NCBI RefSeq assembly: GCF_018324685.1
Contig: NZ_AP023354.1
Coordinates: forward strand, 6,530,426 to 6,594,425
Source of the DNA: Actinocatenispora sera
GTDB lineage: Bacteria; Actinomycetota; Actinomycetes; Mycobacteriales; Micromonosporaceae
Length of the DNA: 64,000 nucleotides
Reading direction: 5' to 3'
Under the pieces are notes generated by a model. That model saw nothing but the letters and a program-made list of their open reading frames with translations, searched no databases and was not told the origin of the DNA. Positions 1-64,000 of this stretch are shown in pieces. The translations under genes and the position numbers were made by a program. Positions within the stretch are counted from its first letter, which is position 1, and each line of letters starts with the position of its first letter.

Positions 1-2307
<2,307 letters not shown>

Positions 2308-2729
2308 GAGATCTGTCCCACCTGAATCGGGTCCGTCGAGTCCCGCCGATTCTATGGGCCGAGCCTGCACGCGCCGGCCGCGGGCGGGTGTACAGCGTGG
2401 GTACGGCCGGATGCACAGCGTGCGCGCTCCCGCACGGCGTCGTGCGACGCCGCTGCCGGACCGGTGCGGCGGCGGCGCGGGGCAGCGGGAGCCGGCGGCT
2501 CGCGGGACGGCGTCCGTGTCGCCGGAACCACGCCGCGGGGCGCAAGCACGTCAATTGACGTATTTACCCTTTCGGAATTAACGGCAGGTCGACGCGAACC
2601 TCGCCGACGGCATCCGCGCCCGTCGCCAGCCGGCCGCCGACCAGGGCTGCTTCGACCGCGTCCCGGCCGGCAGCGAGCCTGAGACCGAGGCGTCGCTGGT
2701 CGTTTGGTGGTGGCTCCTACCCTGCCCCC
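2308..2729. other. Intergenic region between glyQS and the lipoprotein gene
   Basis: A 422-base divergent gap with no credible gene. Its middle (about 2545-2582) is noticeably AT-richer than the surroundings and holds a perfect palindrome, listed separately. The sequence TACCCT at 2718-2723 lies six bases before the ATG of the lipoprotein gene, which would fit a -10 element of a leaderless transcript, but no clear -35 box was found. Nothing else was recognised. Confidence 0.5.
2548..2561. promoter_or_regulatory. 14-bp perfect palindrome, candidate operator
   Basis: ACGTCAATTGACGT reads identically on both strands and sits in the AT-rich centre of the divergent gap between glyQS and the lipoprotein gene. 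The form suits a dimeric repressor. The binding protein is unknown and no second copy was noticed in the window. Confidence 0.35.
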
Positions 2730-3269
2730 ATGATCCACTTTCCCTCCCCCGTACGGCGCCGGGTGATCGGGCTGACGGTCACCGCGGCACTGTCCGGCGC
2801 GACCCTGCTCGGTGTCACCGGCTGCGATTCGGGCACCTCCGACGACTGCTACAGCCTCGGCAGCACCGAGACCATCACGCTGGCGCGCGGCAGCCACGGT
2901 GGCTCGCACGGCGGATCGCACGGCGGCGGCTCCGAGGGCGGCAGCCACACCGGCGGGGACGAGGGCGGGTCGGGCTCCGGCTATCACGACTACGGCGACG
3001 ACGACGGCGGGTCCGGCTACCACGACTACGACGACGGCGGGTCCGGCTCGGGTTCCCGGTACCACGGCGGCTACCACAACTCCCGGCACGGCACGTCCTG
3101 CCCGCCGTCGCCGAGCCCGTCCGAGTACTCGCCGAGCGACGGCGGCCTCGGCAGCACCTCCGGCGACGGCTCGAACGGCAGCGACCCGAACGGCGGCGGC
3201 CTCGGCACCGACGGCAGCGGTCCGACCGCCGGCAGCACCGACGGCGGCGGCCTCGACCCGCTCAACTGA
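2730..3269 (+). CDS. Gly/Ser/His-rich lipoprotein of unknown function
   Basis: 179 residues. The N-terminus has a charged start and a hydrophobic stretch (about residues 11-29) ending in LGVTGC, a good lipobox, so the protein is probably lipidated and anchored outside the membrane. The rest is low complexity: three copies of GSHGG near residues 54-68, then repeats rich in Gly, Ser, Asp, His and Tyr (SGYHDYGDD-like), and a Gly/Ser/Pro tail. No enzymatic domain is visible. His/Asp-rich repeats could bind divalent metals, but that is inference. The ATG is chosen because it directly precedes the signal peptide; there is no strong ribosome site, and a TACCCT hexamer six bases upstream allows leaderless translation. 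Confidence 0.7.
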   Translation: MIHFPSPVRRRVIGLTVTAALSGATLLGVTGCDSGTSDDCYSLGSTETITLARGSHGGSHGGSHGGGSEGGSHTGGDEGGSGSGYHDYGDDDGGSGYHDYDDGGSGSGSRYHGGYHNSRHGTSCPPSPSPSEYSPSDGGLGSTSGDGSNGSDPNGGGLGTDGSGPTAGSTDGGGLDPLN

Positions 3270-3353
3270 GCCACGCCGCGATCACCGGGCGAAGCGGCCC
3301 GGACCGACCCAGGCGGTACGGAACCGGGGCCGGTCGCGGCGCGTCCAACGGGC

Positions 3354-4577
3354 ATGTACGCCACCCGCCTGCTGCGCTGCACGCTGGTCGTCCTGCTGCT
3401 CGGCGGTACCCTCGCCGCCTCCGGCCGGCAGCACACCGCGGCACCGCTGGCGATCGGTACCGCCCGGCCGGTCGCCGCCACCGGAGCGCCCAGCGCCGCC
3501 GCGCTGGCCGGCGCGGACACCGGCTTCGGCCTCGCCGTACTGGCGGCGCAGCCGGCCGAGGGCAACGTGGTGCTGTCGCCGGAGAGCCTCGCCTCCGGCC
3601 TCGGCATGGCGTACCAGGGTGCCCGCGGCCCGACCGCGGCGGCGATGGCCCGGGTACTGCGGCTGCCGGCCACCGGCGAACCGCTGCTCGCCGGCCTGCA
3701 GCGGCGCACCGACGCGCTGCGGTCCACGCCCGGGCTTCAGGTCTGCGACACGGTGTGGCTGGACCGGCGGGAGCAGACCAGACGCGACTACCTGGACCGG
3801 CTCGCCACCGGTTACCGGGCCGGCGTCCGTCGGGTACCGCTGCGCAGCGACCCGGCCGCGAGCGCCACGTCGATCAACGAGACCGTGTCGGCGCAGACGA
3901 AGGGCCGGATCCCGGCCATCGTGTCGGCCGACCAGCTGGACGGCATCGGCTGGGTGCTCACCGACGCGATGGCGCTGGATGCCCGGTGGCAGCGGCCGTT
4001 CCGGGCCACCGACACCCACCCGGCGGCCTTCCGTACCGCGAGCGGCACCGTCCACGCCGACTTCCTGCACGGTGACGGGAGCTACCGGTACGCCGCGGCG
4101 AACGGCTGGCAGGCGGTGGCGCTGCCGTACCGGGGTGGGCGGCTGGAGATGCTCGCGCTGCTGCCGGACGGCGACCAGCGGGTACCGACCCCGGCGACGC
4201 TCACCGCGCTGACCGGCGGTCTGCACGACACCCCGCTCGGCCTGGACCTGCCGAAGGTGAACCTGTCCTGGTCGGCGGGCCTGTCCGGCACGCTGTCCGG
4301 GCTCGGGATGGGTGTCGCGTTCGAGCCCGGCGCCGACTTCACCGGTATCTCGCCGGACGCGGGGGCGCTGTCGTTCGTCGCGCACCGCGCCACGCTGTCG
4401 GTCGCCGAGAAGGGCACCAAGGCCGCGGCGGCGACGGCGGTCGGCGTCACCGCCACCAGCGTCCAGCTGCCGCCGCGCCAGGTGCGGTTCGACCACCCGT
4501 ACCTGATGCTGATCCGGGACCGGCACACGGGCGAGCCCGTCCTGCTCGCCCGCGTCACCGATCCCACCCGCAGCTGA
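3354..4577 (+). CDS. Secreted serpin-family protein
   Basis: 407 residues, close to the usual serpin length. A hydrophobic N-terminal segment (about residues 7-23) with no lipobox suggests export. Serpin landmarks appear in order: NVVLSPESLASGLGMAYQGA (helix B region), INETVSAQTKGRIPAIV, LTDAMALDARWQRPF (strand 3A) and a C-terminal FDHPYLMLIRD. The hinge of the reactive loop, EKGTKAAAATAV near residue 352, matches the small-residue hinge of inhibitory serpins, so the loop can probably insert and trap a protease. The target protease and P1 residue cannot be fixed by eye. Serpins are patchily distributed in bacteria. It is convergent with the threonyl-tRNA synthetase gene and has no operon partner. 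Confidence 0.9.
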   Translation: MYATRLLRCTLVVLLLGGTLAASGRQHTAAPLAIGTARPVAATGAPSAAALAGADTGFGLAVLAAQPAEGNVVLSPESLASGLGMAYQGARGPTAAAMARVLRLPATGEPLLAGLQRRTDALRSTPGLQVCDTVWLDRREQTRRDYLDRLATGYRAGVRRVPLRSDPAASATSINETVSAQTKGRIPAIVSADQLDGIGWVLTDAMALDARWQRPFRATDTHPAAFRTASGTVHADFLHGDGSYRYAAANGWQAVALPYRGGRLEMLALLPDGDQRVPTPATLTALTGGLHDTPLGLDLPKVNLSWSAGLSGTLSGLGMGVAFEPGADFTGISPDAGALSFVAHRATLSVAEKGTKAAAATAVGVTATSVQLPPRQVRFDHPYLMLIRDRHTGEPVLLARVTDPTRS

Positions 4578-4638
4578 GCGCCAGCCCGGCAGCCAGCAGG
4601 TGTCGCCGGGCGCGGAGCCGTGGTCTGCCGACCGCCGG

Positions 4639-5877
4639 TCAGTCGCGGGCGGTGATGTGGGCGCGCAGTTCGGCGACCAGGTCGGCGGTGCCGAGCAGCC
4701 GGCGGGCGCCGTCGCGGGTGCGTACGGTCGCCGCGTCGGCCACCGCCTCGCGGGCGCCGATCACCGCCTGGTACGGCACCCGGCGCTGCCGGGCCCGCGC
4801 CACCCGGGCACCGAGGCTGTCCTGCGGGCCGGCCAGTTCGGCCCTGATGCCGTTGTCCTGCAACGCATCGAGCAGCCGCTCCGCGTCCGGCAGCTGGTCG
4901 GCGGCGACCGGCAGCACCGCCACCTGCACCGGGGACAGCCAGGTCGGCAGCGCGCCGTCGTGCCGCTCCAGCAGGTACGCGACGAGCCGCTCCATCGCGC
5001 CGACGGTGCCGCGGTGGATCATCACCGGGCGGTGCCGCGCACCGTCGTGCCCCACGTACTGCAGGTCGAACCGTTCCGGCTGGTTGAAGTCCAGCTGCAC
5101 GGTCGCGAGGCTCTCCTCGCGCCCCGCGGCGTCCGCGACCTGGACGTCGATCTTCGGGCCGTAGAACGCCGCCTCGCCCTCGGCGTCCTGATAGGACAGT
5201 CCGAGCCGGTCGAGGGCGTCGGCGAGCTGGCCCTCGGCGGCCGACCAGAGGGCGTCGTCGCCGAGGTAGTTGGTGCCGGACCCGCGACGGGACAGCCGGT
5301 AGCCCGCGACCTCGACACCGAGCTGGCGGTGCACCCGCTGGATCGCCTGCAGCGCAAGGACGATCTCGTCGCCGACCTGGTCCGGTGCGCAGAACACGTG
5401 GATGTCGTCCAGGTTGATCTGCCGCACCCGGGACAGCCCGGACAGCACGCCGGACAGCTCGCTGCGAAACATCGAGGCGAGTTCGCTCAGCCGCAGCGGC
5501 AGGTCGCGCACGCTGCGCTGGCGCGACGCGTACACGAGGGCGTGGTGCGGACAGTTCGCCGGCCGCAGCACGAACTCCTCGCCGCCGACGCGCATCGGCG
5601 GGAACATGTCGTCGGCGAACTTCGCCCAGTGCCCGGATCGCTCGTACAGCTCGCGTTTCGCCAGTACCGGGGTGTACACGCGGCGGCAGCCGTCGGCGGC
5701 GGCCGACTCGGCGGCGAGCTTCTCCAGCTCGTACCGGATGATCGCGCCGTCCGGGAGCCACAGCGGCAGGCCGGAGCCCACCAGCGGATCGGTGGCGAAC
5801 AGGTCGAGCTCGCGACCGAGTCGCCGGTGGTCCGGACGGTCGAGGTCGGCGGCGGGTGCGGAGGTTTCGATGGACAT
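4639..5877 (-). CDS. thrS: Threonyl-tRNA synthetase, short form lacking TGS and editing domains
   Basis: 412 residues against roughly 640-680 for a full bacterial ThrRS. The protein starts almost at the catalytic core (LFATDPLVGSGLPLWLPDGA), so the N-terminal TGS and Ser-tRNA editing domains are missing. The three zinc ligands are present: Cys in RPANCPHH, His in DDIHVFC and His in PVMIHRGTVG, so the active site looks intact. The anticodon-binding domain follows (LPTWLSPVQVAVLPV to the end). Start ATG at 5877 has AAGGG eight bases upstream. The predicted enzyme would charge tRNA-Thr but not clear mischarged serine. It may be a second, regulated ThrRS, or one that resists ThrRS inhibitors; both are inference. 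A putative threonine attenuator lies directly upstream. Confidence 0.93.
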   Translation of the reverse strand: MSIETSAPAADLDRPDHRRLGRELDLFATDPLVGSGLPLWLPDGAIIRYELEKLAAESAAADGCRRVYTPVLAKRELYERSGHWAKFADDMFPPMRVGGEEFVLRPANCPHHALVYASRQRSVRDLPLRLSELASMFRSELSGVLSGLSRVRQINLDDIHVFCAPDQVGDEIVLALQAIQRVHRQLGVEVAGYRLSRRGSGTNYLGDDALWSAAEGQLADALDRLGLSYQDAEGEAAFYGPKIDVQVADAAGREESLATVQLDFNQPERFDLQYVGHDGARHRPVMIHRGTVGAMERLVAYLLERHDGALPTWLSPVQVAVLPVAADQLPDAERLLDALQDNGIRAELAGPQDSLGARVARARQRRVPYQAVIGAREAVADAATVRTRDGARRLLGTADLVAELRAHITARD

Positions 5878-5925
5878 CGGAGTTTCCCTTCTGCCCCGGG
5901 CGCGACCCCCCGCACCGACACGACG

Positions 5926-5952
5926 ACGGCCCCGGGGTCACCCCGGGGCCGT
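5926..5952 (-). terminator. Attenuator hairpin between Thr leader peptide and thrS
   Basis: On the minus strand ACGGCCCCGGGG, a three-base loop TGA and CCCCGGGGCCGT form a perfect 12-bp stem, extendable by an outer ACGAC/GTCGT pairing. It lies 20 bases after the leader stop codon and about 49 bases before the thrS start. No U-run follows, which is common for actinomycete terminators. The 3' shoulder CGTCGTCGT is complementary to the ACG run of the leader codons. Confidence 0.7.
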
Positions 5953-5972
5953 GGTCGTTGGCTGAGATCAGC

Positions 5973-6026
5973 TCAGCATCGAGGGCGCCGGGTCACCGGC
6001 GTCGTCGTCTGCTGAGCGAAGTCCAT
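5973..6026 (-). CDS. Threonine leader peptide upstream of thrS
   Basis: A 17-codon open frame, MDFAQQTTTPVTRRPRC then TGA, with three consecutive ACG Thr codons and a fourth Thr (ACC) three codons later. Between leader and thrS, GCTCAGC inside the leader (6017-6011) can pair with GCTGAGC at its stop (5977-5971), and the latter can instead pair with CTCAGC (5966-5961), giving two exclusive structures before the strong hairpin at 5926-5952. Together this is the usual design of ribosome-mediated attenuation: stalling on Thr codons when Thr-tRNA is scarce would raise thrS expression. The ribosome site is weak (GAGG 12 bases upstream). The mechanism is inferred from architecture. Confidence 0.68.
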   Translation of the reverse strand: MDFAQQTTTPVTRRPRC

Positions 6027-6113
6027 GGGGAGACGGTACCTCAACCGGCGCCCAGCCGCCATCACGATCGCTCCGGCCCCAGGGCCGCCATCACGATCGC
6101 TCCGGTGCCGGCC

Positions 6114-8270
6114 TCACCGGGGGCGGTCGGCGAGGCGGGCGCCGAGCGGGCGGGCCAGCGCGATGACCGCCTGGTCCAGCTGGGTGAGGTGATCCACCGC
6201 GCGGCGGGTTCGCTCGTCCAGGCCCGCCGGCACCCCGCGACCGATCGCGGCGGCCGGGTTCTCGTCCCGTACCAGCGGTTCCGGGTGCGGTTCGTCCCGC
6301 AGCACCGCGCGCAGCCGGTGCAGGTTCGCGGCGACGCGGGCGCCGACCTCGGCCAGCGTCCGGTCCGCCGGCAGCGCGGCCACCTCGGCGTTGGCGGCGA
6401 TGCCGCGGGCGTGGTGGGCGCACCGGGTGAGCACCCGGACCAGGTGCCGGGTGTCGCTGCGCCGGGCCCGGCGGGGGCTGATGCGGTGCAGCAGCGGCTC
6501 GGCGCTGGTCTGTACCGCGTCCAGGTCGGCGTCCACGTCCCGGGAGGCGTCGATCAGGTCGACCAGCTCACCGTCGGCCATCAGCTCCACCGTGGACGTG
6601 ACGAACCCGGCGAGCCGGTCGAGCAGGCGGGCCACCGAGTCGCGCAGCATGCTCTTGGTACTGGTGGGCAACACGACCAGCGCCGCGAGCGCGCCCGCGG
6701 CAGCTCCCGCCGCCGTCTCCTCCAACCGCAGCACCAGCAGCCCTGGCGTGAAGGTACCGAGCAGGCTGTAGAGCAGGCCGAGCATCACGGTGATGAAGAA
6801 CGTCATCGCGCTGTAGGAGATCGCCATCAGGTAGAACGCGGCGAAGATGCAGACGAACAGCAGTCCGGCGACCAGCGGCAGATCGCCGGCGACCAGCAGC
6901 GCGACGACGGTACCGGTGACGATGCCGATCATGGTGCCGACGACCCGGCGGAAGCCCTTCATCAACGTCTGGCCGGCCGAGGACGTGCCGGCGAACACGA
7001 CGAAAGCGGCGATGACCGCCCAGTACCACCGCTGCGGGGACAGCAGTTCGCCGGCGAGGATGGCCAACCCGCAGCCCACCGTCGCCTGGATCGCCTGCCG
7101 GGTGGACGGCAGCAGCCGGCCGACGAGCCCGCGTACCGGCGGGGCCACCGGATCGCGGTCGGCGCGTTCCGGTACGTCCTCCTCGTCGTCCACCGGCGGC
7201 CCGAGCACCGGGCGATGGTTCGCCTTGCGGGAGCGGGCGACCGCGGCCCCGACCTCGGCGATCGCCCACAGCAGGCCGCGGGCCGCCGGATCGACCCCGG
7301 CGACCCGCTGCTCGCGGTCGCAGACCCAGTCCGGTACCCGGAACTCGCCCGAGCCGCCGCGTTGCCGGTCGACCCGGATCAGCTCGATCAGCGTCCCCAA
7401 CCGGGCGCGGGCGAGGTCCCGATCGGCTTCGCTGGGCCGATCGGTGGCCGTCATGGCCCGGCGCGCCTCGTGCGCGAGCGACTCCGCGGCGAGTTCGGCG
7501 GCGAGCACCCGGCGCTGGTGCAGCGTGGCGCCGGCGGGGGCGAGCGGGCTGTCCAGCTCCGCCTCGACCATCAGGGCGCTCTCGTGCATCCGGTCGACCC
7601 GGCGGCGCACCCTGTCCAGCCGACCGGTGGCGGGGCCGTCGGCGAGCAGGTCGGCGACGCTGTCGAGGACCTGGGCCAGCCGGGCCTGGAAGCCGCGCCG
7701 GACCCGGCGGAAGGTGCGGGCCGAACGCGGTGGCAGCACGACGATCCGGATCAGCCCGGCGCAGGCCAGCCCGACCGCGATCGCGAGCAGCAGCATCGGC
7801 AGTGCCGCCGGGCTCGCGCCCACGAACGAGGCGAAGAAGAACATCATGAACGCCGGGAACCCCAGCGGGAAGCCGTAGTCCGGGATCCGGCGGATGTAGA
7901 CCGCGCCGAAGATGACGACGAGGAATACCAGATCGGACACCACGTGGTGCCCGGAGAGCAGCGCGGACAGCGTCAATGCGCCCGCGGCCGGCAGGATCGT
8001 GAGGACGATCACCGCCGCCTGCTTGCGCACCGTGGGCTGCACCGGGCCGGACGAGGCGACCATCGCGATGCTGGCGCCGAGCAGCGCGCCGGTGATCGCG
8101 AAGCCGGCGAGGCCGAGGATCACCACCGCGAGCACGACGCTGACCAGCACGCCCAGCGCGAGCCGCAGCCGGGCGAGCCCGGGGTCGGAGGCGACGAGCC
8201 GGTCGTACCCGCTGGCGATCAGGTCGGTCCACCGGCGGCGCAGCGCGAGGGTGGATCCGGCGGCCGACAT
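6114..8270 (-). CDS. FUSC-family integral membrane protein (aromatic acid exporter-like)
   Basis: 718 residues in the duplicated layout of the FUSC/YccS group: an N-terminal bundle of about six membrane segments (residues ~35-190), a long cytoplasmic helical region (~195-385), a second bundle (~390-530) beginning QATVGCGLAILAGELLSP with the conserved RWYWAVIAAFVVFAG segment, and a soluble C-terminal helical region. Relatives are linked to export of fusaric acid or other aromatic acids; the substrate here is unknown. The ATG at 8270 immediately precedes a soluble amphipathic start and then the first membrane helix. No membrane-fusion partner is adjacent, as is normal in Gram-positive bacteria. 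Confidence 0.85.
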   Translation of the reverse strand: MSAAGSTLALRRRWTDLIASGYDRLVASDPGLARLRLALGVLVSVVLAVVILGLAGFAITGALLGASIAMVASSGPVQPTVRKQAAVIVLTILPAAGALTLSALLSGHHVVSDLVFLVVIFGAVYIRRIPDYGFPLGFPAFMMFFFASFVGASPAALPMLLLAIAVGLACAGLIRIVVLPPRSARTFRRVRRGFQARLAQVLDSVADLLADGPATGRLDRVRRRVDRMHESALMVEAELDSPLAPAGATLHQRRVLAAELAAESLAHEARRAMTATDRPSEADRDLARARLGTLIELIRVDRQRGGSGEFRVPDWVCDREQRVAGVDPAARGLLWAIAEVGAAVARSRKANHRPVLGPPVDDEEDVPERADRDPVAPPVRGLVGRLLPSTRQAIQATVGCGLAILAGELLSPQRWYWAVIAAFVVFAGTSSAGQTLMKGFRRVVGTMIGIVTGTVVALLVAGDLPLVAGLLFVCIFAAFYLMAISYSAMTFFITVMLGLLYSLLGTFTPGLLVLRLEETAAGAAAGALAALVVLPTSTKSMLRDSVARLLDRLAGFVTSTVELMADGELVDLIDASRDVDADLDAVQTSAEPLLHRISPRRARRSDTRHLVRVLTRCAHHARGIAANAEVAALPADRTLAEVGARVAANLHRLRAVLRDEPHPEPLVRDENPAAAIGRGVPAGLDERTRRAVDHLTQLDQAVIALARPLGARLADRPR

Positions 8271-9429
<1,159 letters not shown>

Positions 9430-9759
9430 CGCAAGCCCGCTCTCCCGGTGTGCCGGGTCACCCCCCCGGCCCGGCACGCCACCTCCTGAAGAAGGTGCGG
9501 TGCGCCATCCCCCCGGCGCCCGACACCGGCGCGGTGCGGTTCGCCGTACCGCCGCGGGTCGCGACTCCCCCCGCCGCGTCCCGCGCCGATCCGGCCGGCC
9601 ATCGTCCGCTGTGGACCATGGCCGGCCGTCGGCATTCCGGCCGGCGTGGACCAGCCCCAGCATCCCGGGCTGTCGCTCGGTCCTGACCGAGCCAGACCCT
9701 GGCGCGCTCCCAGGCCGCGCCGGGCTGGCGCCCAGCCCCCTGCTGCGCCGGGCTGTGAC
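9430..9759. other. Convergent gap between rpf and the DinB-family gene
   Basis: No gene is seen. The gap starts with a CCGGCCCGGCACG stretch that may help terminate rpf and ends in a run of near-identical hairpin-forming repeats (listed separately) that reaches into the 3' end of the DinB-family gene. The role is probably bidirectional termination. Confidence 0.4.
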
Positions 9760-9797
9760 TCAGCCCCAGGCTGCGCCGGGCTGTTGCTTGACCCCGT
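9714..9797. repeat. Three tandem copies of a 28-bp hairpin-containing repeat
   Basis: Units 9714-9741, 9742-9769 and 9770-9797 share GCGCCGGGCTG followed by a variable loop and CAGCCCC (degraded to TGACCCC in the third), so each can fold as GGGCTG/CAGCCC. A fainter copy may precede them (GGGCTGTCGCTCGG from 9668). Units 2 and 3 overlap the last codons of the DinB-family gene and supply its tail. The position between convergent genes suits transcription termination. Confidence 0.75.
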
Positions 9798-10296
9798 GCC
9801 CGACCGCGCCGTCGATCGACTCGCGAATCACATCCGCGTGGCCGGCGTGCCGGGACAGTTCCTCGATCGAGTGCAGCACCAGCCAGCGCACCGTGTACGC
9901 GGTGTCGTTCGGCAGCCACTGCCGCACGTTCGCCGGGATGTCCACGACCCGATCCAGGTCCGGCTCGGCCAGCAGCACCTGCTCGGTGCGCCGGCCCACC
10001 TCCTCCCACTTGGCCAGCAGCGCCGGCACCGTGTCCGCGTCGGTCAGCTGCCAACCGGCCTGCCACTTCGCCACCGGGTCGGCGGCCTCCTCGGCACCGG
10101 CGATCCGGTTGATCATCGTGCGCTCGCCGTCGATGCAGTGCTTGATCAGTACCGACAGGCTCAGCGCGCTGGCCGACGGCACCGAGCGGGCCTGCTCCTC
10201 GTCCAACCCGGACACGGCCTGCCGGTACGCTTCCCGCTGCCCCGCGAGGAACCGGACCAGCAACTGCTGCTCGGAGGCGATCTTGTCGTTCGTCAT
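9760..10296 (-). CDS. DinB/DUF664-family protein
   Basis: 178 residues, four-helix-bundle type. The start MTNDKIASEQQLLVRFLAGQ leads into a region matching the DinB-like family: LSVLIKHCIDGERTMINRIAG in the middle and TVRWLVLHSIEELSRHAGHADVIRESIDG near the end, carrying the metal-type His residues (IKHC, LVLHSIEE, SRHAGH). Such proteins are often thiol-dependent transferases using mycothiol or bacillithiol, but many are uncharacterised. The C-terminal ~12 residues are encoded by the 28-bp repeats and look accidental. ATG at 10296 is chosen because the family starts there; in-frame codons up to 10353 give an unrelated Arg-rich extension. Confidence 0.8.
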   Translation of the reverse strand: MTNDKIASEQQLLVRFLAGQREAYRQAVSGLDEEQARSVPSASALSLSVLIKHCIDGERTMINRIAGAEEAADPVAKWQAGWQLTDADTVPALLAKWEEVGRRTEQVLLAEPDLDRVVDIPANVRQWLPNDTAYTVRWLVLHSIEELSRHAGHADVIRESIDGAVGHGVKQQPGAAWG

Positions 10297-10451
10297 GCCG
10301 CCAGTCTGACCCGCGCAGCGGTCAGCTTCGGTCCGCAACCACCGACCGCGCACCGTGGGTCATGAATCCCAGTACGGCGCACACGCGGGCCGCACAACAG
10401 CACGGCATGATCAATGGCGCCGGGCACCGTGATCGAACGGTGCGGAGTGGG

Positions 10452-11393
10452 TCAGGACTGGCGGTTCAGCCGGGCCAGATAGGCGTTGTACGCGGCGAGC
10501 GCGGCGTCGCCGTCCCGGTCGGCGGCGCGGTCGTCCCGGCGTGCCCGGCGCTCGTCGTCCTTGATCCACTGCGCGAACAGGGCGATCACCACCAGCAGCG
10601 TCGGCGCCTCGCTGAACGCCCAGGCGATGCCGCCGCCGGTGTGCTGGTCGGACAGCGTGTTGATGCCCCAGAACAGCGGCGGATGCGCGAACGTCTTGGT
10701 GATCAGCGTCGACGACTGCATCACGGCGATGCCGAAGAACGCGTGGAACGGCATCGCCAGGAACAGCTCGATCATCCGGAAGATGTGCGGCGGTCGGTGC
10801 GGTGCCGGGTCACTGCCCATCACGGGCCAGAAGAAGATCCAGCCGACCAGGATGAAGTGCACCAGCATCCAGTGGTGACCCAGCCAGCTGCTCATCACGA
10901 AGTCGAACAGCGGGGTGAAGTAGAGGCCGTACAGGCTGGCGATGAACAGCGGCAGGGTGAAGACCGGGGACGTCAGCACCCGGGCAGCCCGGGACCGCAA
11001 CACCTTGACGAGCACCTCGCGCGGTCCGATCTTGCCGCGCGGCGCGGGCCGGATCGCTCGCAGCGCCAGCGTGATCGGCGCCGCCAGCAGCAGCAGGATC
11101 GGCGAGAACATGCTCAGCACCATGTGCTGGATCATGTGCACCGAGAACAGCGCCATCCCGTACGTGCCGAGCCCCGTGCAGGTGACGAACAGGATGGAGA
11201 CGATCCCGGCCAGCCAGGCCACCGTGCGCAGCACCGGCCATGCCACGCCGCGCCGGCGCAACCGGACCACACCGGCCAGGTACACCGCGGCGGCGGCGAG
11301 GCAGCAGATCAGGAAGAACCAGTCCATGGACGGTGCGAGCAGTCGACCCAGGGTGGGCGCGAGCTCCGGTCCCATGTGACCCATTCCCGGCAT
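10452..11393 (-). CDS. Cytochrome c oxidase assembly/copper protein, CtaG (caa3) family
   Basis: 313 residues, seven predicted membrane segments. Diagnostic segments are FSVHMIQHMVLSMFSPILLL, LGHHWMLVHFILVGWIFFWP and MPFHAFFGIAVMQSS, giving the conserved membrane His residues that are thought to handle copper during cytochrome oxidase maturation. The Met/His-rich start (MPGMGHMG) also suits copper. The cytoplasmic tail is Arg/Asp-rich and ends in LAAYNAYLARLN, a motif shared with the small membrane protein at 15256. ATG at 11393 has a GGGGG stretch upstream. No other cytochrome oxidase gene is adjacent. Confidence 0.88.
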   Translation of the reverse strand: MPGMGHMGPELAPTLGRLLAPSMDWFFLICCLAAAAVYLAGVVRLRRRGVAWPVLRTVAWLAGIVSILFVTCTGLGTYGMALFSVHMIQHMVLSMFSPILLLLAAPITLALRAIRPAPRGKIGPREVLVKVLRSRAARVLTSPVFTLPLFIASLYGLYFTPLFDFVMSSWLGHHWMLVHFILVGWIFFWPVMGSDPAPHRPPHIFRMIELFLAMPFHAFFGIAVMQSSTLITKTFAHPPLFWGINTLSDQHTGGGIAWAFSEAPTLLVVIALFAQWIKDDERRARRDDRAADRDGDAALAAYNAYLARLNRQS

Positions 11394-11500
11394 GACCCAC
11401 CCCCTGTACCCGTCGGATCCACCGTACGCGGGGCGCACGCCCCGGCACCGGGCAGGTACGGCACCGGTGACCGGCACGACCGCGGCGTGCCGGGCGGGGG

Positions 11501-13675
11501 TCAGTGGTGGTGGCGCCGGTGTCTGGGCTTGTGCTTGCCGCTGGACAGGTGGCCGGCGATCTTCTTCGACGGCTTGCCGAACTGCCGGACGGCATGCCCG
11601 GCAAGCGACCGGCGGATGGTGTTGCCGACCGCCCAGTCGACCTTGTCCGCGTACGCATCCCCGACCGCGTTGCGTGGGTTGTCCGGATCGGCGGCGATCG
11701 CCGCCGCGGCGAGCTGCGGGGTGAACCCGACGAACGTGGCGGTCTGGGTGTTGTCGGTGGTACCGGTCTTGCCGGCGAACGGCCGGCCGATCGAGGCGCC
11801 GAACCCGTTCGGCGCGGTCCCGCCGTTGCACTGCTTGTAGTAGCTCTGCTGCCCGACCGGGCAGCGGGCCGCGTCGGTGGCGGCGCGAGCCACGTCGGCC
11901 GAGATCACCCGGTGGCAGTCGGCGCCGGGGATCGAGACGGCCCTGCCGTCCCGGTTCGTCACGGCGAGCACGCTGCGCGGCGCGCAGTAGACGCCCTCCG
12001 CGGCGACCGTCGCGTACGCGTTCGCCAGGTCCAGCGGGGTCACCGCCGAGACGCCGAGGGTGAACGCGCCCCACTCGTGCGCGTTGCGGGCGAGCTTCGC
12101 GTCGGACGGGGCGAGGAACCGCACGCCGAGCTTCTTCGCCATCGCGACCGCCTTCTCCGCCCCGACCTGCTGTTCCAGCCAGGCGAAGTAGGTGTTGACC
12201 GAGCGGCCGAAGCCGTCCCACATCATCCGCTTGCCGTCCATCCAGGACGGGTTGGCATTGCTCGGACACCAGTAGCCGCCGCAGCTGGCCGGCCCGCCGC
12301 CGACCGGGTACTTCGTCTTCAGCTTCGCCGGCGCCTTGAACGAGGTGGCGAGCGGCTTGCCCGCGGACAGCGCGGCGAGCATGGTGAACATCTTGAACGT
12401 CGACCCGGCCTGGTAGCCGTAGATGTCGCCGCCGCCGGAGATCAGCGGGTTGGTGGTGTTCGGATAGTTGCCGCGCTGCCCGTTGTGCCGCGTCGATCTG
12501 CCGTTGTGGCTGGTGTCCAGGCTGTAGTTGCGGTTGGTCGCCATCGCCTGCACCTTGCCGGTGCGCGGCTGCACGACCGCCATGCTGATCGCGTACGGGT
12601 TGTGCGTCGACACCTGGCGCAACACCTCGTGCTGCGCGATCTGCTGGACCTTCGGGTCCAGCGTGGTGACGATCTTGAAGCCGCCCCGGTTCAGCGTGTC
12701 CAGCCGGGCCTGCCGGGTTTCGCCGAACTGCTGCTGCGCGGTCCACCAGCTCAGGAAGTAGTCGCAGAAGAAGCCCCAGTCGCGATGCTTGGCCGGCACG
12801 TCGACGCAGCCGTTCGGTACCTCCGAGGGGTGCAGCCCGAGCGGGCTGCGCTTCGCCGCCGCGGCCTTCTTCGCATCGACGTAGTGCAGCGCCACCATCT
12901 GGTCCAGCACGTAGTTGCGGCGCTGGGTGGCCGGCTTCGGGTCGGCCTGCGTCGGGTCGTACGCGTCGGGCGCCTTGACGAGGCCGGCAAGCAGCGCGGC
13001 CTGCGGCAGCGTCAGCTTCGACGGCGGCACCGAGAAGTACCGCTCGCTCGCCGCGTACACCCCGTAGGCCTGGTGACCGAACGCGGCGATGTTGAGGTAG
13101 CGGCGCAGGATCTCGGTCTTCGACATCCGCTTCTCCAGCGCCAGCGCGTACCGCATCTCGCGCAGCTTGCGGTCCGCGGTCTGCGCGGTGGCCGCCCGCG
13201 CCTGCTCCGGCGTCTTCGCCGCGGTGAACAGCACGTTCCGGACGTACTGCATGGTCAGCGTGGAGGCGCCCTGGCGGACGTCGCCGGCGCTGTTGTTCGC
13301 GATCAGCGACCGGAGCACGCCGTGCATGTCGACCCCGTGGTGCTGGTAGAACCTGGTGTCCTCGGCGGCCACGATGGCCCGTCGCATCACCGGCGGGATC
13401 TCGTCGATCCCGACGTCCTTGCGGTTCTCCTCGTAGAACGAGGTGATCACGGTCTTGCCGTCGGCCGCGTAGAGGTAGGAGTTCTCCGGCGACGGCGTGA
13501 TGGTGAGCTCGGTCGGCAGGTCCTCGAAGGTGTCCGAGCCGCTCTTCGCGGCGAAGCCGGTGGCACCGACCGCCGGGAACGCGACCGCGGCGACGACGAC
13601 GCCCGCGAGCACGCTCGCCAGCAACAGGTACGCGAGGTTCAGCAGGGGATGCCGGTCGCGGTCGGGGTTGGCCAC
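11501..13675 (-). CDS. Bifunctional (class A) penicillin-binding protein
   Basis: 724 residues. One N-terminal membrane anchor (about 11-36), then the GT51 glycosyltransferase with IVAAEDTRFYQHHGVD (catalytic Glu105) and RQGASTLTMQYVRN, followed by the transpeptidase domain with AGSTFKMFT (nucleophile Ser about residue 425), GRSVNTYF (SxN motif) and AGKTGTTD (KTG motif). All active-site motifs are intact. It polymerises and cross-links peptidoglycan at the outer membrane face. The tail is very basic and ends in His residues (KHKPRHRRHHH). It lacks the PASTA repeats of some relatives. Transcribed alone. Confidence 0.95.
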   Translation of the reverse strand: MANPDRDRHPLLNLAYLLLASVLAGVVVAAVAFPAVGATGFAAKSGSDTFEDLPTELTITPSPENSYLYAADGKTVITSFYEENRKDVGIDEIPPVMRRAIVAAEDTRFYQHHGVDMHGVLRSLIANNSAGDVRQGASTLTMQYVRNVLFTAAKTPEQARAATAQTADRKLREMRYALALEKRMSKTEILRRYLNIAAFGHQAYGVYAASERYFSVPPSKLTLPQAALLAGLVKAPDAYDPTQADPKPATQRRNYVLDQMVALHYVDAKKAAAAKRSPLGLHPSEVPNGCVDVPAKHRDWGFFCDYFLSWWTAQQQFGETRQARLDTLNRGGFKIVTTLDPKVQQIAQHEVLRQVSTHNPYAISMAVVQPRTGKVQAMATNRNYSLDTSHNGRSTRHNGQRGNYPNTTNPLISGGGDIYGYQAGSTFKMFTMLAALSAGKPLATSFKAPAKLKTKYPVGGGPASCGGYWCPSNANPSWMDGKRMMWDGFGRSVNTYFAWLEQQVGAEKAVAMAKKLGVRFLAPSDAKLARNAHEWGAFTLGVSAVTPLDLANAYATVAAEGVYCAPRSVLAVTNRDGRAVSIPGADCHRVISADVARAATDAARCPVGQQSYYKQCNGGTAPNGFGASIGRPFAGKTGTTDNTQTATFVGFTPQLAAAAIAADPDNPRNAVGDAYADKVDWAVGNTIRRSLAGHAVRQFGKPSKKIAGHLSSGKHKPRHRRHHH

Positions 13676-13932
13676 GCGGCGAGGCTACCGCGAAGCGCAC
13701 AGTAGGCGCACAACCGGCGGATCCGCGTGATCGCCACAGAACACACAGTGAGTACCAGTCGTGCCGTCGGAACCCGCCGCACGGTCGGGCCACCGGCTGA
13801 CAAACCCGGAAATGTCGACGTGCACACAAATGCGAGTGATAGGCAGAGACATGTCTTGCGGTACCCGGCGGGCGCCTTGACGCCGATGGGACGGCCCGGG
13901 TGCTGGCGGACCCGACGGGGGGAGGGTGCGCG

Positions 13933-15183
13933 GTGCGCGCAATGAGCCGAAACAACCGCACTACGCAGCGGAAACATCGGAAGGTTTCGGCGCTGGCCGG
14001 CGCCGCCGCGCTGGTGGCCACGGCGGCGCTGGGCAGCGGTACCGGTGCCGCCGCGCCGGCCGGCAAGCTCGTGACCTATCACGGCGTGAGCCTGCGGGTA
14101 CCGGCCGCCTGGCCGGTGATCGACCTGGCCCGGCACCCCGGCACCTGCGCCCGCCTCGACCGGCACGCGGTCTACCTCGGTACCCCCGGCGACTCGGCCG
14201 ACTGCCCGCCGCGCATCCTCGGCCGCACCGAGACGATCAGCCTGCGCCCGGCCGCGGCCACCGCGGCACCGGGCAGCACCGTCGTGACTCGCGGCGTACC
14301 GGAGGCCGCGCCGCGCAGCACCGACCACACCGGCCGGGTCGCGCTGGCCGCCGCGGGCGTCGAGCTGACCACCACGTACGGCAGCCGGCCGGAGCTGGTC
14401 GACGCCGTCCTGGCCAGCGCCCGGATCACCGAGCAGGCGCGCCCGCGGGCGATCCGGGAACCGGAGAACGAGCCGGCGGTGAGCACCAAGGTGCCCGGCA
14501 CGTTCCACGGGTACGGTTTCGACTCCTGCACCGCGCCGAGCTCCAAGACGATGGACGCGTGGCTCGCGAAGGCACGGTTCCGCGCGGTCGGCGTGTACAT
14601 CGGCGGCGGCGATCTCGGCTGCCCCGACCAGCCGAACCTCGACCCGTCCTGGGTGGCCCGGCAGACCGGCAAGGGCTGGCACGTGTTCGCCATGTACGTC
14701 GGCCGCCAGGCGCCGTGCTCGGGCGAGCCGTACCGGATCACCAGCGCGGCGAAGGCCTCCGGGCAGGCGAAGGCGGACGCCACCGACGCGGTACAGCAGG
14801 CGAAGCACTACGGCCTCGCCGCCGGGTCGATCATCATCCACGACATGGAGTTCTACCCGCGCGGCGGCTCCTGCTCGACCGCGGTACTGCGCTACCTGTC
14901 CACCTGGACCGCGACGATCAACGCGCTGCACTACCGCTCCGGGGTGTACTCCAGCCGGGCCGCGGCGATCGACGAGCTGGTCGCCGCCCGCAAGGCGGGC
15001 CGGTATCGGATGCCCGGGACGATCGATTTCGCCCAGTGGGACAAGAAACCGACCGTCAACAGCCGCTACATCCCGAGCAAGTACTGGTCCGGGCACCGGA
15101 TGAAGCAGTACTGGGGGGCGCACACCGAGACGCACGGCGGCATCAAGATCAACATCGACGCGGACTGGCTGTACGTGCACTGA
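13933..15183 (+). CDS. Secreted DUF1906 (Rv2525c-like, glycoside hydrolase-like) protein
   Basis: 416 residues. Basic N-terminus and hydrophobic signal segment (VSALAGAAALVATAALGSG), then a non-conserved domain of ~150 residues and a C-terminal DUF1906 TIM-barrel-like domain starting HGYGFDSCTAPSSKTMDAWL, with GVYIGG, SIIIHDMEFY and IDFAQWD segments typical of the family. The Rv2525c type is thought to act on cell-wall polysaccharide; activity is unproven. The GTG at 13933 is preferred because GGAGG lies seven bases upstream; ATG at 13942 is also possible. Several Cys residues suggest extracellular disulfides. Confidence 0.85.
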   Translation: MRAMSRNNRTTQRKHRKVSALAGAAALVATAALGSGTGAAAPAGKLVTYHGVSLRVPAAWPVIDLARHPGTCARLDRHAVYLGTPGDSADCPPRILGRTETISLRPAAATAAPGSTVVTRGVPEAAPRSTDHTGRVALAAAGVELTTTYGSRPELVDAVLASARITEQARPRAIREPENEPAVSTKVPGTFHGYGFDSCTAPSSKTMDAWLAKARFRAVGVYIGGGDLGCPDQPNLDPSWVARQTGKGWHVFAMYVGRQAPCSGEPYRITSAAKASGQAKADATDAVQQAKHYGLAAGSIIIHDMEFYPRGGSCSTAVLRYLSTWTATINALHYRSGVYSSRAAAIDELVAARKAGRYRMPGTIDFAQWDKKPTVNSRYIPSKYWSGHRMKQYWGAHTETHGGIKINIDADWLYVH

Positions 15184-15255
15184 GCACCGTAAGGCGGGCC
15201 GCGGCGCGGTACCGGGGCGGCGGATGCCGATCGAGCCGCGGGTAGTCTCTGGCCC

Positions 15256-15660
15256 ATGCGACGGTTCCTGTCGCCCCGCTGGCTGGCGCTGCACCTGCTG
15301 ATGGTGTTGGCGTTCGGTGTCTGCCTGTTCATGTCCTGGTGGCAGCTCACCCGCGCCCAGGGCGGCAACGCGCTGAGCTGGGGCTACACCTTCGAGTGGC
15401 CGGTGTTCGGGGTGTTCGCCGTGGTCTTCTGGGCCCGGCTGATCCGAGACGAGCGGCGCAAGATCTCCGCCGAGCCCCAGCCGGAACCGGAGCGGCTCAC
15501 CGCACCGGTGCTGCCGGGCGCGCCGCGGCCGATCCGCCGCACCGAGCGCCAGGTACCGGCCACGACGGTCGAGGACGACCCCGAACTCGCCGCCTACAAC
15601 GCCTACCTGGCCTGGCAGAATGCCAACCCGCACCGCAGCCGCCGGGACTACCCGGGCTGA
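15256..15660 (+). CDS. Small two-TM membrane protein with C-terminal LAAYNAYLA motif
   Basis: 134 residues. Two hydrophobic segments (about 9-31 and 43-63) flank a short loop containing SWWQLTRAQGGNALSW, then a cytoplasmic Pro/Arg-rich tail ends in DPELAAYNAYLAWQN. This layout is recognisable as a conserved actinomycete membrane protein of unknown role, usually next to a DUF3817 protein as here (19-base gap). TAGTCT at 15243-15248 lies seven bases before the ATG, so a leaderless transcript is plausible. The C-terminal motif also ends the CtaG-like protein at 10452. Confidence 0.8.
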   Translation: MRRFLSPRWLALHLLMVLAFGVCLFMSWWQLTRAQGGNALSWGYTFEWPVFGVFAVVFWARLIRDERRKISAEPQPEPERLTAPVLPGAPRPIRRTERQVPATTVEDDPELAAYNAYLAWQNANPHRSRRDYPG

Positions 15661-15679
15661 CACGACGAAAGGCAGCACC

Positions 15680-16030
15680 GTGGACGCTTCCGTCAGTGGC
15701 GCACTCACCCGCTATCGCATCATCGCGATCGTGGTGAGCGTCGGCCTGGTCGTCCTGTTCGGGATCGGGGTGCCGCTCAACCACCTGGCGCACATCTCGA
15801 TCGTGTCCGCGATCGTCGGCCCGCTGCACGGCTTCCTCTACATGGTGTTCCTGGTCCTCACGTTCGACCTGGCCCGCCGGCTGGACTGGCCGTACGGCCG
15901 GATGCTCGTGGTGATGCTGTGCGGCACCATCCCGGTCGTGTCGTTCGTCGCCGAGCACGTCACCACCAAGCGGGTGCGCGCCGACATCGCCGCCCGCACC
16001 GAGGCGCAGCAGCACGCGGCCACCGGCTGA
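15680..16030 (+). CDS. DUF3817 integral membrane protein
   Basis: 116 residues, three membrane segments. Conserved DUF3817 features are the early YRIIAIVVSVGLVVL helix, then VGPLHGFLYMVFLVLTFDLA and FVAEHVTTKRVRAD. Function unknown. The GTG at 15680 is chosen because AAAGG precedes it at the right distance and the family begins there; an upstream in-frame ATG at 15620 would overlap the preceding gene. It probably shares a transcript with the preceding small membrane protein. Confidence 0.88.
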   Translation: MDASVSGALTRYRIIAIVVSVGLVVLFGIGVPLNHLAHISIVSAIVGPLHGFLYMVFLVLTFDLARRLDWPYGRMLVVMLCGTIPVVSFVAEHVTTKRVRADIAARTEAQQHAATG

Positions 16031-16143
16031 GGCCCGTCAACCGGTGTCGGACAGCGCGGTCAGGCGCCACGGTCGACCTGGACGAGGTCTACGCGTACGG
16101 CTGGTCCGAACTGGAGCGGCTCGCCAGCCGGATGCGGGCCGGT

Positions 16144-16575
16144 CTAGGACCGCGCCGGTGGGGCGATGAACGCCAGGCGAAACTTGCCGATCCGGATCTC
16201 GTCGCCATGCGTGAGCACCGCCGACTCGACCCGCTCGTCGTTGAGATGGGTGCCGTTCAGGCTGCCGAGATCGCGCACCGAGAACCTCGTCCCGTCCCGG
16301 AGGAACTCGGCGTGCCGGCGGGACACCGTCACGTCGTCCAGGAAGATGTCGCCGTCGGGGTGCCGGCCGGCGGTGACCACGTCGCGGTCGAGCAGGAACT
16401 GGGCGCCGGTCTGCGGACCGCCACGCACCAGCAGCACCGCCAGATAGGGCGGTAGAGCCTCGGCGACCGCCGCGTTGTGGTCGGCTCGGGGATCACCGAG
16501 CATCTCGGCCAGGGTGTCCAGGTTGAGCACCGAGGTGGCGTCCATCAGCGGGTGCGTCTGGTCGGCAGTGGTCAT
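16144..16575 (-). CDS. FHA-domain protein, GarA/OdhI-like
   Basis: 143 residues. A forkhead-associated domain spans about residues 50-140, with the phosphothreonine-binding signature GRHPDGDIFLDD, SRRHAEF and SLNGTHL. The N-terminus carries DATSVLNLD, resembling the ETTSV phosphorylation motif of GarA/OdhI, which Ser/Thr kinases modify so that the protein folds back on its own FHA domain. GarA controls 2-oxoglutarate metabolism in mycobacteria. Here the gene opens the ESX locus, so a role in signalling to the secretion system is also possible. No kinase gene is in the window. Confidence 0.85.
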   Translation of the reverse strand: MTTADQTHPLMDATSVLNLDTLAEMLGDPRADHNAAVAEALPPYLAVLLVRGGPQTGAQFLLDRDVVTAGRHPDGDIFLDDVTVSRRHAEFLRDGTRFSVRDLGSLNGTHLNDERVESAVLTHGDEIRIGKFRLAFIAPPARS

Positions 16576-16766
16576 TGGGCCACCCTACCGCCGCAGCCGG
16601 ACAATAACCGCACAGCCCGACGCCCGGTGACACAGCCGCCCAGTTCACCGGCGGGTAACCGCCCGTGCCGGCCGCAACCACCCCATCCGCCGGTCACCCG
16701 GCCGCGCCGGCGGCCCGGCAACCGTCAGGCCGACCCCGCTCACCGGCGACCGCGAGACCGCGCCGG

Positions 16767-17411
16767 TCAGCTCGGCGGCACGATGCCGCGGCGGTACGCC
16801 TCACCGGTCAGCTCGGCGCGGCGGCGGGCGCCGGTCTTCTCCCGGATCCGGTCCAGGTGCGAGCGCACCGTCCGGACGCTGATGTTCAGCGCCTCGGCGA
16901 TGTCCTGGTCCCGCTCACCCGCCGCGACCAGCCCGAGCACCTCGCGCTCCCGGTCCGACAGCTCCAGCCGCACCCCGGCCTGCCGCTCCCGGGACGATTC
17001 GAGCAGGAACGAGGCGAGCGTCGGCGAGACGTAGCTGTTGCCGGCGGCGACCTCGCGCACCGCGCGCAGGATCTCGTCCGCGTCGGAGTTCTTGGTCAGG
17101 TAGCCGCGGGCGCCGGCCGCCATCGCCGCCAGCACGTCGCGGTGGTCGCCGTGCGCCGACACCACCAGTACCCGGTGGCCCCGGCCCACCACGTCGACCA
17201 CCGCGGCGGCGTCACGTACCCCGGGCAGCCGCAGGTCGAGGATGACCACGCCGCCGGGATCCGGCCGGTACGCGGAGAACTCCTCCAGCGAGCCGGCGGT
17301 GACCCCGACGGTCACGTCCGGCGCCTCGGACAGCGCGCGCACCAGCGCGGCGCGGTAGAGCGGGTGGTCCTCCACCACGCAGACCGCGATCTGCCGAACC
17401 GTCACGTCCAT
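16767..17411 (-). CDS. NarL/FixJ-family response regulator next to the ESX genes
   Basis: 214 residues. Receiver domain at 1-120 with the acidic pair in VVEDHP, phospho-acceptor Asp59 in VVILDLRLPG and the conserved Lys in GYLTKNSDADE; a LuxR-type helix-turn-helix follows (LSDREREVLGLVAAGERDQD, IAEALNISVRTVRSHLDRI). GGGAGGG sits just before the ATG at 17411. Its stop lies 3' of eccB with 40 bases between eccB's stop and this start, so both may be co-transcribed. No kinase is adjacent; the NarL-type kinase at 37104, at the other end of the ESX locus, is a possible partner. Confidence 0.92.
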   Translation of the reverse strand: MDVTVRQIAVCVVEDHPLYRAALVRALSEAPDVTVGVTAGSLEEFSAYRPDPGGVVILDLRLPGVRDAAAVVDVVGRGHRVLVVSAHGDHRDVLAAMAAGARGYLTKNSDADEILRAVREVAAGNSYVSPTLASFLLESSRERQAGVRLELSDREREVLGLVAAGERDQDIAEALNISVRTVRSHLDRIREKTGARRRAELTGEAYRRGIVPPS

Positions 17412-17451
17412 CGGCCCTCCCCAGGAAGCCATGCCACGAACCGGTCCACGG

Positions 17452-18831
17452 TCAGCCGGTACTCGCCGCGGCCGCGGTGGACAGCGTCGGCCCGGACGGG
17501 AACAGGGCCAGCAGGGTGGCCGGCACCGGCACCGGCCGGACCGACCCGTAGCCGAGCGCGGCGAGCGATGCGGAGTCCGCCACCCGGAACCGTTCGCCCT
17601 GGTCGGTGAGCAGGTACACGCTACCGGCGGAGACCACCGCGGCGCGTCCCGGCGGCAGGTAGATCTCGTTCGCGACCCGGTCGGTACGGCCGGAGACCGG
17701 CACCGGCTTCGCCCCGGCCGGCGCCGGGCTGGTGGCCAGCAGCAGCGTGCTCGGCGTACCACCGGAACCGGTGGCGCACACCGAAAGCCGGTCCGCGCCG
17801 GTCACCGGGCGCGGCAGCCGGGCCGGGAAGTCGGCCGGGTCGGCGTGCGCGCGCTTCGCGTCGGCGACGTCCGCGCCGGCCACGTCGACCAGCTTCGGCG
17901 CCGTCCCGCCGTACGCGGCGCGCTCCCCCGGCGCCCCCAGCAGCAGCGCAGCCTGCGTCTCGGTCACCGCGGCCAACCCGTCCGCGCGCACCACGTAGTA
18001 GCGGTACGACGGGGAGCCCACCGTCGCCGCCCGCAGTACCTGGCCGACCAGCCGGTCCTTGCCGCCCACTCGCACCCCGGCGCTGCCGGTGTGCGGCACG
18101 GTCGCAGCGGCCAGGTCGGGCCCGGCCGGCAGCGCGGCGACGAACGACGCCGGTACCGGTACCGGATCGACCGCGTCGAAGCCGATCGCGACCAGCGCGC
18201 GGTCGCTCGCCACCCGGTAGCGGGTGGCGGCGACGACCAGGTAGCGGCCGCCGTCCGGGTCCTGGACCACCAGGCCGCGGCTGGCCGGCACCGCGGTACC
18301 GGCGGGGCGGGCACCGACCAGCACCGTCGTGGTCGGGGTGGCCGCGGCAGGGCCACCGGTCGGCCGCTGCGCGCACACCGTCCATGGTCCGGACAGCAGC
18401 TGCTTGACCGCCGGCAGCGCCTCCGGCGCGCCGGCGATGCCGAGCGTGGCGCCGCGCGGCGCGTCGTGCAGCGCGCTTTCCGGCACGCTGACCGTGGCGG
18501 ATCCGTTGCCACCGGCCAGCAGTCGGGCCGAGGCGTAGTTGCGCATCGGGTGCAGCCGGCCGTCACCGCCGAGCACGTAGCTCGCGCCGGTGTCGGTCGC
18601 GAGCACCACCTGGCCGGTCTTCCGCCAGTCCGCGCCGGCGCCGGGCTTGAGCAGCCCGTACACCCCGAAGCCGCCGGCGACGAGCACCACCGCGGCCAGC
18701 CCCAGGATGCTGGACAGGATCAGCCGCCGGCTCGGCGACACCGGGTGGTTCGCGTCCGCCGCCACCAGCGCGGACACCAGCCGGCGGCGCAGGAACTGGT
18801 ACGCCTGCACCTGGTCGCGCTGGGTCCACAT
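17452..18831 (-). CDS. eccB: Type VII secretion protein EccB
   Basis: 459 residues. The family start MWTQRDQVQAYQFLRRRLVSAL is exact, followed by one membrane helix (~36-62) and a large extracytoplasmic region with the repeated Tyr/Gly-Val-D-rich modules of EccB (for example GIAGAPEALPAVKQLLSGPWTVCA and GYGSVRPVPVPATLLALFPSGP). EccB is part of the ESX membrane core with EccC, EccD and EccE. GAGG is nine bases before the ATG. Divergent from eccE. Confidence 0.95.
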   Translation of the reverse strand: MWTQRDQVQAYQFLRRRLVSALVAADANHPVSPSRRLILSSILGLAAVVLVAGGFGVYGLLKPGAGADWRKTGQVVLATDTGASYVLGGDGRLHPMRNYASARLLAGGNGSATVSVPESALHDAPRGATLGIAGAPEALPAVKQLLSGPWTVCAQRPTGGPAAATPTTTVLVGARPAGTAVPASRGLVVQDPDGGRYLVVAATRYRVASDRALVAIGFDAVDPVPVPASFVAALPAGPDLAAATVPHTGSAGVRVGGKDRLVGQVLRAATVGSPSYRYYVVRADGLAAVTETQAALLLGAPGERAAYGGTAPKLVDVAGADVADAKRAHADPADFPARLPRPVTGADRLSVCATGSGGTPSTLLLATSPAPAGAKPVPVSGRTDRVANEIYLPPGRAAVVSAGSVYLLTDQGERFRVADSASLAALGYGSVRPVPVPATLLALFPSGPTLSTAAAASTG

Positions 18832-19058
18832 CGCTGTCGTCCTCGCGGTCTCACGGTCGCTGCGGTGTCACGGGTCTCGCGGTCTGCCGGTCGTCGGCGT
18901 TTGCCGGGACCGTGGTCGGCGCCGCCGCTCGCCGGCCGCCCCGGGCGCTGGCCCGTGGTCCTTCCGGCCTCGACGGGCGGCCGGTACCCGGTGCACTATA
19001 TGTGGACCCGCCGAACCGCCGACACCGTAGAAATACCGACACCGATTGTGGGGCAGCC

Positions 19059-20114
19059 GTGGCGATCGCGACCCTGCCGGAGGCACCGGCGCCGGCCCGG
19101 CTGACACACCGCCGGCGCTTCCCCGTACGGCCCGGGCAGGTCGCCGCCTGGCAGCTCGCCGCGGCCGGCACGGTGCTTGCCGGTGCGCCCTGGCAGCTGC
19201 CCGGGATCGCCGTCGCCGCAACGGGTCTGGCCGCGGTGGCGGTGACCGCGCCGCGCTGGCGGGGCAGGTTCGGCTACCAGTGGCTCGGCTCGCTGGTGCG
19301 CTACCGGGCGCGCCGCGGTGCACCGGCGGCGAGCGAGGCGATCGACACGGTACTGCCCGGCCTCGCGGTGTCCACGTGCGCCGACCGGGCCGGCAACCGT
19401 ACCGGCGTCGCCGCGCACGGCCGGTTCTTCTCCGCGGTGCTGCGGATCGACGCCGGGATCGATCCGGCCGAGCTGATCGGCCCGCTGCTTGCCGGGTACC
19501 GGCGGGCCGAGCTGCCGCCGGCCGCGGTGCAGCTGGTGACCTGGCGGGTACCGGTCGGTGAGGAGCAGGTGCGCACCAGCTGGCTCGCGGTGCGGTTCTC
19601 GCCGGCGGCCTGCCCGGCGGCGGTGGAGGCGCGCGGCGGCGGCACCGCGGGGGCCCTGCGCGCCACCGCCAACTGCGCGCTGGCGCTCGGCCTGCAGCTC
19701 GCCGAGGCCGGCATCGAGGCACACGTACTGGACGGCGCCGCGCTGCGCGAGGAGCTCGCCGCGGCGCTCGGCGCCACCCCGGGCGCGGCGACCTCGATCG
19801 CCGAGCACTGGCGCGGCCAGCAGGTCGGCGGCGGCCAGCAGGCGGTGTACCGGCTGTCGGGCCGGGTGGACGTGGCCGACGCGCTGAACCGTCCGGCGCC
19901 CGACGACGCCGCGTTCACCGCCGTGTCGCTGACCCTGACCCGGCCGGACACCGGTACCGAGCCGGACGTGTCGCTGCTGCTGCGCGCCGGCGCGCCCGCC
20001 GCGCAGGGCCGGATCACCCCGGACACCGTGGTCGCCGACCTCGACCTGCCCGCGTACCGGCTGGACGGCGAGCACGCCCCCGCCACCCGCCGCACCCTCC
20101 CGCTGGCTCTCTAG
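19059..20114 (+). CDS. eccE: Type VII secretion protein EccE
   Basis: 351 residues. Two N-terminal membrane helices (about residues 24-60, WQLAAAGTVLAGAPWQLPGI then AVAATGLAAVAVTAP), then the conserved EccE cytosolic domain: FGYQWLGSLVRYRAR, GVAAHGRFFSAVLRID, TSWLAVRFSP and VYRLSG segments. EccE is a peripheral subunit of the ESX core membrane complex. The GTG at 19059 is the first start before the basic N-terminus and is preceded by GGGG; upstream in-frame codons lie in the promoter region shared with eccB. It ends at a strong hairpin. Confidence 0.88.
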   Translation: MAIATLPEAPAPARLTHRRRFPVRPGQVAAWQLAAAGTVLAGAPWQLPGIAVAATGLAAVAVTAPRWRGRFGYQWLGSLVRYRARRGAPAASEAIDTVLPGLAVSTCADRAGNRTGVAAHGRFFSAVLRIDAGIDPAELIGPLLAGYRRAELPPAAVQLVTWRVPVGEEQVRTSWLAVRFSPAACPAAVEARGGGTAGALRATANCALALGLQLAEAGIEAHVLDGAALREELAAALGATPGAATSIAEHWRGQQVGGGQQAVYRLSGRVDVADALNRPAPDDAAFTAVSLTLTRPDTGTEPDVSLLLRAGAPAAQGRITPDTVVADLDLPAYRLDGEHAPATRRTLPLAL

Positions 20115-20126
20115 CCGCGCACACGC

Positions 20127-20157
20127 AGGGACCCCGACCGTGATGGCCGGGGTCCCT
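20127..20157. terminator. Bidirectional terminator between eccE and DUF397
   Basis: AGGGACCCCG (20127-20136) pairs perfectly with CGGGGTCCCT (20148-20157) across an 11-base loop. It lies 13 bases after the eccE stop and 12 bases before the stop of the convergent DUF397 gene. Confidence 0.85.
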
Positions 20158-20168
20158 GACAGGTGTCG

Positions 20169-20363
20169 TTACAGGCTCTTGGCCGCTTCGGTGAACGCCC
20201 GGAACGCGGCCGGCTCGACCACCAGCACCGGCCCCTCCGGGTCCTTGCTGTCCCGCACGGCAACGACGCCAGGCAGATTGTCCGTCACCTCGACGCAATT
20301 ACCGTTGGCGCTGGACCGACCGCTCTTGCGCCAGGTGGCGCGGTTCAGGTCTGGCAGAGGCAT
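20169..20363 (-). CDS. DUF397 protein
   Basis: 64 residues, full DUF397 length. Family features are TWRKSGRSSANGNCVEV near the start, VVAVRDSKDP in the middle and AFRAFTEAAKSL at the end. DUF397 proteins are small partners of WhiJ/DUF5753-type helix-turn-helix regulators in streptomycetes and relatives and affect development in some cases. This is the second of two DUF397 genes trailing the regulator at 20587, spaced by 18 bases. Confidence 0.92.
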   Translation of the reverse strand: MPLPDLNRATWRKSGRSSANGNCVEVTDNLPGVVAVRDSKDPEGPVLVVEPAAFRAFTEAAKSL

Positions 20364-20381
20364 GCCGTGCCTTCCCTCTGG

Positions 20382-20573
20382 TCAGGCGTCGAGTTCGCCG
20401 CGGGAGACCTTCGCGGTGAAGGCGGACCAGCTACTCGGAGAACATCCGAGGACGGGTGACTGCTCGCCGAGCTTGGTGTCGCGCACCTGCACGAGGTTGA
20501 CCAGACGCACCTCGACGCAGGACCCGTTGGATGCCGAGCGGCTCGACTTCCGCCACTCGCTGTCGATAGGCAC
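20382..20573 (-). CDS. DUF397 protein
   Basis: 63 residues with the DUF397 pattern SEWRKSSRSASNGSCVEVRL, VQVRDTKLG and a C-terminal WSAFTAKVSRGELDA. It lies 13 bases downstream of the WhiJ-like regulator and is probably its cognate small antagonist or partner, as the pairing is recurrent in actinomycetes. It differs clearly from the next DUF397 gene, so the two are not a recent duplication. Confidence 0.92.
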   Translation of the reverse strand: MPIDSEWRKSSRSASNGSCVEVRLVNLVQVRDTKLGEQSPVLGCSPSSWSAFTAKVSRGELDA

Positions 20574-20586
20574 GTGGGTGCCCCTC

Positions 20587-21447
20587 TCATGCTCGTGCCG
20601 CGATCTCTGCTCGGACCCGTCGGATCAACTCGCGGGTCGATGACTCGGAGAGTGCGGCTGCTCGGAGGTTTTCGAAGGTCATCCTATATCGATGAGTGTC
20701 TGGCGGATCCTCGTAGAGGTCGCCCGTGACGGTCTCGATGTACACCAGCTCCGGATCGTTTCGAAACTCCAGCAACGTGAACGACGGCAGCATGCCCGGG
20801 AAGTTGTTGTCATCGAACGGGATGACCTGGAGGTGGATGCACTCGTTGTCCTCGTCCGCCAGATCGAGCAGGTGATCGAGCTGGGCGAGGTGCACCTGGC
20901 GGTTCCCGCTGACGATGCGGTGCAGGACCGCCTCGTCGAACACGACCTGTAGACGCAGCGGCTGCTCCGCCACCAGGCGCTTCTGACGGTTCAGCCGGAC
21001 CTCCACCTTTCGGTCCACGGTGGCCGTCGCGTCGTCGGGATTTCCAGCGCGGATGGCAGCTCGGGCGTATGCGGACGTCTGCAACAGCCCGTGGACCACC
21101 ATGCCTTCGTAGATCAGCAGCCGCGACGCCTCCGCCTCGAAGCCGATGTATGCCGAGTACTGCTTGGACAGGATGCTCGAGTACTTGCTCCACCAGCCGC
21201 GCTGCCGGCCGCCCTTGGCCAACTCTGTCAGCTCGGCACGCACGTCCTCGCCGACCCGATACAGATCGAGAATCTTCTCCAGGTAGATACGTGTCAGCCC
21301 GGAACGGCCTCGCTCGATCTTGGACACCCATGAGTCGGTCCGATCCAGCTCGGCGGCTGCCTGCTCCGTGGTCATACCGGCCGCGACCCGGAACTCCTTG
21401 AGCAGCATCCCCAGACGCCGTCGCTTCACAGTCGGGCTTTCTGCCAC
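20587..21447 (-). CDS. WhiJ-like helix-turn-helix regulator with DUF5753
   Basis: 286 residues. XRE-type HTH near residues 8-60 (LGMLLKEFRVAAGMTTEQAA, DRTDSWVSKIERG), then the DUF5753 domain: IYEGMVVHGLLQTSAYARA, VDRKVEVRLNRQKRL, HLQVIPFDD, FTLLEFRNDPELVYIET. GTG at 21447 is chosen because GGAAGGAG ends five bases upstream; ATG at 21468 has no such site. Together with two DUF397 genes it forms a WhiJ-type module. It is divergent from a near-consensus promoter at 21522, which is the natural candidate for its target. The insertion of this module between eccE and eccD may tie it to control of secretion. Confidence 0.9.
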   Translation of the reverse strand: MAESPTVKRRRLGMLLKEFRVAAGMTTEQAAAELDRTDSWVSKIERGRSGLTRIYLEKILDLYRVGEDVRAELTELAKGGRQRGWWSKYSSILSKQYSAYIGFEAEASRLLIYEGMVVHGLLQTSAYARAAIRAGNPDDATATVDRKVEVRLNRQKRLVAEQPLRLQVVFDEAVLHRIVSGNRQVHLAQLDHLLDLADEDNECIHLQVIPFDDNNFPGMLPSFTLLEFRNDPELVYIETVTGDLYEDPPDTHRYRMTFENLRAAALSESSTRELIRRVRAEIAARA

Positions 21448-21521
21448 GGTGGCTCCTTCCTTCGCCATCACCGTAGACAACGACCGAGCCCAACGGAAGC
21501 ACGAACTTTGGACGGCAGTTC

Positions 21522-21550
21522 TTGACTCGTCCATTTTTCGGGTGTATAAT
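21522..21550 (+). promoter_or_regulatory. Near-consensus sigma70-type promoter divergent from the WhiJ-like gene
   Basis: TTGACT (21522-21527), a 17-base spacer and TATAAT (21545-21550) are one mismatch from the ideal housekeeping promoter, which is rare in such GC-rich DNA. The surroundings are locally AT-rich. Transcription would start near 21557 and run into the small-gene cluster. Such a strong core promoter is normally kept under a repressor; the neighbouring WhiJ-like protein is the obvious candidate. Confidence 0.85.
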
Positions 21551-21690
21551 CGGAGCTGTCGGTTGTGACGCTCAGGTTCGCTCATGATGACCGAGTGTCA
21601 CGAGCAGCCGGGCGCGAGCACGGAAGCACAGTGCTCGTGGTTCGGCGGAAGGCGGCTCGTCGTCGTACCCGGCGGGTCAGAGAGAAAGGT

Positions 21691-21729
21691 GGGGGCGCGG
21701 TGTGTGCTTGCCGGCTGCACCGCGCCCCC
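21691..21729 (+). terminator. Strong hairpin in the leader of the small-gene cluster
   Basis: GGGGGCGCGGTG (21691-21702) pairs perfectly over 12 bp with CACCGCGCCCCC (21718-21729), loop 15 bases. It sits about 135 bases after the predicted start of the strong promoter and 29 bases before the first small gene. It could be an attenuator, or the terminator of a short RNA of about 175 bases. Confidence 0.6.
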
Positions 21730-21758
21730 GCCCCATCGTCAGCTTGGAGGCCAGACCG

Positions 21759-21872
21759 ATGGAGCTGCTTCACGCTACCCTGACCGCGCTGCGGCGGCTA
21801 CGCGCGCGCCTTGCCGCCTGGCGCGACGAGATCGCCGCCCGGCCGATCGACCCGAACGGGTGGTGGCGGTGA
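21759..21872 (+). CDS. Small protein, 37 residues, first gene of overlapping cluster
   Basis: Reads MELLHATLTALRRLRARLA, then a short basic helix with AAWRDEIAARP and an end PNGWWR. GGAGG lies eight bases before the ATG, a good ribosome site, and codon third positions are GC-rich as in real genes here. The protein would be one amphipathic basic helix. The stop overlaps the start of the next gene (GTGA), so translation is probably coupled. Not recognised; function unknown. Confidence 0.5.
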   Translation: MELLHATLTALRRLRARLAAWRDEIAARPIDPNGWWR

Positions 21873-22015
21873 TCGCCGCCTGGCGCGCCCGCCGCGCCCG
21901 CACTCGCCGGATGCGAGCGATCCGCCGTGCACTGGACTGGTACGCCGACCCGCTCGACCCGTACGCCGCGGCGCTGGCACTGGCCGCCCATCGCAGGGCC
22001 CGACCATGGTCGTGA
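21869..22015 (+). CDS. Small Arg-rich protein, 48 residues
   Basis: GTG start overlapping the previous stop (GTGA). Arg-rich N-terminal half (AAWRARRARTRRMRAIRRAL) and a C-terminal DWYADPLDPYAAALALAAH segment. It overlaps the next gene by 10 bases. No family recognised. The chain of short coupled frames behind a strong promoter is the main argument that it is real. Confidence 0.42.
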   Translation: MIAAWRARRARTRRMRAIRRALDWYADPLDPYAAALALAAHRRARPWS

Positions 22016-22179
22016 TCCCCGGCGACCGCGTCCGCATCGGCCGGCACGACCTCACCGTCGCCGAGGCGTACCTGCACGGCCCGCACCTGGTACAGATCAC
22101 CAGCACCGACGGCCGCACCTGGTGGACACCGGCCACCGCCGTACGCCGCCTCGACGCGGCCCCGGAGCAACCGCGGTGA
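22006..22179 (+). CDS. Small beta-rich protein, 57 residues
   Basis: ATG at 22006 lies inside the end of the previous frame and the stop overlaps the next start (GTGA). The sequence MVVIPGDRVRIGRHDLTVAE, a middle LVQITSTDGRTWWTPA and a basic end look like a compact beta-sheet domain of about 55 residues. The PGD-R/Q-V start recurs in the frame further downstream (PLPGDQVPI near 22390), hinting at related domains. Function unknown. Confidence 0.5.
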   Translation: MVVIPGDRVRIGRHDLTVAEAYLHGPHLVQITSTDGRTWWTPATAVRRLDAAPEQPR

Positions 22180-22607
22180 CCCGGCCACAGATCGGTGACG
22201 TGGTCGGGCTGCCCGGCTGGCTGCCCGACCGGCCGTACCGGGTGCTGGGCGTGCGCGACCCCGGCATCGACGGACACCTGTGGCTCGACGGCTACCTCAT
22301 CGAAGGCACCGTCATCACCGTGGCCAGCTACCTGGTACCGGTGGCGCACCTGCGCCCGCTGCCCGATCCCACCTGGGGCCACACCGCTTCCCGGCGACCA
22401 GGTACCCATCACCCCCGCCGTGGCGCCGCTCGCCGTCGGCGAGGACGTGCTGACCGTCCTGTGGGTCCGGCACTGCGAAACGCCCGGCTGGGCGTACCTG
22501 ACCGGCAGGTGGCGAGACGGACACGCCGGCCACGTGATGGTCTGGCTCGACCACCTCATCATCCGCCGTCCCACGGTCAGCCGGTGAGGTCGCGGACGCG
22601 CTGGTAG
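22176..22607 (+). CDS. Small protein gene whose coding signal changes frame near 22385
   Basis: GTG overlaps the previous stop (GTGA). The first ~70 codons look genuine: VTRPQIGDVVGLPGWLPDRP, then RVLGVRDPG, LWLDGYLIEGTVIT and LVPVAHLRPLPDPTWG. After about 22385 this frame becomes an Arg-rich run with poor codon bias, while the neighbouring frame, open to 22587, takes on strong coding character. Either a frameshift split one gene, or two genes overlap. The literal frame runs 31 bases into the 3' end of the convergent eccD gene, which is unlikely for a real protein end. Confidence 0.35.
   Translation: MTRPQIGDVVGLPGWLPDRPYRVLGVRDPGIDGHLWLDGYLIEGTVITVASYLVPVAHLRPLPDPTWGHTASRRPGTHHPRRGAARRRRGRADRPVGPALRNARLGVPDRQVARRTRRPRDGLARPPHHPPSHGQPVRSRTRW
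22420..22587 (+). CDS. C-terminal half of the shifted small gene, or separate 55-residue protein
   Basis: From the GTG at 22420 this frame encodes VAPLAVGEDVLTVLWVRHCE, then GWAYLTGRWRDGHAGHVMVW and LDHLIIRRPTVSR. Good coding bias begins a little earlier (PLPGDQVPITPA, from about 22385), where no start codon is available, so a frameshift from the preceding frame is the simplest explanation. A sequencing or assembly error cannot be excluded. Confidence 0.38.
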   Translation: MAPLAVGEDVLTVLWVRHCETPGWAYLTGRWRDGHAGHVMVWLDHLIIRRPTVSR

Positions 22608-23950
22608 ATCTCCAGGACGGCCGCGGCCAGCGGGAGCACGCCGACCAGGGACAGGAACTCCAGCACGTCGAACAGCCGGGACCAGTACGGCGAGGGGTCG
22701 CGGGCGCCGGCCCGCAGCGCCACCAGGGTGCAGCCGACCACCACCAGCAGCGCGACGAGCAGCAGTACCAGCCGGAGCGGGTCACCGCCCGCGGCGGCGA
22801 GCCGGGCGCCGACCGCGATCAGCGCCGCCGCGCCACCGACCAGCAGCGCGATCCGCTGGCCGGTACCGGCGTAGGACCGGGACCGAAGCAGCAGCGCCAG
22901 GCCGGCCACGCCGGCCACCGCCCAACCCCAGCGGGAGTGGCCGAGTACCAGCACCACGGCCGCACCGGCGACCACCGCGGCCAGCGCCGACAGCAGCCCG
23001 GTCAGCGCGGACTGCGCGGCGGCGGTCTCGTCGACCACGTCGCGGCCGGCGACCGGGCTCTCCTCGGCCCGGAACGCGGCCACGTCGGACGGGATGCGCG
23101 GCAGCGGCAACCGGCCGAGCCGCAGCGCCAGCATCGGCAGCGCGGGGCAGCACACCACGGCGACGGCGGCCGCGACGGCCGCGGCGCGCACCGGAGTGGT
23201 GTGCGCGAGAACCGCGATCGAGCTGGCGAGGCAGCCGCCGGCGCCGGCCACACCGACCGCGACGAACCAGGCGATCCGGTCCGCGACGGCGATCGCGGCG
23301 AGCGCCGCGTACACGGTGACCGCGGCGAGGCCGAGCGCGAACCGGGCGGTACCGGTGACGGCCGGGATCGCGGTGGCGCCGGCGACCAGCGCCGCCGGTA
23401 CGCCCGCCGCGGCGAGCACCGCGCCGGCGGTGGCGTCCGCGTACGCCCGGGACAGCGCGCCGCCGGTGACCACCAGCAGCAGTGCGAGCAGGCCGGTCGC
23501 GGCCGGCGCGAGCGGAGCGCCCGGCCCGGCGAAGGTGAGCAGCGCGACCGCGCACAGCACCGCGACCGCGGTGGCGAGCAGCGCCGCGCGCCGGGCCAAC
23601 CGGGGTCGCCAGCCGCCCGGCCCGTCCGCCGCGCTCGCGATCGCGTCCACCACGTCGTCGAACAGCAGCGGGGTGATCCTGGTCCGGCGCGGGTTGAGGT
23701 AGAGCACGTCGCCGTCGCGCACCCCGGCGCGGGCGATGGTCAGCCCGGCTTCGAACGGCTCGGCGCCCAGCCGGGCCAGCGACCAGCCGGTGACCGCGCC
23801 GGCCGGTGCCGGCTCCGGCAGCTGCGCACCGGTCATCGCGACCAGCTGCGGCAACAGCTCGGCGAGCGTGCTCTCCACCGGCAGCGCGACATCGACCCGG
23901 GCCCGCGGGCTGACCACCGTGACCCGGCGCGGCGTCGAGGACACCGACAT
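22577..23950 (-). CDS. eccD: Type VII secretion integral membrane protein EccD
   Basis: 457 residues. Residues 1-90 form the ubiquitin-like cytosolic domain (RRVTVVSPRARVDVALPVES, LARLGAEPFEAGLTIARAGV, DGDVLYLNPRRTRIT), followed by eleven hydrophobic membrane segments to the C-terminus. EccD forms the membrane channel scaffold of ESX systems. ATG at 23950 has GGGAG ten bases upstream. It is followed upstream (in transcription order) by the YbaB-like and WXG-type genes on the same strand. Confidence 0.93.
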   Translation of the reverse strand: MSVSSTPRRVTVVSPRARVDVALPVESTLAELLPQLVAMTGAQLPEPAPAGAVTGWSLARLGAEPFEAGLTIARAGVRDGDVLYLNPRRTRITPLLFDDVVDAIASAADGPGGWRPRLARRAALLATAVAVLCAVALLTFAGPGAPLAPAATGLLALLLVVTGGALSRAYADATAGAVLAAAGVPAALVAGATAIPAVTGTARFALGLAAVTVYAALAAIAVADRIAWFVAVGVAGAGGCLASSIAVLAHTTPVRAAAVAAAVAVVCCPALPMLALRLGRLPLPRIPSDVAAFRAEESPVAGRDVVDETAAAQSALTGLLSALAAVVAGAAVVLVLGHSRWGWAVAGVAGLALLLRSRSYAGTGQRIALLVGGAAALIAVGARLAAAGGDPLRLVLLLVALLVVVGCTLVALRAGARDPSPYWSRLFDVLEFLSLVGVLPLAAAVLEIYQRVRDLTG

Positions 23951-24038
23951 GCGTTGTGCTCCCTTCAGCGCCAGCCGTCCGGGGCCGGCGGCAACCGGCA
24001 CGGCGCCGTCCACGCCGGCACCCGGCGGCCGGGACCGC

Positions 24039-24347
24039 TCAGATGTCGGTACCGGCGGCGTCGATGACCGGCTGGAACCTGGCGGTACTGGCCTCGCCGA
24101 GCCGGCGCAGCCCGTCGTTGACCGCCTCCAGTACGACCTCGCCGAGCGCCTCCGCGTCCAGCCGCCGGGCCACGTCCTCCTCGATCGAGATCTCGGTGAA
24201 CCGGCCGGTGCCGCGCAGCGTCACCTTCACCTCGTTGTTGCGCGAGTAGCCGGTGATGGCGAGCTCGGTGACCGTCTTCTGGATCCGCTCGACCTCCTCC
24301 TGCTGCTTGCGTACCCGGTCGAGCAGGTCGTCGATCTCGGCGTTCAT
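24039..24347 (-). CDS. YbaB/EbfC-family protein in ESX locus
   Basis: 102 residues. Coiled-coil start (DLLDRVRKQQEEVERIQKTV) then the YbaB core NNEVKVTLRGTGRFTEISIE and LGEVVLEAVNDGLRRLGEAS. YbaB proteins are small dimers that bind DNA, but variants inside ESX loci are common and may instead act with secreted substrates. ATG at 24347 follows AGGGG eight bases upstream; an in-frame GTG at 24368 overlaps the stop of the preceding gene and would add seven residues, so coupling is possible either way. Confidence 0.85.
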   Translation of the reverse strand: MNAEIDDLLDRVRKQQEEVERIQKTVTELAITGYSRNNEVKVTLRGTGRFTEISIEEDVARRLDAEALGEVVLEAVNDGLRRLGEASTARFQPVIDAAGTDI

Positions 24348-24364
24348 CTCTGCATCCCCTGTGG

Positions 24365-24970
24365 TCACTGGTAGGTCGCGGCGGAGGCGCTGACGGTTCG
24401 GTGCACGACGGCGCCGGAGTCGTGGCGCGGCCCGGCAGGCATCGTCCAGCGACCCGTCAGGCCGGCGAGGTGGGACCGGAGCGCGCTGGTCACGCTACCG
24501 GCGGCCGAGAGGTATGTCTCCCCCAGCGAACGGGCGGCCGCGAGCACCGCGGCGCACTGACCAGCCGGTACCGCGCCGCACCGGGCGATCAGTGCGGCGA
24601 AGTCGCGCTCGAACCCGGCGCCGAGCCGGTCGATGCCGGCCGCCGCATCGGTCAGCGCGTCGGCCGCGCCGTACAGCACGTCGCGCTGCGCGCGCAGCAG
24701 CGTGGCGGTGTCGCCGAGCCGGCCCGACCAGGCGCCGCCGGCCTGCCGGTACGCGTCGGCCGCCGGCCCGGTCCAGTCGTCGGCCAGGGCGGTCTCACGG
24801 ACCGTCTCGGCGAGGTGCCCGAGCCGGTCGGCGCGGGTGGCGTGGCCGGACCCGGCCGCCCGCAGCGCCACCGGGTCACCGGTCGCCGCCCGCCGGTACG
24901 CGGCGAGCACCGACCGGTACCGCTCGCGCAGCGCGGCGAGCACGCCGGACAGCTCGACGGTGGTCACCAT
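24365..24970 (-). CDS. WXG-motif ESX-associated protein
   Basis: 201 residues, mostly helical. A WXG100-like helix-turn-helix hairpin occupies the first ~110 residues with the turn ADDWTGPAADAYRQAGGAW. A second helical part and a basic tail (TMPAGPRHDSGAVVHRTVS) follow. Likely an ESX substrate or a partner of the larger WXG protein encoded upstream at 25002. No YxxxD/E secretion signal was identified with confidence. Start ATG at 24970. Confidence 0.75.
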   Translation of the reverse strand: MVTTVELSGVLAALRERYRSVLAAYRRAATGDPVALRAAGSGHATRADRLGHLAETVRETALADDWTGPAADAYRQAGGAWSGRLGDTATLLRAQRDVLYGAADALTDAAAGIDRLGAGFERDFAALIARCGAVPAGQCAAVLAAARSLGETYLSAAGSVTSALRSHLAGLTGRWTMPAGPRHDSGAVVHRTVSASAATYQ

Positions 24971-25001
24971 CGGCTCCGGGCCGTCTCGGGCGGGTCGGCG
25001 G

Positions 25002-26207
25002 TCACGACACGCTCACCGCGCCGTTCGCGTCGATGTCGACGTGCTCGGCGATCGATTCGGAGCCGGACGAGACGTTCAGGTCGATGCCGGTGGCGTGCCC
25101 CTGCTCGACCGGTACCTCGACGGTCACCGACAGGTCGCCCTTGGTGGCGGTGATCGTGGTCTCGTGCACGTCGCCGGAGCCGGTCGTGGCCGCCCCGCCG
25201 TCGCCCGTGGAACCGGAGTCGCCGTTGCCCGAATCACCGGTGGAACCGGAGTCGCCGCCGGAGTCACCGGTGGAGCCGGTGTCGGCCGCACCCGCGTCGC
25301 CGTTGGCGTCCACCGGGATCCAGCTGTTGTCCGCCCCGCCGAGCGCGGTCGGGTTGTAGCCGGTCATCCAGGACGGCACGCCGGCACCCAGGCCGACACT
25401 GCCCAGGCCGAGCCCGGCGGTGACGCCGTTGGTGACCTGCCCGGGAACGGTCAACAGCCCTTGCAGGCCGGTCGCTGCGGTGGTGCCGGTGACCGGGGTC
25501 ATCGTCGGCAGCCCGGCGGAGCCGAGGCCGCCGGCGATCGCCTGCTGGCCGGTACCGGAGGCGACCGTGGTCACCGCGCCCGGCGCGGTGACCGGTGAGG
25601 CCGAGACGCCGCCACCGGGCAGGGCACCGCCGGCACCCGCCGAGCCGCCGCCGAAGAGCTGCTCCAGCGTGCCGATCACGGTGCCGAGGTCGGTCAGTAC
25701 GGTGCCGAGCTTGGTCACCCCGAGCGCGTTCAGCAGCTGTCCGATGGCCTGGATGAACGACCGCAGGGTGCCGGACGTCGCGGTGGACAGGGCACGCGCG
25801 GCCGCGTGCGTCCACGGGTTCGACATCAGCGCGGCGACCGTCGGGTTGACCGCCGACACGATCGACCGGTACGCGGTCTGCACCGTCTGGACCAGGTGCG
25901 CGGCCTCCTGCAGCAGCTTGGCGCCGTCCTGGATCGCCTTGATGATCTTCTCGAACTGCTGCAGCGACTCGGCGATCTTGGTCAGCGCGCTCTCCGAAGC
26001 GTGCCCGGACCAGATCTCACCGAGCTGCTTGCGGGCCTTGTCCAGGTCTTCCAGCAGCGAGATGAACTGGGTCGCCTTGCCCAGCACCTCGGTGACGTGC
26101 TGCAGGATCTGCGCGGGTTGGCCGGTGACGATCAGCGGCAGCATCGTGATGGGGCCGCCGCCGGCCGCGGTGGCATCCATCGCGCTGGAGTTCGGAAACG
26201 CGGTCAC
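25002..26207 (-). CDS. Large WXG-type putative ESX substrate
   Basis: 401 residues. Helical N-terminal region (~20-190) with the turn LGEIWSGHASESALTKI typical of WXG proteins, then a Gly/Ala/Pro-rich stretch, an acidic low-complexity region with repeats of STGDSGGDSG type (~315-345), and a short beta-rich C-terminal domain ending DIDANGAVSVS. GTG at 26207 is used because GAGAGG lies six bases upstream; the extended frame beyond it is an Arg-rich artefact. Probably exported by the adjacent system; function unknown. Confidence 0.75.
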   Translation of the reverse strand: MTAFPNSSAMDATAAGGGPITMLPLIVTGQPAQILQHVTEVLGKATQFISLLEDLDKARKQLGEIWSGHASESALTKIAESLQQFEKIIKAIQDGAKLLQEAAHLVQTVQTAYRSIVSAVNPTVAALMSNPWTHAAARALSTATSGTLRSFIQAIGQLLNALGVTKLGTVLTDLGTVIGTLEQLFGGGSAGAGGALPGGGVSASPVTAPGAVTTVASGTGQQAIAGGLGSAGLPTMTPVTGTTAATGLQGLLTVPGQVTNGVTAGLGLGSVGLGAGVPSWMTGYNPTALGGADNSWIPVDANGDAGAADTGSTGDSGGDSGSTGDSGNGDSGSTGDGGAATTGSGDVHETTITATKGDLSVTVEVPVEQGHATGIDLNVSSGSESIAEHVDIDANGAVSVS

Positions 26208-26236
26208 GACGCACCTCTCAAAGTCATCGCGCCTGG

Positions 26237-26980
26237 TCAGGCAAGTGGTCGGTACACGCGGACCAGGCTTTCGTCCGGAAGGTCCGGGCCCACCGGACCG
26301 TGGTTGTAGAGCTGGCCGTCGCCACCGGCGACGCCGATGATCGATGGCCCGGTACCGCCGTCGGCGGGTGAGGCGATCACCACGTCGCCGCGCGCGACCC
26401 CGGGCACGTCGGCCAGGCCACCCGCCTGCCCGCTGTACACCCCGATCACGCCGAGCCGGGACTGGTGGTCCGGGTCGCCGTCGAGCCAGTCGGCGAAGTC
26501 GGCCGCGTCGGCGAACCGGCCGACCGGCGCCGGGCGGTAGGCCAGCTCGCCCAGCCCGCTGTCGGACAGGTAACCCAGCACGGTGTCGACCGAGTGCGGG
26601 GTACCGGTGGCGCCGGCGCTGTCGGTCACCGCCTGCCCGGCGAGCTGCGCGGCGCTCCCGTCGTGCCACAGCGGCGAGGATCCAGCGGAGTACCCCTGGG
26701 CGACCTGCCGGTCGGCCTGCGCGTAGTCGTCGGCACTGCGCCGGACCGAGTCCGCGGTGTCGCCCAACAGATCCAGCAGCGAACGGACCGCGACGATCTG
26801 CTGGCCCTGCAGTTCGGTGTTGGCGGTGGCGACCGCCGAGCCGAGGGTCGCGAACGACTCCGGCTCGACCATCAGCGCCGACAGGTCGTGCAGCGCGTTG
26901 ATGGCCTGCACCAGGATCGCACTGACGTTACCGACGGTGGCGCGCATCGCCTCCGGCGCCGCCTGGTACTGGCCGTCCAC
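26237..26980 (-). CDS. ESX-associated helical protein of unknown function
   Basis: 247 residues. The N-terminal ~115 residues are a helical pair of WXG100 length (MRATVGNVSAILVQAINALH, VRSLLDLLGDTADSVRRSAD, DYAQADRQVAQGYSAG) without a clear WXG turn. The rest is a mixed domain (VDTVLGYLSDSGLGELAYRP, DFADWLDGDPDHQSRLGVIG) ending in YNHGPVGPDLPDESLVRVYR. It is divergent from eccC and heads the run of WXG-type genes on the minus strand. Not recognised beyond its context. Confidence 0.7.
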   Translation of the reverse strand: MDGQYQAAPEAMRATVGNVSAILVQAINALHDLSALMVEPESFATLGSAVATANTELQGQQIVAVRSLLDLLGDTADSVRRSADDYAQADRQVAQGYSAGSSPLWHDGSAAQLAGQAVTDSAGATGTPHSVDTVLGYLSDSGLGELAYRPAPVGRFADAADFADWLDGDPDHQSRLGVIGVYSGQAGGLADVPGVARGDVVIASPADGGTGPSIIGVAGGDGQLYNHGPVGPDLPDESLVRVYRPLA

Positions 26981-27197
26981 ACCCGCTCACCCCCTCGGCT
27001 CCGGCCACATCGTAGGTGCCGCCCGAGCACGGAATGAACGGCAAAAGTACCCACCATGAAGGGCTTGACCGATGGGCAATGTGACCGGGCAGGATGGCCG
27101 GGAGACTGTGCGGGAGCCCTCGATCGGGCCGGAGGGCCCGACAGTCGCCGAGTTCCGGCGCGGTGCGCCGGCACCCCAGGGGAGGCGAGGAGTCGCG

Positions 27198-30100
27198 ATG
27201 ACGGTCGACACCGTACGGCGCCGTGGTCGGCGGGTCGCACTGCCCGCGCCACCCACCGGCGAGATCGGGTTGCAGTCGCCGCCGGTACTGCCGCGCGGAT
27301 CCGGCCAGGGCGGCATGCAGCTGCTGTTCATGCTGCCGATGATGCTGGGCATGGGCGCCATGTCGTTCGTCTACATCGGACGGTCCGGCGGCGTGATGAC
27401 CTACCTGTTCGGCGCGCTGTACGCCGGGGCGATGATCGGCATGCTGGTGATGTCGTTCTCCCGCGGCGGGATGGCGAAGAAGGCGCAGATCAACAACGAG
27501 CGGCGGGACTACCTGCGCTACCTCGCCGGACTGCGCGGCCAGGTGCACCGGGTGGCCACCGCGCAGACCGCGTCGGCGCTGGCCGGCGCGCCCGACCCGG
27601 CCGACCTGTGGACGCTGGTGGACACCGAGCGGCTGTGGGAACGCGGCCGCGACGACGCCGACTTCGGCCGGGTGCGCATCGGTACCGGCCCGCAGCGGCT
27701 CGCCACCCCGCTGCGGGCGCCGCAGACCGCACCGCTGGAGGACCTCGATCCGCTGTGCTCCACCTCGCTGCGCCACTTCATCCGGGCGTACGCGACCGTA
27801 CCGGGGCTGCCGGTGGCGATCTCGCTGCGCGCTTTCCACACCGTACTGCTGTCCGGCGGGCGGGCCGAGTCGCTGGATCTGACCCGCTCGCTGCTCGCCG
27901 AGCTCGCCGTCCTCCACGCCCCGGACGACCTGCGCATCGCGGTCGCCGCGCCGACCGACCGGTGGTCGGACTGGACGTGGACCAAGTGGTTGCCGCACGG
28001 CCACGCCACCGGTGCCGCCGACGCGGCCGGCCCGATCCGGCTCTGCGCCGACGATCCGGCCCGGCTGGCCGAGCTGCTCGGTGCCGATCTGGGTGAGCGG
28101 CCGGCGTTCGGGCACCGCTCCGCCCAGGAACTGCCGCACGTGCTGCTGGTCGTCGACCACGCGACCGCTCCGGTGGCGCCGTTCGACAACGCGCTCGGCG
28201 GCGTCACCGTGCTGCGGATCGGCGCGCCGCTGGACGAGGAGACGCCGTCGGTGCCGGGGGTGCTGCGGTTGCTGCTCACCGACGGCCGGGTCGGCATGGT
28301 CACCGACGACGGGGTCGCGTTCGCCGGTGACGCCGACCGGCTGGACGCCGCGTCGGCCGAGGCGCTGGCGCGGCTGCTGACCCCACGGCACGTCGCCACC
28401 GCCGTCCGCGACGATCTCCCGCTGTCAGCCACCTTCGGGCTGGCCGACCTGATCGGCATCGGCGACCCACGGCAGCTGGATCCGGCCCTGACCTGGGCCT
28501 CGCGTACCGCGGGGAACCGGCTGCGGATCCCGCTCGGCATCGACCCGGACGGCCGCCCGGTCGAGCTGGACCTCAAGGAATCCGCCGAGAACGGGATGGG
28601 GCCGCACGGGCTGGTCATCGGCGCCACCGGATCGGGCAAGAGCGAGCTGCTGCGTACCCTCGTGTCGGGCCTCGCGGTGACGCACTCGTCGGAGACGCTG
28701 AACCTGGCGCTGATCGACTTCAAGGGTGGCGCCACGTTCGCCGGCATGTCCGGGCTGCCGCATGTCTGCGCGGTGATCACGAACCTGGCCGACGAGCTGC
28801 CGCTGGTCGACCGGATGGCCGACGCGCTGCGCGGCGAGCTGGTGCGCCGGCAGGAGTTGCTGCGCGCGGCCGGCAACTTCGCCTCGGTGCGCGACTACGA
28901 GCGCGCCCGCGCCGGCGGCGCCGACCTGCGCCCGCTGCCGTCGCTGCTGGTGATCATCGACGAGTTCAGCGAGCTGCTGCACGACCGGCCGGAGTTCATC
29001 GACCTGTTCGTGATGATCGGCCGGCTCGGCCGCTCGCTCGGCATCCACCTTCTCCTTGCCTCCCAGCGGTTGGAGGAGGGCCGGCTGCGCGGCCTGGACT
29101 CGCACCTGTCGTACCGGATCGGGCTGCGGACGTTCTCCGCCTCGGAGTCGCGCGCGGTGCTCGGCGTGCCCGACGCGTACGAGCTGCCGCCGGTGCCGGG
29201 ATCGGCCTACCTCAAGGTCGACACCGCGACGCTGATCCGGTTCAAGGCCGCGTACGTGTCGGGCGAGCTGCCGCCGCTGGACGGCGCCGACGCGAACACC
29301 GGCCCGGCGCCGGTGCACCGGGCGCTACCGTTCACGCTGGCCCGGGTGCCGGAGCCGGACGCCCTGCCGGCGCCCGGCGACGGGCGTGGGCACGCCGCAC
29401 CCGGTACCGCGCCGGCCGGCGAGACGATCATGGACGCGATGGTCGCCGCGCTGGTCGGCAAGGGCCCGGCGGCGCACCAGATCTGGCTGCCGCCGCTGGC
29501 CGAACCGCCGAGCATGGACGGCCTGCTGCCGCCGCTGTCGGTCGACCGGCGGCGCGGCCTGTGCCCCACCGGCTGGGCCGGCAACGGCCGGCTGACGGTA
29601 CCGGTGGCGATCGTGGACAAGCCGTTCGAGCAGCGCCGCGACCTGCTCTGGGCCGACCTGTCCGGGCAGGCCGGCAACGCGATCGTGGTGGGCGCGCCGC
29701 AGGCCGGCAAGTCGACCCTGCTGCGCGGCCTGCTGACCGCCCTGGCACTGACCCACACCCCGGCCGAGGTGCAGTTCTTCGTGCTGGACTTCGGGGGCGG
29801 CGCACTCGCCTCGATGGCCGGGCTGCCGCACGTCTCCGGCGCCGCCGCCCGGCTCGACGCCGAACGCTGCCGCCGCATCGTGGCCGAGCTGACCGCGCTG
29901 CTCACCGAGCGGGAGGCGCTGTTCGCCGAGCACCGGATCGACTCGCTGGCCACGTTCCGCCGCCGGCGCGCCGAGCTGCGCAGCGCGGACGGGCGCGAGT
30001 TCGGTGACGTGTTCCTGTTCGTGGACGGCTGGATGACGCTGCGCCAGGAGTACGAGGCCCTGGAGCAGCAGATCACCAACCTCGCCGCGCGCGGCCTCGG

Positions 30101-31157
30101 GTTCGGCATCCACGTGGTGCTGTCGGCGAACCGCTGGATGGACGTCCGGCCGCAGCTGCGGGACGCCATCGGCACCCGGTTCGAGCTGCGGCTGGGCGAC
30201 CCGTCCGACTCGGCGATCGACCGCCGGGCCGCGGAGAACGTACCGAAGGCGGCGCCCGGGCGCGGGCTGACCGCCGAGAAGCTGCACTTCCTGACCGCGC
30301 TGCCGCGGCTGGACGGAAAGTCCACAGTGGACGATCTGACCGACGGCGCGGCCGACCTGGTCGCCCGGGTGCGGGCGGCGTGGCCGGGTGAGCCGGCCCC
30401 GCCGGTACGGTTGCTGCCGCGGCGGTTCCCGGCCTCCGCGCTGCCGGCGGCCACGAGCCTGCCGGGCCGTACGATCCCGATCGGGGTCGGCGAGTCCGAC
30501 CTCGGCCCGGTCGGCATCGACCTGTCCGCCGAGCCGCACTTCGTGCTGTTCGGCGACACCGAGTCGGGCAAGTCGAACCTGCTGCGGCTGATCGGCCGCG
30601 GCATCACCCAGCGCTACACCCCGGCCGAGGCGGCGGTACTGGTGGTCGACTACCGGCACGGCCTGCTCGACGCGGTCGGCGGCGACCACCTGATGTCGTA
30701 CGCGGCGGCCGAGCCGACGCTCACCGGCGTGGTGGCCGAGGTGCAGCAGGCGATGCAGGCCCGCCTGCCCGGCCCGGACGTGCGCCCGGAGCAGCTGCGC
30801 GACCGGTCCTGGTGGTCCGGCCCGGACCTGTTCATCCTGGTCGACGACTACGACCTGGTGGCGGTGTCCGGCCGCAACCCGCTGGCACCGCTGCTGGAGT
30901 TCGTCCCGCTGGCCCGCGACATCGGCCTGCACCTGGTGCTGGCCCGGCACGCCGGCGGCGCCTCGAAGGCGCTGTACGAGCCGATCATGGGCCGGATCCG
31001 GGAGCTCGGCAGCCCCGGCCTGCTGCTGTCCGGCGCCAAGGACGAGGGCATCATCCTCGGCGAGGCGAAGATGTCCGCGCAGCCACCCGGGCGCGGCACG
31101 CTGGTGCGCCGGCGGTACGCCCCGGAGCTGATCCACCTGGCGCTGCTGGATGACTGA
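27198..31157 (+). CDS. eccC: Type VII secretion ATPase EccC, three FtsK/SpoIIIE domains
   Basis: 1319 residues, the fused EccCa-EccCb form. Two membrane helices near residues 45-90 (GGMQLLFMLPMMLGMGAMSF and GGVMTYLFGALYAGAMIGML), then three ATPase domains with intact Walker A motifs: GATGSGKSELLRTL (about residue 475), GAPQAGKSTLLRGL (about 832) and GDTESGKSNLLRL (about 1117). Walker B of the first is PSLLVIIDEFSELL. EccC recruits WXG100 substrates through its last domain and drives export. ATG at 27198 follows GAGGAG; an in-frame ATG at 27072 lies in the divergent promoter region. A weak candidate promoter is TTGACC (27065-27070) with CAGGAT 19 bases later. Confidence 0.96.
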   Translation: MTVDTVRRRGRRVALPAPPTGEIGLQSPPVLPRGSGQGGMQLLFMLPMMLGMGAMSFVYIGRSGGVMTYLFGALYAGAMIGMLVMSFSRGGMAKKAQINNERRDYLRYLAGLRGQVHRVATAQTASALAGAPDPADLWTLVDTERLWERGRDDADFGRVRIGTGPQRLATPLRAPQTAPLEDLDPLCSTSLRHFIRAYATVPGLPVAISLRAFHTVLLSGGRAESLDLTRSLLAELAVLHAPDDLRIAVAAPTDRWSDWTWTKWLPHGHATGAADAAGPIRLCADDPARLAELLGADLGERPAFGHRSAQELPHVLLVVDHATAPVAPFDNALGGVTVLRIGAPLDEETPSVPGVLRLLLTDGRVGMVTDDGVAFAGDADRLDAASAEALARLLTPRHVATAVRDDLPLSATFGLADLIGIGDPRQLDPALTWASRTAGNRLRIPLGIDPDGRPVELDLKESAENGMGPHGLVIGATGSGKSELLRTLVSGLAVTHSSETLNLALIDFKGGATFAGMSGLPHVCAVITNLADELPLVDRMADALRGELVRRQELLRAAGNFASVRDYERARAGGADLRPLPSLLVIIDEFSELLHDRPEFIDLFVMIGRLGRSLGIHLLLASQRLEEGRLRGLDSHLSYRIGLRTFSASESRAVLGVPDAYELPPVPGSAYLKVDTATLIRFKAAYVSGELPPLDGADANTGPAPVHRALPFTLARVPEPDALPAPGDGRGHAAPGTAPAGETIMDAMVAALVGKGPAAHQIWLPPLAEPPSMDGLLPPLSVDRRRGLCPTGWAGNGRLTVPVAIVDKPFEQRRDLLWADLSGQAGNAIVVGAPQAGKSTLLRGLLTALALTHTPAEVQFFVLDFGGGALASMAGLPHVSGAAARLDAERCRRIVAELTALLTEREALFAEHRIDSLATFRRRRAELRSADGREFGDVFLFVDGWMTLRQEYEALEQQITNLAARGLGFGIHVVLSANRWMDVRPQLRDAIGTRFELRLGDPSDSAIDRRAAENVPKAAPGRGLTAEKLHFLTALPRLDGKSTVDDLTDGAADLVARVRAAWPGEPAPPVRLLPRRFPASALPAATSLPGRTIPIGVGESDLGPVGIDLSAEPHFVLFGDTESGKSNLLRLIGRGITQRYTPAEAAVLVVDYRHGLLDAVGGDHLMSYAAAEPTLTGVVAEVQQAMQARLPGPDVRPEQLRDRSWWSGPDLFILVDDYDLVAVSGRNPLAPLLEFVPLARDIGLHLVLARHAGGASKALYEPIMGRIRELGSPGLLLSGAKDEGIILGEAKMSAQPPGRGTLVRRRYAPELIHLALLDD

Positions 31158-31286
31158 CATCGGTTTCCCACCAGGATGTGGGTAATTCGGCCGTACCGCG
31201 AACGGTAGTTGTGCCGTGCACTGGGGTGACCGTCAACTCATAGGGTTTCGAACAGAAGAGACTGATCAACGAGGAGGTGACCCGTC

Positions 31287-31637
31287 GTGGGTAGCCCGGG
31301 ATTCCAGTCAGATTCCACCGCCATGACCAAGGCGGTGCAGGGGTTCGACGAGTGCGCGACCGGCGCGGCCAAGACCATGACCGAGCTGGAGAACGACCTC
31401 GTCGCCGTGCTCAGCCACTACGCCGGCGACCAGGCCAACGCGTTCTGGCAGCTGCACGGCAAGCTGCAGGAGGACATGAAGGTCGCCGCGCGCGAGCTGG
31501 ACAACATGTCGCAGCTGGTGAACCAGAGCTTCCACAACTACGGCAGCGGCGACTCGACGGTGTCCGACTCGTTCCGCAACCTCAACGGTGCGGTCAACTC
31601 CGGCGGCGCCGTGCTGAGCCGGCTGTCCGGCAACTGA
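31287..31637 (+). CDS. WXG100-family protein (EsxB-like) with YxxxD signal
   Basis: 116 residues, two long helices around a turn. The turn reads HYAGDQANAFW, so the Trp of WXG is replaced by Tyr. After the second helix YGSGD (residues 85-89) matches the YxxxD/E type VII export signal, which identifies this as the signal-bearing partner, recognised by EccC. The GTG at 31287 follows GAGGAGG. It is 130 bases after eccC and 53 bases before the next WXG100 gene, with which it probably forms a heterodimer. Confidence 0.88.
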   Translation: MGSPGFQSDSTAMTKAVQGFDECATGAAKTMTELENDLVAVLSHYAGDQANAFWQLHGKLQEDMKVAARELDNMSQLVNQSFHNYGSGDSTVSDSFRNLNGAVNSGGAVLSRLSGN

Positions 31638-31689
31638 GACGTCCGCCCAACCCCCCAACGACAGCGCCGCAGATCCGATCGGAGTAACC

Positions 31690-31992
31690 ATGTCGGCCGA
31701 AGTCATCAACGTCGAGTTCGGCGCCCTGCGGTCCAGCGCGGACGCACTGTTCGCCAAGGCCAAGGCGTTGGACAACTACATGGACCAGCTGCACCAGCAC
31801 CTGGCACCCGTCAAGCAGACCTGGTACGCGTCGGGTTCCACTGCCGGCCAGGCCGCCGAGCAGTCCGAGACCCGGCTGCGCGCCGCGATCGCCGACATCG
31901 TCGGCGTGATCGGTCAGTTCTCCGGGAAAGTCAACGAGGCGCACGATCTCCAGTTGGCGCTGGAGAACAAGAACGCCGGATACTTCAACTGA
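31690..31992 (+). CDS. WXG100-family protein (EsxA-like)
   Basis: 100 residues, exactly the family length. Helix 1 (EFGALRSSADALFAKAKALD), turn TWYASGSTAG in place of a strict WXG, helix 2 (AAIADIVGVIGQFSGKVNEA). It lacks a YxxxD/E tail, as expected for the partner of the preceding signal-bearing protein. Start ATG at 31690 follows GGAG. A series of hairpins lies downstream, so the pair may be made in excess of the following genes. Confidence 0.88.
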   Translation: MSAEVINVEFGALRSSADALFAKAKALDNYMDQLHQHLAPVKQTWYASGSTAGQAAEQSETRLRAAIADIVGVIGQFSGKVNEAHDLQLALENKNAGYFN

Positions 31993-32334
31993 TCGATCCG
32001 TTTCGGACGATCACCCGTGGCCGCCACCGAACCGGCCCTTCGGTTCGCGCAACGGCCGCCCACGTGCCGGCGGGCGCGTCCTCCCTACTGAGCGTCCGCC
32101 GGCACCCGGGAGCCACCCGGGAGCCCTGGCAGGGGCTCGCACCGAGGAGGCCCTGACGGGCCTTCGAGCCCCGGCCGGGGCTCTCGTCGCCGGACCGCCA
32201 GCAGGCCGACGGCGACGAGGACCCGGTCGGGTTTCTGGTGTTGGTGCGGCGGTTCGGTCGGCGACGGCGACGTCGTTCGGCACCCTGCGCCGGTCCGCCT
32301 GCCGGTGCGCACGCCTGCGATACCGGGAGACGGC
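31993..32334 (+). terminator. Gap with three consecutive hairpins after the WXG100 pair
   Basis: No gene in 342 bases. Hairpins are GAGCCC/GGGCTC (32121-32138), AGGCCC/GGGCCT (32148-32163) and the perfect palindrome GAGCCCCGGCCGGGGCTC (32166-32183). They come in series about 130 bases after the WXG100 stop and about 150 bases before the next start, and would reduce read-through from the WXG100 genes into the cargo genes. A direct repeat ACCCGGGAGCC occurs twice at 32104-32125. Confidence 0.6.
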
Positions 32335-32655
32335 ATGCACGACCATTCGTTCCGCGTCCACCTCCAGTCGCTCAAGGACTTCGCGCACGAGCTGGAGACC
32401 CAGCTCGACGCGCTGACCAAACCCACCAACGGGCTGGCCGCGCTGGCCGAGCACCCGATGCTGCTGGGCGACTTCACCGAGGCGACCTCGCTCGCGCAAC
32501 GCCACCAGGCAGCCGTGGACCAGATGCACGCGCTGCTGGGCAACGTCCGCGAGGCGATCGGCTTCGCCGGCGACGTGACGCACACCGTCGCCGACGGGTA
32601 CAAGCAGGCCGACGAGGACATCGCCAACGCCATCGGCTACCACGGGAAAGGCTGA
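32335..32655 (+). CDS. Small helical ESX-associated protein
   Basis: 106 residues, WXG100-sized helical protein without a WXG turn: FRVHLQSLKDFAHELETQLD, LLGDFTEATSLAQRHQAAVD and NVREAIGFAGDVTHTVADGY. ATG at 32335 follows CGGGAGA. It lies two bases before the next gene and is probably co-translated with it, forming a pair in the way PE-like proteins pair with PPE-like ones; this pairing is inference from order and size. Confidence 0.75.
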   Translation: MHDHSFRVHLQSLKDFAHELETQLDALTKPTNGLAALAEHPMLLGDFTEATSLAQRHQAAVDQMHALLGNVREAIGFAGDVTHTVADGYKQADEDIANAIGYHGKG

Positions 32656-32657
32656 CG

Positions 32658-33863
32658 ATGACCGACTTCAGCAAGTTCAGCCACCCGCAGCTGATCGCCA
32701 TGCTGTACGCCGGTGATCCGCAGACGGTGCGGGCCGCCAGCGCGACCTGGGACTCGACCGGCGGTACCTTGCACGACCGGGCCAACGACCTGGAGAGGCA
32801 GCTGCGGTCGTTCTCCGACAAGTGGTCCGGCGGCGCCGCCCAGCAGTACCACACCATGATCAACGACCTGGCCAACGGCATCCGCAAGGTTGCCGGCACC
32901 GCGTACGACGTGCGCGACCTGACCGCGTCCGCGGCCGAGGCGCAGGAGAAGGCGCGCAAGGCCATGCCGCGGGCGCAGTCGGTGCCGGCCCTGTCGGCCA
33001 GCACCGTGCAGCTCGCCAGTACCCCGCTGTCCGCCGACCCCGGGCTGTCCCCGCAGGTACAGCAGCAGCTGGCGGAGCGGCAGACCGCAGCGGTCAAGGC
33101 GGTCAAGGAGCACCAGCAGGCGGCGGCCGCCGCCGACGAGGCGCACCAGCAGGCGGTGCTGGTGATGACCACGCTGGCCGGCCACTACACCGCCGCCGAG
33201 CAGTCGATGCCCATCGCGCCGGACGCCGCGCCCGCGCCGACGGTACCGCAGGACGGAACGACGACCACGACCACCGCGCTGCCGGCGCTCAACCCGGCGC
33301 TGGAGCCGGTCGCGGACACCGGCTCGGTGCCCGCCGCACTGCCGGTGATCGCCGGCGTCGGCGCGGTCGCGGCCACCAGCCCGCTGTTCGGCCGGATGTT
33401 CACCGCCGGCCTCGCCGCCGCCTCGGCTGCCACCGCCGGCCGGTTCGGCGGCATCCTGCCGAAGCTGCCCGGGTTCATGAAGCGCAACGGCGACAAGACC
33501 GGGAAGAAGGCGACCGGCGCGGTCACCGGCGGCGGCGGCGGTGCGGGTACCGGCGGGCTCGGCGGCGGCGGTGGCCTCGGTGGCGGCGGCACGGACACCG
33601 CGGCCGCGGCGGCCAGCCCGTCGCTCGCGTCCGAGGGCGCCGCAGGAGCCGCCGCGGCCGGCCTCGGCGGGAGCGCCGCGGCGGCCGGTGGCGCGGCCAC
33701 CAGGGGCATGGGGATGATGCCGATGATGCCGATGGGCGCCGGGATGGCCGGCGGCGACATGGGCGCCGGCCGGCGCATCCCGCCGTGGCTGGTCGAGACG
33801 GAGAACGTCTGGGGGGAGACCACGATGGTCGCCCCGTCGGTGATCGGTGAGGACCCGGTGTGA
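32658..33863 (+). CDS. PPE-like/WXG putative ESX substrate with Gly/Ala-rich C-terminus
   Basis: 401 residues. The N-terminal ~170 residues are helical with the turn SFSDKWSGGAAQQYHTMI, the WXG position of PPE-type substrates. A Pro/Thr linker, a hydrophobic segment (~215-260), and a Gly/Ala-rich low-complexity region (about 275-360, runs of GGGGG) follow. The C-terminus PPWLVETENVWGETTMVAPS is a motif seen at the end of actinomycete ESX-locus proteins. The stop overlaps the start of the next gene (GTGA), so the products are coupled. Confidence 0.8.
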   Translation: MTDFSKFSHPQLIAMLYAGDPQTVRAASATWDSTGGTLHDRANDLERQLRSFSDKWSGGAAQQYHTMINDLANGIRKVAGTAYDVRDLTASAAEAQEKARKAMPRAQSVPALSASTVQLASTPLSADPGLSPQVQQQLAERQTAAVKAVKEHQQAAAAADEAHQQAVLVMTTLAGHYTAAEQSMPIAPDAAPAPTVPQDGTTTTTTALPALNPALEPVADTGSVPAALPVIAGVGAVAATSPLFGRMFTAGLAAASAATAGRFGGILPKLPGFMKRNGDKTGKKATGAVTGGGGGAGTGGLGGGGGLGGGGTDTAAAAASPSLASEGAAGAAAAGLGGSAAAAGGAATRGMGMMPMMPMGAGMAGGDMGAGRRIPPWLVETENVWGETTMVAPSVIGEDPV

Positions 33864-35329
33864 GCAGCCCCGCGTCGCCGACCGCGGCCCGGATCGGCAC
33901 GCCCGCCGCCACCGCGGCGCCCGGCGGCGCCACCGCCCTCGGCTCGGCCAGCGTCGTGCCCGGGTCGGCGGGCGCCACGATGCTCGGCTCGGCCAGCGCG
34001 GCGCCCGGGTCGGCCGGCGCCACGACGCTCGGCCCGGCCGGCGGTACCGCGTTCTTCACCCGGCCGAGCGCGCTCACCCGGGCCGCCGGCACGCTCGCCG
34101 ACCGGGCCGGCACGCTGTCCACGATGGACACCGAGGTCGCCGCGACCGCATTGCCGGCCGGTGCGTTCGGCGGCGTCCCGGAGTCGGCCGCCCTGCACCA
34201 GCGGTACGCGGAGAGTCTCGGCACCGTGCGCGACCGGCTCCGGGCCGGCCGGCAGGGACTCACCGGGCTGGCGGACGGGCTACGAGGCAGCGCGACCGGC
34301 TACCGCGCCGCGGACACCGACGCGGCCACCGGCTACCGGTCCCTGCTCGCCGGCGAGAGTTCCGGCAGCGCGTCGTTCGACCAGCTGATCGCGGCGAACC
34401 GGGACAAGGTTGCCGCGGCGCTGACCAGCGAGCAGGACACCCTCGCCACACTGCGTGCCGCGCAGCGGGCCCGGTCGCAGGAGTCGTTCTTCCAGCGGCT
34501 GTTCGACGGCGGGCACGATCTGAGCGACGAGATCGACAGCGCGCAGAGCCGGGTCGATCTCTACCGGTCGATCCTCGACGACAACCGCAAGATCCTCGAC
34601 TTCGACCCGGCCGGCAACGGCCGGATCGTGGAGCTGATCGGCGACCTCGACGCCGGTACCCACGACGTCGGGGTACTGGTCCCGGGCACGTTCGCCAACC
34701 TGGACAACTACTCCGGCCTGTACGAGCGGGCGAAGTCGTTCGTGGACGCCGACCCGACCGGCGGGCTGGCGATGGTCACCTGGCAGGACGGTGACTTCCC
34801 GCCGAACCTGGTGGACGCCGCGTCCGCCAGCTGGTCGCAGGACCTGTCGCCGCGGCTGGCGAGCTTCTCGCACCAGCTGCGCGGCGCGATCGACTCGTCC
34901 GCGGCGGCCGGAAACGACGTGCAGGTCACCGTCGCCGGCCACTCGTACGGGGGTGCCGTGGTGGGCCTCGCCGAACACGACGGGCTGGACGCCGACCGGG
35001 TGCTGTCGATCGAGTCGGCCGGGATGGGCCACGACGTGTGGAGCCCCGCCGACCTGCACGACACCCGGCCGGACGTGCAGCACTACTCGATGACCGCGCC
35101 CGGCGACCCGATCGGGTACGTGCAGGGCGTGCAGCTCGGCAACCTCGGCCACGGTGCCGACCCGGACACCTTCCCCGGGACCGTCGACCTGGCCACCGGC
35201 AACTACCCCGACGGCACCGAGCTGCACGGCGTGTCGGCGCACTCCGACGTGTTCACGTACCACTCCGACGCATGGTGGAACATGTACGGCGTGTTCACCG
35301 GTGGAGCGGTCACGACGGTGACCCCGTGA
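33860..35329 (+). CDS. DUF1023 alpha/beta-hydrolase encoded with ESX cargo
   Basis: 489 residues. The N-terminus has two exact-length 15-residue repeats (LGSASVVPGSAGATM and LGSASAAPGSAGATT, encoded at 33938-34027), then a helical region (~90-250) that resembles WXG-type cargo, and a C-terminal DUF1023 hydrolase domain with the nucleophile elbow VTVAGHSYGGAVVG near residue 360 and a probable catalytic His near GVSAHSDVF. It probably hydrolyses an ester or lipid outside the cell after ESX export. Start GTG overlaps the previous stop. Another DUF1023 protein with a normal signal peptide is encoded at 61011. Confidence 0.85.
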   Translation: MSSPASPTAARIGTPAATAAPGGATALGSASVVPGSAGATMLGSASAAPGSAGATTLGPAGGTAFFTRPSALTRAAGTLADRAGTLSTMDTEVAATALPAGAFGGVPESAALHQRYAESLGTVRDRLRAGRQGLTGLADGLRGSATGYRAADTDAATGYRSLLAGESSGSASFDQLIAANRDKVAAALTSEQDTLATLRAAQRARSQESFFQRLFDGGHDLSDEIDSAQSRVDLYRSILDDNRKILDFDPAGNGRIVELIGDLDAGTHDVGVLVPGTFANLDNYSGLYERAKSFVDADPTGGLAMVTWQDGDFPPNLVDAASASWSQDLSPRLASFSHQLRGAIDSSAAAGNDVQVTVAGHSYGGAVVGLAEHDGLDADRVLSIESAGMGHDVWSPADLHDTRPDVQHYSMTAPGDPIGYVQGVQLGNLGHGADPDTFPGTVDLATGNYPDGTELHGVSAHSDVFTYHSDAWWNMYGVFTGGAVTTVTP

Positions 35330-35685
35330 GCGAGCCGGGCGTCGAGCTGGCCGAGGCCGCGGCGCGGCTGCGCGCCGCGGTCGGCGAGATCCTGGTCCGG
35401 CTCGGCGTCGGCGCGGCCGGTGGCACCGTCACCCGGGACGAGGCGCTGGCGTCCGGCCGAGACGCGATGCGCTGGGAGTACAACGTGCGGGCCGCCGGCG
35501 CCGGCGGCGTCGAGCTGGTCGCGCTGGCCGCGGCGTACCGGGCCGCCGGCTGGCAGGTCACCGACCGCAGTGGCCCGCGCGAGCAGGCAGTGCAGCTGCA
35601 GCGCGACGGGATGGCGCTCGGCATTCACCACGCCGCCGACACCCTCGTCGTCGGCGGCGCCACCCCGGACGTGCCGACCCGCTGA
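35326..35685 (+). CDS. Small protein, last gene of the ESX cargo operon
   Basis: 119 residues. GTG overlaps the previous stop (GTGA). An alpha/beta look: AEAAARLRAAVGEILVRLGV, RDAMRWEYNVRAAGAGGVEL, YRAAGWQVTDRSGPREQAVQ and HHAADTLVVGGATP. No signal peptide, so likely cytoplasmic; could be a chaperone or immunity-like partner of the coupled hydrolase, which is inference only. Not recognised. Confidence 0.65.
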   Translation: MSEPGVELAEAAARLRAAVGEILVRLGVGAAGGTVTRDEALASGRDAMRWEYNVRAAGAGGVELVALAAAYRAAGWQVTDRSGPREQAVQLQRDGMALGIHHAADTLVVGGATPDVPTR

Positions 35686-35712
35686 CCGCCCTGGCCTTCG
35701 CGTGCGGCACGC

Positions 35713-36894
35713 TCAGGTGTGCCGGGCGGGGCGCCAGCCACGGCGGCGGCCCCGCAGCGCCGTGCGTACCGCGAGCAGCAACAGCAGCGCGGCGCCGGGC
35801 GCGCCGAGTCCCAGCGCCACCACCAGGTTCCGGTACGGCTCGGCCGCCGGTGCGGCGGCCACCGCGGCCTGGATGGCGGTCGGGCCGGGCGACGGCGACG
35901 TGCGGTGCGCCGGCAGCGGGGCGCCGACGGCGGCGGCCGGGTCGATCATCCCGGCGCCGAGCCGCGGATCGGAGGCGGCGCCGGCATCCGTTGCGGTACG
36001 GGTGATCCGGTCCACCACCTGAGGCGCGGTCAGCGTCGGCGCGTAGGCGCGCAGCAGCGCCGCCGCACCCGCCGCGTAGCCGGCCGCGGCGGCCGGATCG
36101 GTCGCCGGCCACTTGTGGCCGAGCGCCCCGCCGGTACCGGCGGCGAGGCCGACCACGTCCGCGCCGGGCGCGGCCACGTCCAGGTAGTCACCGTCCTCCG
36201 TGGACTCCGCGGTGCCGTTCCGGTCGGCCACCGCGACGCCGAGCACGCCGGGCGCCGACGTCGGGTACGACCGGCCGGCCGGGTGGTCGCTGGAGCCGAT
36301 CCGGGCCGGTGCCACCACCACCGCATCGGCGGCCGCGGCGTCGTGCAGCGCGGTGGTCAGCGCGTGGCTGCCGCGCGCCGCCGGTACCGCCACGCAGATC
36401 ACCGACGCGTGCGCCGCCACCGCCGCCTTGATCGCGGCCGCGAGATCGTCCGGATCCGGTTCGCTGTCACCGCCGCTGGTGGTCTGGGTGTACTTGACCG
36501 GCAGCAGCCGCGCACCCGGGGCCAGCCCGGCGAACGTGGTGTGCGCGTCCGGCCGGGCGGCGATCATCCCGGCGGCGAGCGTGCCGCGACCGTCGCAGTC
36601 CTGCTCCGGGCCGGTCATCCCGGCCACCGCCTTGCCACCCGCGACCCGGCCGGACAGCTGCCGGTTGCTCGCGTCCACACCGGTACCGACGACCGCGACG
36701 AGCTGCCCGGCGCCGGTGGACAGCCGCCAGAGCCGCTTCGGCGCGAACAGGCCCTGCGGCCACGGCGCGGCGTCCGCGTACACCCCGGTGGGTGCGGCGC
36801 AACCGGGCGCCGCGACCGCCCGTACCGGGGCCGCCAGGTTCGCGCCGACCAGCAGCACCGCCGCGACCGCACCGGCCACCCATCGCATCGACAC
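35713..36894 (-). CDS. mycP: Mycosin (MycP-like subtilase) with all catalytic residues lost
   Basis: 393 residues, normal mycosin layout: signal peptide (~6-29), subtilase domain, Pro-rich linker, C-terminal membrane helix (NLVVALGLGAPGAALLLLLA) and basic tail. Fold landmarks are clear (GQLVAVVGTGVDAS, DCDGRGTLAAGMIAARPD, FAGLAPGARLLPVKY, YLDVAAPGADVVGLA), but the catalytic Asp of the DTG motif is Gly70, the His of HGT is Arg103, and the Ser of GTS is replaced by Asp266 (ATDPAAAAGYAAG). The oxyanion Asn region reads VVAPARIG. It is therefore predicted to be proteolytically dead. Mycosins stabilise ESX complexes independently of protease activity in mycobacteria, so a structural role is likely. 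Start GTG at 36894 has GGAG six bases upstream. Confidence 0.88.
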   Translation of the reverse strand: MSMRWVAGAVAAVLLVGANLAAPVRAVAAPGCAAPTGVYADAAPWPQGLFAPKRLWRLSTGAGQLVAVVGTGVDASNRQLSGRVAGGKAVAGMTGPEQDCDGRGTLAAGMIAARPDAHTTFAGLAPGARLLPVKYTQTTSGGDSEPDPDDLAAAIKAAVAAHASVICVAVPAARGSHALTTALHDAAAADAVVVAPARIGSSDHPAGRSYPTSAPGVLGVAVADRNGTAESTEDGDYLDVAAPGADVVGLAAGTGGALGHKWPATDPAAAAGYAAGAAALLRAYAPTLTAPQVVDRITRTATDAGAASDPRLGAGMIDPAAAVGAPLPAHRTSPSPGPTAIQAAVAAAPAAEPYRNLVVALGLGAPGAALLLLLAVRTALRGRRRGWRPARHT

Positions 36895-36953
36895 GCCCGC
36901 TCCGTTCCCTCGCCACGATCCGGTCGCCGCACCGATCCGCCGCACCGGGCCCG

Positions 36954-37079
36954 CCCACGCCACCACGCCCGTCCACGCCACCACGCCGGCACACGTCACC
37001 ACGCGGGCCCACGTCACCACGCGGGCCCACGTCACCGCGCCCGCCCATGCCACCGGGCCACCCCACCTCATCGGGCCGC
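36954..37079. repeat. Seven imperfect tandem copies of an 18-bp repeat before mycP
   Basis: Units of 18 bp based on CCCACGTCACCACGCGGG run from 36954 to 37079, with the best conserved copies at 36990-37043 and divergence at both ends. They fill the gap between the histidine kinase stop (37104) and the mycosin start (36894). In the mycosin frame they would read as a hexapeptide series (VVTWAR, VVAWTG), so an alternative N-terminal extension of the mycosin is formally open. Confidence 0.8.
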
Positions 37080-37103
37080 CGCGTGCCGCCGGCCGCCCCC
37101 GGG

Positions 37104-38486
37104 TCACCGGGGTACCCAGAGGGTGATCCGGGTGCCGCGGGACGGGCGGGACTCGATCTCGGCCCGCCCGCCGACCTCGGCCAACCGGGCGCGTACCGAC
37201 TCGGCCAGCCCGAACCCGAGCGTGTCGGCGGCGACCACGAACCCGCGGCCGTGATCGCGCACCACCACCCGGATGCCCTCGTCCGCCTCGTCCACCCGTA
37301 CCACCGCGTCGCAGCGGCCGGCGTGCTTCCTGGTGTTGCGCAACGCTTCCCGGACCGCATCGCGCATCGCCTCGCGCCGGTCGACCGGCAGCCCCGCGTC
37401 GTCGAGGTGCGCGACGACCAGCTCCACCGGCAGGCCGGCCGCGACCGCCTCGCCGACCACCTCGGCCAGATCGTCGGTGAGCCGCCGGTCGCTGTGGTTG
37501 GTCAGCTCGTCCAACGTGCGGCGCAGCAGCCCCGCCTGGCTGCGCGCGGTCGCCCGCAGCTCGGCCAGCGCGCTCGCAGGCTCGGCGTGGTCGAGCCCGG
37601 CGCTGAGCGCCATCGCCTCCAGCGCCTGCAGCACGGTGTCGTGCATGCCGCGCAGCATCCTGGCGCGTTCCGCCTGCCGGCCGGCCCGCATCCCGATCAG
37701 CATCGCCAGCCGGATGCCCATCCCGACCAGCGCCAGGACCAGTACGGTCAGCACCACCGCGAGCACCAGCGCGGCGCACCGGGCGAGCGCACCGCCGAGC
37801 GACGAGGCGCCCGGGCCCGTCGGGCTGAGCCACACCATCGCCAGCTGGGCCGGTACCGACAGCAGCAGCGCGGCCACCGCCGCCTGCACGCCCCGCGCCG
37901 CGGACCACAGCGCGACGGTGCCGACCAGGTACCCCCAGAACACGGCGTGGTACGCGGAGTCCAGGTCGCCCGGCACGTTCGGCGCGGCCAGCACGTTCAC
38001 CAGCACCGCCACCCCGAGGTCGACGACCAGGCCGATCCGCAGCCGCCGCTCGGTCACCACCGGCCGGGCAAGCATCAGACCGATCAACCCGATGTTGCCG
38101 GCGGCGAGCAGGATCGCGATCGGCAGCACCGGCCCGAGCGCGGTCGCACCGAACCGGGCGAGCAGCATCCCCACCGGTACCGGCAACGCCAGGGTGCGAA
38201 ACACCGCCGGCGCGATCAGCAGGTACCGGCCGGAGCGGTGCATCAGCGCGTCCGGCCCGCCGGGTGCGGCGTCGGCGCCGAGCAGCATCGCCACCCGCCG
38301 CCAGGCCGGCTGTGGCGCCGGGTCGGCGGCGCCGTCGACCGGCGCGGTACCGATCGCGAGCACCGCGACGCCGCCGCGCAGCAGCGTGCGCAGGAACCCG
38401 TTCGATCGGGCCGGTGAGCCGCTCGGCGGCCGGCTCGGAGGCACGACGGGGTCGGCCACCGACCCGCGCTCTCGTGCCGACCGCAC
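37104..38486 (-). CDS. NarL-type sensor histidine kinase at the edge of the ESX locus
   Basis: 460 residues. Several membrane helices in the N-terminal ~260 residues, then the HisKA_3 dimerisation helix with RGMHDTVLQALEAMALSAGL (phospho-acceptor His about 282), and the ATPase domain with N box EALRNTRKHAG and Gly-rich boxes RDHGRGFVV and LGFGLAESVRARL. All catalytic motifs look intact. GTG at 38486 follows GGGGAGGCGAG. No regulator is adjacent; the NarL-type regulator at 16767, at the opposite end of the locus, is a plausible partner. A possible promoter on this strand is TTGCCC/TACACC (forward 38612-38583). Confidence 0.87.
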   Translation of the reverse strand: MRSARERGSVADPVVPPSRPPSGSPARSNGFLRTLLRGGVAVLAIGTAPVDGAADPAPQPAWRRVAMLLGADAAPGGPDALMHRSGRYLLIAPAVFRTLALPVPVGMLLARFGATALGPVLPIAILLAAGNIGLIGLMLARPVVTERRLRIGLVVDLGVAVLVNVLAAPNVPGDLDSAYHAVFWGYLVGTVALWSAARGVQAAVAALLLSVPAQLAMVWLSPTGPGASSLGGALARCAALVLAVVLTVLVLALVGMGIRLAMLIGMRAGRQAERARMLRGMHDTVLQALEAMALSAGLDHAEPASALAELRATARSQAGLLRRTLDELTNHSDRRLTDDLAEVVGEAVAAGLPVELVVAHLDDAGLPVDRREAMRDAVREALRNTRKHAGRCDAVVRVDEADEGIRVVVRDHGRGFVVAADTLGFGLAESVRARLAEVGGRAEIESRPSRGTRITLWVPR

Positions 38487-38889
38487 GCCTCGCCTCCCCA
38501 GGGACGTGCCGTCATCGCCAGCTGACCACCGGGCAACGGACATGCGGCCCGGCGCCGCCCGATCCGGTCGACACGTACCAGTGGTGTAGCAAGACGGTCG
38601 CGTCCCGGGCAAGAGGCGCCGGTCGGTGATCGAGGATTTACCGGTATTTCTGACGACGTGCGTCCCGCCCGCCGGGAGAACCGTCCCGGTCCTCGGGCGC
38701 GGGGCAGCGTCGAGCGTGGACGGCCGGAGCCGACGGGGTGACGGCTACACCCACCGGCTCCGGCCCGCGTTGCCGGGGCGGCCCGGCCCCGGTCACCCCA
38801 CGAGCATTCCCCGGGAGTTGCGTTGCGCGACGGACAGGATGTGCGAACTCCGCCTGTTTGGCACTCGAACGGCTGAATCGACCGATCGG
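38487..38889. other. Gap between histidine kinase and DUF1707 genes
   Basis: No gene is seen in 403 bases. A weak promoter candidate for the kinase lies at 38583-38612 on the minus strand (TTGCCC, 18 bases, TACACC). GGCCCGGCCCCGG-type GC runs around 38770-38800 may form a hairpin. The 12-bp palindrome GACCGATCGGTC at 38880-38891 overlaps the last codons and stop of the DUF1707 gene. Confidence 0.4.
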
Positions 38890-39465
38890 TCAGTGGTAGT
38901 GGCCGCGACCCCGCCGGTCGTCGCGGCGGTCCCGCCGCATGTCGCGGCGATCCCAGCGGATGCGCCGGTCGTCCCAGCGGTCGCGCCGGTCGTCCCGCCC
39001 GTTCAGCTCGCGCTGCCAGCCCTTGCCCCAGACCGAACCGAACACCACCGACAGCGCGATCGGGATCGCGAACATCCACCAGCCGAACCCGGTCGTCACC
39101 ATGAGCACGACCGCGCCGATCCAGGACACCCCGATCAGCGCACCGGCCGCACGCTGCGCCGGAGTCCCGCCCGCACGGGGCTGGGCCACCTCGCCGCCGG
39201 TCGCGACCGGCTGCGCCGAGGGCCCGGTGCCGGCCTGCGGCAGCGTCGGATGCGGCGCCGGAAGATCGGTGAAAAGCCTGGTCAGCTCGTCGGCCGTGCG
39301 TGCCTCGGCCGCCTTGCTGGACCGCTCGCTGTACTCGTCGACCTGCAACCGACCGGCCTTCATGTGCTCACCGAGCGCCTGCACCGCCGACTCCCGCTCG
39401 GCGTCGCCGATGCGGACCGCGGTCGGACGGGGGCCCTCCCCTGACGTCCCGTCTACGTTCGTCAC
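38890..39465 (-). CDS. DUF1707 membrane protein with Arg/Asp-repeat tail
   Basis: 191 residues. The DUF1707 motif is present at the N-terminus (VRIGDAERESAVQALGEHMK, GRLQVDEYSERSSKAAEART, ELTRLFTDLP), followed by a Pro/Gln linker, two membrane helices (about 115-150) and a striking tail of alternating Arg and Asp (RDDRRDRWDDRR repeats) ending GRGHYH. DUF1707 proteins are widespread in actinomycetes and poorly characterised; some localise to division or polar sites. GTG at 39465 is chosen by the domain boundary; the ribosome site is weak. Confidence 0.85.
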   Translation of the reverse strand: MTNVDGTSGEGPRPTAVRIGDAERESAVQALGEHMKAGRLQVDEYSERSSKAAEARTADELTRLFTDLPAPHPTLPQAGTGPSAQPVATGGEVAQPRAGGTPAQRAAGALIGVSWIGAVVLMVTTGFGWWMFAIPIALSVVFGSVWGKGWQRELNGRDDRRDRWDDRRIRWDRRDMRRDRRDDRRGRGHYH

Positions 39466-39580
39466 GCCACCATCGTACGAGGCCACGGCGCGCCCGGCGG
39501 ACCCGCGCGGCGCGATCGCGGTACCGGGGCACCGCCGGCCGGCAGAATGGCGGAGGGCACCCACGAGGAGGCATACCAGC

Positions 39581-40615
39581 ATGACCGACCGGCTGATCAT
39601 CATCGGCTGCTACACCCCGGACTCCAGCGGCGGCGGCCACGGCACCGGCATCGCGGTGTACCGGCAGGACCCGGCCACCGGCGCGCTGGCTGCCGCGGGT
39701 GAACCGGTCGCCACGCCCGGGCCGTCGTTCCTGGCCTGGCACCCGACCGGCCGCTACCTCTACGCGGTGGTCGAGCGGACCGACGGTGCGGTGCGCGGCT
39801 ACGCGGTCGACGGGGCCGGGCTGGCGCCGCTCGGCGCCGAGCAGCCGACCGGCGGCAGCGACCCCTGCCACCTCAGCGTCGATCCGACCGGCCGGTTCCT
39901 GGTCACCGCCAACTACACCTCCGGCTCGGTGTCGGTGCACCCGATCGGGCCGGACGGCAGCCTGGGCGACCGTACCGACCTGGTGCGGCACGCCGGGTCC
40001 GGCCCGAACACCGACCGGCAGGAGGGGCCGCACGCGCATCAGGCCCGGTTCGACCCGGCCGGGCGCTACCTGCTGGTGAACGACCTGGGCACCGACACCG
40101 TGACCACCTACCTGCTGCGGGACGGCCGGCTGGTGCAGCAACGGGCGGCGCAGCTGCCGCCGGGCACCGGGCCACGGCACCTCGCGTTCGGCGGCGACGA
40201 CCGCCTCTACCTGGCCGCCGAGCTCGACTCGACCGTCACGCCAGCCACCTACCAGCCGCAGACCGGCGCGCTGAGCTTCGGCTCGCCGGTCCCGGCGAGC
40301 GGCCACGACGGGGTCAACTACCCCAGCGAGATCGCGACCAGCCCGGACGGCCGGTTCGGCTACGTGGCGAACCGCGGCGCGAACACGGTCGCGGTGTTCG
40401 GCCTGGCCGGCGAGGCGGTCCAGCTGCTCGCCGAGGTACCCGCCGACGGGGACTGGCCGCGACACCTGGTGCTGTCCGGCGACCATCTGTACGTCGCGAA
40501 CCAGAAGTCCGACACCGTCACGATCTTTTCCCGGGACACCGACACCGGCGCGCTGCGGCAGACCGGCTCGGTACCGGTACCCAGCCCGGCCTGCGTGCTG
40601 CCGACACTCGGCTGA
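39581..40615 (+). CDS. Lactonase-family beta-propeller (6-phosphogluconolactonase-like)
   Basis: 344 residues, seven-bladed propeller of the PF10282 type. Repeated blade motifs are visible: FLAWHPTGRYLYAVVERTDG, CHLSVDPTGRFLVTANYTSG, RFDPAGRYLLVNDLGTDTV, EIATSPDGRFGYVANRGANT and HLVLSGDHLYVANQKSDTV. GPHAHQARFDP and the GPRHLAF turn belong to the active-site face. Members include 6-phosphogluconolactonase of the pentose phosphate pathway and other lactonases; the substrate is not proven here. No signal peptide. GAGGAGG lies upstream of ATG 39581. Confidence 0.9.
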   Translation: MTDRLIIIGCYTPDSSGGGHGTGIAVYRQDPATGALAAAGEPVATPGPSFLAWHPTGRYLYAVVERTDGAVRGYAVDGAGLAPLGAEQPTGGSDPCHLSVDPTGRFLVTANYTSGSVSVHPIGPDGSLGDRTDLVRHAGSGPNTDRQEGPHAHQARFDPAGRYLLVNDLGTDTVTTYLLRDGRLVQQRAAQLPPGTGPRHLAFGGDDRLYLAAELDSTVTPATYQPQTGALSFGSPVPASGHDGVNYPSEIATSPDGRFGYVANRGANTVAVFGLAGEAVQLLAEVPADGDWPRHLVLSGDHLYVANQKSDTVTIFSRDTDTGALRQTGSVPVPSPACVLPTLG

Positions 40616-40682
40616 GGAGTGCTTCGGGGCCCCGCCGGTCACGGCACCGCACCGACCAACGGTCGAGGCACCTCAGACCGAA

Positions 40683-40724
40683 GGGGCTCAGACCTGATGG
40701 GCTCAGACCTGATGGGCTCGGACC
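40683..40724. repeat. 15-bp tandem repeat after the lactonase gene
   Basis: TGATGGGCTCAGACC occurs at 40695-40709 and again, with one change, at 40710-40724; a partial copy GGGGCTCAGACC precedes at 40683. It lies in the convergent gap between the lactonase and the amidase. No function visible. Confidence 0.7.
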
Positions 40725-40758
40725 TGAGGCGCCTCGGGCCGGGACGCCTCGGAGCGGC

Positions 40759-41586
40759 TCAGGACAGGTACCGGCGGATCGACGCGTCCAGCGCCACGGC
40801 GATGCGCTGCCGGAACCTCGCCGAGGCCAGCTTGCCGGCGTCGCCGCCGTTGCGCATGTTGCCGCACTCCAGCAGCACCTTCGGCACCGTGGACAGGTTG
40901 AGGCCGGCCATGTCGGTGCGCCGGTTCAACCCGTCGGTACCGATGTAGTTCGCGGTCGGCAGGCCGGTGCCGGACCGGTACCCGTCCCGGATCGTGGCGG
41001 CGAGCCGGCGCGACGCCGTCGCCACCTTCTTCCCGCCGGCCATCGACGGCGGGTACATCACGTGGAAGCCGTGCCCGCCGGTCGGTCCGCCGTCGGCGTG
41101 GATGGACACCGCCGCGTCGGCGCGCGCCTTGTTGCCGATCGCCGCCCGCTCGTCCACGCACGGGCCGACGCTGTGGTCGTCGGTACGGGTCAGCACCACC
41201 TTCGCGCCGTCCGCGCGCAGCAGCGCGGTGAGCCGCTTCGTCACGTCGAACGTGAATGCCGCCTCGTGGTACCCGGCGTCGGTCTCGGTACCGGTGGTGT
41301 CGCACGCCTTGCGGAACCCGCCCGCGTTCACCAACCGGTCGATCTGCTTGGTGTGGTCGAAGTTGCCGTCGTTGTGCCCGGCGTCGACGACGATCACCCG
41401 CCCCGCCAGCGCCTCGGGCGCGGATGCCGACGGTGACGACGACGGTGCGCGGGTCGAGCCGGCGGTCGCGGACGCGTCCGGCGCGGCCGCCGCGTGCCCA
41501 CCGCCGCCGCCGGGGCTGCAGCCGGCCGCCGCCAGCACCGCGCCCACGGCAACCACCCCGCCGAGCCGTTTCAGATCGGACGCCAT
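40759..41586 (-). CDS. N-acetylmuramoyl-L-alanine amidase (Amidase_3) lipoprotein
   Basis: 275 residues. Lipobox LAAAGC (Cys23) after a short hydrophobic signal, a Ser/Ala/Pro linker, then Amidase_3 from about residue 68. Zinc ligands are His in VVDAGHNDG, Glu in GYHEAAFTF and His in AAVSIHADGG; the catalytic Glu is in VLLECGNMRN. It cleaves the bond between N-acetylmuramic acid and L-Ala of the peptidoglycan stem and should work at the outer membrane face. ATG at 41586 is chosen because the signal peptide starts there; upstream GTG (41609) is possible. Confidence 0.93.
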   Translation of the reverse strand: MASDLKRLGGVVAVGAVLAAAGCSPGGGGGHAAAAPDASATAGSTRAPSSSPSASAPEALAGRVIVVDAGHNDGNFDHTKQIDRLVNAGGFRKACDTTGTETDAGYHEAAFTFDVTKRLTALLRADGAKVVLTRTDDHSVGPCVDERAAIGNKARADAAVSIHADGGPTGGHGFHVMYPPSMAGGKKVATASRRLAATIRDGYRSGTGLPTANYIGTDGLNRRTDMAGLNLSTVPKVLLECGNMRNGGDAGKLASARFRQRIAVALDASIRRYLS

Positions 41587-41756
41587 TCGGTGCACAGCTC
41601 TGACGGTCACGGGCGAACCGTACCGGACCGGGTGCCTTGCCGCGGTGTCGGCCGCGCACGGCCAGCCACCCGCCACGTTCCGCCGTCCGGCTCGACCCGG
41701 AGCCCGTCCCTACCCGCGCCCCTCAGGAGCGCGGCGGCCCTCGGAGTCCGCCCGGG

Positions 41757-42164
41757 TCAGGAACTCGGCGGAGGGTACACCGAGCGCGGTCCGGCCACCG
41801 CGGCGCCGAGCGCCCGGACCCGCTCGCGCAGCTCCCGGTCCGCGGTCACCACCAGCCGGTGCTCGGCCGGCTCCGTCCGCACGAGCGCCACGATCGCGTC
41901 GTCGCCGGACCGCGGCGCCGACACCACCTCGACCCCCGGTACCGCCGCGACCCGCCGCGCCGCGCCCTCCACCACCAGCACCACCCGCACCGGCCCGGTA
42001 CGTGCCCAGGCCGGCACGTCGGCGTCCGCGGCCAGGCCGGCCGCGGCCAGCGGTACCAGCGCGTCCCGCAGCCGCACCGCCGCGCCCGCCCGGTCGCGCC
42101 ACCAACCGTCCGGCACCGAGCCCACCACGTTCGCCGCGTCGACCACCACCACCGGCTGCGTCAT
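41757..42164 (-). CDS. NYN/PIN-like domain protein
   Basis: 135 residues. The start MTQPVVVVDAANVVGSVPDG followed by WWRDRAGAAVRLRDAL is the NYN-type nuclease fold signature with its acidic DAAN motif; further acidic positions lie in VVLVVEGA, SGDDAIVALV and the terminal VVTADRELRERV segment. Relatives are small Mg-dependent ribonuclease-like proteins of unknown target. Single gene between the amidase and a divergently placed permease. Confidence 0.8.
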   Translation of the reverse strand: MTQPVVVVDAANVVGSVPDGWWRDRAGAAVRLRDALVPLAAAGLAADADVPAWARTGPVRVVLVVEGAARRVAAVPGVEVVSAPRSGDDAIVALVRTEPAEHRLVVTADRELRERVRALGAAVAGPRSVYPPPSS

Positions 42165-42243
42165 CCCGCCAGCCTGGCACGGCGGAACCGGTCACCGGGG
42201 TGCGCTCTCGACACCGTCGGTGGGGTGGAGTGAGATCGGACCC

Positions 42244-43158
42244 ATGGACGGCAACACGATCCCGGTCACGCCGCTGCTCGGTGCGGTACTGGCCGTGCTG
42301 GCGCTGCTCGCCGCGGCGGTCGCCGCGCTGGGTCGACTCGGCGTCGCACGGCGGGTACTGACCGCGTCGGTACGGGCCGCAATCCAGCTCGGCGTGGTCT
42401 CGCTGGTCATCGCCGCGGTACTGCGCTCGCTGTGGCTCACCGCCGCGTTCGTGGCGCTGATGTACGGCATCGCCACGGTCACCTCGGCCCGCCGCATCAC
42501 CCACGACGCGACGCGGGCGGCCGGCAGGCCCGGGCGGTGGCGGGTACGGCGGCGGCGCGCGAGCGCACCGGTACTGCCAGCGCCCGGGCCGGCCGGGTCA
42601 CCGACCGACAAGCCCGCCCGGCCCGGCCCACCGGGCCAGCACGTGCCGGGGCGGGTGGAACGCAGCGGGCTGTGGGCGGCGGTGCCGATCGCGTCGGGGT
42701 TGCTGCCGGCGCTCGCGATCGTGCTCGGCTCCGGCCTGGTACCGCTGAAGGGCATCTCGGTGGTCCCGGTGGCGGGCATCCTGATCGGCGGCGCGATGAC
42801 GGCGACGTCGCTGTCGGGTCGCCGCGCGCTGGACGAGCTCGCCACCCGCCGCGGCGAGTACGAGGCGGCGCTGGCGATCGGGCTCACCCGGCGCGACGCC
42901 GCACTGGAGGTGTGCCGGCCGTCCGCGGCGCAGGCGCTGGTACCGGCGCTCGATCAGACCCGGACGGTCGGGTTGGTGACGCTGCCCGGCGCGTTCGTCG
43001 GGGTGCTGCTCGGCGGCGCCAGCCCGGTCGCCGCCGGCGCCGCCCAGCTGCTGGTACTGGTGGCGCTGCTCGCAGTGGAGTGCATCGCGGTGCTGGTCGC
43101 GGTGGAACTGGTGGCGGCCGGCCGGTTTCGCCGGCCCGAAACGCCGACCACCCGCTGA
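42244..43158 (+). CDS. FetB/YbbM-family ABC permease (UPF0014)
   Basis: 304 residues. Family motif VRAAIQLGVVSLVIAAVL near the start and LDQTRTVGLVTLPGAFVGVL with GGASPVAAGAAQLLVL near the end; about seven membrane segments. Between segments 3 and 4 (about residues 92-140) is a long Arg/Pro-rich loop that makes the protein some 40 residues longer than the E. coli relative. FetB exports metal (iron) with the ATPase FetA, but no ATPase gene is adjacent. ATG at 42244. Confidence 0.85.
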   Translation: MDGNTIPVTPLLGAVLAVLALLAAAVAALGRLGVARRVLTASVRAAIQLGVVSLVIAAVLRSLWLTAAFVALMYGIATVTSARRITHDATRAAGRPGRWRVRRRRASAPVLPAPGPAGSPTDKPARPGPPGQHVPGRVERSGLWAAVPIASGLLPALAIVLGSGLVPLKGISVVPVAGILIGGAMTATSLSGRRALDELATRRGEYEAALAIGLTRRDAALEVCRPSAAQALVPALDQTRTVGLVTLPGAFVGVLLGGASPVAAGAAQLLVLVALLAVECIAVLVAVELVAAGRFRRPETPTTR

Positions 43159-43184
43159 ACCGAGCGATGTCACCGCCCGACAGT

Positions 43185-43217
43185 GGGCGGCCGGTGCGCG
43201 GTGTGCACCGGCCGCCC
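43185..43217. terminator. Bidirectional terminator between FetB-like and SatP genes
   Basis: GGGCGGCCGGTGC (43185-43197) and GCACCGGCCGCCC (43205-43217) form a perfect 13-bp stem with a 7-base loop, extended by GACAG/CTGTC. It lies between the two convergent stop codons (43158 and 43235). Confidence 0.92.
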
Positions 43218-43234
43218 GCTGTCGGGGTGGACCG

Positions 43235-43831
43235 CTACCTGGTGCGCAGCAGAGGCCCCCCGACCTTCACCACGTCCCGGCCGGACACGGAGTTGAACAC
43301 GCCCGCAAACGAGGTGTACCAGGCGACCAGCGCGGTCAGCACGCCGACGTAGCCGCCGATCTTGGCGATCGACTCGCTGCCGGCGAACTCCGCGCTGAAC
43401 AGCAGGACCTCGGTCGCCTGCAGGGTCAGGAACACTGCGAACAGCGCAACGTTCAACTTGGTGCTCGCGATCAACAGGTACAGGTTGACGATCGCGAACG
43501 CGAGCAGGATCCAACCCTGGTCGTTGGCGATCTGGTCGGGCTTGGCCCCCGGGGCCACGAACTTGGCGTAGAACCCGAGACCGAGCCAGAACGCGCCGTA
43601 CGTACCGAACGCGGTGGCACCGAACACGTTGCGGTTGCGGAACTCCCACATCCCGGCGAGCAGCTGGGCGGTGCCTCCGTAGAAGAACGCGTAACCAAGC
43701 CACGCATCGGTACCGTTCGTCCAGCCGGCGTTCTTGGCGGACAGCAGGAACGTGGTCAGCGCAAAGGCGGCAAGTCCGAGCGGGCCGGGATCGGCGATCC
43801 TGGACCCTCCGGACTCATTCTCAGTGGGCAT
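43235..43831 (-). CDS. satP: Acetate uptake transporter, GPR1/FUN34/SatP family
   Basis: 198 residues, six membrane helices. Conserved start DPGPLGLAAFALTTFLLS corresponds to the family NPAPLGL motif; FYGGTAQLLAGMWEFRNRN and the following FGATAFGTYGAFWL are also diagnostic. Imports acetate/succinate with protons. GGGGAG lies six bases before ATG 43831. Ends at a strong terminator. Confidence 0.93.
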   Translation of the reverse strand: MPTENESGGSRIADPGPLGLAAFALTTFLLSAKNAGWTNGTDAWLGYAFFYGGTAQLLAGMWEFRNRNVFGATAFGTYGAFWLGLGFYAKFVAPGAKPDQIANDQGWILLAFAIVNLYLLIASTKLNVALFAVFLTLQATEVLLFSAEFAGSESIAKIGGYVGVLTALVAWYTSFAGVFNSVSGRDVVKVGGPLLRTR

Positions 43832-44019
43832 GACGGCTCCCCTCGATGAAGGGGGTGGACAGACGCCCATCCCATGGAGATCATATCGCCGCCTGTGATC
43901 ACCATCACCACCTCCGCGAGAAGTTTTCTCCCGTGTGTCCGGACGGTTCGGAACCTGGCCGACACGCCCGGACCACGGCAATCGCCCCGTTGCCCGGCCG
44001 ACGCGTCCCGACACACGAG

Positions 44020-44048
44020 TGGCCGCCACCCGGGCGGGGTGGCGGCCA
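44020..44048 (-). terminator. Terminator of the L,D-transpeptidase gene
   Basis: TGGCCGCCACC and GGTGGCGGCCA form an 11-bp perfect stem with a 7-base loop, 21 bases after the stop of the minus-strand gene at 44070. Confidence 0.85.
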
Positions 44049-44069
44049 CCGATGCCATCGGTACGCGGG

Positions 44070-45323
44070 TCAGTTCAGCGCGGAACCCTTCACCCACTGG
44101 TCCCAGTCGACGTTCCAGTCGCCGTAGCCGCGAGTCAAGGTCACCTTGTCCGGGGTCCCGCTCATGATCACGATGTCGCCCGGCCGCAGGTGCGAGTACG
44201 CCCACTCGGCGTCGGCGTTGCTGAGGTTGAAGCAGCCGTGCGAGTCGTTCTGCACGCCGTGCAGACCCTCGTTCCAGGGCGCCGCGTGCAGGTAGATGCC
44301 GTCACCGGTGAGCCGGGTGCCGTAGTCGACCCACAGGTCGTACGCCTGCGGGTTGTCCTTGGCGATGCCCCAGCTCGACGAGGTCATGTGCACCTTGCGC
44401 TCGGTGTCCATCACCACCATCGTCCCGCTGGGGGTCCACAGCGAGACGTTGTTGCCGTACTTGTCCTGGATGTATCCGCCCTTGCCACCGCTGAACGGCA
44501 TGTCGCGGATCATGCTGCCGTTCTTGTAGACCTTCATGTGCAGCGAGGAGTTCGACGCCTTGGCGATGATCTGGTCACCGATGGTGAACGAGGTCTTGCG
44601 GTCCTCCTGGCCCCACAGCCCCTTGCCCATGTTCACGCCGTACACGTCGGCGTGCAGGGTCACCTTGGTCCCGGCCGGCCAGTACTTCCCGGCCTCGGTC
44701 TTCGGCCGCCAGTGCACGTCCTGGTCGTTGATCCAGCTCCAGGAGCCCTCGATCGCCGGGCTGGTGGTGACCTTCAGCGCCTTCTCCGCGGCCGCCTTGT
44801 CCGGGATCTTCTCGTCGAAGTGCACCATGATCGGCTCACCGACGCCGTAGGTCTTCCCGTTGCCGTTCTGCAGGTACGGCAGGGTGAAGTTGCCCGGCTT
44901 GACGGTGCTGAACGAACTCTTGGCGGCGGCCTTCTTGCCGTCCGGGTTGGTCGCGCTGGCCGCGACCGAGTATTTCTTGTCGTAACCCAGCTTCTCGCTG
45001 GAGGTCCACGTCTTCTTGTCCTTCGACAGCGTGCCGGACACCTGCTTGCCGGCGGCGTTGGTCAGCGACACCGCGGAGAGCGTGCCACCGGTCGCCTTCA
45101 CCACCACCGGATCGCCGGGCGACACCTTGCCGCTGCCGGTGGTCGGTGTGATCGCCACGGTCGCCGCCGGCACCGGCTTGCCGCCGCCGAGGCCGTCGTC
45201 CCCCTTGCCCGCCGACGCCTTGTCGTCGCCGCTGTTGCAACCGGCCAGCATCGTCGCCGCGAGGCCGGTGGCCATCAGCGCCGTGACGATCCTGGCTCGG
45301 CCGCGCCACGAATGACGTGGCAT
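44070..45323 (-). CDS. L,D-transpeptidase lipoprotein (YkuD, Ig-like domains)
   Basis: 417 residues. Lipobox MLAGC, a Gly/Lys linker, two bacterial Ig-like domains (about 55-270, including VGEPIMVHFDEKI and DVHWRPKTEAGKYWPAGTKV), and a C-terminal YkuD domain. The active site is intact: His in GIYLHAAPW and Cys in NDSHGCFNLSN (about residue 363). It makes 3-3 peptidoglycan cross-links outside the membrane, as in the LdtMt2 group, and resists most penicillins. GGGGAGG precedes ATG 45323 by five bases. Single gene with its own terminator. Confidence 0.95.
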   Translation of the reverse strand: MPRHSWRGRARIVTALMATGLAATMLAGCNSGDDKASAGKGDDGLGGGKPVPAATVAITPTTGSGKVSPGDPVVVKATGGTLSAVSLTNAAGKQVSGTLSKDKKTWTSSEKLGYDKKYSVAASATNPDGKKAAAKSSFSTVKPGNFTLPYLQNGNGKTYGVGEPIMVHFDEKIPDKAAAEKALKVTTSPAIEGSWSWINDQDVHWRPKTEAGKYWPAGTKVTLHADVYGVNMGKGLWGQEDRKTSFTIGDQIIAKASNSSLHMKVYKNGSMIRDMPFSGGKGGYIQDKYGNNVSLWTPSGTMVVMDTERKVHMTSSSWGIAKDNPQAYDLWVDYGTRLTGDGIYLHAAPWNEGLHGVQNDSHGCFNLSNADAEWAYSHLRPGDIVIMSGTPDKVTLTRGYGDWNVDWDQWVKGSALN

Positions 45324-45843
45324 GCCGCCTCCCCTGTCTCTGGCCGTCGTCGACCAGTGCTCTGCCTTGCGTGTCCGGTGCGGGACGTCCACTCCCCCGT
45401 CGACACCCCGCGCGCCATCCGTGACCCGGTGCCGATCGCCAGGGCCAGGTGCATTGCCGGCGAAGTCCGACATCGGATGGTGCGCTGGCGGCCCGTCGGC
45501 CACCACACCTCAAGAACGCATCAGCGTTGCGGTCCGGTTGCACCGCGGTCCACATCGTAACGATCGTGCGCCACGATCGGCAGTTGCCCATCGGCTGTGA
45601 CGACGCAGACACGCACCGTTGTTCAGTCGGGTACCCCGGCCCTGACTCCCCCATTCGTGCCAACGGATCCCGGGCGCCGCCGGGCAGTTCCCGGATTCGT
45701 GCCACCTGGCTCCCGCGACTCCCCGTAGGGGCTTCTCCCCCGGTGGAATCGGCGTCACGGGACGACGCGGGTGACCGACGCGCCGAGCCGGCATCGACAA
45801 GCACACTCAGGCGCCCAGCGCCCGGCACGGGAGGCGGAAGACA
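45324..45843. other. Divergent gap between ldt and sigma factor genes
   Basis: No gene is seen in 520 bases. It contains a perfect inverted repeat CGATCGTG-CGC-CACGATCG (45561-45579) and an imperfect ~24-bp direct repeat centred on ATTCGTGCCA at 45653-45662 and 45695-45704, 42 bases apart, which is four helical turns. These are candidate regulator sites for the sigma factor gene. No convincing promoter hexamers were found. Confidence 0.45.
45561..45579. promoter_or_regulatory. Inverted repeat, candidate operator
   Basis: CGATCGTG (45561-45568), CGC, CACGATCG (45572-45579): eight-bp perfect arms around three bases, in the long divergent gap upstream of ldt and the sigma factor gene. Size and symmetry suit a dimeric regulator. 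Regulator unknown. Confidence 0.4.
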
Positions 45844-46836
45844 GTGGCCCTTCCACTGAGCGAGGAATACCTGACGACGCGGACCGACACCGACGATCGA
45901 GCGAACTCGGCGGACCTGGTGCGTACCTACCTGAACGCGATCGGCCGGGTCCGGCTGCTGACCGCCGCCGACGAGGTCACCCTCGCCAAGCGGGTCGAGG
46001 CCGGCCTGTACGCGACCGAGATCCTGCACGGCCGGGCCACCGAGGGCCCGCTGGCCGCCGCGTACCAGGCGGATCCGGACTCGCTGCGCGACGAGCTGTC
46101 CCGGATCGTCACCGAGGGCGTCGCGGCGCGCAACCGGTTGCTGGAGGCGAACCTGCGCCTGGTCGTGTCGATCGCCAAGCGCTACACCAACCGCGGCATC
46201 GGCTTCCTCGACCTGATCCAGGAGGGCAACCTGGGGCTGGTCCGGGCGGTGGAGAAGTTCGACTTCGCCAAGGGCTACAAGTTCTCCACCTACGCGACGT
46301 GGTGGATCCGGCAGGCGGTGACCCGGGCGATGGCCGAGCAGTCCCGCACCATCCGGCTGCCCGTGCACATGGTCGAGCAGGTGAACAAGATGGTACGGGC
46401 CCGGCGCGAGCTGGCGCTCGCCCTCGGCCGGGAGCCGAGCCACCTGGAGATCGCCGAGGCCATGGGCGTAGCGCCGACCGACGTGCTGGAGCTGATCAGC
46501 TACGACCGCGACCCGGTCAGCCTGGACCAGGGCGTCGGCGAGGACGGCGAGAGCTCGCTCGGCGACTTCGTCCAGCCGCACCACGACAACGACGACACCG
46601 TCTCGTACGGGTTTCTCAAGCACGCGCTGGAAGGCGTCCTGTCCACCCTGACCGAACGGGAGCGGGCGGTCATCCGGCTGCGGTACGGGCTGGACGACGA
46701 CCGGCAGCGGACCCTGGACGAGGTCGGCCGCGAGTTCGGCCTCTCCCGGGAGCGCATCCGGCAGATCGAGAAGATGACGCTGCTCAAGCTGCGCCGCCCG
46801 GACAACGTCAGCGCCCTGCGCGACTACGTCCAGTGA
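45844..46836 (+). CDS. Group 2 (HrdB/SigB-like) RNA polymerase sigma factor
   Basis: 330 residues: region 1.2 (DLVRTYLNAIGRVRLLTAAD), region 2 (LRLVVSIAKRYTNRGIGFLD, LIQEGNLGLVRAVEKFDFAK, STYATWWIRQAVTRAMAEQS), region 3 and region 4 (LTERERAVIRLRYGLDDD, SRERIRQIEKMTLLKLRRP). Region 2.4/4.2 residues match housekeeping-type promoter recognition. It is too short for the principal sigma factor, which has an N-terminal extension, so it is a non-essential group 2 factor. The GTG at 45844 follows GGAGG nine bases upstream. The 520-base upstream gap has possible regulatory repeats. Confidence 0.93.
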   Translation: MALPLSEEYLTTRTDTDDRANSADLVRTYLNAIGRVRLLTAADEVTLAKRVEAGLYATEILHGRATEGPLAAAYQADPDSLRDELSRIVTEGVAARNRLLEANLRLVVSIAKRYTNRGIGFLDLIQEGNLGLVRAVEKFDFAKGYKFSTYATWWIRQAVTRAMAEQSRTIRLPVHMVEQVNKMVRARRELALALGREPSHLEIAEAMGVAPTDVLELISYDRDPVSLDQGVGEDGESSLGDFVQPHHDNDDTVSYGFLKHALEGVLSTLTERERAVIRLRYGLDDDRQRTLDEVGREFGLSRERIRQIEKMTLLKLRRPDNVSALRDYVQ

Positions 46837-46951
46837 GCGGGTTCGCCCCGGACCGGCCGCGGGGGAGCCGGAACCGGGACGAACCGGGTCGGTGCCGACC
46901 GGTCGGCGACCCATCGGATCGGGGGTGTGGGTCGGCCGCGGAAGGCGCTGG

Positions 46952-49024
46952 TCAGGGGCGGGTCGGGTGCAGGGTGCGGTTCAGGAACTCCAGCTCCATC
47001 CGGGGCAGGTTGGCGGCGACGTCCTCCTGGCCGGCCATGTGGGTGACGCCGGTGAGCGGCAGCACCGCGTGCGGCCGGCCGGCCGCGAGCAGCGCGCCGG
47101 ACAGCCGCAGCGTGTGCGCCACCACCACGTTGTCGTCGACCATCCCGTGCATCAGCAGCAGCGGCCGGGTCAGCGCGGTCGCGTCCGGGATCAGCGAGTT
47201 GCGCCGGTACACCTCGGGCGCCTCGGCCGGATGGCCCAGATACCGCTCCTGCCAGTGGGTGTCGTACAGCGTCGGGTCGGTGACCGGGGCGCCGGCGACC
47301 GCGGCGTGGAACACGTCCGGACGGCGCAGCACGGCGGCCGCGGCGAGGTAACCGCCGTACGACCAGCCGCGGATGCCGACCCGGGACAGGTCCAGCTCCG
47401 GGTGCAGCTCGGCCGCGGCGCGCAGCGCGTCGATCTGGTCGGTCAGCGCGTACGTCAGCGTGTCGCCGCGGATCGAGTGCTCCCACACCGGGCCACGACC
47501 CGGGGTGCCGCGGCCGTCGGTGACCAGCACCGCGTACCCCTGGTCGGCGAACCACTGGGACATCAGGTACATGTCGCGGGCGTGCAGCACCAGCTGCCCG
47601 TGCGGCCCGCCGTACGGGTCGAGCAACACCGGCAGCTTGTCGGTCGGCCCCGGCCGGTACCAGGAGGGCAGCAGCAGGGCGGAACGCAGCTCGCGCTCGC
47701 CCAGCTCGTACAGCCGGACCCGCGGGGTCAGCGTCGGGGTGGCGGCGTGCGACGCGATCGGGGTGACCGCGCCGTCGCGGTGCACGGTGGTCCGGGCACC
47801 GGAGTACTCCAGGGAGCGTGAGGTCAGCACGGTGGTACCGCCGGCGGCGACGCCCTGGTGCACCCCGGCACCCGCGGACAGCCGGACCGGGCCGGTGTCC
47901 GGCGACCAGCGCCACACGTGCACCTCGGTGGGCTCGGTACCGGCGGTGAACAGCACCGCGTCACCGTCCACCCCGGACACCGCGCGCAGTTGCAGGCCGG
48001 GCGGGGTCACCGCGGCGCCGTCCACCAGCAGCCGGCGGGTGTCGCCGTCGTCGGCCGACCAGACCAGCGCGCCGGACGCGGTGCGCGCCGGCAGCCCCGG
48101 TACCAGTTCCCACCAGTCGTCGTGGTGGTCGGCGTGCAGCAGTGAGGTGGCGCCGGTCTGCTCGTCGACCTCGAGCACGTGCACTTCGCGCTGGTCCCGG
48201 CTCTGTACCAGGATCGTCAGCGGGCCGGACCAGTCGACCTCGGCAAGGTACTCGAAGCCCTCCCGGTCCCAGACCACCTCGGTGCGCGCGCCGTCGTCCG
48301 GGTTGATCAGCCACAGCGTGACGATCGCGTTGTCGGTACCGGCGGCCGGATAGCGCACCGCGGCCGGCGGCCGGGCCGGGTCGGCCGGGTCGGTCAGGTA
48401 CCAGGTCGTCACGGGCGCCTGGTCGACCCGCGCCACCAGCAGCCGGGACGAGTCGGGCGACCACCAGTGGCCGCGGTAACGGTGGATCGACTCGGCGGCG
48501 ACGTGCTCGGCCAGCCCGTACGTCACGTCCGCCGTCTCGGGCTCGGCGAGCACCCGGTCGTCGGTACCGTCGGCGCCGATGACCCGCAGCGCGCCGGCGG
48601 AGACGTACGAGATGTGCGTGCCGGCCGGGTTGATCCGCGGGTCGATCACCGAACCGGTGGCGGGCAGCCGCACCGGGGTGCCGTTGGTCAGCAGCCACAG
48701 CTGACCGTCCAGGGTGAACACGGTGCGGTCCGCGGCGCGGTCGCTGGCGTAGGCGACGATGCCGGCGGCGCTCTCCCGGCTGCGTTCCCGTCGGGCCCGT
48801 TCGGTCGCGGACAGCTCCCCGCCGGTCAGCCCGGCCCCGTCGGCGAGCAGCGTCTCCGCGCCGGTCGCCACGTCCAGTCGCCACAGGGAGGTGGTCGCGT
48901 CGTGGCCGGAGGCGGCACGCAGGAACAGCACCCGGCCGCCGTCCGGCGAAACGGTCACGTCGCGCGGCAGGCCGTACCGGAATCGGCCGGTACGGGCCAG
49001 TTCCCGCAGGATGTCGTCACTCAT
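46952..49024 (-). CDS. S9 family peptidase (dipeptidyl peptidase IV-like)
   Basis: 690 residues. N-terminal beta-propeller (~1-430) with HRYRGHWWSPDSSRLLVARV typical of DPP-IV-type enzymes, then the alpha/beta-hydrolase domain from about 435 (PVLLDPYGGPHGQLVL). Catalytic Ser in RVGIRGWSYGGYLAAA, Asp in LLLMHGMVDDNV and His in PLTGVTHMAGQED. Of the two N-terminus-binding Glu residues of DPP-IV, only one is kept in AEHVAAESIHR (second position Ser). No signal peptide; cytoplasmic. Probably releases N-terminal dipeptides or small fragments. Confidence 0.9.
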   Translation of the reverse strand: MSDDILRELARTGRFRYGLPRDVTVSPDGGRVLFLRAASGHDATTSLWRLDVATGAETLLADGAGLTGGELSATERARRERSRESAAGIVAYASDRAADRTVFTLDGQLWLLTNGTPVRLPATGSVIDPRINPAGTHISYVSAGALRVIGADGTDDRVLAEPETADVTYGLAEHVAAESIHRYRGHWWSPDSSRLLVARVDQAPVTTWYLTDPADPARPPAAVRYPAAGTDNAIVTLWLINPDDGARTEVVWDREGFEYLAEVDWSGPLTILVQSRDQREVHVLEVDEQTGATSLLHADHHDDWWELVPGLPARTASGALVWSADDGDTRRLLVDGAAVTPPGLQLRAVSGVDGDAVLFTAGTEPTEVHVWRWSPDTGPVRLSAGAGVHQGVAAGGTTVLTSRSLEYSGARTTVHRDGAVTPIASHAATPTLTPRVRLYELGERELRSALLLPSWYRPGPTDKLPVLLDPYGGPHGQLVLHARDMYLMSQWFADQGYAVLVTDGRGTPGRGPVWEHSIRGDTLTYALTDQIDALRAAAELHPELDLSRVGIRGWSYGGYLAAAAVLRRPDVFHAAVAGAPVTDPTLYDTHWQERYLGHPAEAPEVYRRNSLIPDATALTRPLLLMHGMVDDNVVVAHTLRLSGALLAAGRPHAVLPLTGVTHMAGQEDVAANLPRMELEFLNRTLHPTRP

Positions 49025-49100
49025 CCCGGCCTCCGCAGGTGCCGGCGGGCAGCGTGCTGGATTGGATCATGTCCAGCACCATGCCACGGTCGGCGCGCGG

Positions 49101-50072
49101 TCAGCGCAGCAGGTCGCGAACGTAACGCAACTGTTCCGCACGCTGGAACGCCGCGCCGCCCTCGTGCTCGTTGTACGGCCAGACCCGGATGTCCTTGCTC
49201 GCCCCGGCGTAGTGGTTGTACGCGGCGAACACCGTCGACGGCGGGCAGATCGCGTCCATCAGCGCCACCGAGAACAGCGCCGGGGCGCTCGCCCGGGCGG
49301 CGAAGTTGATGCCGTCGAAGTAGGCCAGCGAGGCGAAGACCCGCTCGGTGGCGTCCCGGTGGGTCCGGCAGTACTGGGTGATCTCGTGGTACGGGTTCTT
49401 GTCGGTGATCTCGGTGGCGCGCCGGTAGTGGCAGAGGAACGGCACGTCCGGCATGGCCGCGTACAGCCCGTCGACGAGGCCGGCGACCGCGATGGTGATG
49501 CCGCCGCCCTGGCTGGCGCCGGCGACCATCACCCGGTCCGGGTCGACCCGGGGGTGCTCGCGCGCGACCTCGACCGCCCGCACCGCGTCGGTGAACACCC
49601 GGCGGTAGTAGTAGCTGTCCGGGTCGGTGATGCCGCGGGTCATGAAGCCCGGCGTGTTGGGCAGCCCGACCGGGTCGGGGTCGGCGGTGGCTCCGGCGGT
49701 CGACCCGTTCGAGCCCTGGCCGCGGGTGTCCATGATCAGGTGCGCGTACCCGGCGGACGACCAGTCCAGCCGCTCGTGCGCGAGGCCGCGCCCGCCGTTG
49801 TAGCCGATGTACTCGACCACGCACGGCAGCGGGCCCTCGACCCCGGTCGGCAGCACGAACCAGCCGCGGACCGGCTGCCCGTCGAAGCCGGAGAACGTCA
49901 GGTCGAACACCTCGACGGTGGCCAGCGCCGCGTCGTACCGGGTGAACGTGGGCGGGCTCGCCTTCGCCCTGGCCTGCTTGAGCGTGCCCGCCCAGAACTC
50001 GTCGAAGTCGGCGGGTTCGGTGCGCTCCGGGCGGTAGTCCCGGAGCCGTTCCAGTGGCCAGTCCACCAGCAT
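49101..50072 (-). CDS. Acetyl xylan esterase/cephalosporin C deacetylase family (CE7)
   Basis: 323 residues, usual CE7 length (~320). Motifs in order: YIGYNGGRGLAHERLDW (oxyanion region), LIMDTRGQGSNGSTAG, the nucleophile VMVAGASQGGGITIAVAGL, Asp in ALMDAICPPSTVFAAYNHYA and His in YNEHEGG. It removes acetyl groups from xylo-oligosaccharides or similar esters. No signal peptide, so it would act on imported oligosaccharides. ATG at 50072 has AAAGG upstream. It lies 76 bases downstream of the peptidase gene in the opposite order on the same strand, with no operon evidence. Confidence 0.92.
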   Translation of the reverse strand: MLVDWPLERLRDYRPERTEPADFDEFWAGTLKQARAKASPPTFTRYDAALATVEVFDLTFSGFDGQPVRGWFVLPTGVEGPLPCVVEYIGYNGGRGLAHERLDWSSAGYAHLIMDTRGQGSNGSTAGATADPDPVGLPNTPGFMTRGITDPDSYYYRRVFTDAVRAVEVAREHPRVDPDRVMVAGASQGGGITIAVAGLVDGLYAAMPDVPFLCHYRRATEITDKNPYHEITQYCRTHRDATERVFASLAYFDGINFAARASAPALFSVALMDAICPPSTVFAAYNHYAGASKDIRVWPYNEHEGGAAFQRAEQLRYVRDLLR

Positions 50073-50427
50073 GTCGTTCTGCCTTTCGTCGTACCGCCCC
50101 GACTCGGGGCACCGTGCTCCGGCGACCGGGCGACGGCGCTGGGCCCGGCCGCGATCGCAGCACAGCTTGTCAGACACCGTTGCGGTCGTGCCAGTGCCGG
50201 AGCGGGGGTGCGGCACGCAAGCCGTCTCGCCGTGTGCAACGTCACGCAAAGGTGAAATAACCGGAAGATCCGGCTCGACCTTCAGTTGACGTCTAGCGTC
50301 AGGGACGCGGGGTGACGGCGGGATCGCATGGCGTACCGCAGACCTCGCGCCGGCCCGCCGGCGTCTCGGCGGGACCGTACGACCGCGTGCCGGCACCCGG
50401 TGCCGGCGGCCCCCGGGGGAGGACCTT
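50073..50427. other. Divergent gap between CE7 esterase and C39-like peptidase
   Basis: No gene in 355 bases. An AT-richer stretch near 50250-50300 contains CCGGA-AGA-TCCGG and TGACG-TCTAG-CGTCA, short inverted repeats that may be operators, and a TTGACG hexamer at 50285-50290 with no matching -10 box at the right distance. Promoters for both flanking genes must lie here but were not identified. Confidence 0.35.
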
Positions 50428-51285
50428 GTGGCAGCTCGTACCCGACTTCTGCTGTCGGTGATGTCCGGCGCCGGCCTGGTCGCGGCGCTGGCCGCGGCAC
50501 CGGCCGCGGCCGCGCCGATCGGCGTGGCGCCGGAACAGCCGACCCACTCGGCCGCCGCATACAAGGCGGCGCACGACAACGACCCGCACGTACCGCTGAG
50601 CGCGGCGGCGCGGTCCGGCCTGCAGCGCCGGACCGAGGCGGCGCAGCGCACCATGGCCCGGGTCCGGGCCGAGGCGGCGCGGCCCGGCGCGACGGCGGCC
50701 AGTACGGCCAAGTCGTTGAAGGGCACGCAGCAGGCCCAGCAGACCTACTACTGGTGCGGACCGGCCGCGGTGTCCGGCGCGCTGAAGGTGCGCGGGGTGT
50801 CGCTGAGCCAGAGCAGCACCGCGAAGCTGCTGCGTACCACGGTCGACGGCACCGACTGGTCCGGACGCAACGCCGCGGTACCGAAGGCGTACCAGACCGG
50901 CTATCCGGTCGCCGACGTGCTCACCTACAAGCTGCACGGGCAGGGCGCCACCTACTACCCGGTGGGGCTGTCGTACGACCCGACCAGCAAGGAGAAGTCG
51001 ACCTACCAGACCCGGCTGGTCGCCGACATCAACAACGGCTGGGATCTGATCGGCGACGCCTGGGAGGTACCCGGCGGGCCGCACCTGGTCGGCCACCCCG
51101 GCAACCAGGAGGTCTTCCACTACTACACGATGCGGGGCTACTCCGGTTCGGGTAAGTACACCCGCTACCAGGACTCGGTGCACGGCGCCGGGAGCATCTC
51201 CTGGTCGTCCGGCGTACCGGCGTACTCGACCATGTCGTCGGCCACCATCACGACGATCAACGGTGGCCGTGGCTACGTCTGGTAA
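50428..51285 (+). CDS. Secreted C39-like papain-fold peptidase
   Basis: 285 residues. Signal peptide to about residue 30 (ending AAAAP), a helical stalk, then a C39-like domain: QQTYYWCGPAAVSGALKVRG carries the Cys nucleophile and NQEVFHYYTMRGYSGSGKYT the His. DINNGWDLIGDAWEVPGGP lies between. Members of this group are extracellular cysteine peptidases or inactive relatives; the target is unknown. GTG at 50428 starts the basic n-region. The stop lies inside the start of the next gene (23-base overlap). Confidence 0.8.
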   Translation: MAARTRLLLSVMSGAGLVAALAAAPAAAAPIGVAPEQPTHSAAAYKAAHDNDPHVPLSAAARSGLQRRTEAAQRTMARVRAEAARPGATAASTAKSLKGTQQAQQTYYWCGPAAVSGALKVRGVSLSQSSTAKLLRTTVDGTDWSGRNAAVPKAYQTGYPVADVLTYKLHGQGATYYPVGLSYDPTSKEKSTYQTRLVADINNGWDLIGDAWEVPGGPHLVGHPGNQEVFHYYTMRGYSGSGKYTRYQDSVHGAGSISWSSGVPAYSTMSSATITTINGGRGYVW

Positions 51286-52495
51286 CGCCTCGGCAGGCCA
51301 TCGCGCACCGACCCGTCGGCGCTGGCTGCTGGCGGGGGCGGCGCTGCTGCTGCTCGCCGGCTGCGACACCGCGGCCGACCCGGCACCGCACGACGGTGCC
51401 GGGTCGGCCGCCTCGCGCACCCCGAGCGCGAGCCCCGCTCCCCCGGCCGGTACCGCGGTACCCGACGCGGCACCCGCGGCCAACTTCTGCGCGGTACCGC
51501 AGCCGGCGAGCTGGCGGCGGGCGCTACGCAGCGACCGGCTGACCCAGCGGGCCGGCGAGATCCTGGTGGTCCATGCGGTCGGCGCGGACGGTGGGACCGC
51601 GGTACTCGACGACCGGACCGGCGACGAGCGCACCGTGGTGTTCCGGCGCGATGGCCACAGCACCCGCGTGCTACGGCTCGCGCACCCGGACACCGACCAG
51701 CTCTACGGCGCCGCGTTCGATGGCCGGTACCTGGTCTTCTCGGTCAGCCACAACCCGAACGACCTGTCCGCCTGGACCCTGTACGGCTGGGACTCCGTCG
51801 CCGGGGGCAGGCCGCGGCGACTGGCCGGCAACGCGGTCGACGCCGCCGGCAACCCGGTGCCGAGCCCGCTGCTGTATCCGGTGGTCGCGGGCGGGGTGGC
51901 GGCCTGGACGGCCGGGCGCCCCGATGGCAGCACCGCGCTGCACCGGTACACGTTCGCCACCGGTGCCGACGAGGTGGTGCGGGCCGGGCATCCGGGCGCA
52001 CCGTTCCTGTTCGAGGGCGACCTGGTGTGGCCGGAGTCGCCGCGACCGGACGCGCTGACCCGGCTGCACGCGGTACGGCTGGCCGACGGCGCACCGGCGC
52101 GGCTGCCGGCCACGCTCGCGGCGGTACGCGGACCGGCGTTCATCGTCGGTACCGGCAGCGGCGTGGCCGCGTGGGTGAGCGCCGACGTGCGCACCCTGTA
52201 CGTGTGGCGGCCCGGCTGGCGCGCCCCGGTGCGGGTGCGGCACGTGTCGACCGGCCGCAACGTGCAGTGGGTCCGCGCCGCGGGACCGCTGGTGACGTGG
52301 GACGACGGTACCGCCCAGTTCGCCGCGGACCTGCGCACCGGCGCGTTCACCAAGCTGACCCCGCGGTACGGCTACACCGAGGCGAGCGGCGACGCGCTCG
52401 CGGTCGGGTACGCCCCCGCCGCGAAGGGCGAGGCGACCGCGGCACCGAGCCTGGTGCGGGTCAGCGAACTCGCTCCGTTACCCACCTGTCACTGA
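51263..52495 (+). CDS. Lipoprotein with beta-propeller-like domain
   Basis: 410 residues. Basic start, hydrophobic segment RRWLLAGAALLLLAGC ending in a lipobox, Ala/Pro/Ser linker, then a ~320-residue domain of repeated short strands (RTVVFRRDGHSTRVLRLAHP, AAFDGRYLVFSVSHNPNDLS, PFLFEGDLVWPESPRPDALT, GSGVAAWVSADVRTLYVWRP) that reads like a WD/TolB-type propeller. No enzyme motif. GTG at 51263 overlaps the end of the C39-like gene by 23 bases, suggesting translational coupling and a shared extracellular role. Confidence 0.72.
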   Translation: MAVATSGNASAGHRAPTRRRWLLAGAALLLLAGCDTAADPAPHDGAGSAASRTPSASPAPPAGTAVPDAAPAANFCAVPQPASWRRALRSDRLTQRAGEILVVHAVGADGGTAVLDDRTGDERTVVFRRDGHSTRVLRLAHPDTDQLYGAAFDGRYLVFSVSHNPNDLSAWTLYGWDSVAGGRPRRLAGNAVDAAGNPVPSPLLYPVVAGGVAAWTAGRPDGSTALHRYTFATGADEVVRAGHPGAPFLFEGDLVWPESPRPDALTRLHAVRLADGAPARLPATLAAVRGPAFIVGTGSGVAAWVSADVRTLYVWRPGWRAPVRVRHVSTGRNVQWVRAAGPLVTWDDGTAQFAADLRTGAFTKLTPRYGYTEASGDALAVGYAPAAKGEATAAPSLVRVSELAPLPTCH

Positions 52496-52740
52496 CGACT
52501 CGCCGACATCCCGTCTCCGCAGGTCCGCCCGGTTTCGCCGGGCGGATCCAGCATCGTCGACGTCGCACGGTCGACACCACGATGTCCGATATTCGACTAG
52601 GGTGTGCCGCATGGCTGCGCCCGGGCGAGCCGCGTGGTGGGCCATGACGTCACACCCTCGGGTGGGACGCGTTGCAGGCCCGGACGGTCCGGCAGGCCCT
52701 CCGTCGGGACCGCTCAGTCACACCGAGCCGGATGCGAGGC

Positions 52741-53892
52741 ATGTGCCCAGACCTGGAACTCACCGATCTCGAGTTGGCCCCGACCGCGACGGGCGGGGTA
52801 CCGGGCCGGGCCGTCGACGGCCTGCGCTGCGCGGTCGCCCCCGGACAGGTGGTCGCCGTGATCGGCGAGACCGGCTTCGGCGGTACCCGGCTGGCCCGCG
52901 CGGTCGTCGGCCTGGACGAACCGGCGGGCGGCCGGATCACCTTCGGTGAGCACCAGTGGTCGGCGGACGAGGCGCCGTGCGCGTTCGTACCGTCCGGCGG
53001 GGGGCTGATCCCGCAGCTGTCGCTGCGCCGCAACATGCTGTTCGGCGCCCGGCTGCGGGAGGAGATCCGGGCCCGGGAGGAGTCCACCGCCGGCTGGCTG
53101 GAACGCCGCCGGATCCGCTGGCGGCGGTACGGCCAGGACTCGGACCAGGTCGACCGGATGCTCACCGCCTTCCAGCTGTCCTCGGTCGAGCGGTACGTGC
53201 CCGACCGGGTCAGCGCCGCGCAGCGGATGCTCACCGCGCTGGGACGCGCGCTGCTGCACGGCCGGCCGGTACTGGTGGTCGACGCCACCGGCGGCCAGGA
53301 ACCCGACGACGCGTACGTCCAGCTGCTCGACCAGGCCCGCACGCAGCGGCCGGACCTCGCCGTGCTGCTGTGCACCGATCGCCCCGGGCTGCTGCGCGCC
53401 CGCACCGATCCGTACGCGATCGACTGGGTGGTGGTGGTCGGTTACCAGGGGGCCGTGGTCGCGCAGGGGCCGCCGGCGGCGGTGGCGCGGCCGGGCTCGG
53501 TCGACGCCGCTGCGGTGCTCTACGGCGACCCGATGCTGATCGTGCCGGTCGACGACTGGCCGGCCGAGTGGGGCGCACCCGCACCGGCCCCGACGCCGGG
53601 AGCCGACTGGATGGTGGTCGGTGCACCGGCCGCGTCCACCACCGGTACCGCCCGCCGGGCGCGCGGCAGCCAGCTCGTCGTCGAGGTGCTCGGGCCGCAC
53701 GAACGGCCGCGGTTCCAGCGGGTTCGCGCCGTTCGCTGCGGCCGCCGCGACTGGCTGCTGCGGCTGCCCCAGCCGGTACCGGTCGGCCACCGGGTCCGGG
53801 TCACCGCCACGCCGGGCCGGGCGGTCCGGGTACCGCTGAACGCCGCCGCGCCGTCCGCCCCGGTGCCGCCGGACGCGGGGGTGCCGTCATGA
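52741..53892 (+). CDS. ABC ATPase-like protein with all nucleotide motifs degenerate
   Basis: 383 residues, MalK-like layout (ATPase domain, then TOBE-like beta domain from about 290). The fold is recognisable, but each functional motif is altered: Walker A is GETGFGGT with Gly48 in place of Lys; the Q-loop reads FVPSGGGLIPQ with Ser85 for Gln; the signature is VSAAQ (157-161) instead of LSGGQ; Walker B is LVVDATGG with Ala182 for the catalytic Glu; the H-loop reads LLCTDR with Thr for His. It is very unlikely to hydrolyse ATP. Start ATG 52741 (GCGAGG upstream) or 52732. Its stop overlaps the next start (ATGA). Probably a structural or sensory subunit. Confidence 0.85.
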   Translation: MCPDLELTDLELAPTATGGVPGRAVDGLRCAVAPGQVVAVIGETGFGGTRLARAVVGLDEPAGGRITFGEHQWSADEAPCAFVPSGGGLIPQLSLRRNMLFGARLREEIRAREESTAGWLERRRIRWRRYGQDSDQVDRMLTAFQLSSVERYVPDRVSAAQRMLTALGRALLHGRPVLVVDATGGQEPDDAYVQLLDQARTQRPDLAVLLCTDRPGLLRARTDPYAIDWVVVVGYQGAVVAQGPPAAVARPGSVDAAAVLYGDPMLIVPVDDWPAEWGAPAPAPTPGADWMVVGAPAASTTGTARRARGSQLVVEVLGPHERPRFQRVRAVRCGRRDWLLRLPQPVPVGHRVRVTATPGRAVRVPLNAAAPSAPVPPDAGVPS

Positions 53893-55181
53893 GGCGCCGC
53901 ACCCTGCTCGCCGCCGGCGCGGCCGCCGCCACGGTGCCGCTGACCGGCTGCACCAGCGCCGGCCACGGGCTCGAGGTGGTGTGCGCCTGGGGTGGCCCGG
54001 AACTCGCCGCGTTCCGGAAGGTCCTCGCCGGTTTCACGGCCCGGACCGGGCACTCGGTCCGGATCGTCGTCGCCAACGGCAACGGTGTCGACGCGATGCT
54101 GTCGGCCCGGTTGGCCGCCGGCAACCGGCCGGACGTCGCGGTGTTCTCCGAGCCGTCGCTGATCACCCGGTACGCGAAAGACGGGCACCTCGTCGTGCTG
54201 CCGGACGCCTACGTCGCCGGCCTGCCGGACTACTGGTCCTCCCTCGCCGGCGTCGACGGCACCCTGTACGGCTGCTGGCTGAAGATCGCACACAAGTCGC
54301 TGTTCTGGTACCGGCAGAGCGAGCTGTTCCCGTCGGCCGACGGGAACCCGCTGCTGGCGCGAACGCCGAGCACCTGGACCGAGCTCGTCGACCTCGTCCA
54401 CCACTGGCCGGTGCCCGGTCAGGCGCCGCTGGCGATCGGCGCGGCCGATGGCTGGGTACTCACCGACTGGTTCGAGAACGTGCTGGCCTCGCTCAACAGC
54501 AACGACCAGACCGGCAACGCGTACGACGCGCTGGTCTCGCCGCACGCGACGTGGGACGTCGAGCTGGTCCGAGACGCGCTGCGCAACCTCGGCGACCTGT
54601 GGGCGCTGCCCCACGCGCTCCCCTACGGCGGGGCCCGAGCGCTGCTCACCCCGTTCGACGCGTCGGTGGCACAGGTGTTCGGCGAACACCGGGCCGGGCT
54701 GCTGTTCGAGGGCGACTTCGTCGCGCCGATCGTGAAAGGTCTGCACCCCGACGACGAGCCGTCGTACTTCCCGTTCCCCCCGGTACAGGACCGCCGGCGA
54801 CCGCAGATAGTGGGCGGTGACCTGGCCGTGCTGTTGCGACGCAGCGGGCCCGGGCTGCGCCTGATGAAGTACCTCACCACCAGGGCGGCGGCAACGCCGT
54901 GGGTGAAGGCCGGCTTCCTGGTCGCACCGTACCTGGACAACCTGACGATCGAGTACCCGCGACGGCTGCGCCGGCTCGCGCGCGAGATCAACGACCCGCG
55001 CGCCGAGATCCGGTTCGACCTGTCCGATCAGCTGACCGGCACGCTGATCGGGGACGACGGGAAGGGCAGCTGGCTGATCCTGTCCGACTTCTTCCGCGCG
55101 GTCACCGGCGGCCGGCCGATCGAACGAGCCGTGGACGAGGCGGTACGCGAGTTCGACCGGGCCACGAGGATGCTCCGATGA
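53889..55181 (+). CDS. ABC-type extracellular solute-binding lipoprotein
   Basis: 430 residues. Twin-Arg-like start (MRRRTLLAAG) and lipobox PLTGC (Cys21), then a type 1 sugar-type solute-binding fold: LEVVCAWGGPELAAFRKVLA, GFTARTGHSVRIVVANGNGV, RPDVAVFSEPSLITRYAKDG, GLLFEGDFVAPIV and the terminal VTGGRPIERAVDEAVREFDR. Predicted to bind a carbohydrate or similar solute at the outer membrane face. ATG overlaps the preceding stop and its own stop overlaps the permease start (ATGA both times), so the genes are translationally coupled. Confidence 0.9.
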   Translation: MRRRTLLAAGAAAATVPLTGCTSAGHGLEVVCAWGGPELAAFRKVLAGFTARTGHSVRIVVANGNGVDAMLSARLAAGNRPDVAVFSEPSLITRYAKDGHLVVLPDAYVAGLPDYWSSLAGVDGTLYGCWLKIAHKSLFWYRQSELFPSADGNPLLARTPSTWTELVDLVHHWPVPGQAPLAIGAADGWVLTDWFENVLASLNSNDQTGNAYDALVSPHATWDVELVRDALRNLGDLWALPHALPYGGARALLTPFDASVAQVFGEHRAGLLFEGDFVAPIVKGLHPDDEPSYFPFPPVQDRRRPQIVGGDLAVLLRRSGPGLRLMKYLTTRAAATPWVKAGFLVAPYLDNLTIEYPRRLRRLAREINDPRAEIRFDLSDQLTGTLIGDDGKGSWLILSDFFRAVTGGRPIERAVDEAVREFDRATRMLR

Positions 55182-56989
55182 CGACCGCGCCGACGCCCCG
55201 GATGCGACCGGTCGACCGGCTGCTGGTGCTCGACGACGTCGGCCCGACCCGGCGCGACCGGATCCGGCCGGAGACCCGCCGGGCCTACCTGTACCTCGCG
55301 CCGGCCACGCTGGTCGTCGGCGGACTGCTGGTGTGGCCGGCGATCCGGACCGTGGTCGACAGCCTCACCATCGGCTGCCGCGGCGTCTGCCTGGGCAACT
55401 TCACCGACGCCTGGTCCGACCCGCTCGCCCGCCGGGCGCTGCTGCGCACGCTGGCCTGGGCGGTCGCCCTACCGGTGGTGCTGACCGCGGTCGGCTACCT
55501 GCTCGCGGTGGTGTCCCGCCGGGTCCGCCGGGCCGGCGTGCTGACCGTCCTGCTGGTGGCGCCGATGGCGTTGCCGATGCTCGCGACCGCGGTGGCGTTC
55601 CGGCTGCTGTACGACCCGGATCCGAGCCGTGGCCTGGTGACCGCGCTGACCGGCCGGGTGATCGGGTCCGATGCGCCACAGGCGCTCGGGCCCGGCCTGG
55701 TCACGTTCGCCATGATGTCCGCGTTCGTCTGGGCCTACCTCGGGCTGTCGGTGGTGGTGTTCCGGCGGGTGCTGGACGCGATCCCCAGCCAGCAGGTGTC
55801 CATGATCATGGCCGAGACCGGCCGGCGCCGGGAGGTCTACCGCTGGCTGTACTGGCCGATCCTGCGCCGGGTGGCGGCGCTGCTGGTGGGCCTGGCCGGG
55901 CTGTTCTCGGCCCGCAGCTTCGACCTGCTGCTCGCGCTCGTGCCCGGCTCCAGCCAGCCGGCCGGCGAGGTGCTCGCGCTGCACGTCTGGCGGTACGGTG
56001 CCGGACCGACCGCCGGCCCGGCCGCCGCACTGTCCGTGCTGTGGTTCGCGGTGCTGGCGCTGACCGTGGTGCTGCCGCTGATCTCGTTCCGGGCGCAGTG
56101 GCGGATGCCGCCGGTCGACGTCACGGTGTGGGACCGGCACCTGCCGGCCCGGTACTCCGGGCTGCGGCACCGGCTCGCCCAGGCGCTGTGCGTGGCGGCG
56201 ATCGTGCTGTGGCTGATCCCGGCGGCGCTGCTGGTGTTCGCCTCGCTGCACGCCGACGCGACGCTGGCCACGGACGGACTGTCCGGTGCGCTGTCGCTGG
56301 CATCCTTCGGCCAGGTGCTCGGCGCCGGCGGGATGCTCGGCAACTACCTCGGTACCGGCCTGTTCGCGCTGCTGGTCGCGGTGCTGGTGGTGGCGTTCGC
56401 CGGCCCCGCCGCGTACGCGCTGGGCTGGCTGCGCCCGCCCGGCCGCGGCGCCCTGCTGACGGTCGTGGTGGTGTGCGCGACCGTACCGGTGCAGGCGATC
56501 ACGATCCCGCTGGTGCAGACGCTCGGCACGGCCCGGCTGTCGGGTACCGGCCAGGCGTTCGTGCTGGCGCACCTGGCGCTCGGCATCCCGCTGACCACCG
56601 CCCTGCTGTACGGCGCGTTCGGGTCGCTGTCGCCGGAGCAGATGCGGCAGGCCGCGATCCACCACGGCGCCGAGGCGGCCGGCCCGGGCCGGGCCACGTT
56701 GATGCAGGTCGGGCCGAACCTGTTCGCCGCCGGCGTACTGCAGTTCGTGCAGGTGTGGAACGACGTCGCGGTGGGGCTGCTGTTCGCGCCGCCGCAGCTG
56801 TCGCCGATCGGGCTCAGCCTGCTCGGCCAGCTGCGCTACTACACCACCGGCTCCGGCCACGTCGCCGCCGCCACCGTGCTGTTCTCGGTGGTACCGCTGG
56901 TGGCGGTGATGGCCGCGCGCAAGCAGATCGTCCGGCTGCTGATGGCGGGCGTGTCCGGCAACTGGCAAGCGAAGCCGACGAAGCGGTGA
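55178..56989 (+). CDS. Double-length ABC permease (MalF-MalG-type fusion)
   Basis: 603 residues with two binding-protein-dependent permease domains in one chain: the first ~30-310, the second ~335-595, about twelve membrane helices in total. The cytoplasmic EAA loops that dock the ATPase are weakly conserved: MIMAETGRRREVYRWLYWPI (about 208) and QMRQAAIHHGAEAAGPGRAT (about 489); the WND marker follows at about 527. Importers of this kind normally use two separate permeases, so the fusion is unusual. Its start and stop overlap the neighbouring genes. With a degenerate ATPase partner it may form a receptor rather than a pump. Confidence 0.88.
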   Translation: MTTAPTPRMRPVDRLLVLDDVGPTRRDRIRPETRRAYLYLAPATLVVGGLLVWPAIRTVVDSLTIGCRGVCLGNFTDAWSDPLARRALLRTLAWAVALPVVLTAVGYLLAVVSRRVRRAGVLTVLLVAPMALPMLATAVAFRLLYDPDPSRGLVTALTGRVIGSDAPQALGPGLVTFAMMSAFVWAYLGLSVVVFRRVLDAIPSQQVSMIMAETGRRREVYRWLYWPILRRVAALLVGLAGLFSARSFDLLLALVPGSSQPAGEVLALHVWRYGAGPTAGPAAALSVLWFAVLALTVVLPLISFRAQWRMPPVDVTVWDRHLPARYSGLRHRLAQALCVAAIVLWLIPAALLVFASLHADATLATDGLSGALSLASFGQVLGAGGMLGNYLGTGLFALLVAVLVVAFAGPAAYALGWLRPPGRGALLTVVVVCATVPVQAITIPLVQTLGTARLSGTGQAFVLAHLALGIPLTTALLYGAFGSLSPEQMRQAAIHHGAEAAGPGRATLMQVGPNLFAAGVLQFVQVWNDVAVGLLFAPPQLSPIGLSLLGQLRYYTTGSGHVAAATVLFSVVPLVAVMAARKQIVRLLMAGVSGNWQAKPTKR

Positions 56990-59355
56990 CCGACGAGCGC
57001 ACAAGGCTGTGGCGACAGCGGATCCGCCGGGTCGCCCGGTTCGTGCTGCCGCTGGCCGCGGCGGAACTGGTGTCGCAGCTGGCCTCCGCGATGGGCGCCA
57101 ACCTGATCACCGACTCGTCGCTGATCAACTCGCTGCTCGCGGTGCTGTTCGGCGTGGCGCTGTCGCTGCTGCTGGAGATGCGCTACCGGATCCGGCTGGA
57201 ACCCGACCCCGAACCGGATCCCGAGACCGACGCCGCGGCGCTGACCGCCACGACCGTCACCACGCTCGCCGCCGACGCGCAGGCCGCCGTCGCCGCGCCC
57301 GAACCCGACGCCGTCCCGGGCGAGCCGGCAGGCCCGGAACGGCGGCGGCTGCGCGGACTCAACCGGCGCGCGGTACCCGTGTACGGCCAGCTGCCGGAGG
57401 TGCCCGAGCTGGTCGGGCGGGAAGCGCTGTGCGACGAGGTCGAGCAGGAGATCGCCGACGGCCGGGTCCTGGTGCTGTACGGCGCGCCCAACTACGGCAC
57501 CTCGGCGGTCGCGGCGGCCTGCGCCCGCAAGTATCCGGCGGCCCGCACCCTGTACGTCGACCTGCGATCCGGCCCGCAGCATCCGTTCACCGCGCAGCAG
57601 GTCGTGGACGCGGTCCTCGCGCAGCTGGGCCGGCCGGACACCTCGATCACCGAGGCGCTGCACACCGAGCAGATCCTGCTGGTGGTGGACAACGTGCAGC
57701 ACGACGAGCAGGTCGCGCCGTTCCTCTCCGCCACCGCACCGCGCGGCCTGACGATGATCGCCGGTACCGGCATGAGCATCCGCTCGGCCTACCCGCACCT
57801 GTTCACCTGGGAGGTCAGCGGCCTCAGCGACGAGGACGCGGTCGACCTGTTCGGCCGGGAGACCGACCGCGGCGACCTGTCCGGCAACGAGAACGCGAAG
57901 ACCATCGTGCGCGAACTGGGCAAGCAGCCGACCGCGATCCGGCTGCTGGCCAAGAACATCGAGCCGGACGACCGGCTCAGCGACTGGCTGCCGGACACCA
58001 CCGTCAACGACGCCGTCTGGCGGGCCTGCTGGCGCACCTTCGAGCTGGTACATCCGGTGCAGCTGCGGCTGCTGCGGCGGATGGCGGCGGTGGCCGAGGT
58101 CGAGCTCGACCTCGGCGGCATCGCCGCGCTGGCGCACCGCCCGCGGTCCCAACCCGAGGTCTACGAACAGCTGCGCACGCTCCGGCACCGCCAGCAGATC
58201 CGGCAGGGGTACGCGACCCGCCCGGCCACCGCGGCAGACGGCCGCAGCTACGAACCGCGGTACCTGATCGCCGACGACTGGGTGCCCCCGCTGACCGGGT
58301 ACGTGCAGTGGTCCCGGCGGGCGGTACGCCGGGAGGCGCAGCGGGCGCTCACCCGGCTGCTGCGCCACTACGGCGACCTCGCCACCCAGTACGCGGACCG
58401 GCTGCCGGAGTCGGCGGCACGCGAGTGGTTCGAGGAGTACGAGACGACGCTGCTGCCGCTGGTCACCCGCTGGGTGTCGATCGTGGCGCCGGACCCGGCG
58501 GCCGAGGCACCGGTGCGCAAGGCAGGGCCGCCGGGGCTGACCCGCGGCGGGCTGCGCGCGGTGGCCGCGATCGCCGCGGCGCTGTGCCGCTGGTACGAGG
58601 CGACCGGCGACTACCGTGGCCTCGGCGACAGCAACCGCACCGCCCGGGCGTACCGGGTGGCGCACTCGATGAAGCTGCTCGCCGACCGGTACGGCGAACC
58701 GGCCGGGCGCGCCTGGGCGCTGAACCAGGTCGCCGCGATCCGGCGCGCCACCGGCGACCAGCTCGGCGCGCAGCAGCGGCTGCACGAGGTGCAGCGCGGC
58801 CCCGGCCGGTCACGGGGCGGCGCGCAGGTCAGCACCAACCTGGGCATCGCCGAGCTGGGCCGGGATCCGACCACCGCGCTGTACCGGGCGACGAAGGGCC
58901 GCCAGCTGCGCCGCCGGTCCGATCATGCCGGCCGGGGCCGCGCCGACCTCGCGCTGGCCGTGGCGTACCTGCACTGCGGCGGTGACGGCAGGTTCAGCCA
59001 CCGCCGGCAGGCCCAGGCTCGGCTGGAGGCGGCGCTGCGCGAGTTCGGCCGGGCCGGCGACGGCCGAGGCGAGGCCTGCGTGCTGCACAACCTCGGGCTG
59101 CTGTGCTTCGACACCGCGCCGCACCGGGCGAACCAGCTGTTCCAGGACGCGCACGTCCGGCTGCTGCACGGCGCCGATCCGACGCTCGCGATCCAGCGCA
59201 CGCTGGCCGAGGCGGACCTGCTCTGCGCGAACCCCGCAGCGGACCGGGAGGCGACGCTTGCCCGGCTGGCCGAGGCCCGTGACCTGGCCGAGCGCTCCCC
59301 CGACATCGACCTGGTCGCCCAGCTCGACACCTACCGCGCCGCCCTGACCCGGTGA
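56986..59355 (+). CDS. Membrane-anchored NB-ARC/STAND protein with TPR-like C-terminus, P-loop Lys missing
   Basis: 789 residues. Hydrophobic N-terminus (residues ~18-40 and 46-66), acidic/Pro/Ala linker (~72-118), an NB-ARC-type module (~135-440), winged-helix-like region (~330-440) and helical TPR-like repeats (~520-789, WALNQVAAIRRATGDQLGAQ, RADLALAVAYLHCGG, EACVLHNLGLLCFD). The P-loop is GAPNYGTS (166-173) with Thr172 in place of Lys; Walker B ILLVVDNVQHDEQ keeps Asp235; the GLPL-like motif is GKQPTAIRLLAKNI. It is coupled by GTGA to the permease, so it probably works with the permease complex as signal transducer. This combination is not one recognised from known systems. Confidence 0.82.
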   Translation: MTDERTRLWRQRIRRVARFVLPLAAAELVSQLASAMGANLITDSSLINSLLAVLFGVALSLLLEMRYRIRLEPDPEPDPETDAAALTATTVTTLAADAQAAVAAPEPDAVPGEPAGPERRRLRGLNRRAVPVYGQLPEVPELVGREALCDEVEQEIADGRVLVLYGAPNYGTSAVAAACARKYPAARTLYVDLRSGPQHPFTAQQVVDAVLAQLGRPDTSITEALHTEQILLVVDNVQHDEQVAPFLSATAPRGLTMIAGTGMSIRSAYPHLFTWEVSGLSDEDAVDLFGRETDRGDLSGNENAKTIVRELGKQPTAIRLLAKNIEPDDRLSDWLPDTTVNDAVWRACWRTFELVHPVQLRLLRRMAAVAEVELDLGGIAALAHRPRSQPEVYEQLRTLRHRQQIRQGYATRPATAADGRSYEPRYLIADDWVPPLTGYVQWSRRAVRREAQRALTRLLRHYGDLATQYADRLPESAAREWFEEYETTLLPLVTRWVSIVAPDPAAEAPVRKAGPPGLTRGGLRAVAAIAAALCRWYEATGDYRGLGDSNRTARAYRVAHSMKLLADRYGEPAGRAWALNQVAAIRRATGDQLGAQQRLHEVQRGPGRSRGGAQVSTNLGIAELGRDPTTALYRATKGRQLRRRSDHAGRGRADLALAVAYLHCGGDGRFSHRRQAQARLEAALREFGRAGDGRGEACVLHNLGLLCFDTAPHRANQLFQDAHVRLLHGADPTLAIQRTLAEADLLCANPAADREATLARLAEARDLAERSPDIDLVAQLDTYRAALTR

Positions 59356-59529
59356 CGCGGCCGCCGGACCCGTCCCGCCGGCACGGCGTGTTCGACGCGA
59401 CGCGCTCGGACGGCCGCTCGACGACCGAACGAGCTTCGCACCGGAGACGCACTCGTCCGGTCCGGGCCGCCAGCAGCTCGGGCCGGTGGCGCGGGGTCGC
59501 CGGGCGGTGCGCTACGATTGCCGGGCAAC

Positions 59530-59602
59530 GCGGACGTAGCGCAGCTGGTAGCGCATCACCTTGCCAAGGTGAGGGTCGCGGGTTCGAATCCCGTCGTCCG
59601 CT
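59530..59602 (+). tRNA. tRNA-Gly (anticodon GCC)
   Basis: 73 bases. Acceptor stem GCGGACG pairs with CGTCCGC; D arm GCGCAGCTGGTAGCGC; anticodon stem TCACC/GGTGA around loop TTGCCAA; T arm GCGGG-TTCGAAT-CCCGT. The 3' CCA is not encoded. A Rho-independent terminator follows within ten bases. Confidence 0.98.
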
Positions 59603-59612
59603 CCGGTTCGAG

Positions 59613-59638
59613 GCCCGACCAGGCAGGTCGGGCGTTTT
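59613..59638 (+). terminator. Rho-independent terminator of tRNA-Gly
   Basis: GCCCGACC (59613-59620), loop AGGCA, GGTCGGGC (59626-59633) followed by GTTTT. One of the few hairpins in the window with a U-run. Confidence 0.93.
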
Positions 59639-59675
59639 CGCTGCCCGCCGGCCCCTTTCGGTACCTGCCGCCCGG

Positions 59676-60080
59676 TCAGTCGCGGTGCTCGACGATCTTC
59701 TTGAGGTTGGCGAGGTCGGCCGAGACGAGGCCGGTGTCGCGCTCGAACTCGGCGTCGCTCGCCCCGGGCGACCGGCGCAGCGTGAACACCACGTCGCACC
59801 GGTCGGGGCCGTTCGCGATCACCCGCATCGGGTTGTCGAACACCTGCCCGGACCGCGTCGTCACCCGGTGGTCGAGCACCCCGAACTCGTTGCGCGGTGC
59901 GAACGCGAACTCCACCCGGTCCGCGCCCATCTGCACGAACCAGCGCCGGTCGACCTGCTCGACGGAACTGCCCAGCCCGGGCGCCCACTCGGTCAGGTGG
60001 CGCGGATCGACGGCGTACTCGTAGACCTCGGGCGCGGGGCGGTCGATCGCCACACCGAGATGTCGGGTCTGTTCGGTCAT
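59676..60080 (-). CDS. SRPBCC-family protein (polyketide cyclase/START-like)
   Basis: 134 residues. The pattern RHLGVAIDRPAPEVYEYAVD, then RHLTEWAPGLGSSVEQVDRR, GVLDHRVTTRSGQVFDNPMR and FERDTGLVSADLANLKKIVE is the SRPBCC helix-grip fold with its long C-terminal helix. Such proteins bind hydrophobic ligands; the ligand is unknown. ATG at 60080. Downstream of and antiparallel to the tRNA gene. Confidence 0.85.
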   Translation of the reverse strand: MTEQTRHLGVAIDRPAPEVYEYAVDPRHLTEWAPGLGSSVEQVDRRWFVQMGADRVEFAFAPRNEFGVLDHRVTTRSGQVFDNPMRVIANGPDRCDVVFTLRRSPGASDAEFERDTGLVSADLANLKKIVEHRD

Positions 60081-60150
60081 GCCCGCCACCCTGCCAGCCG
60101 GTACCGACATTTCGTGGGCCCGGCGGTCGGCGAGCCGGCCCGCCCGCCGG

Positions 60151-60882
60151 TCAACCGTCGTCGAGGTCGCGCAGCAGGCCGGGCAGGGCACGCAGGCTGT
60201 CGATGCGGTACGCGCCGGTGCCCGCCGCGGGGGTGGCGCCGGTACGGTCCAGCCAGATCGCGGCCCCGAGCCCGGCGGCGCGGGCGCCGGCGACGTCGGT
60301 GGCGAGGCTGTCACCGACGTGGCAGGCCGCCACCGCCGCCGCGCCCGCGCGCTCCAGCGCCAGCTCGAAGATCTCCCGGCCCGGCTTCGCCGTCTCGACC
60401 TCGCCGGAGATCACCACCAGGTCCAGGTACCGGGCCAGCCCGGTCGCGTCGATCTTGGCGCGTTGCGCGTCGCCCGGCCCGTTGGTGATCACCCCGATCG
60501 TCCGCCCGTCGGCGCGCAGCTGTTCCAACGATCCGGGCACGTCCGTGTACAAGGCGTAGTCGATGCGGCGCCGTTCGATGTACGCGTCGACCGCGGTCTC
60601 GGCCAGCTCGGGGTGCCGGCACTCGGTCAGTGCCTGCCGCCACAGCCCGAGCCACGCGGTCCGCGCGGACGGGATCGGGCCACGCGGGTGCGGAGCGCCC
60701 GGCCCGGCGGCGCGGGCCCGCGCGACGTAGCGCGTGACGTACGCGTCGGCCAGCACCGCCGGGTCCAGCCCCGGCGCGGCCGACACGAGGCCGTCGCACA
60801 CCGCCCGTACCGTGGCGCGCCAGGCAACCGGCCCGAAGTCGACGAGGGTCGCATCCAGGTCGAAGAACACCGTGGTGAGCAC
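60151..60882 (-). CDS. HAD-superfamily hydrolase
   Basis: 243 residues. All four HAD motifs are present: TTVFFDLDATLVDFGP (I, with both Asp), IGVITNGPGDAQR (II), ETAKPGREIFELAL (III, Lys) and CHVGDSLATDVAGARAAGL (IV). A helical cap domain lies between I and II. Likely a phosphatase of the phosphoglycolate phosphatase/N-acylneuraminate-9-phosphatase type. GTG at 60882 puts motif I at the N-terminus, as in the family. 70 bases upstream of the SRPBCC gene on the same strand. Confidence 0.9.
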   Translation of the reverse strand: MLTTVFFDLDATLVDFGPVAWRATVRAVCDGLVSAAPGLDPAVLADAYVTRYVARARAAGPGAPHPRGPIPSARTAWLGLWRQALTECRHPELAETAVDAYIERRRIDYALYTDVPGSLEQLRADGRTIGVITNGPGDAQRAKIDATGLARYLDLVVISGEVETAKPGREIFELALERAGAAAVAACHVGDSLATDVAGARAAGLGAAIWLDRTGATPAAGTGAYRIDSLRALPGLLRDLDDG

Positions 60883-61010
60883 GGTCGACCACGCTACCGG
60901 CCCGCCGGCGCAGCGGAATCTCTCAGCCGGCGGGGGGCGGTCGGCGCAGCCACCACCGGTACGGCACCATGGTCGGACCGAAGTCGACCAATCGGGCGCG
61001 TGGAGGGTGT

Positions 61011-62117
61011 GTGCGGCAGCGGCAGGGACCGGTCCGGCGATGGGTACGACGAGCCGCACTGCTCGCGGCGACCGGGCTGGCGCTGGCGTTACCGGCGACG
61101 ACGGCGCTGTTCACGCCCGGACCGGCGATCGCGTCGATGCCGGTGAGCACCGCGGACCGGGCCTGGCTCGGTGACCGGATCGACGGCCGGCCGCTGCCCG
61201 ATCCCCGTACCGCGACGCCGGCCGAGGTGGCCGCGTTCTTCCGCCACCTGCCGCGGCGCGACGCGGCGGCGCTGGCCGACCGGTACCCGTCGGTGGTCGG
61301 CAACCTGGACGGCGCGCCGGTGGCACTGCGGTACCGGGCGAACTGGTCGGCGATGGGCGCGGCCGGCGGCGAGTTCTCGAGCTGGGCGGCGCAGCGCCGG
61401 CAGATCATCGAGTTCGACCGGCGGGCCGGCGGCCGGGTCGCCGAGGTGTTCGGCGACCTGACCCGGGCGGACCGGATCGCGGTGATCGTGCCCGGCGTCG
61501 GCAACCGGCCGGCCACGTTCGACCGCACCACCGCGGCGCACCCGTACCGCTCGCCGCACGCGCAGGCGGCCCAGCTGTACCGGCAGGCCACCGCGACGGC
61601 GCCGGCGGCCAGGGTGGCCGTCGTCGGCTGGCTGGGGTACCGGCCGCCGCCGGACCTCGGTCGCGGGGCGGCCCGGGAGGAGCTGGCTCGGGCCGGTGCG
61701 ACGGCGCTGGACCGGTTCACCGCCGGCCTCGCCGCGGTCCGGCCGCACGCCGCGATCACCGTGGTCGGGCACAGCTACGGCAGCGTGGTGGCGGGTCTCG
61801 CCGCGCACCGGTTCCCCCGGCAGGTCGGCGACGTCGCGGTGGTCGGCAGCCCCGGGATGGGCGTCGACCGGGCCGCGGACCTGCACACCCGGGCGCGGGT
61901 CTGGGCCGGCTGCGCCGGTGACGACTGGATCCGCGACGTACCGGACGTGCAACTGCTCGGCGTCGGCCACGGCACCGCACCGACCGACCCGGGCTTCGGC
62001 GCGCGCAGGTTCGGCACCGCCGGCGTGCGCGCGCACGACCGGTACTTCGCCCCCGGTACCGAATCGCTCGCCAACCTGACCGCGATCCTCCTGGGCCGCG
62101 ACCGCGCCGTGCGCTGA
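61011..62117 (+). CDS. Secreted DUF1023 alpha/beta-hydrolase
   Basis: 368 residues. Basic start (VRQRQGPVRRWVRRA), hydrophobic signal segment (ALLAATGLALALPATTALF), then DUF1023 with ADRIAVIVPGVGNRPATFDR, the nucleophile elbow ITVVGHSYGSVVAGLA (about residue 252) and a C-terminal VRAHDRYFAPG that probably holds the His. DUF1023 proteins are extracellular hydrolases of unclear substrate. GTG at 61011 follows GGAGG; ATG at 60969 is in frame but lies in the divergent region without a ribosome site. Same family as the ESX-locus protein at 33860, but exported by an ordinary signal. Confidence 0.87.
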   Translation: MRQRQGPVRRWVRRAALLAATGLALALPATTALFTPGPAIASMPVSTADRAWLGDRIDGRPLPDPRTATPAEVAAFFRHLPRRDAAALADRYPSVVGNLDGAPVALRYRANWSAMGAAGGEFSSWAAQRRQIIEFDRRAGGRVAEVFGDLTRADRIAVIVPGVGNRPATFDRTTAAHPYRSPHAQAAQLYRQATATAPAARVAVVGWLGYRPPPDLGRGAAREELARAGATALDRFTAGLAAVRPHAAITVVGHSYGSVVAGLAAHRFPRQVGDVAVVGSPGMGVDRAADLHTRARVWAGCAGDDWIRDVPDVQLLGVGHGTAPTDPGFGARRFGTAGVRAHDRYFAPGTESLANLTAILLGRDRAVR

Positions 62118-62136
62118 CGACGACCCTCCCCGTCGG

Positions 62137-63156
62137 TCACGGTCGGTGCGGCGGCAGGAGGAGGCGGCGGATGTCGGCGGCGAGCGCGACGGAGGCGTCG
62201 ATCTCGGCCTTGCGGATGGACACGCTCTCCACGTTGAACCCGAACGGCAGGCCCAGCTCGGTGCAGAACTCGACCAGGTCGGTGGCCGTGGCCAGGCAGC
62301 GCCGGTACGACTCGGCGAGCGGGTCGGCCGAGTGCCGCAGCGAGTTCTCCAGCCACTTGGGCACGTTGACGCCGAGCCACTGCAGGAACGCCAGCGTCTT
62401 GGTCGAGCCGCACACCGACAGGGTGAAGATCACCGGCCGCGGCGCGATCCCGCGTTCCGCGCACGCGTAGTAGTAGTCCGAGACGAGGCTCTTGGTCGTG
62501 TCGACGTCGTAGACGACCTGGGAGACGAAGAACAGGCAACCGCGCGACTGCTTGGTGAGCATCCGCAGGTGCTCGTCGCCGCGCTGGGCGTACCGCTCGG
62601 TGATGGCCACGCCGCCGAGCTCCAGCTCCGGGCGCACCTCGTCGTGCAGGGCGTGCGCCTCGGCGAGCCCGGTGTGTACCGGCTTGTCGGCCGACGACGA
62701 GCCGACGAACACGCCAAGCACCCGGCCGGGGTCGACCGAGCGCAGCCAGTCGGTCAGGTCCGGTGCGGGGTACTTGCCGACGCACCGGTAGATGATCACC
62801 GGGTGCGGCCAGGCGCCGAGGTGCTCGGCGTGGAAGACCGCCGGGTCCATCGTCGGCAGGTACGGGAACGGGCGCTCGTCCGGGTTGCGGTCGCTCTCGT
62901 CGTCGATGTCGTAGAGGATCAGGCCGTCCAGGTCGAGCCCGGCGAGCCGGCGCAGCGTGACGTCGGCGATGTCGGCGGCCTGCTCGGCGGTGGCGCTGCG
63001 CCGCGGCGGGGTCAGCCCGAGCAGCAGGATCCCCCCGGTCCCGGCGGCCAGCCGCTCGGCCAGCGAGGGCGCCGCGGTCGGGCGGTCGGGCGGGGTCGCC
63101 GCCGATCCGGTCGGCGCGGTCTTCGCCGGCGGAACCGGGCGGGAGGGCGTCGTCAT
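62137..63156 (-). CDS. Methylenetetrahydrofolate reductase-like (MetF family) protein
   Basis: 339 residues. A short disordered Pro/Ala-rich start, then a TIM-barrel-type domain with GILLLGLTPPRRS, YDIDDESDRNPDERPFPYLP, GDEHLRMLTKQSRGCLFFVS, PVIFTLSVCGSTKTLAFLQW and GLPFGFNVESVSIRKAEIDA. These align with the actinomycete proteins classed with MetF, which reduces methylene-THF to methyl-THF for methionine synthesis, but the sequence is far from E. coli MetF and the catalytic Glu is not certain. ATG at 63156. Divergent from the TetR gene. Confidence 0.68.
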   Translation of the reverse strand: MTTPSRPVPPAKTAPTGSAATPPDRPTAAPSLAERLAAGTGGILLLGLTPPRRSATAEQAADIADVTLRRLAGLDLDGLILYDIDDESDRNPDERPFPYLPTMDPAVFHAEHLGAWPHPVIIYRCVGKYPAPDLTDWLRSVDPGRVLGVFVGSSSADKPVHTGLAEAHALHDEVRPELELGGVAITERYAQRGDEHLRMLTKQSRGCLFFVSQVVYDVDTTKSLVSDYYYACAERGIAPRPVIFTLSVCGSTKTLAFLQWLGVNVPKWLENSLRHSADPLAESYRRCLATATDLVEFCTELGLPFGFNVESVSIRKAEIDASVALAADIRRLLLPPHRP

Positions 63157-63213
63157 GGCGGACACCCTACCGAGCCGTCGCAGCAAGATCATCGGCCCCG
63201 ATCGGCCGCGCGC

Positions 63214-63242
63214 TTGACACGAATTACCTACCTGAGTAACTT
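63214..63242 (+). promoter_or_regulatory. Promoter of the TetR gene (leaderless transcript likely)
   Basis: TTGACA (63214-63219) is a perfect -35 box; TAACTT (63237-63242) follows after 17 bases. The transcription start would fall at or next to the ATG at 63250, and no ribosome site precedes that ATG. Confidence 0.75.
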
Positions 63243-63259
63243 CTTACTCATGCAGGTAA
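63224..63259 (+). promoter_or_regulatory. Inverted-repeat operator overlapping the TetR start codon
   Basis: TTACCTACCTGAGTAA (63224-63239) and TTACTCATGCAGGTAA (63244-63259) are inverted repeats with 14 of 16 matching positions around a 4-base centre. The operator covers the -10 box, the predicted transcription start and the ATG, as expected for TetR autorepression. Confidence 0.85.
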
Positions 63260-63936
63260 CAGATGGTCGCTCACTCGCGGCGCAGGCCCGCCGCGCGCAG
63301 ATCGTGGACGCGGCGATCGAGGTCATCGCGGCCGCCGGGTTCGCGCAGTGCTCGTTCGGCCGGATCGCCAAGCACGCCGGGCTGAGCAGCACCCGGCTCA
63401 TCTCGTACCACTTCGAGGACAAGAGCGAGCTGATCCAGGCCGTGGTTGACACGGTGCTCGGCGAGGCGACCCGGTACGTGCAGCCGCGGATCGCCGCGGC
63501 CGCCGACCGCCGCGCCGCGCTCGCCGCGTACGTCACGTCGAACCTGGAGTTCGTGCGCGACCACCCGACCCGGGTCCGGGCGCTCGTCGAGATCTTCGCC
63601 GGCGCCCGCAACGACGACCGGCTCACCACCTCGGACACGCCACGCGCGGTGGCGATCGAGTTCTTCCGCGCCGGCCAGCAGGAGGGCGTGTTCCGCCGGT
63701 TCGACCCGGAGGTGATGGCGACGGTGCTGCGGGCCGCGATCGACGCGGTCGCGATGCGGCCCGACGTCGACCACGCCGCGTACGCCGTCGAGCTGGTCGA
63801 GCTGTTCGACCGCGTCACCCGCGCCGACCCGGCGCCCGACACCGGCGCACCCCGGCCCGCCCACGCCGACCCCGGCGCCGAGCCCCAGCACCCGCGGCGG
63901 GCAGCCGACCGCGGCACCGAACGGACCGGCCGATGA
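63250..63936 (+). CDS. TetR-family transcriptional regulator, probably autoregulated
   Basis: 228 residues. TetR HTH at residues ~15-62: RRAQIVDAAIEVIAAAGFAQ, CSFGRIAKHAGLSSTRLISY, HFEDKSELIQAVVD. The ligand-binding region follows (YVTSNLEFVRDHPTRVRALV, FFRAGQQEGVFRRFDPEVMA) and a disordered Pro-rich tail from ~200. The start ATG lies inside an inverted repeat that also covers the promoter. A short gene begins 20 bases downstream with a strong ribosome site and is the likely co-regulated target. Confidence 0.93.
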   Translation: MQVTDGRSLAAQARRAQIVDAAIEVIAAAGFAQCSFGRIAKHAGLSSTRLISYHFEDKSELIQAVVDTVLGEATRYVQPRIAAAADRRAALAAYVTSNLEFVRDHPTRVRALVEIFAGARNDDRLTTSDTPRAVAIEFFRAGQQEGVFRRFDPEVMATVLRAAIDAVAMRPDVDHAAYAVELVELFDRVTRADPAPDTGAPRPAHADPGAEPQHPRRAADRGTERTGR

Positions 63937-63956
63937 GGTCGGCGAAGGAGGATCCG

Positions 63957-64000
63957 ATGAGTCAACCGACCGTCCTCACCGCGGGGTCCGCCCCGGCATC
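63957..64000 (+). CDS. Start of a gene downstream of tetR (cut by window edge)
   Basis: ATG at 63957 follows AAGGAGG at an ideal distance and encodes MSQPTVLTAGSAPA before the window ends. It is in the same direction as tetR with a 20-base gap, so it is probably the second gene of that operon, often an efflux pump in such pairs. The product cannot be identified from 14 codons. Confidence 0.7.
   Translation, partial: MSQPTVLTAGSAPA

Follow-up and report, generated by a model that had tools for sequence, protein, structure and literature searches.

A conserved four-gene unit of sugar-importer type that has lost nucleotide-binding residues: a candidate solute receptor in Actinocatenispora sera and its relatives

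Does an operon that resembles a sugar ABC importer, and that also encodes a STAND/TPR protein, still pump its solute, or could it bind a solute outside the cell and pass the signal inward? This question is raised by four genes in the window, by which we mean the whole 64,000-nucleotide stretch of Actinocatenispora sera DNA that was analysed. The ABC-SBP-permease-STAND unit spans positions 52741-59355 on the + strand, and every junction is a 4-nt overlap; the gene coordinates bear out the ATGA, ATGA and GTGA overlaps read in the initial annotation. The unit contains the following features.

52741-53892, +: pseudo-ABC ATPase of MalK/CUT1 type, 383 aa (Pfam ABC_tran and family profile)
52864..52887, +: degenerate ABC P-loop GETGFGGT, without lysine (Lys in 0/58 loops across the family)
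53889-55181, +: CUT1-type solute-binding lipoprotein (SBP), 430 aa (SBP_bac_1, phmmer, profile, lipobox)
54438..54470, +: conserved sugar-site motif GAADGWVLTDW (identical in 57/58, T to S in 1)
55178-56989, +: fused MalF-MalG permease, 603 aa, 11 predicted hydrophobic segments (GlcT/GlcU, profile, hydropathy)
55787..55873, +: first EAA-type coupling loop, diverged, family-conserved
56636..56716, +: second EAA-type coupling loop, diverged, family-conserved
56986-59355, +: pseudo-STAND protein, 789 aa, anchored in the membrane and ending in TPR repeats (family profile, TPR_12, NB-ARC)
57103..57159, +: transmembrane segment predicted for STAND (hydropathy)
57481..57504, +: STAND P-loop GAPNYGTS, Lys to Thr, spacing kept

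Recurrence of the unit in actinomycetes

The initial annotation had proposed a search for the four-gene order together with an alignment of the motifs; the order recurs in soil actinobacteria, across two families, and the motif losses are common to the members. Among 300 genomes searched from the window's family, 59 have the whole order and a further two have the permease-STAND portion, cut by a contig end; among 150 from a second family, 7 have the whole order. The searches scored only two to six candidates per genome, which makes these counts lower bounds. The order is also carried by Nonomuraea gerenzanensis, to whose genus the second family is tied by 72% STAND identity (L214 vs L020). In the 59 fetched loci with sufficient upstream DNA the gene order is identical, and 4-nt overlaps occur at the successive junctions in 58/59, 58/59 and 56/61 cases, counts that are favoured by our taking the gene starts nearest the preceding stop. 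Because three divergent lineages, namely Actinocatenispora, other members of its family, and Nonomuraea with its relatives, share the gene order, the permease fusion, 4-nt overlaps for the most part, and the absence of both P-loop lysines, the pattern goes beyond chance. The operon is dispensable in the window's genus, since one of four genomes lacks it at the same place.

Members were told apart from ordinary STAND proteins, which were set aside, by a gap in score below 413 bits: 60 genomes score at least 413 bits, and next come G353 (207) and the second fragment of the split G579 (201), with all others at 174 or less. G353 holds the whole operon and G513 (174) is without it. Nine lower-scoring loci from the class search (L176-L184) have no SBP or permease, and the two inspected of the 24 below-gap genomes in the second-family search (L220, L221) encode ordinary STAND proteins. 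The aligned set of 58 leaves out L144 and L147, in which the ABC and the STAND gene, respectively, are split over two frames, L101 and L150, which run into contig ends, and the non-member L154. L009 and L051 represent a single A. comari locus, and the seven second-family loci lie outside the 58 and were read by eye. L053-L064 are labelled Streptomyces because their DNA is 70-87% identical to that of the named record L222.

Purifying selection acts on all four genes in the eight pairs sampled, with dN/dS between 0.09 and 0.71, all below 1. Random decay in one genome is rejected on these values together with the losses common to relatives. Between-gene distance correlations for the four genes are 0.956-0.984, values equally expected under simple vertical descent. 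Spread by plasmids was also considered, as the permease search pointed to N. gerenzanensis, for which the 11.85 Mb record carries a plasmid label; it was rejected, a plasmid search with the STAND protein giving no match at 1e-5.

Altered nucleotide-binding sites in the ABC and STAND proteins

The window ABC protein matches Pfam ABC_tran (E=1.4e-12), and the best solved relatives of its family profile are MalK/SugC/MsmX-type ATPases (2.5e-35 for 1z47). Its signature reads VSAAQ, not LSGGQ, and its Walker B VLVVDAT. Across the aligned ABC proteins the P-loop Lys, the Q-loop Gln, the first signature Gly and the catalytic Walker B Glu are each present in 0/58, and the P-loop glycines are partly lost; the Walker B Asp is present in 53/58, and the Nonomuraea and second-family proteins carry an E-D pair there. 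A first column count that gave Thr at the Walker A lysine position in 55/58 was superseded by the alignment, in which the lysine column holds Gly in the window protein and L153 and perhaps a deletion in other members; our claim is therefore limited to the lack of the lysine. The P-loops of the seven second-family ABC proteins, read by eye, lack it as well. As a control, unrelated ABC proteins encoded downstream of the operon have the Walker A lysine (GK[ST]) in 24/24, LSxGQ in 23/24 and LDEP in 24/24. Homologous operons in which the Walker A Lys or the Walker B Glu is intact, named by the initial annotation as one finding that would overturn its reading, did not emerge: 0/58 ABC proteins have either. 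The unit has the SBP and the two MalF/MalG-type TMD halves of a CUT1 importer, the halves being fused, and none of the 58 aligned ABC proteins has the residue set of a catalytically competent MalK-type ATPase.

The STAND protein has likewise lost its P-loop lysine, and the annotated loss in both window proteins (GETGFGGT and GAPNYGTS) holds. The loop reads GTS in 56/58 members, GAS in one and GSS in one, against the usual GKS. Its spacing, the Ser and the Walker B Asp are kept, the last as DN in an LLVLDNV-type stretch wherever the sequence could be read (it could not in L147, which is frameshifted), and the TSR stretch of ordinary STANDs is AG-type in nearly all family members. The ordinary STANDs L154, L220 and L221 serve as controls and keep GKT/GKS and TSR. 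Weak nucleotide binding is conceivable, since the STAND protein retains these features and the ABC protein mostly retains its Walker B Asp. At least one hydrophobic segment lies within the first 110 aa of 57/58 STAND members by hydropathy.

Pfam returned nothing for the window STAND protein or the window permease at E<=1. Among aligned STAND relatives, however, TPR_12 matches 12/14 and NB-ARC 4/14, and the NCBIfam AfsR and HaaT models match 10/14 and 12/14; the NB-ARC-type core followed by TPR repeats is assigned by family profile. The best solved relative of that profile is AfsR (E=2.4e-44), which has the same order of STAND core and TPR; its P-loop aligns as GVGK, whereas the STAND here has GTS and an N-terminal membrane segment. 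AfsR carries a SARP DNA-binding part.

Ligand site, fused permease and coupling loops

The window SBP matches Pfam SBP_bac_1 (E=5.5e-16), NagB2 (1e-7, phmmer) and a xylo-oligosaccharide binding protein (8.8e-13, profile), and a lipobox pattern is found in 56/58 SBPs. The motif GAADGWVL[TS]DW occurs in 58/58 members, so the putative ligand site of the SBP appears to be kept across the family; a similar DGWTLTDWFEN occurs in 10/12 related loci.

In the permease, NCBIfam GlcT and GlcU give one match per half on the same chain, far under their curated cut-offs, and profile matches are to SugB (1.3e-24), the SugB partner 7cad_A (9.3e-11) and MalF (4e-11). The halves share a single open frame in 59/61 loci, the remaining two being truncated by contig ends, which rules out two misread genes. 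The fusion was thus correctly annotated, as was the pairing of a sugar-importer-like set (CUT1-type matches) with an NB-ARC/TPR protein. The likeness to LpqY-SugABC-type CUT1 importers lies in the matches of the two permease halves to SugB and the SugB partner, and of the dead ABC to SugC/MalK. Unlike the operon here, those importers have separate permease chains, a working ATPase and no STAND protein.

The EAA/DGA residues of both coupling loops differ from those of Streptomyces relatives, whose loops were selected with a pattern for the usual EAA motif; the first loop of L153 is closer to that motif. The loops had initially been called weak. They do depart from the usual motif, but because they are conserved within the family we regard them as better described as specialised.

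A receptor, an importer or another use

We lean, by a modest degree, toward reading the four-gene unit as an importer-derived oligosaccharide receptor, sensing sugar outside the cell and not importing it. The lipoprotein would bind an extracellular oligosaccharide and dock on the fused permease, which would change shape; at the altered coupling loops the dead ATPase would be held as an adaptor or docking plate; and the membrane-anchored STAND/TPR protein would sit against it, its TPR or oligomerisation state shifting without ADP/ATP exchange, whereupon an unlinked cytoplasmic partner would be bound or released. Overall, this would be the scheme of E. coli MalFGK2-MalT minus both nucleotide cycles. 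The reading that the unit binds its solute and does not pump it with its own ATPase is favoured because the catalytic residues are lost (Lys/Glu 0/58) while the SBP motif is retained (58/58), and as regards that ATPase the initial proposal of solute binding instead of pumping stands. Its other part, passage of the signal to the TPR region, we infer, and likewise that no other ATPase drives the permease.

The nearest precedent is E. coli MalFGK2-MalT, in which idle MalFGK2 is described as anchoring MalT at the membrane via MalK (PMC10427625). In its parts, the operon is like MalEFGK2-MalT in having a sugar SBP, MalF/MalG and MalK-type parts beside a STAND protein with a TPR-like sensor. MalK and MalT are NTPases, whereas both P-loop lysines are lost here; MalT binds both DNA and a sugar inducer of its own, whereas the STAND protein here has no clear DNA-binding domain (a weak HTH_Crp_2 match, E=0.0087, in 1/14); and here the permease is fused and the STAND itself membrane-anchored. 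The mycobacterial lipoprotein GlnH has been proposed to signal via GlnX to the TPR-bearing PknG (PMC6069109), and that set likewise joins a lipoprotein SBP, a membrane protein and a TPR protein in one operon. As described there, the SBP-driven receptor is a proposal, GlnX has predicted four-helix-bundle sensor domains and not an ABC permease, and the output is a kinase. Reuse of a transporter fold for sensing is also described for 5TMR histidine kinases, S-component-fold receptors (PMC11109136); in that account the fold is that of an ECF S-component, whereas the unit here comprises a complete CUT1-type set, SBP and ATPase included.

The receptor reading has to be weighed against the conserved coupling loops, which count against it because docking of a working ATPase would need them too. 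Also against it are the first loop of L153, the genome of the window's genus that lacks the operon, the nucleotide-site features that both proteins retain, and the variable flanking genes. The conserved loops speak instead for the main rival, which we judge unlikely, of a working sugar importer powered by a shared MsiK-type ATPase and gated by the dead ABC and STAND proteins as regulatory subunits. MsiK is an ATPase shared among importers in Streptomyces, the close Streptomyces relatives are SBP-MalF-MalG sets, and in the one annotated record the 10 features inspected include a GH13 gene and no ATPase gene. However, the residues of both loops are unlike the pattern-picked Streptomyces ones, a co-encoded dead ATPase under selection would be expected to compete for the docking site, and no sugar-metabolism gene was recognised by eye among the largest flanking clusters.

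It is improbable that the altered P-loops still bind nucleotide and switch in an unusual manner: the retained P-loop spacing, Ser and Walker B DN of the STAND protein are consistent with such use, as are the Asp and E-D residues of the ABC proteins, but the latter lack the Walker A Lys, Q-loop Gln, signature Gly and catalytic Glu together, with part of the P-loop glycines gone. Absent ATPase residues beside a retained SBP motif would also fit a passive channel or facilitator, in which the fused permease equilibrates the solute and the other proteins gate it; this we consider quite improbable, as it leaves the conserved STAND protein unexplained and we know of no ABC importer permease that acts as a facilitator. 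Slightly less probable still is a decoy or trans-inhibitor, in which the dead complex would adjust a sister importer's activity by titrating away sugar, SBP or ATPase. The SBP and permease are related to working CUT1 importers, which speaks for it, but the STAND protein would not be needed, and neither another such SBP nor another such permease was seen beside the operon in the 62 loci scanned (~4 kb each side).

More tentatively, the receptor reading may extend to a new class, in which a whole ABC sugar importer acts as a nucleotide-free sensor controlling a nucleotide-free STAND hub. Crude term searches of the open-access literature found no description of the four-gene system. If such a class exists, ligand binding alone would drive signalling, a complete ABC importer could shed its motor yet persist as a receptor, and a STAND protein could persist without nucleotide switching; what ATP binding, apart from hydrolysis, adds to sensing by MalFGK2-MalT-like pairs would then become directly testable. 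Homology-based annotation would probably label three of the four genes as sugar transporter, and the sensor may thus be overlooked. The window's family consists of antibiotic-producing actinobacteria.

As to the output, an effector-domain scan with Pfam, PADLOC and NCBIfam returned TPR/STAND-type matches besides the weak HTH_Crp_2 match. An anti-phage system was rejected, PADLOC yielding only a generic TPR model in 5/14 members, and so was a conserved neighbour as effector: no flanking gene is common to all 61 loci, and the largest cluster reaches 34/61. With gene types read by eye, subsets of loci carry a WYL-type regulator upstream (27 loci) or an intact ABC downstream (24 loci, in most of them with a membrane protein).

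Gene organization and protein identities

The operon and the tRNA gene just 3' of it are laid out in the window as follows.

52741–53892, + strand: ABC gene, MalK-like dead ATPase
53889–55181, + strand: SBP gene, sugar-binding lipoprotein
55178–56989, + strand: permease gene (PERM), fused MalF-MalG permease
56986–59355, + strand: STAND gene, membrane-anchored STAND/TPR protein
59530–59604: tRNA-Gly(gcc), considered together with locus L224

The four genes proposed in the initial annotation are present where it placed them, and the junction overlaps it listed (ATGA, ATGA and GTGA) can be read directly in the window. The family profile places ABC in the MalK/SugC/MsmX branch (1z47, 2.5e-35; E. 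coli MalK, 5e-29; SugC, 8e-27), and profile matches identify SBP as a CUT1 oligosaccharide binder (xylo-oligosaccharide binder, 8.8e-13; NagB1, 9e-12; NagB2, 3e-11). The permease fuses a MalF-like half to a SugB/MalG-like half. In STAND, a hydrophobic segment at the N-terminus is joined to an AfsR-like core and to TPR repeats; the core and the repeats were detected via the family profile and in relatives, and Pfam matched neither on the window protein itself. Relative to the ten other ABCs aligned with it, the window ABC is extended at its C-terminus by ~130 aa (53490–53889), perhaps what is left of the MalK regulatory domain.

We examined 62 loci, consisting of 58 regions from the family search together with L020 (Nonomuraea gerenzanensis), L051 (A. 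comari), L052 (Actinocatenispora) and L065. The fused permease is followed by STAND in 61 of these, and a recount gives the identical four-gene order in all 59 loci with sufficient upstream DNA. Overlaps of 4 nt are seen at 58 of 59 ABC-SBP, 58 of 59 SBP-PERM and 56 of 61 PERM-STAND junctions, as scored by a script that took the start codon nearest the preceding stop and is biased towards overlaps. L154 was rejected as a member, being an ordinary STAND with GKT and TSR. With respect to the flanks, an ORF for a WYL-type regulator lies upstream in part of L097–L146 (a cluster of 27 loci), often co-directional with the ABC gene and stopping ~50 bp short of it. Downstream of the operon, 24 loci have an intact ABC ATPase, and a cluster of 511-aa membrane proteins occurs with it in 16.

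Distribution among genomes

When actinomycete genomes were searched as the initial annotation had proposed, the four-gene order recurred in at least 59 genomes of the window's family, Micromonosporaceae (to which Actinocatenispora belongs), seven of a second family and N. gerenzanensis; these and the other distribution counts are lower bounds because two to six candidates were scored per genome. The search with STAND alignment A1 returned ≥413 bits in 60 of 300 family genomes, and G353, at only 207 bits, also proved to bear the operon, which brings the total to 61. The order is complete in 59 of these; in the remaining two (L101 and L150) permease and STAND are present and the contig ends upstream. 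In two of the 59, one gene (ABC of L144, G033; STAND of L147, G538) is split over two frames, reflecting either sequencing error or recent loss.

Within the genus of the window, whose genome is 7.04 Mb, three of four genomes have the operon; A. comari carries it with a STAND 92% identical to that of the window. The fourth (G002) lacks it and retains two upstream genes, tRNA-Gly and one downstream gene, with ~1.3 kb at the site where the window has ~7 kb. Among 394 genomes sampled from the class, two stand clear of the remainder: that of the window itself and G911. Of 150 genomes in G911's family, 7 match at 5e-98 or better, the next match being 2.8e-70, and all seven have ABC-SBP-PERM-STAND. 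N. gerenzanensis (Streptosporangiaceae) has a STAND 72% identical to one of these seven; its 11.85 Mb record (NZ_LT559118.1), which PLSDB files under plasmids and which has 10 annotated features in total, is most likely the chromosome.

Nucleotide sites, ligand site and selection

The catalytic residues of ABC ATPases are textbook knowledge. Loss of the P-loop lysine in both nucleotide-binding proteins, as claimed in the initial annotation, extends to the window and all 57 loci aligned with it: 0/58 ABCs have the lysine, and STAND, with P-loop spacing retained, reads GTS (56), GAS (1) or GSS (1). Homologous operons with an intact Walker A Lys or Walker B Glu, which the annotation had named as a sign of random decay, were absent, as none of the 58 ABCs has either. 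The Q-loop Gln and first signature Gly are likewise found in 0/58, and the Walker B Asp is kept in 53/58; the Walker B pair is E-D in Nonomuraea and the seven second-family loci. A STAND stretch that is TSR in ordinary STANDs begins with AG in nearly all members. The control STANDs L154, L220 and L221 are intact, as are the ABCs downstream of the operon (n = 24; Walker A lysine 24/24, LSxGQ 23/24, LDEP 24/24).

The SBP motif GAADGWVL[TS]DW is present in 58/58. Its Asp-Gly-Trp, which we take to contact sugar, aligns with solved sugar binders, and the similar DGWTLTDWFEN occurs in 10 of the 12 related loci matching a named Streptomyces record. Neighbors in that record are SBP, MalF, MalG and GH13; none of the 10 features listed encodes an ATPase.

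Nei-Gojobori dN/dS over eight pairs is 0.10–0.31 for ABC, 0.19–0.42 for STAND, 0.09–0.27 for the permease and 0.25–0.71 for SBP, which is highest in five pairs, with ABC or STAND highest in the other three. Distance correlations among the four genes are 0.956–0.984; vertical descent alone would give likewise. Between Actinocatenispora species (window versus L051 and L052), SBP identity is 75–81% with dN/dS of 0.40–0.71, and permease identity is 95–98%.

A possible solute-sensing relay

Retention of the ligand-site motif, together with loss of the ATPase residues in both NTPases across two families, argues for a unit that would bind its ligand without pumping by its own ATPase. SBP binding would move the permease, and the dead ABC would pass this to STAND and STAND to a partner. 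The working precedent is in E. coli, where the idle maltose transporter tethers MalT, a STAND protein, to the membrane via MalK, and transport activity releases it (PMC10427625); STANDs normally convert from closed to open as ADP gives way to ATP (PMC6468293); and actinobacterial GlnH-GlnX-PknG is a proposed SBP-to-TPR relay (PMC6069109). Compared with the transporter-MalT pair as described there, the operon may have the same layout, but with both nucleotide cycles removed.

Alternatively, a shared MsiK-type ATPase could drive the permease. The permease EAA loops are unlike those of Streptomyces, which were selected with a pattern for the usual motif, yet are conserved among the operon's members (in L153, loop one comes closer to the usual form). 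Their conservation fits such a partner; points against it are their divergence from EAA/DGA and the presence of a dead ABC in the operon. It is less likely that the unit is a passive facilitator or a decoy, or that nucleotide is bound in a non-canonical manner. The individual parts are known, and in kind the operon would belong with SBP-coupled receptors and transporter-STAND pairs. Crude term searches of the open literature, with subscription papers mostly outside coverage, found no description of the four-part combination, and there is a real chance that the operon is a class of its own. Finally, the operon's SBPs share a conserved DLSDxL...G.DG stretch near the C-terminus that did not turn up in the 12 related Streptomyces-type loci and could serve as a system-specific docking site.
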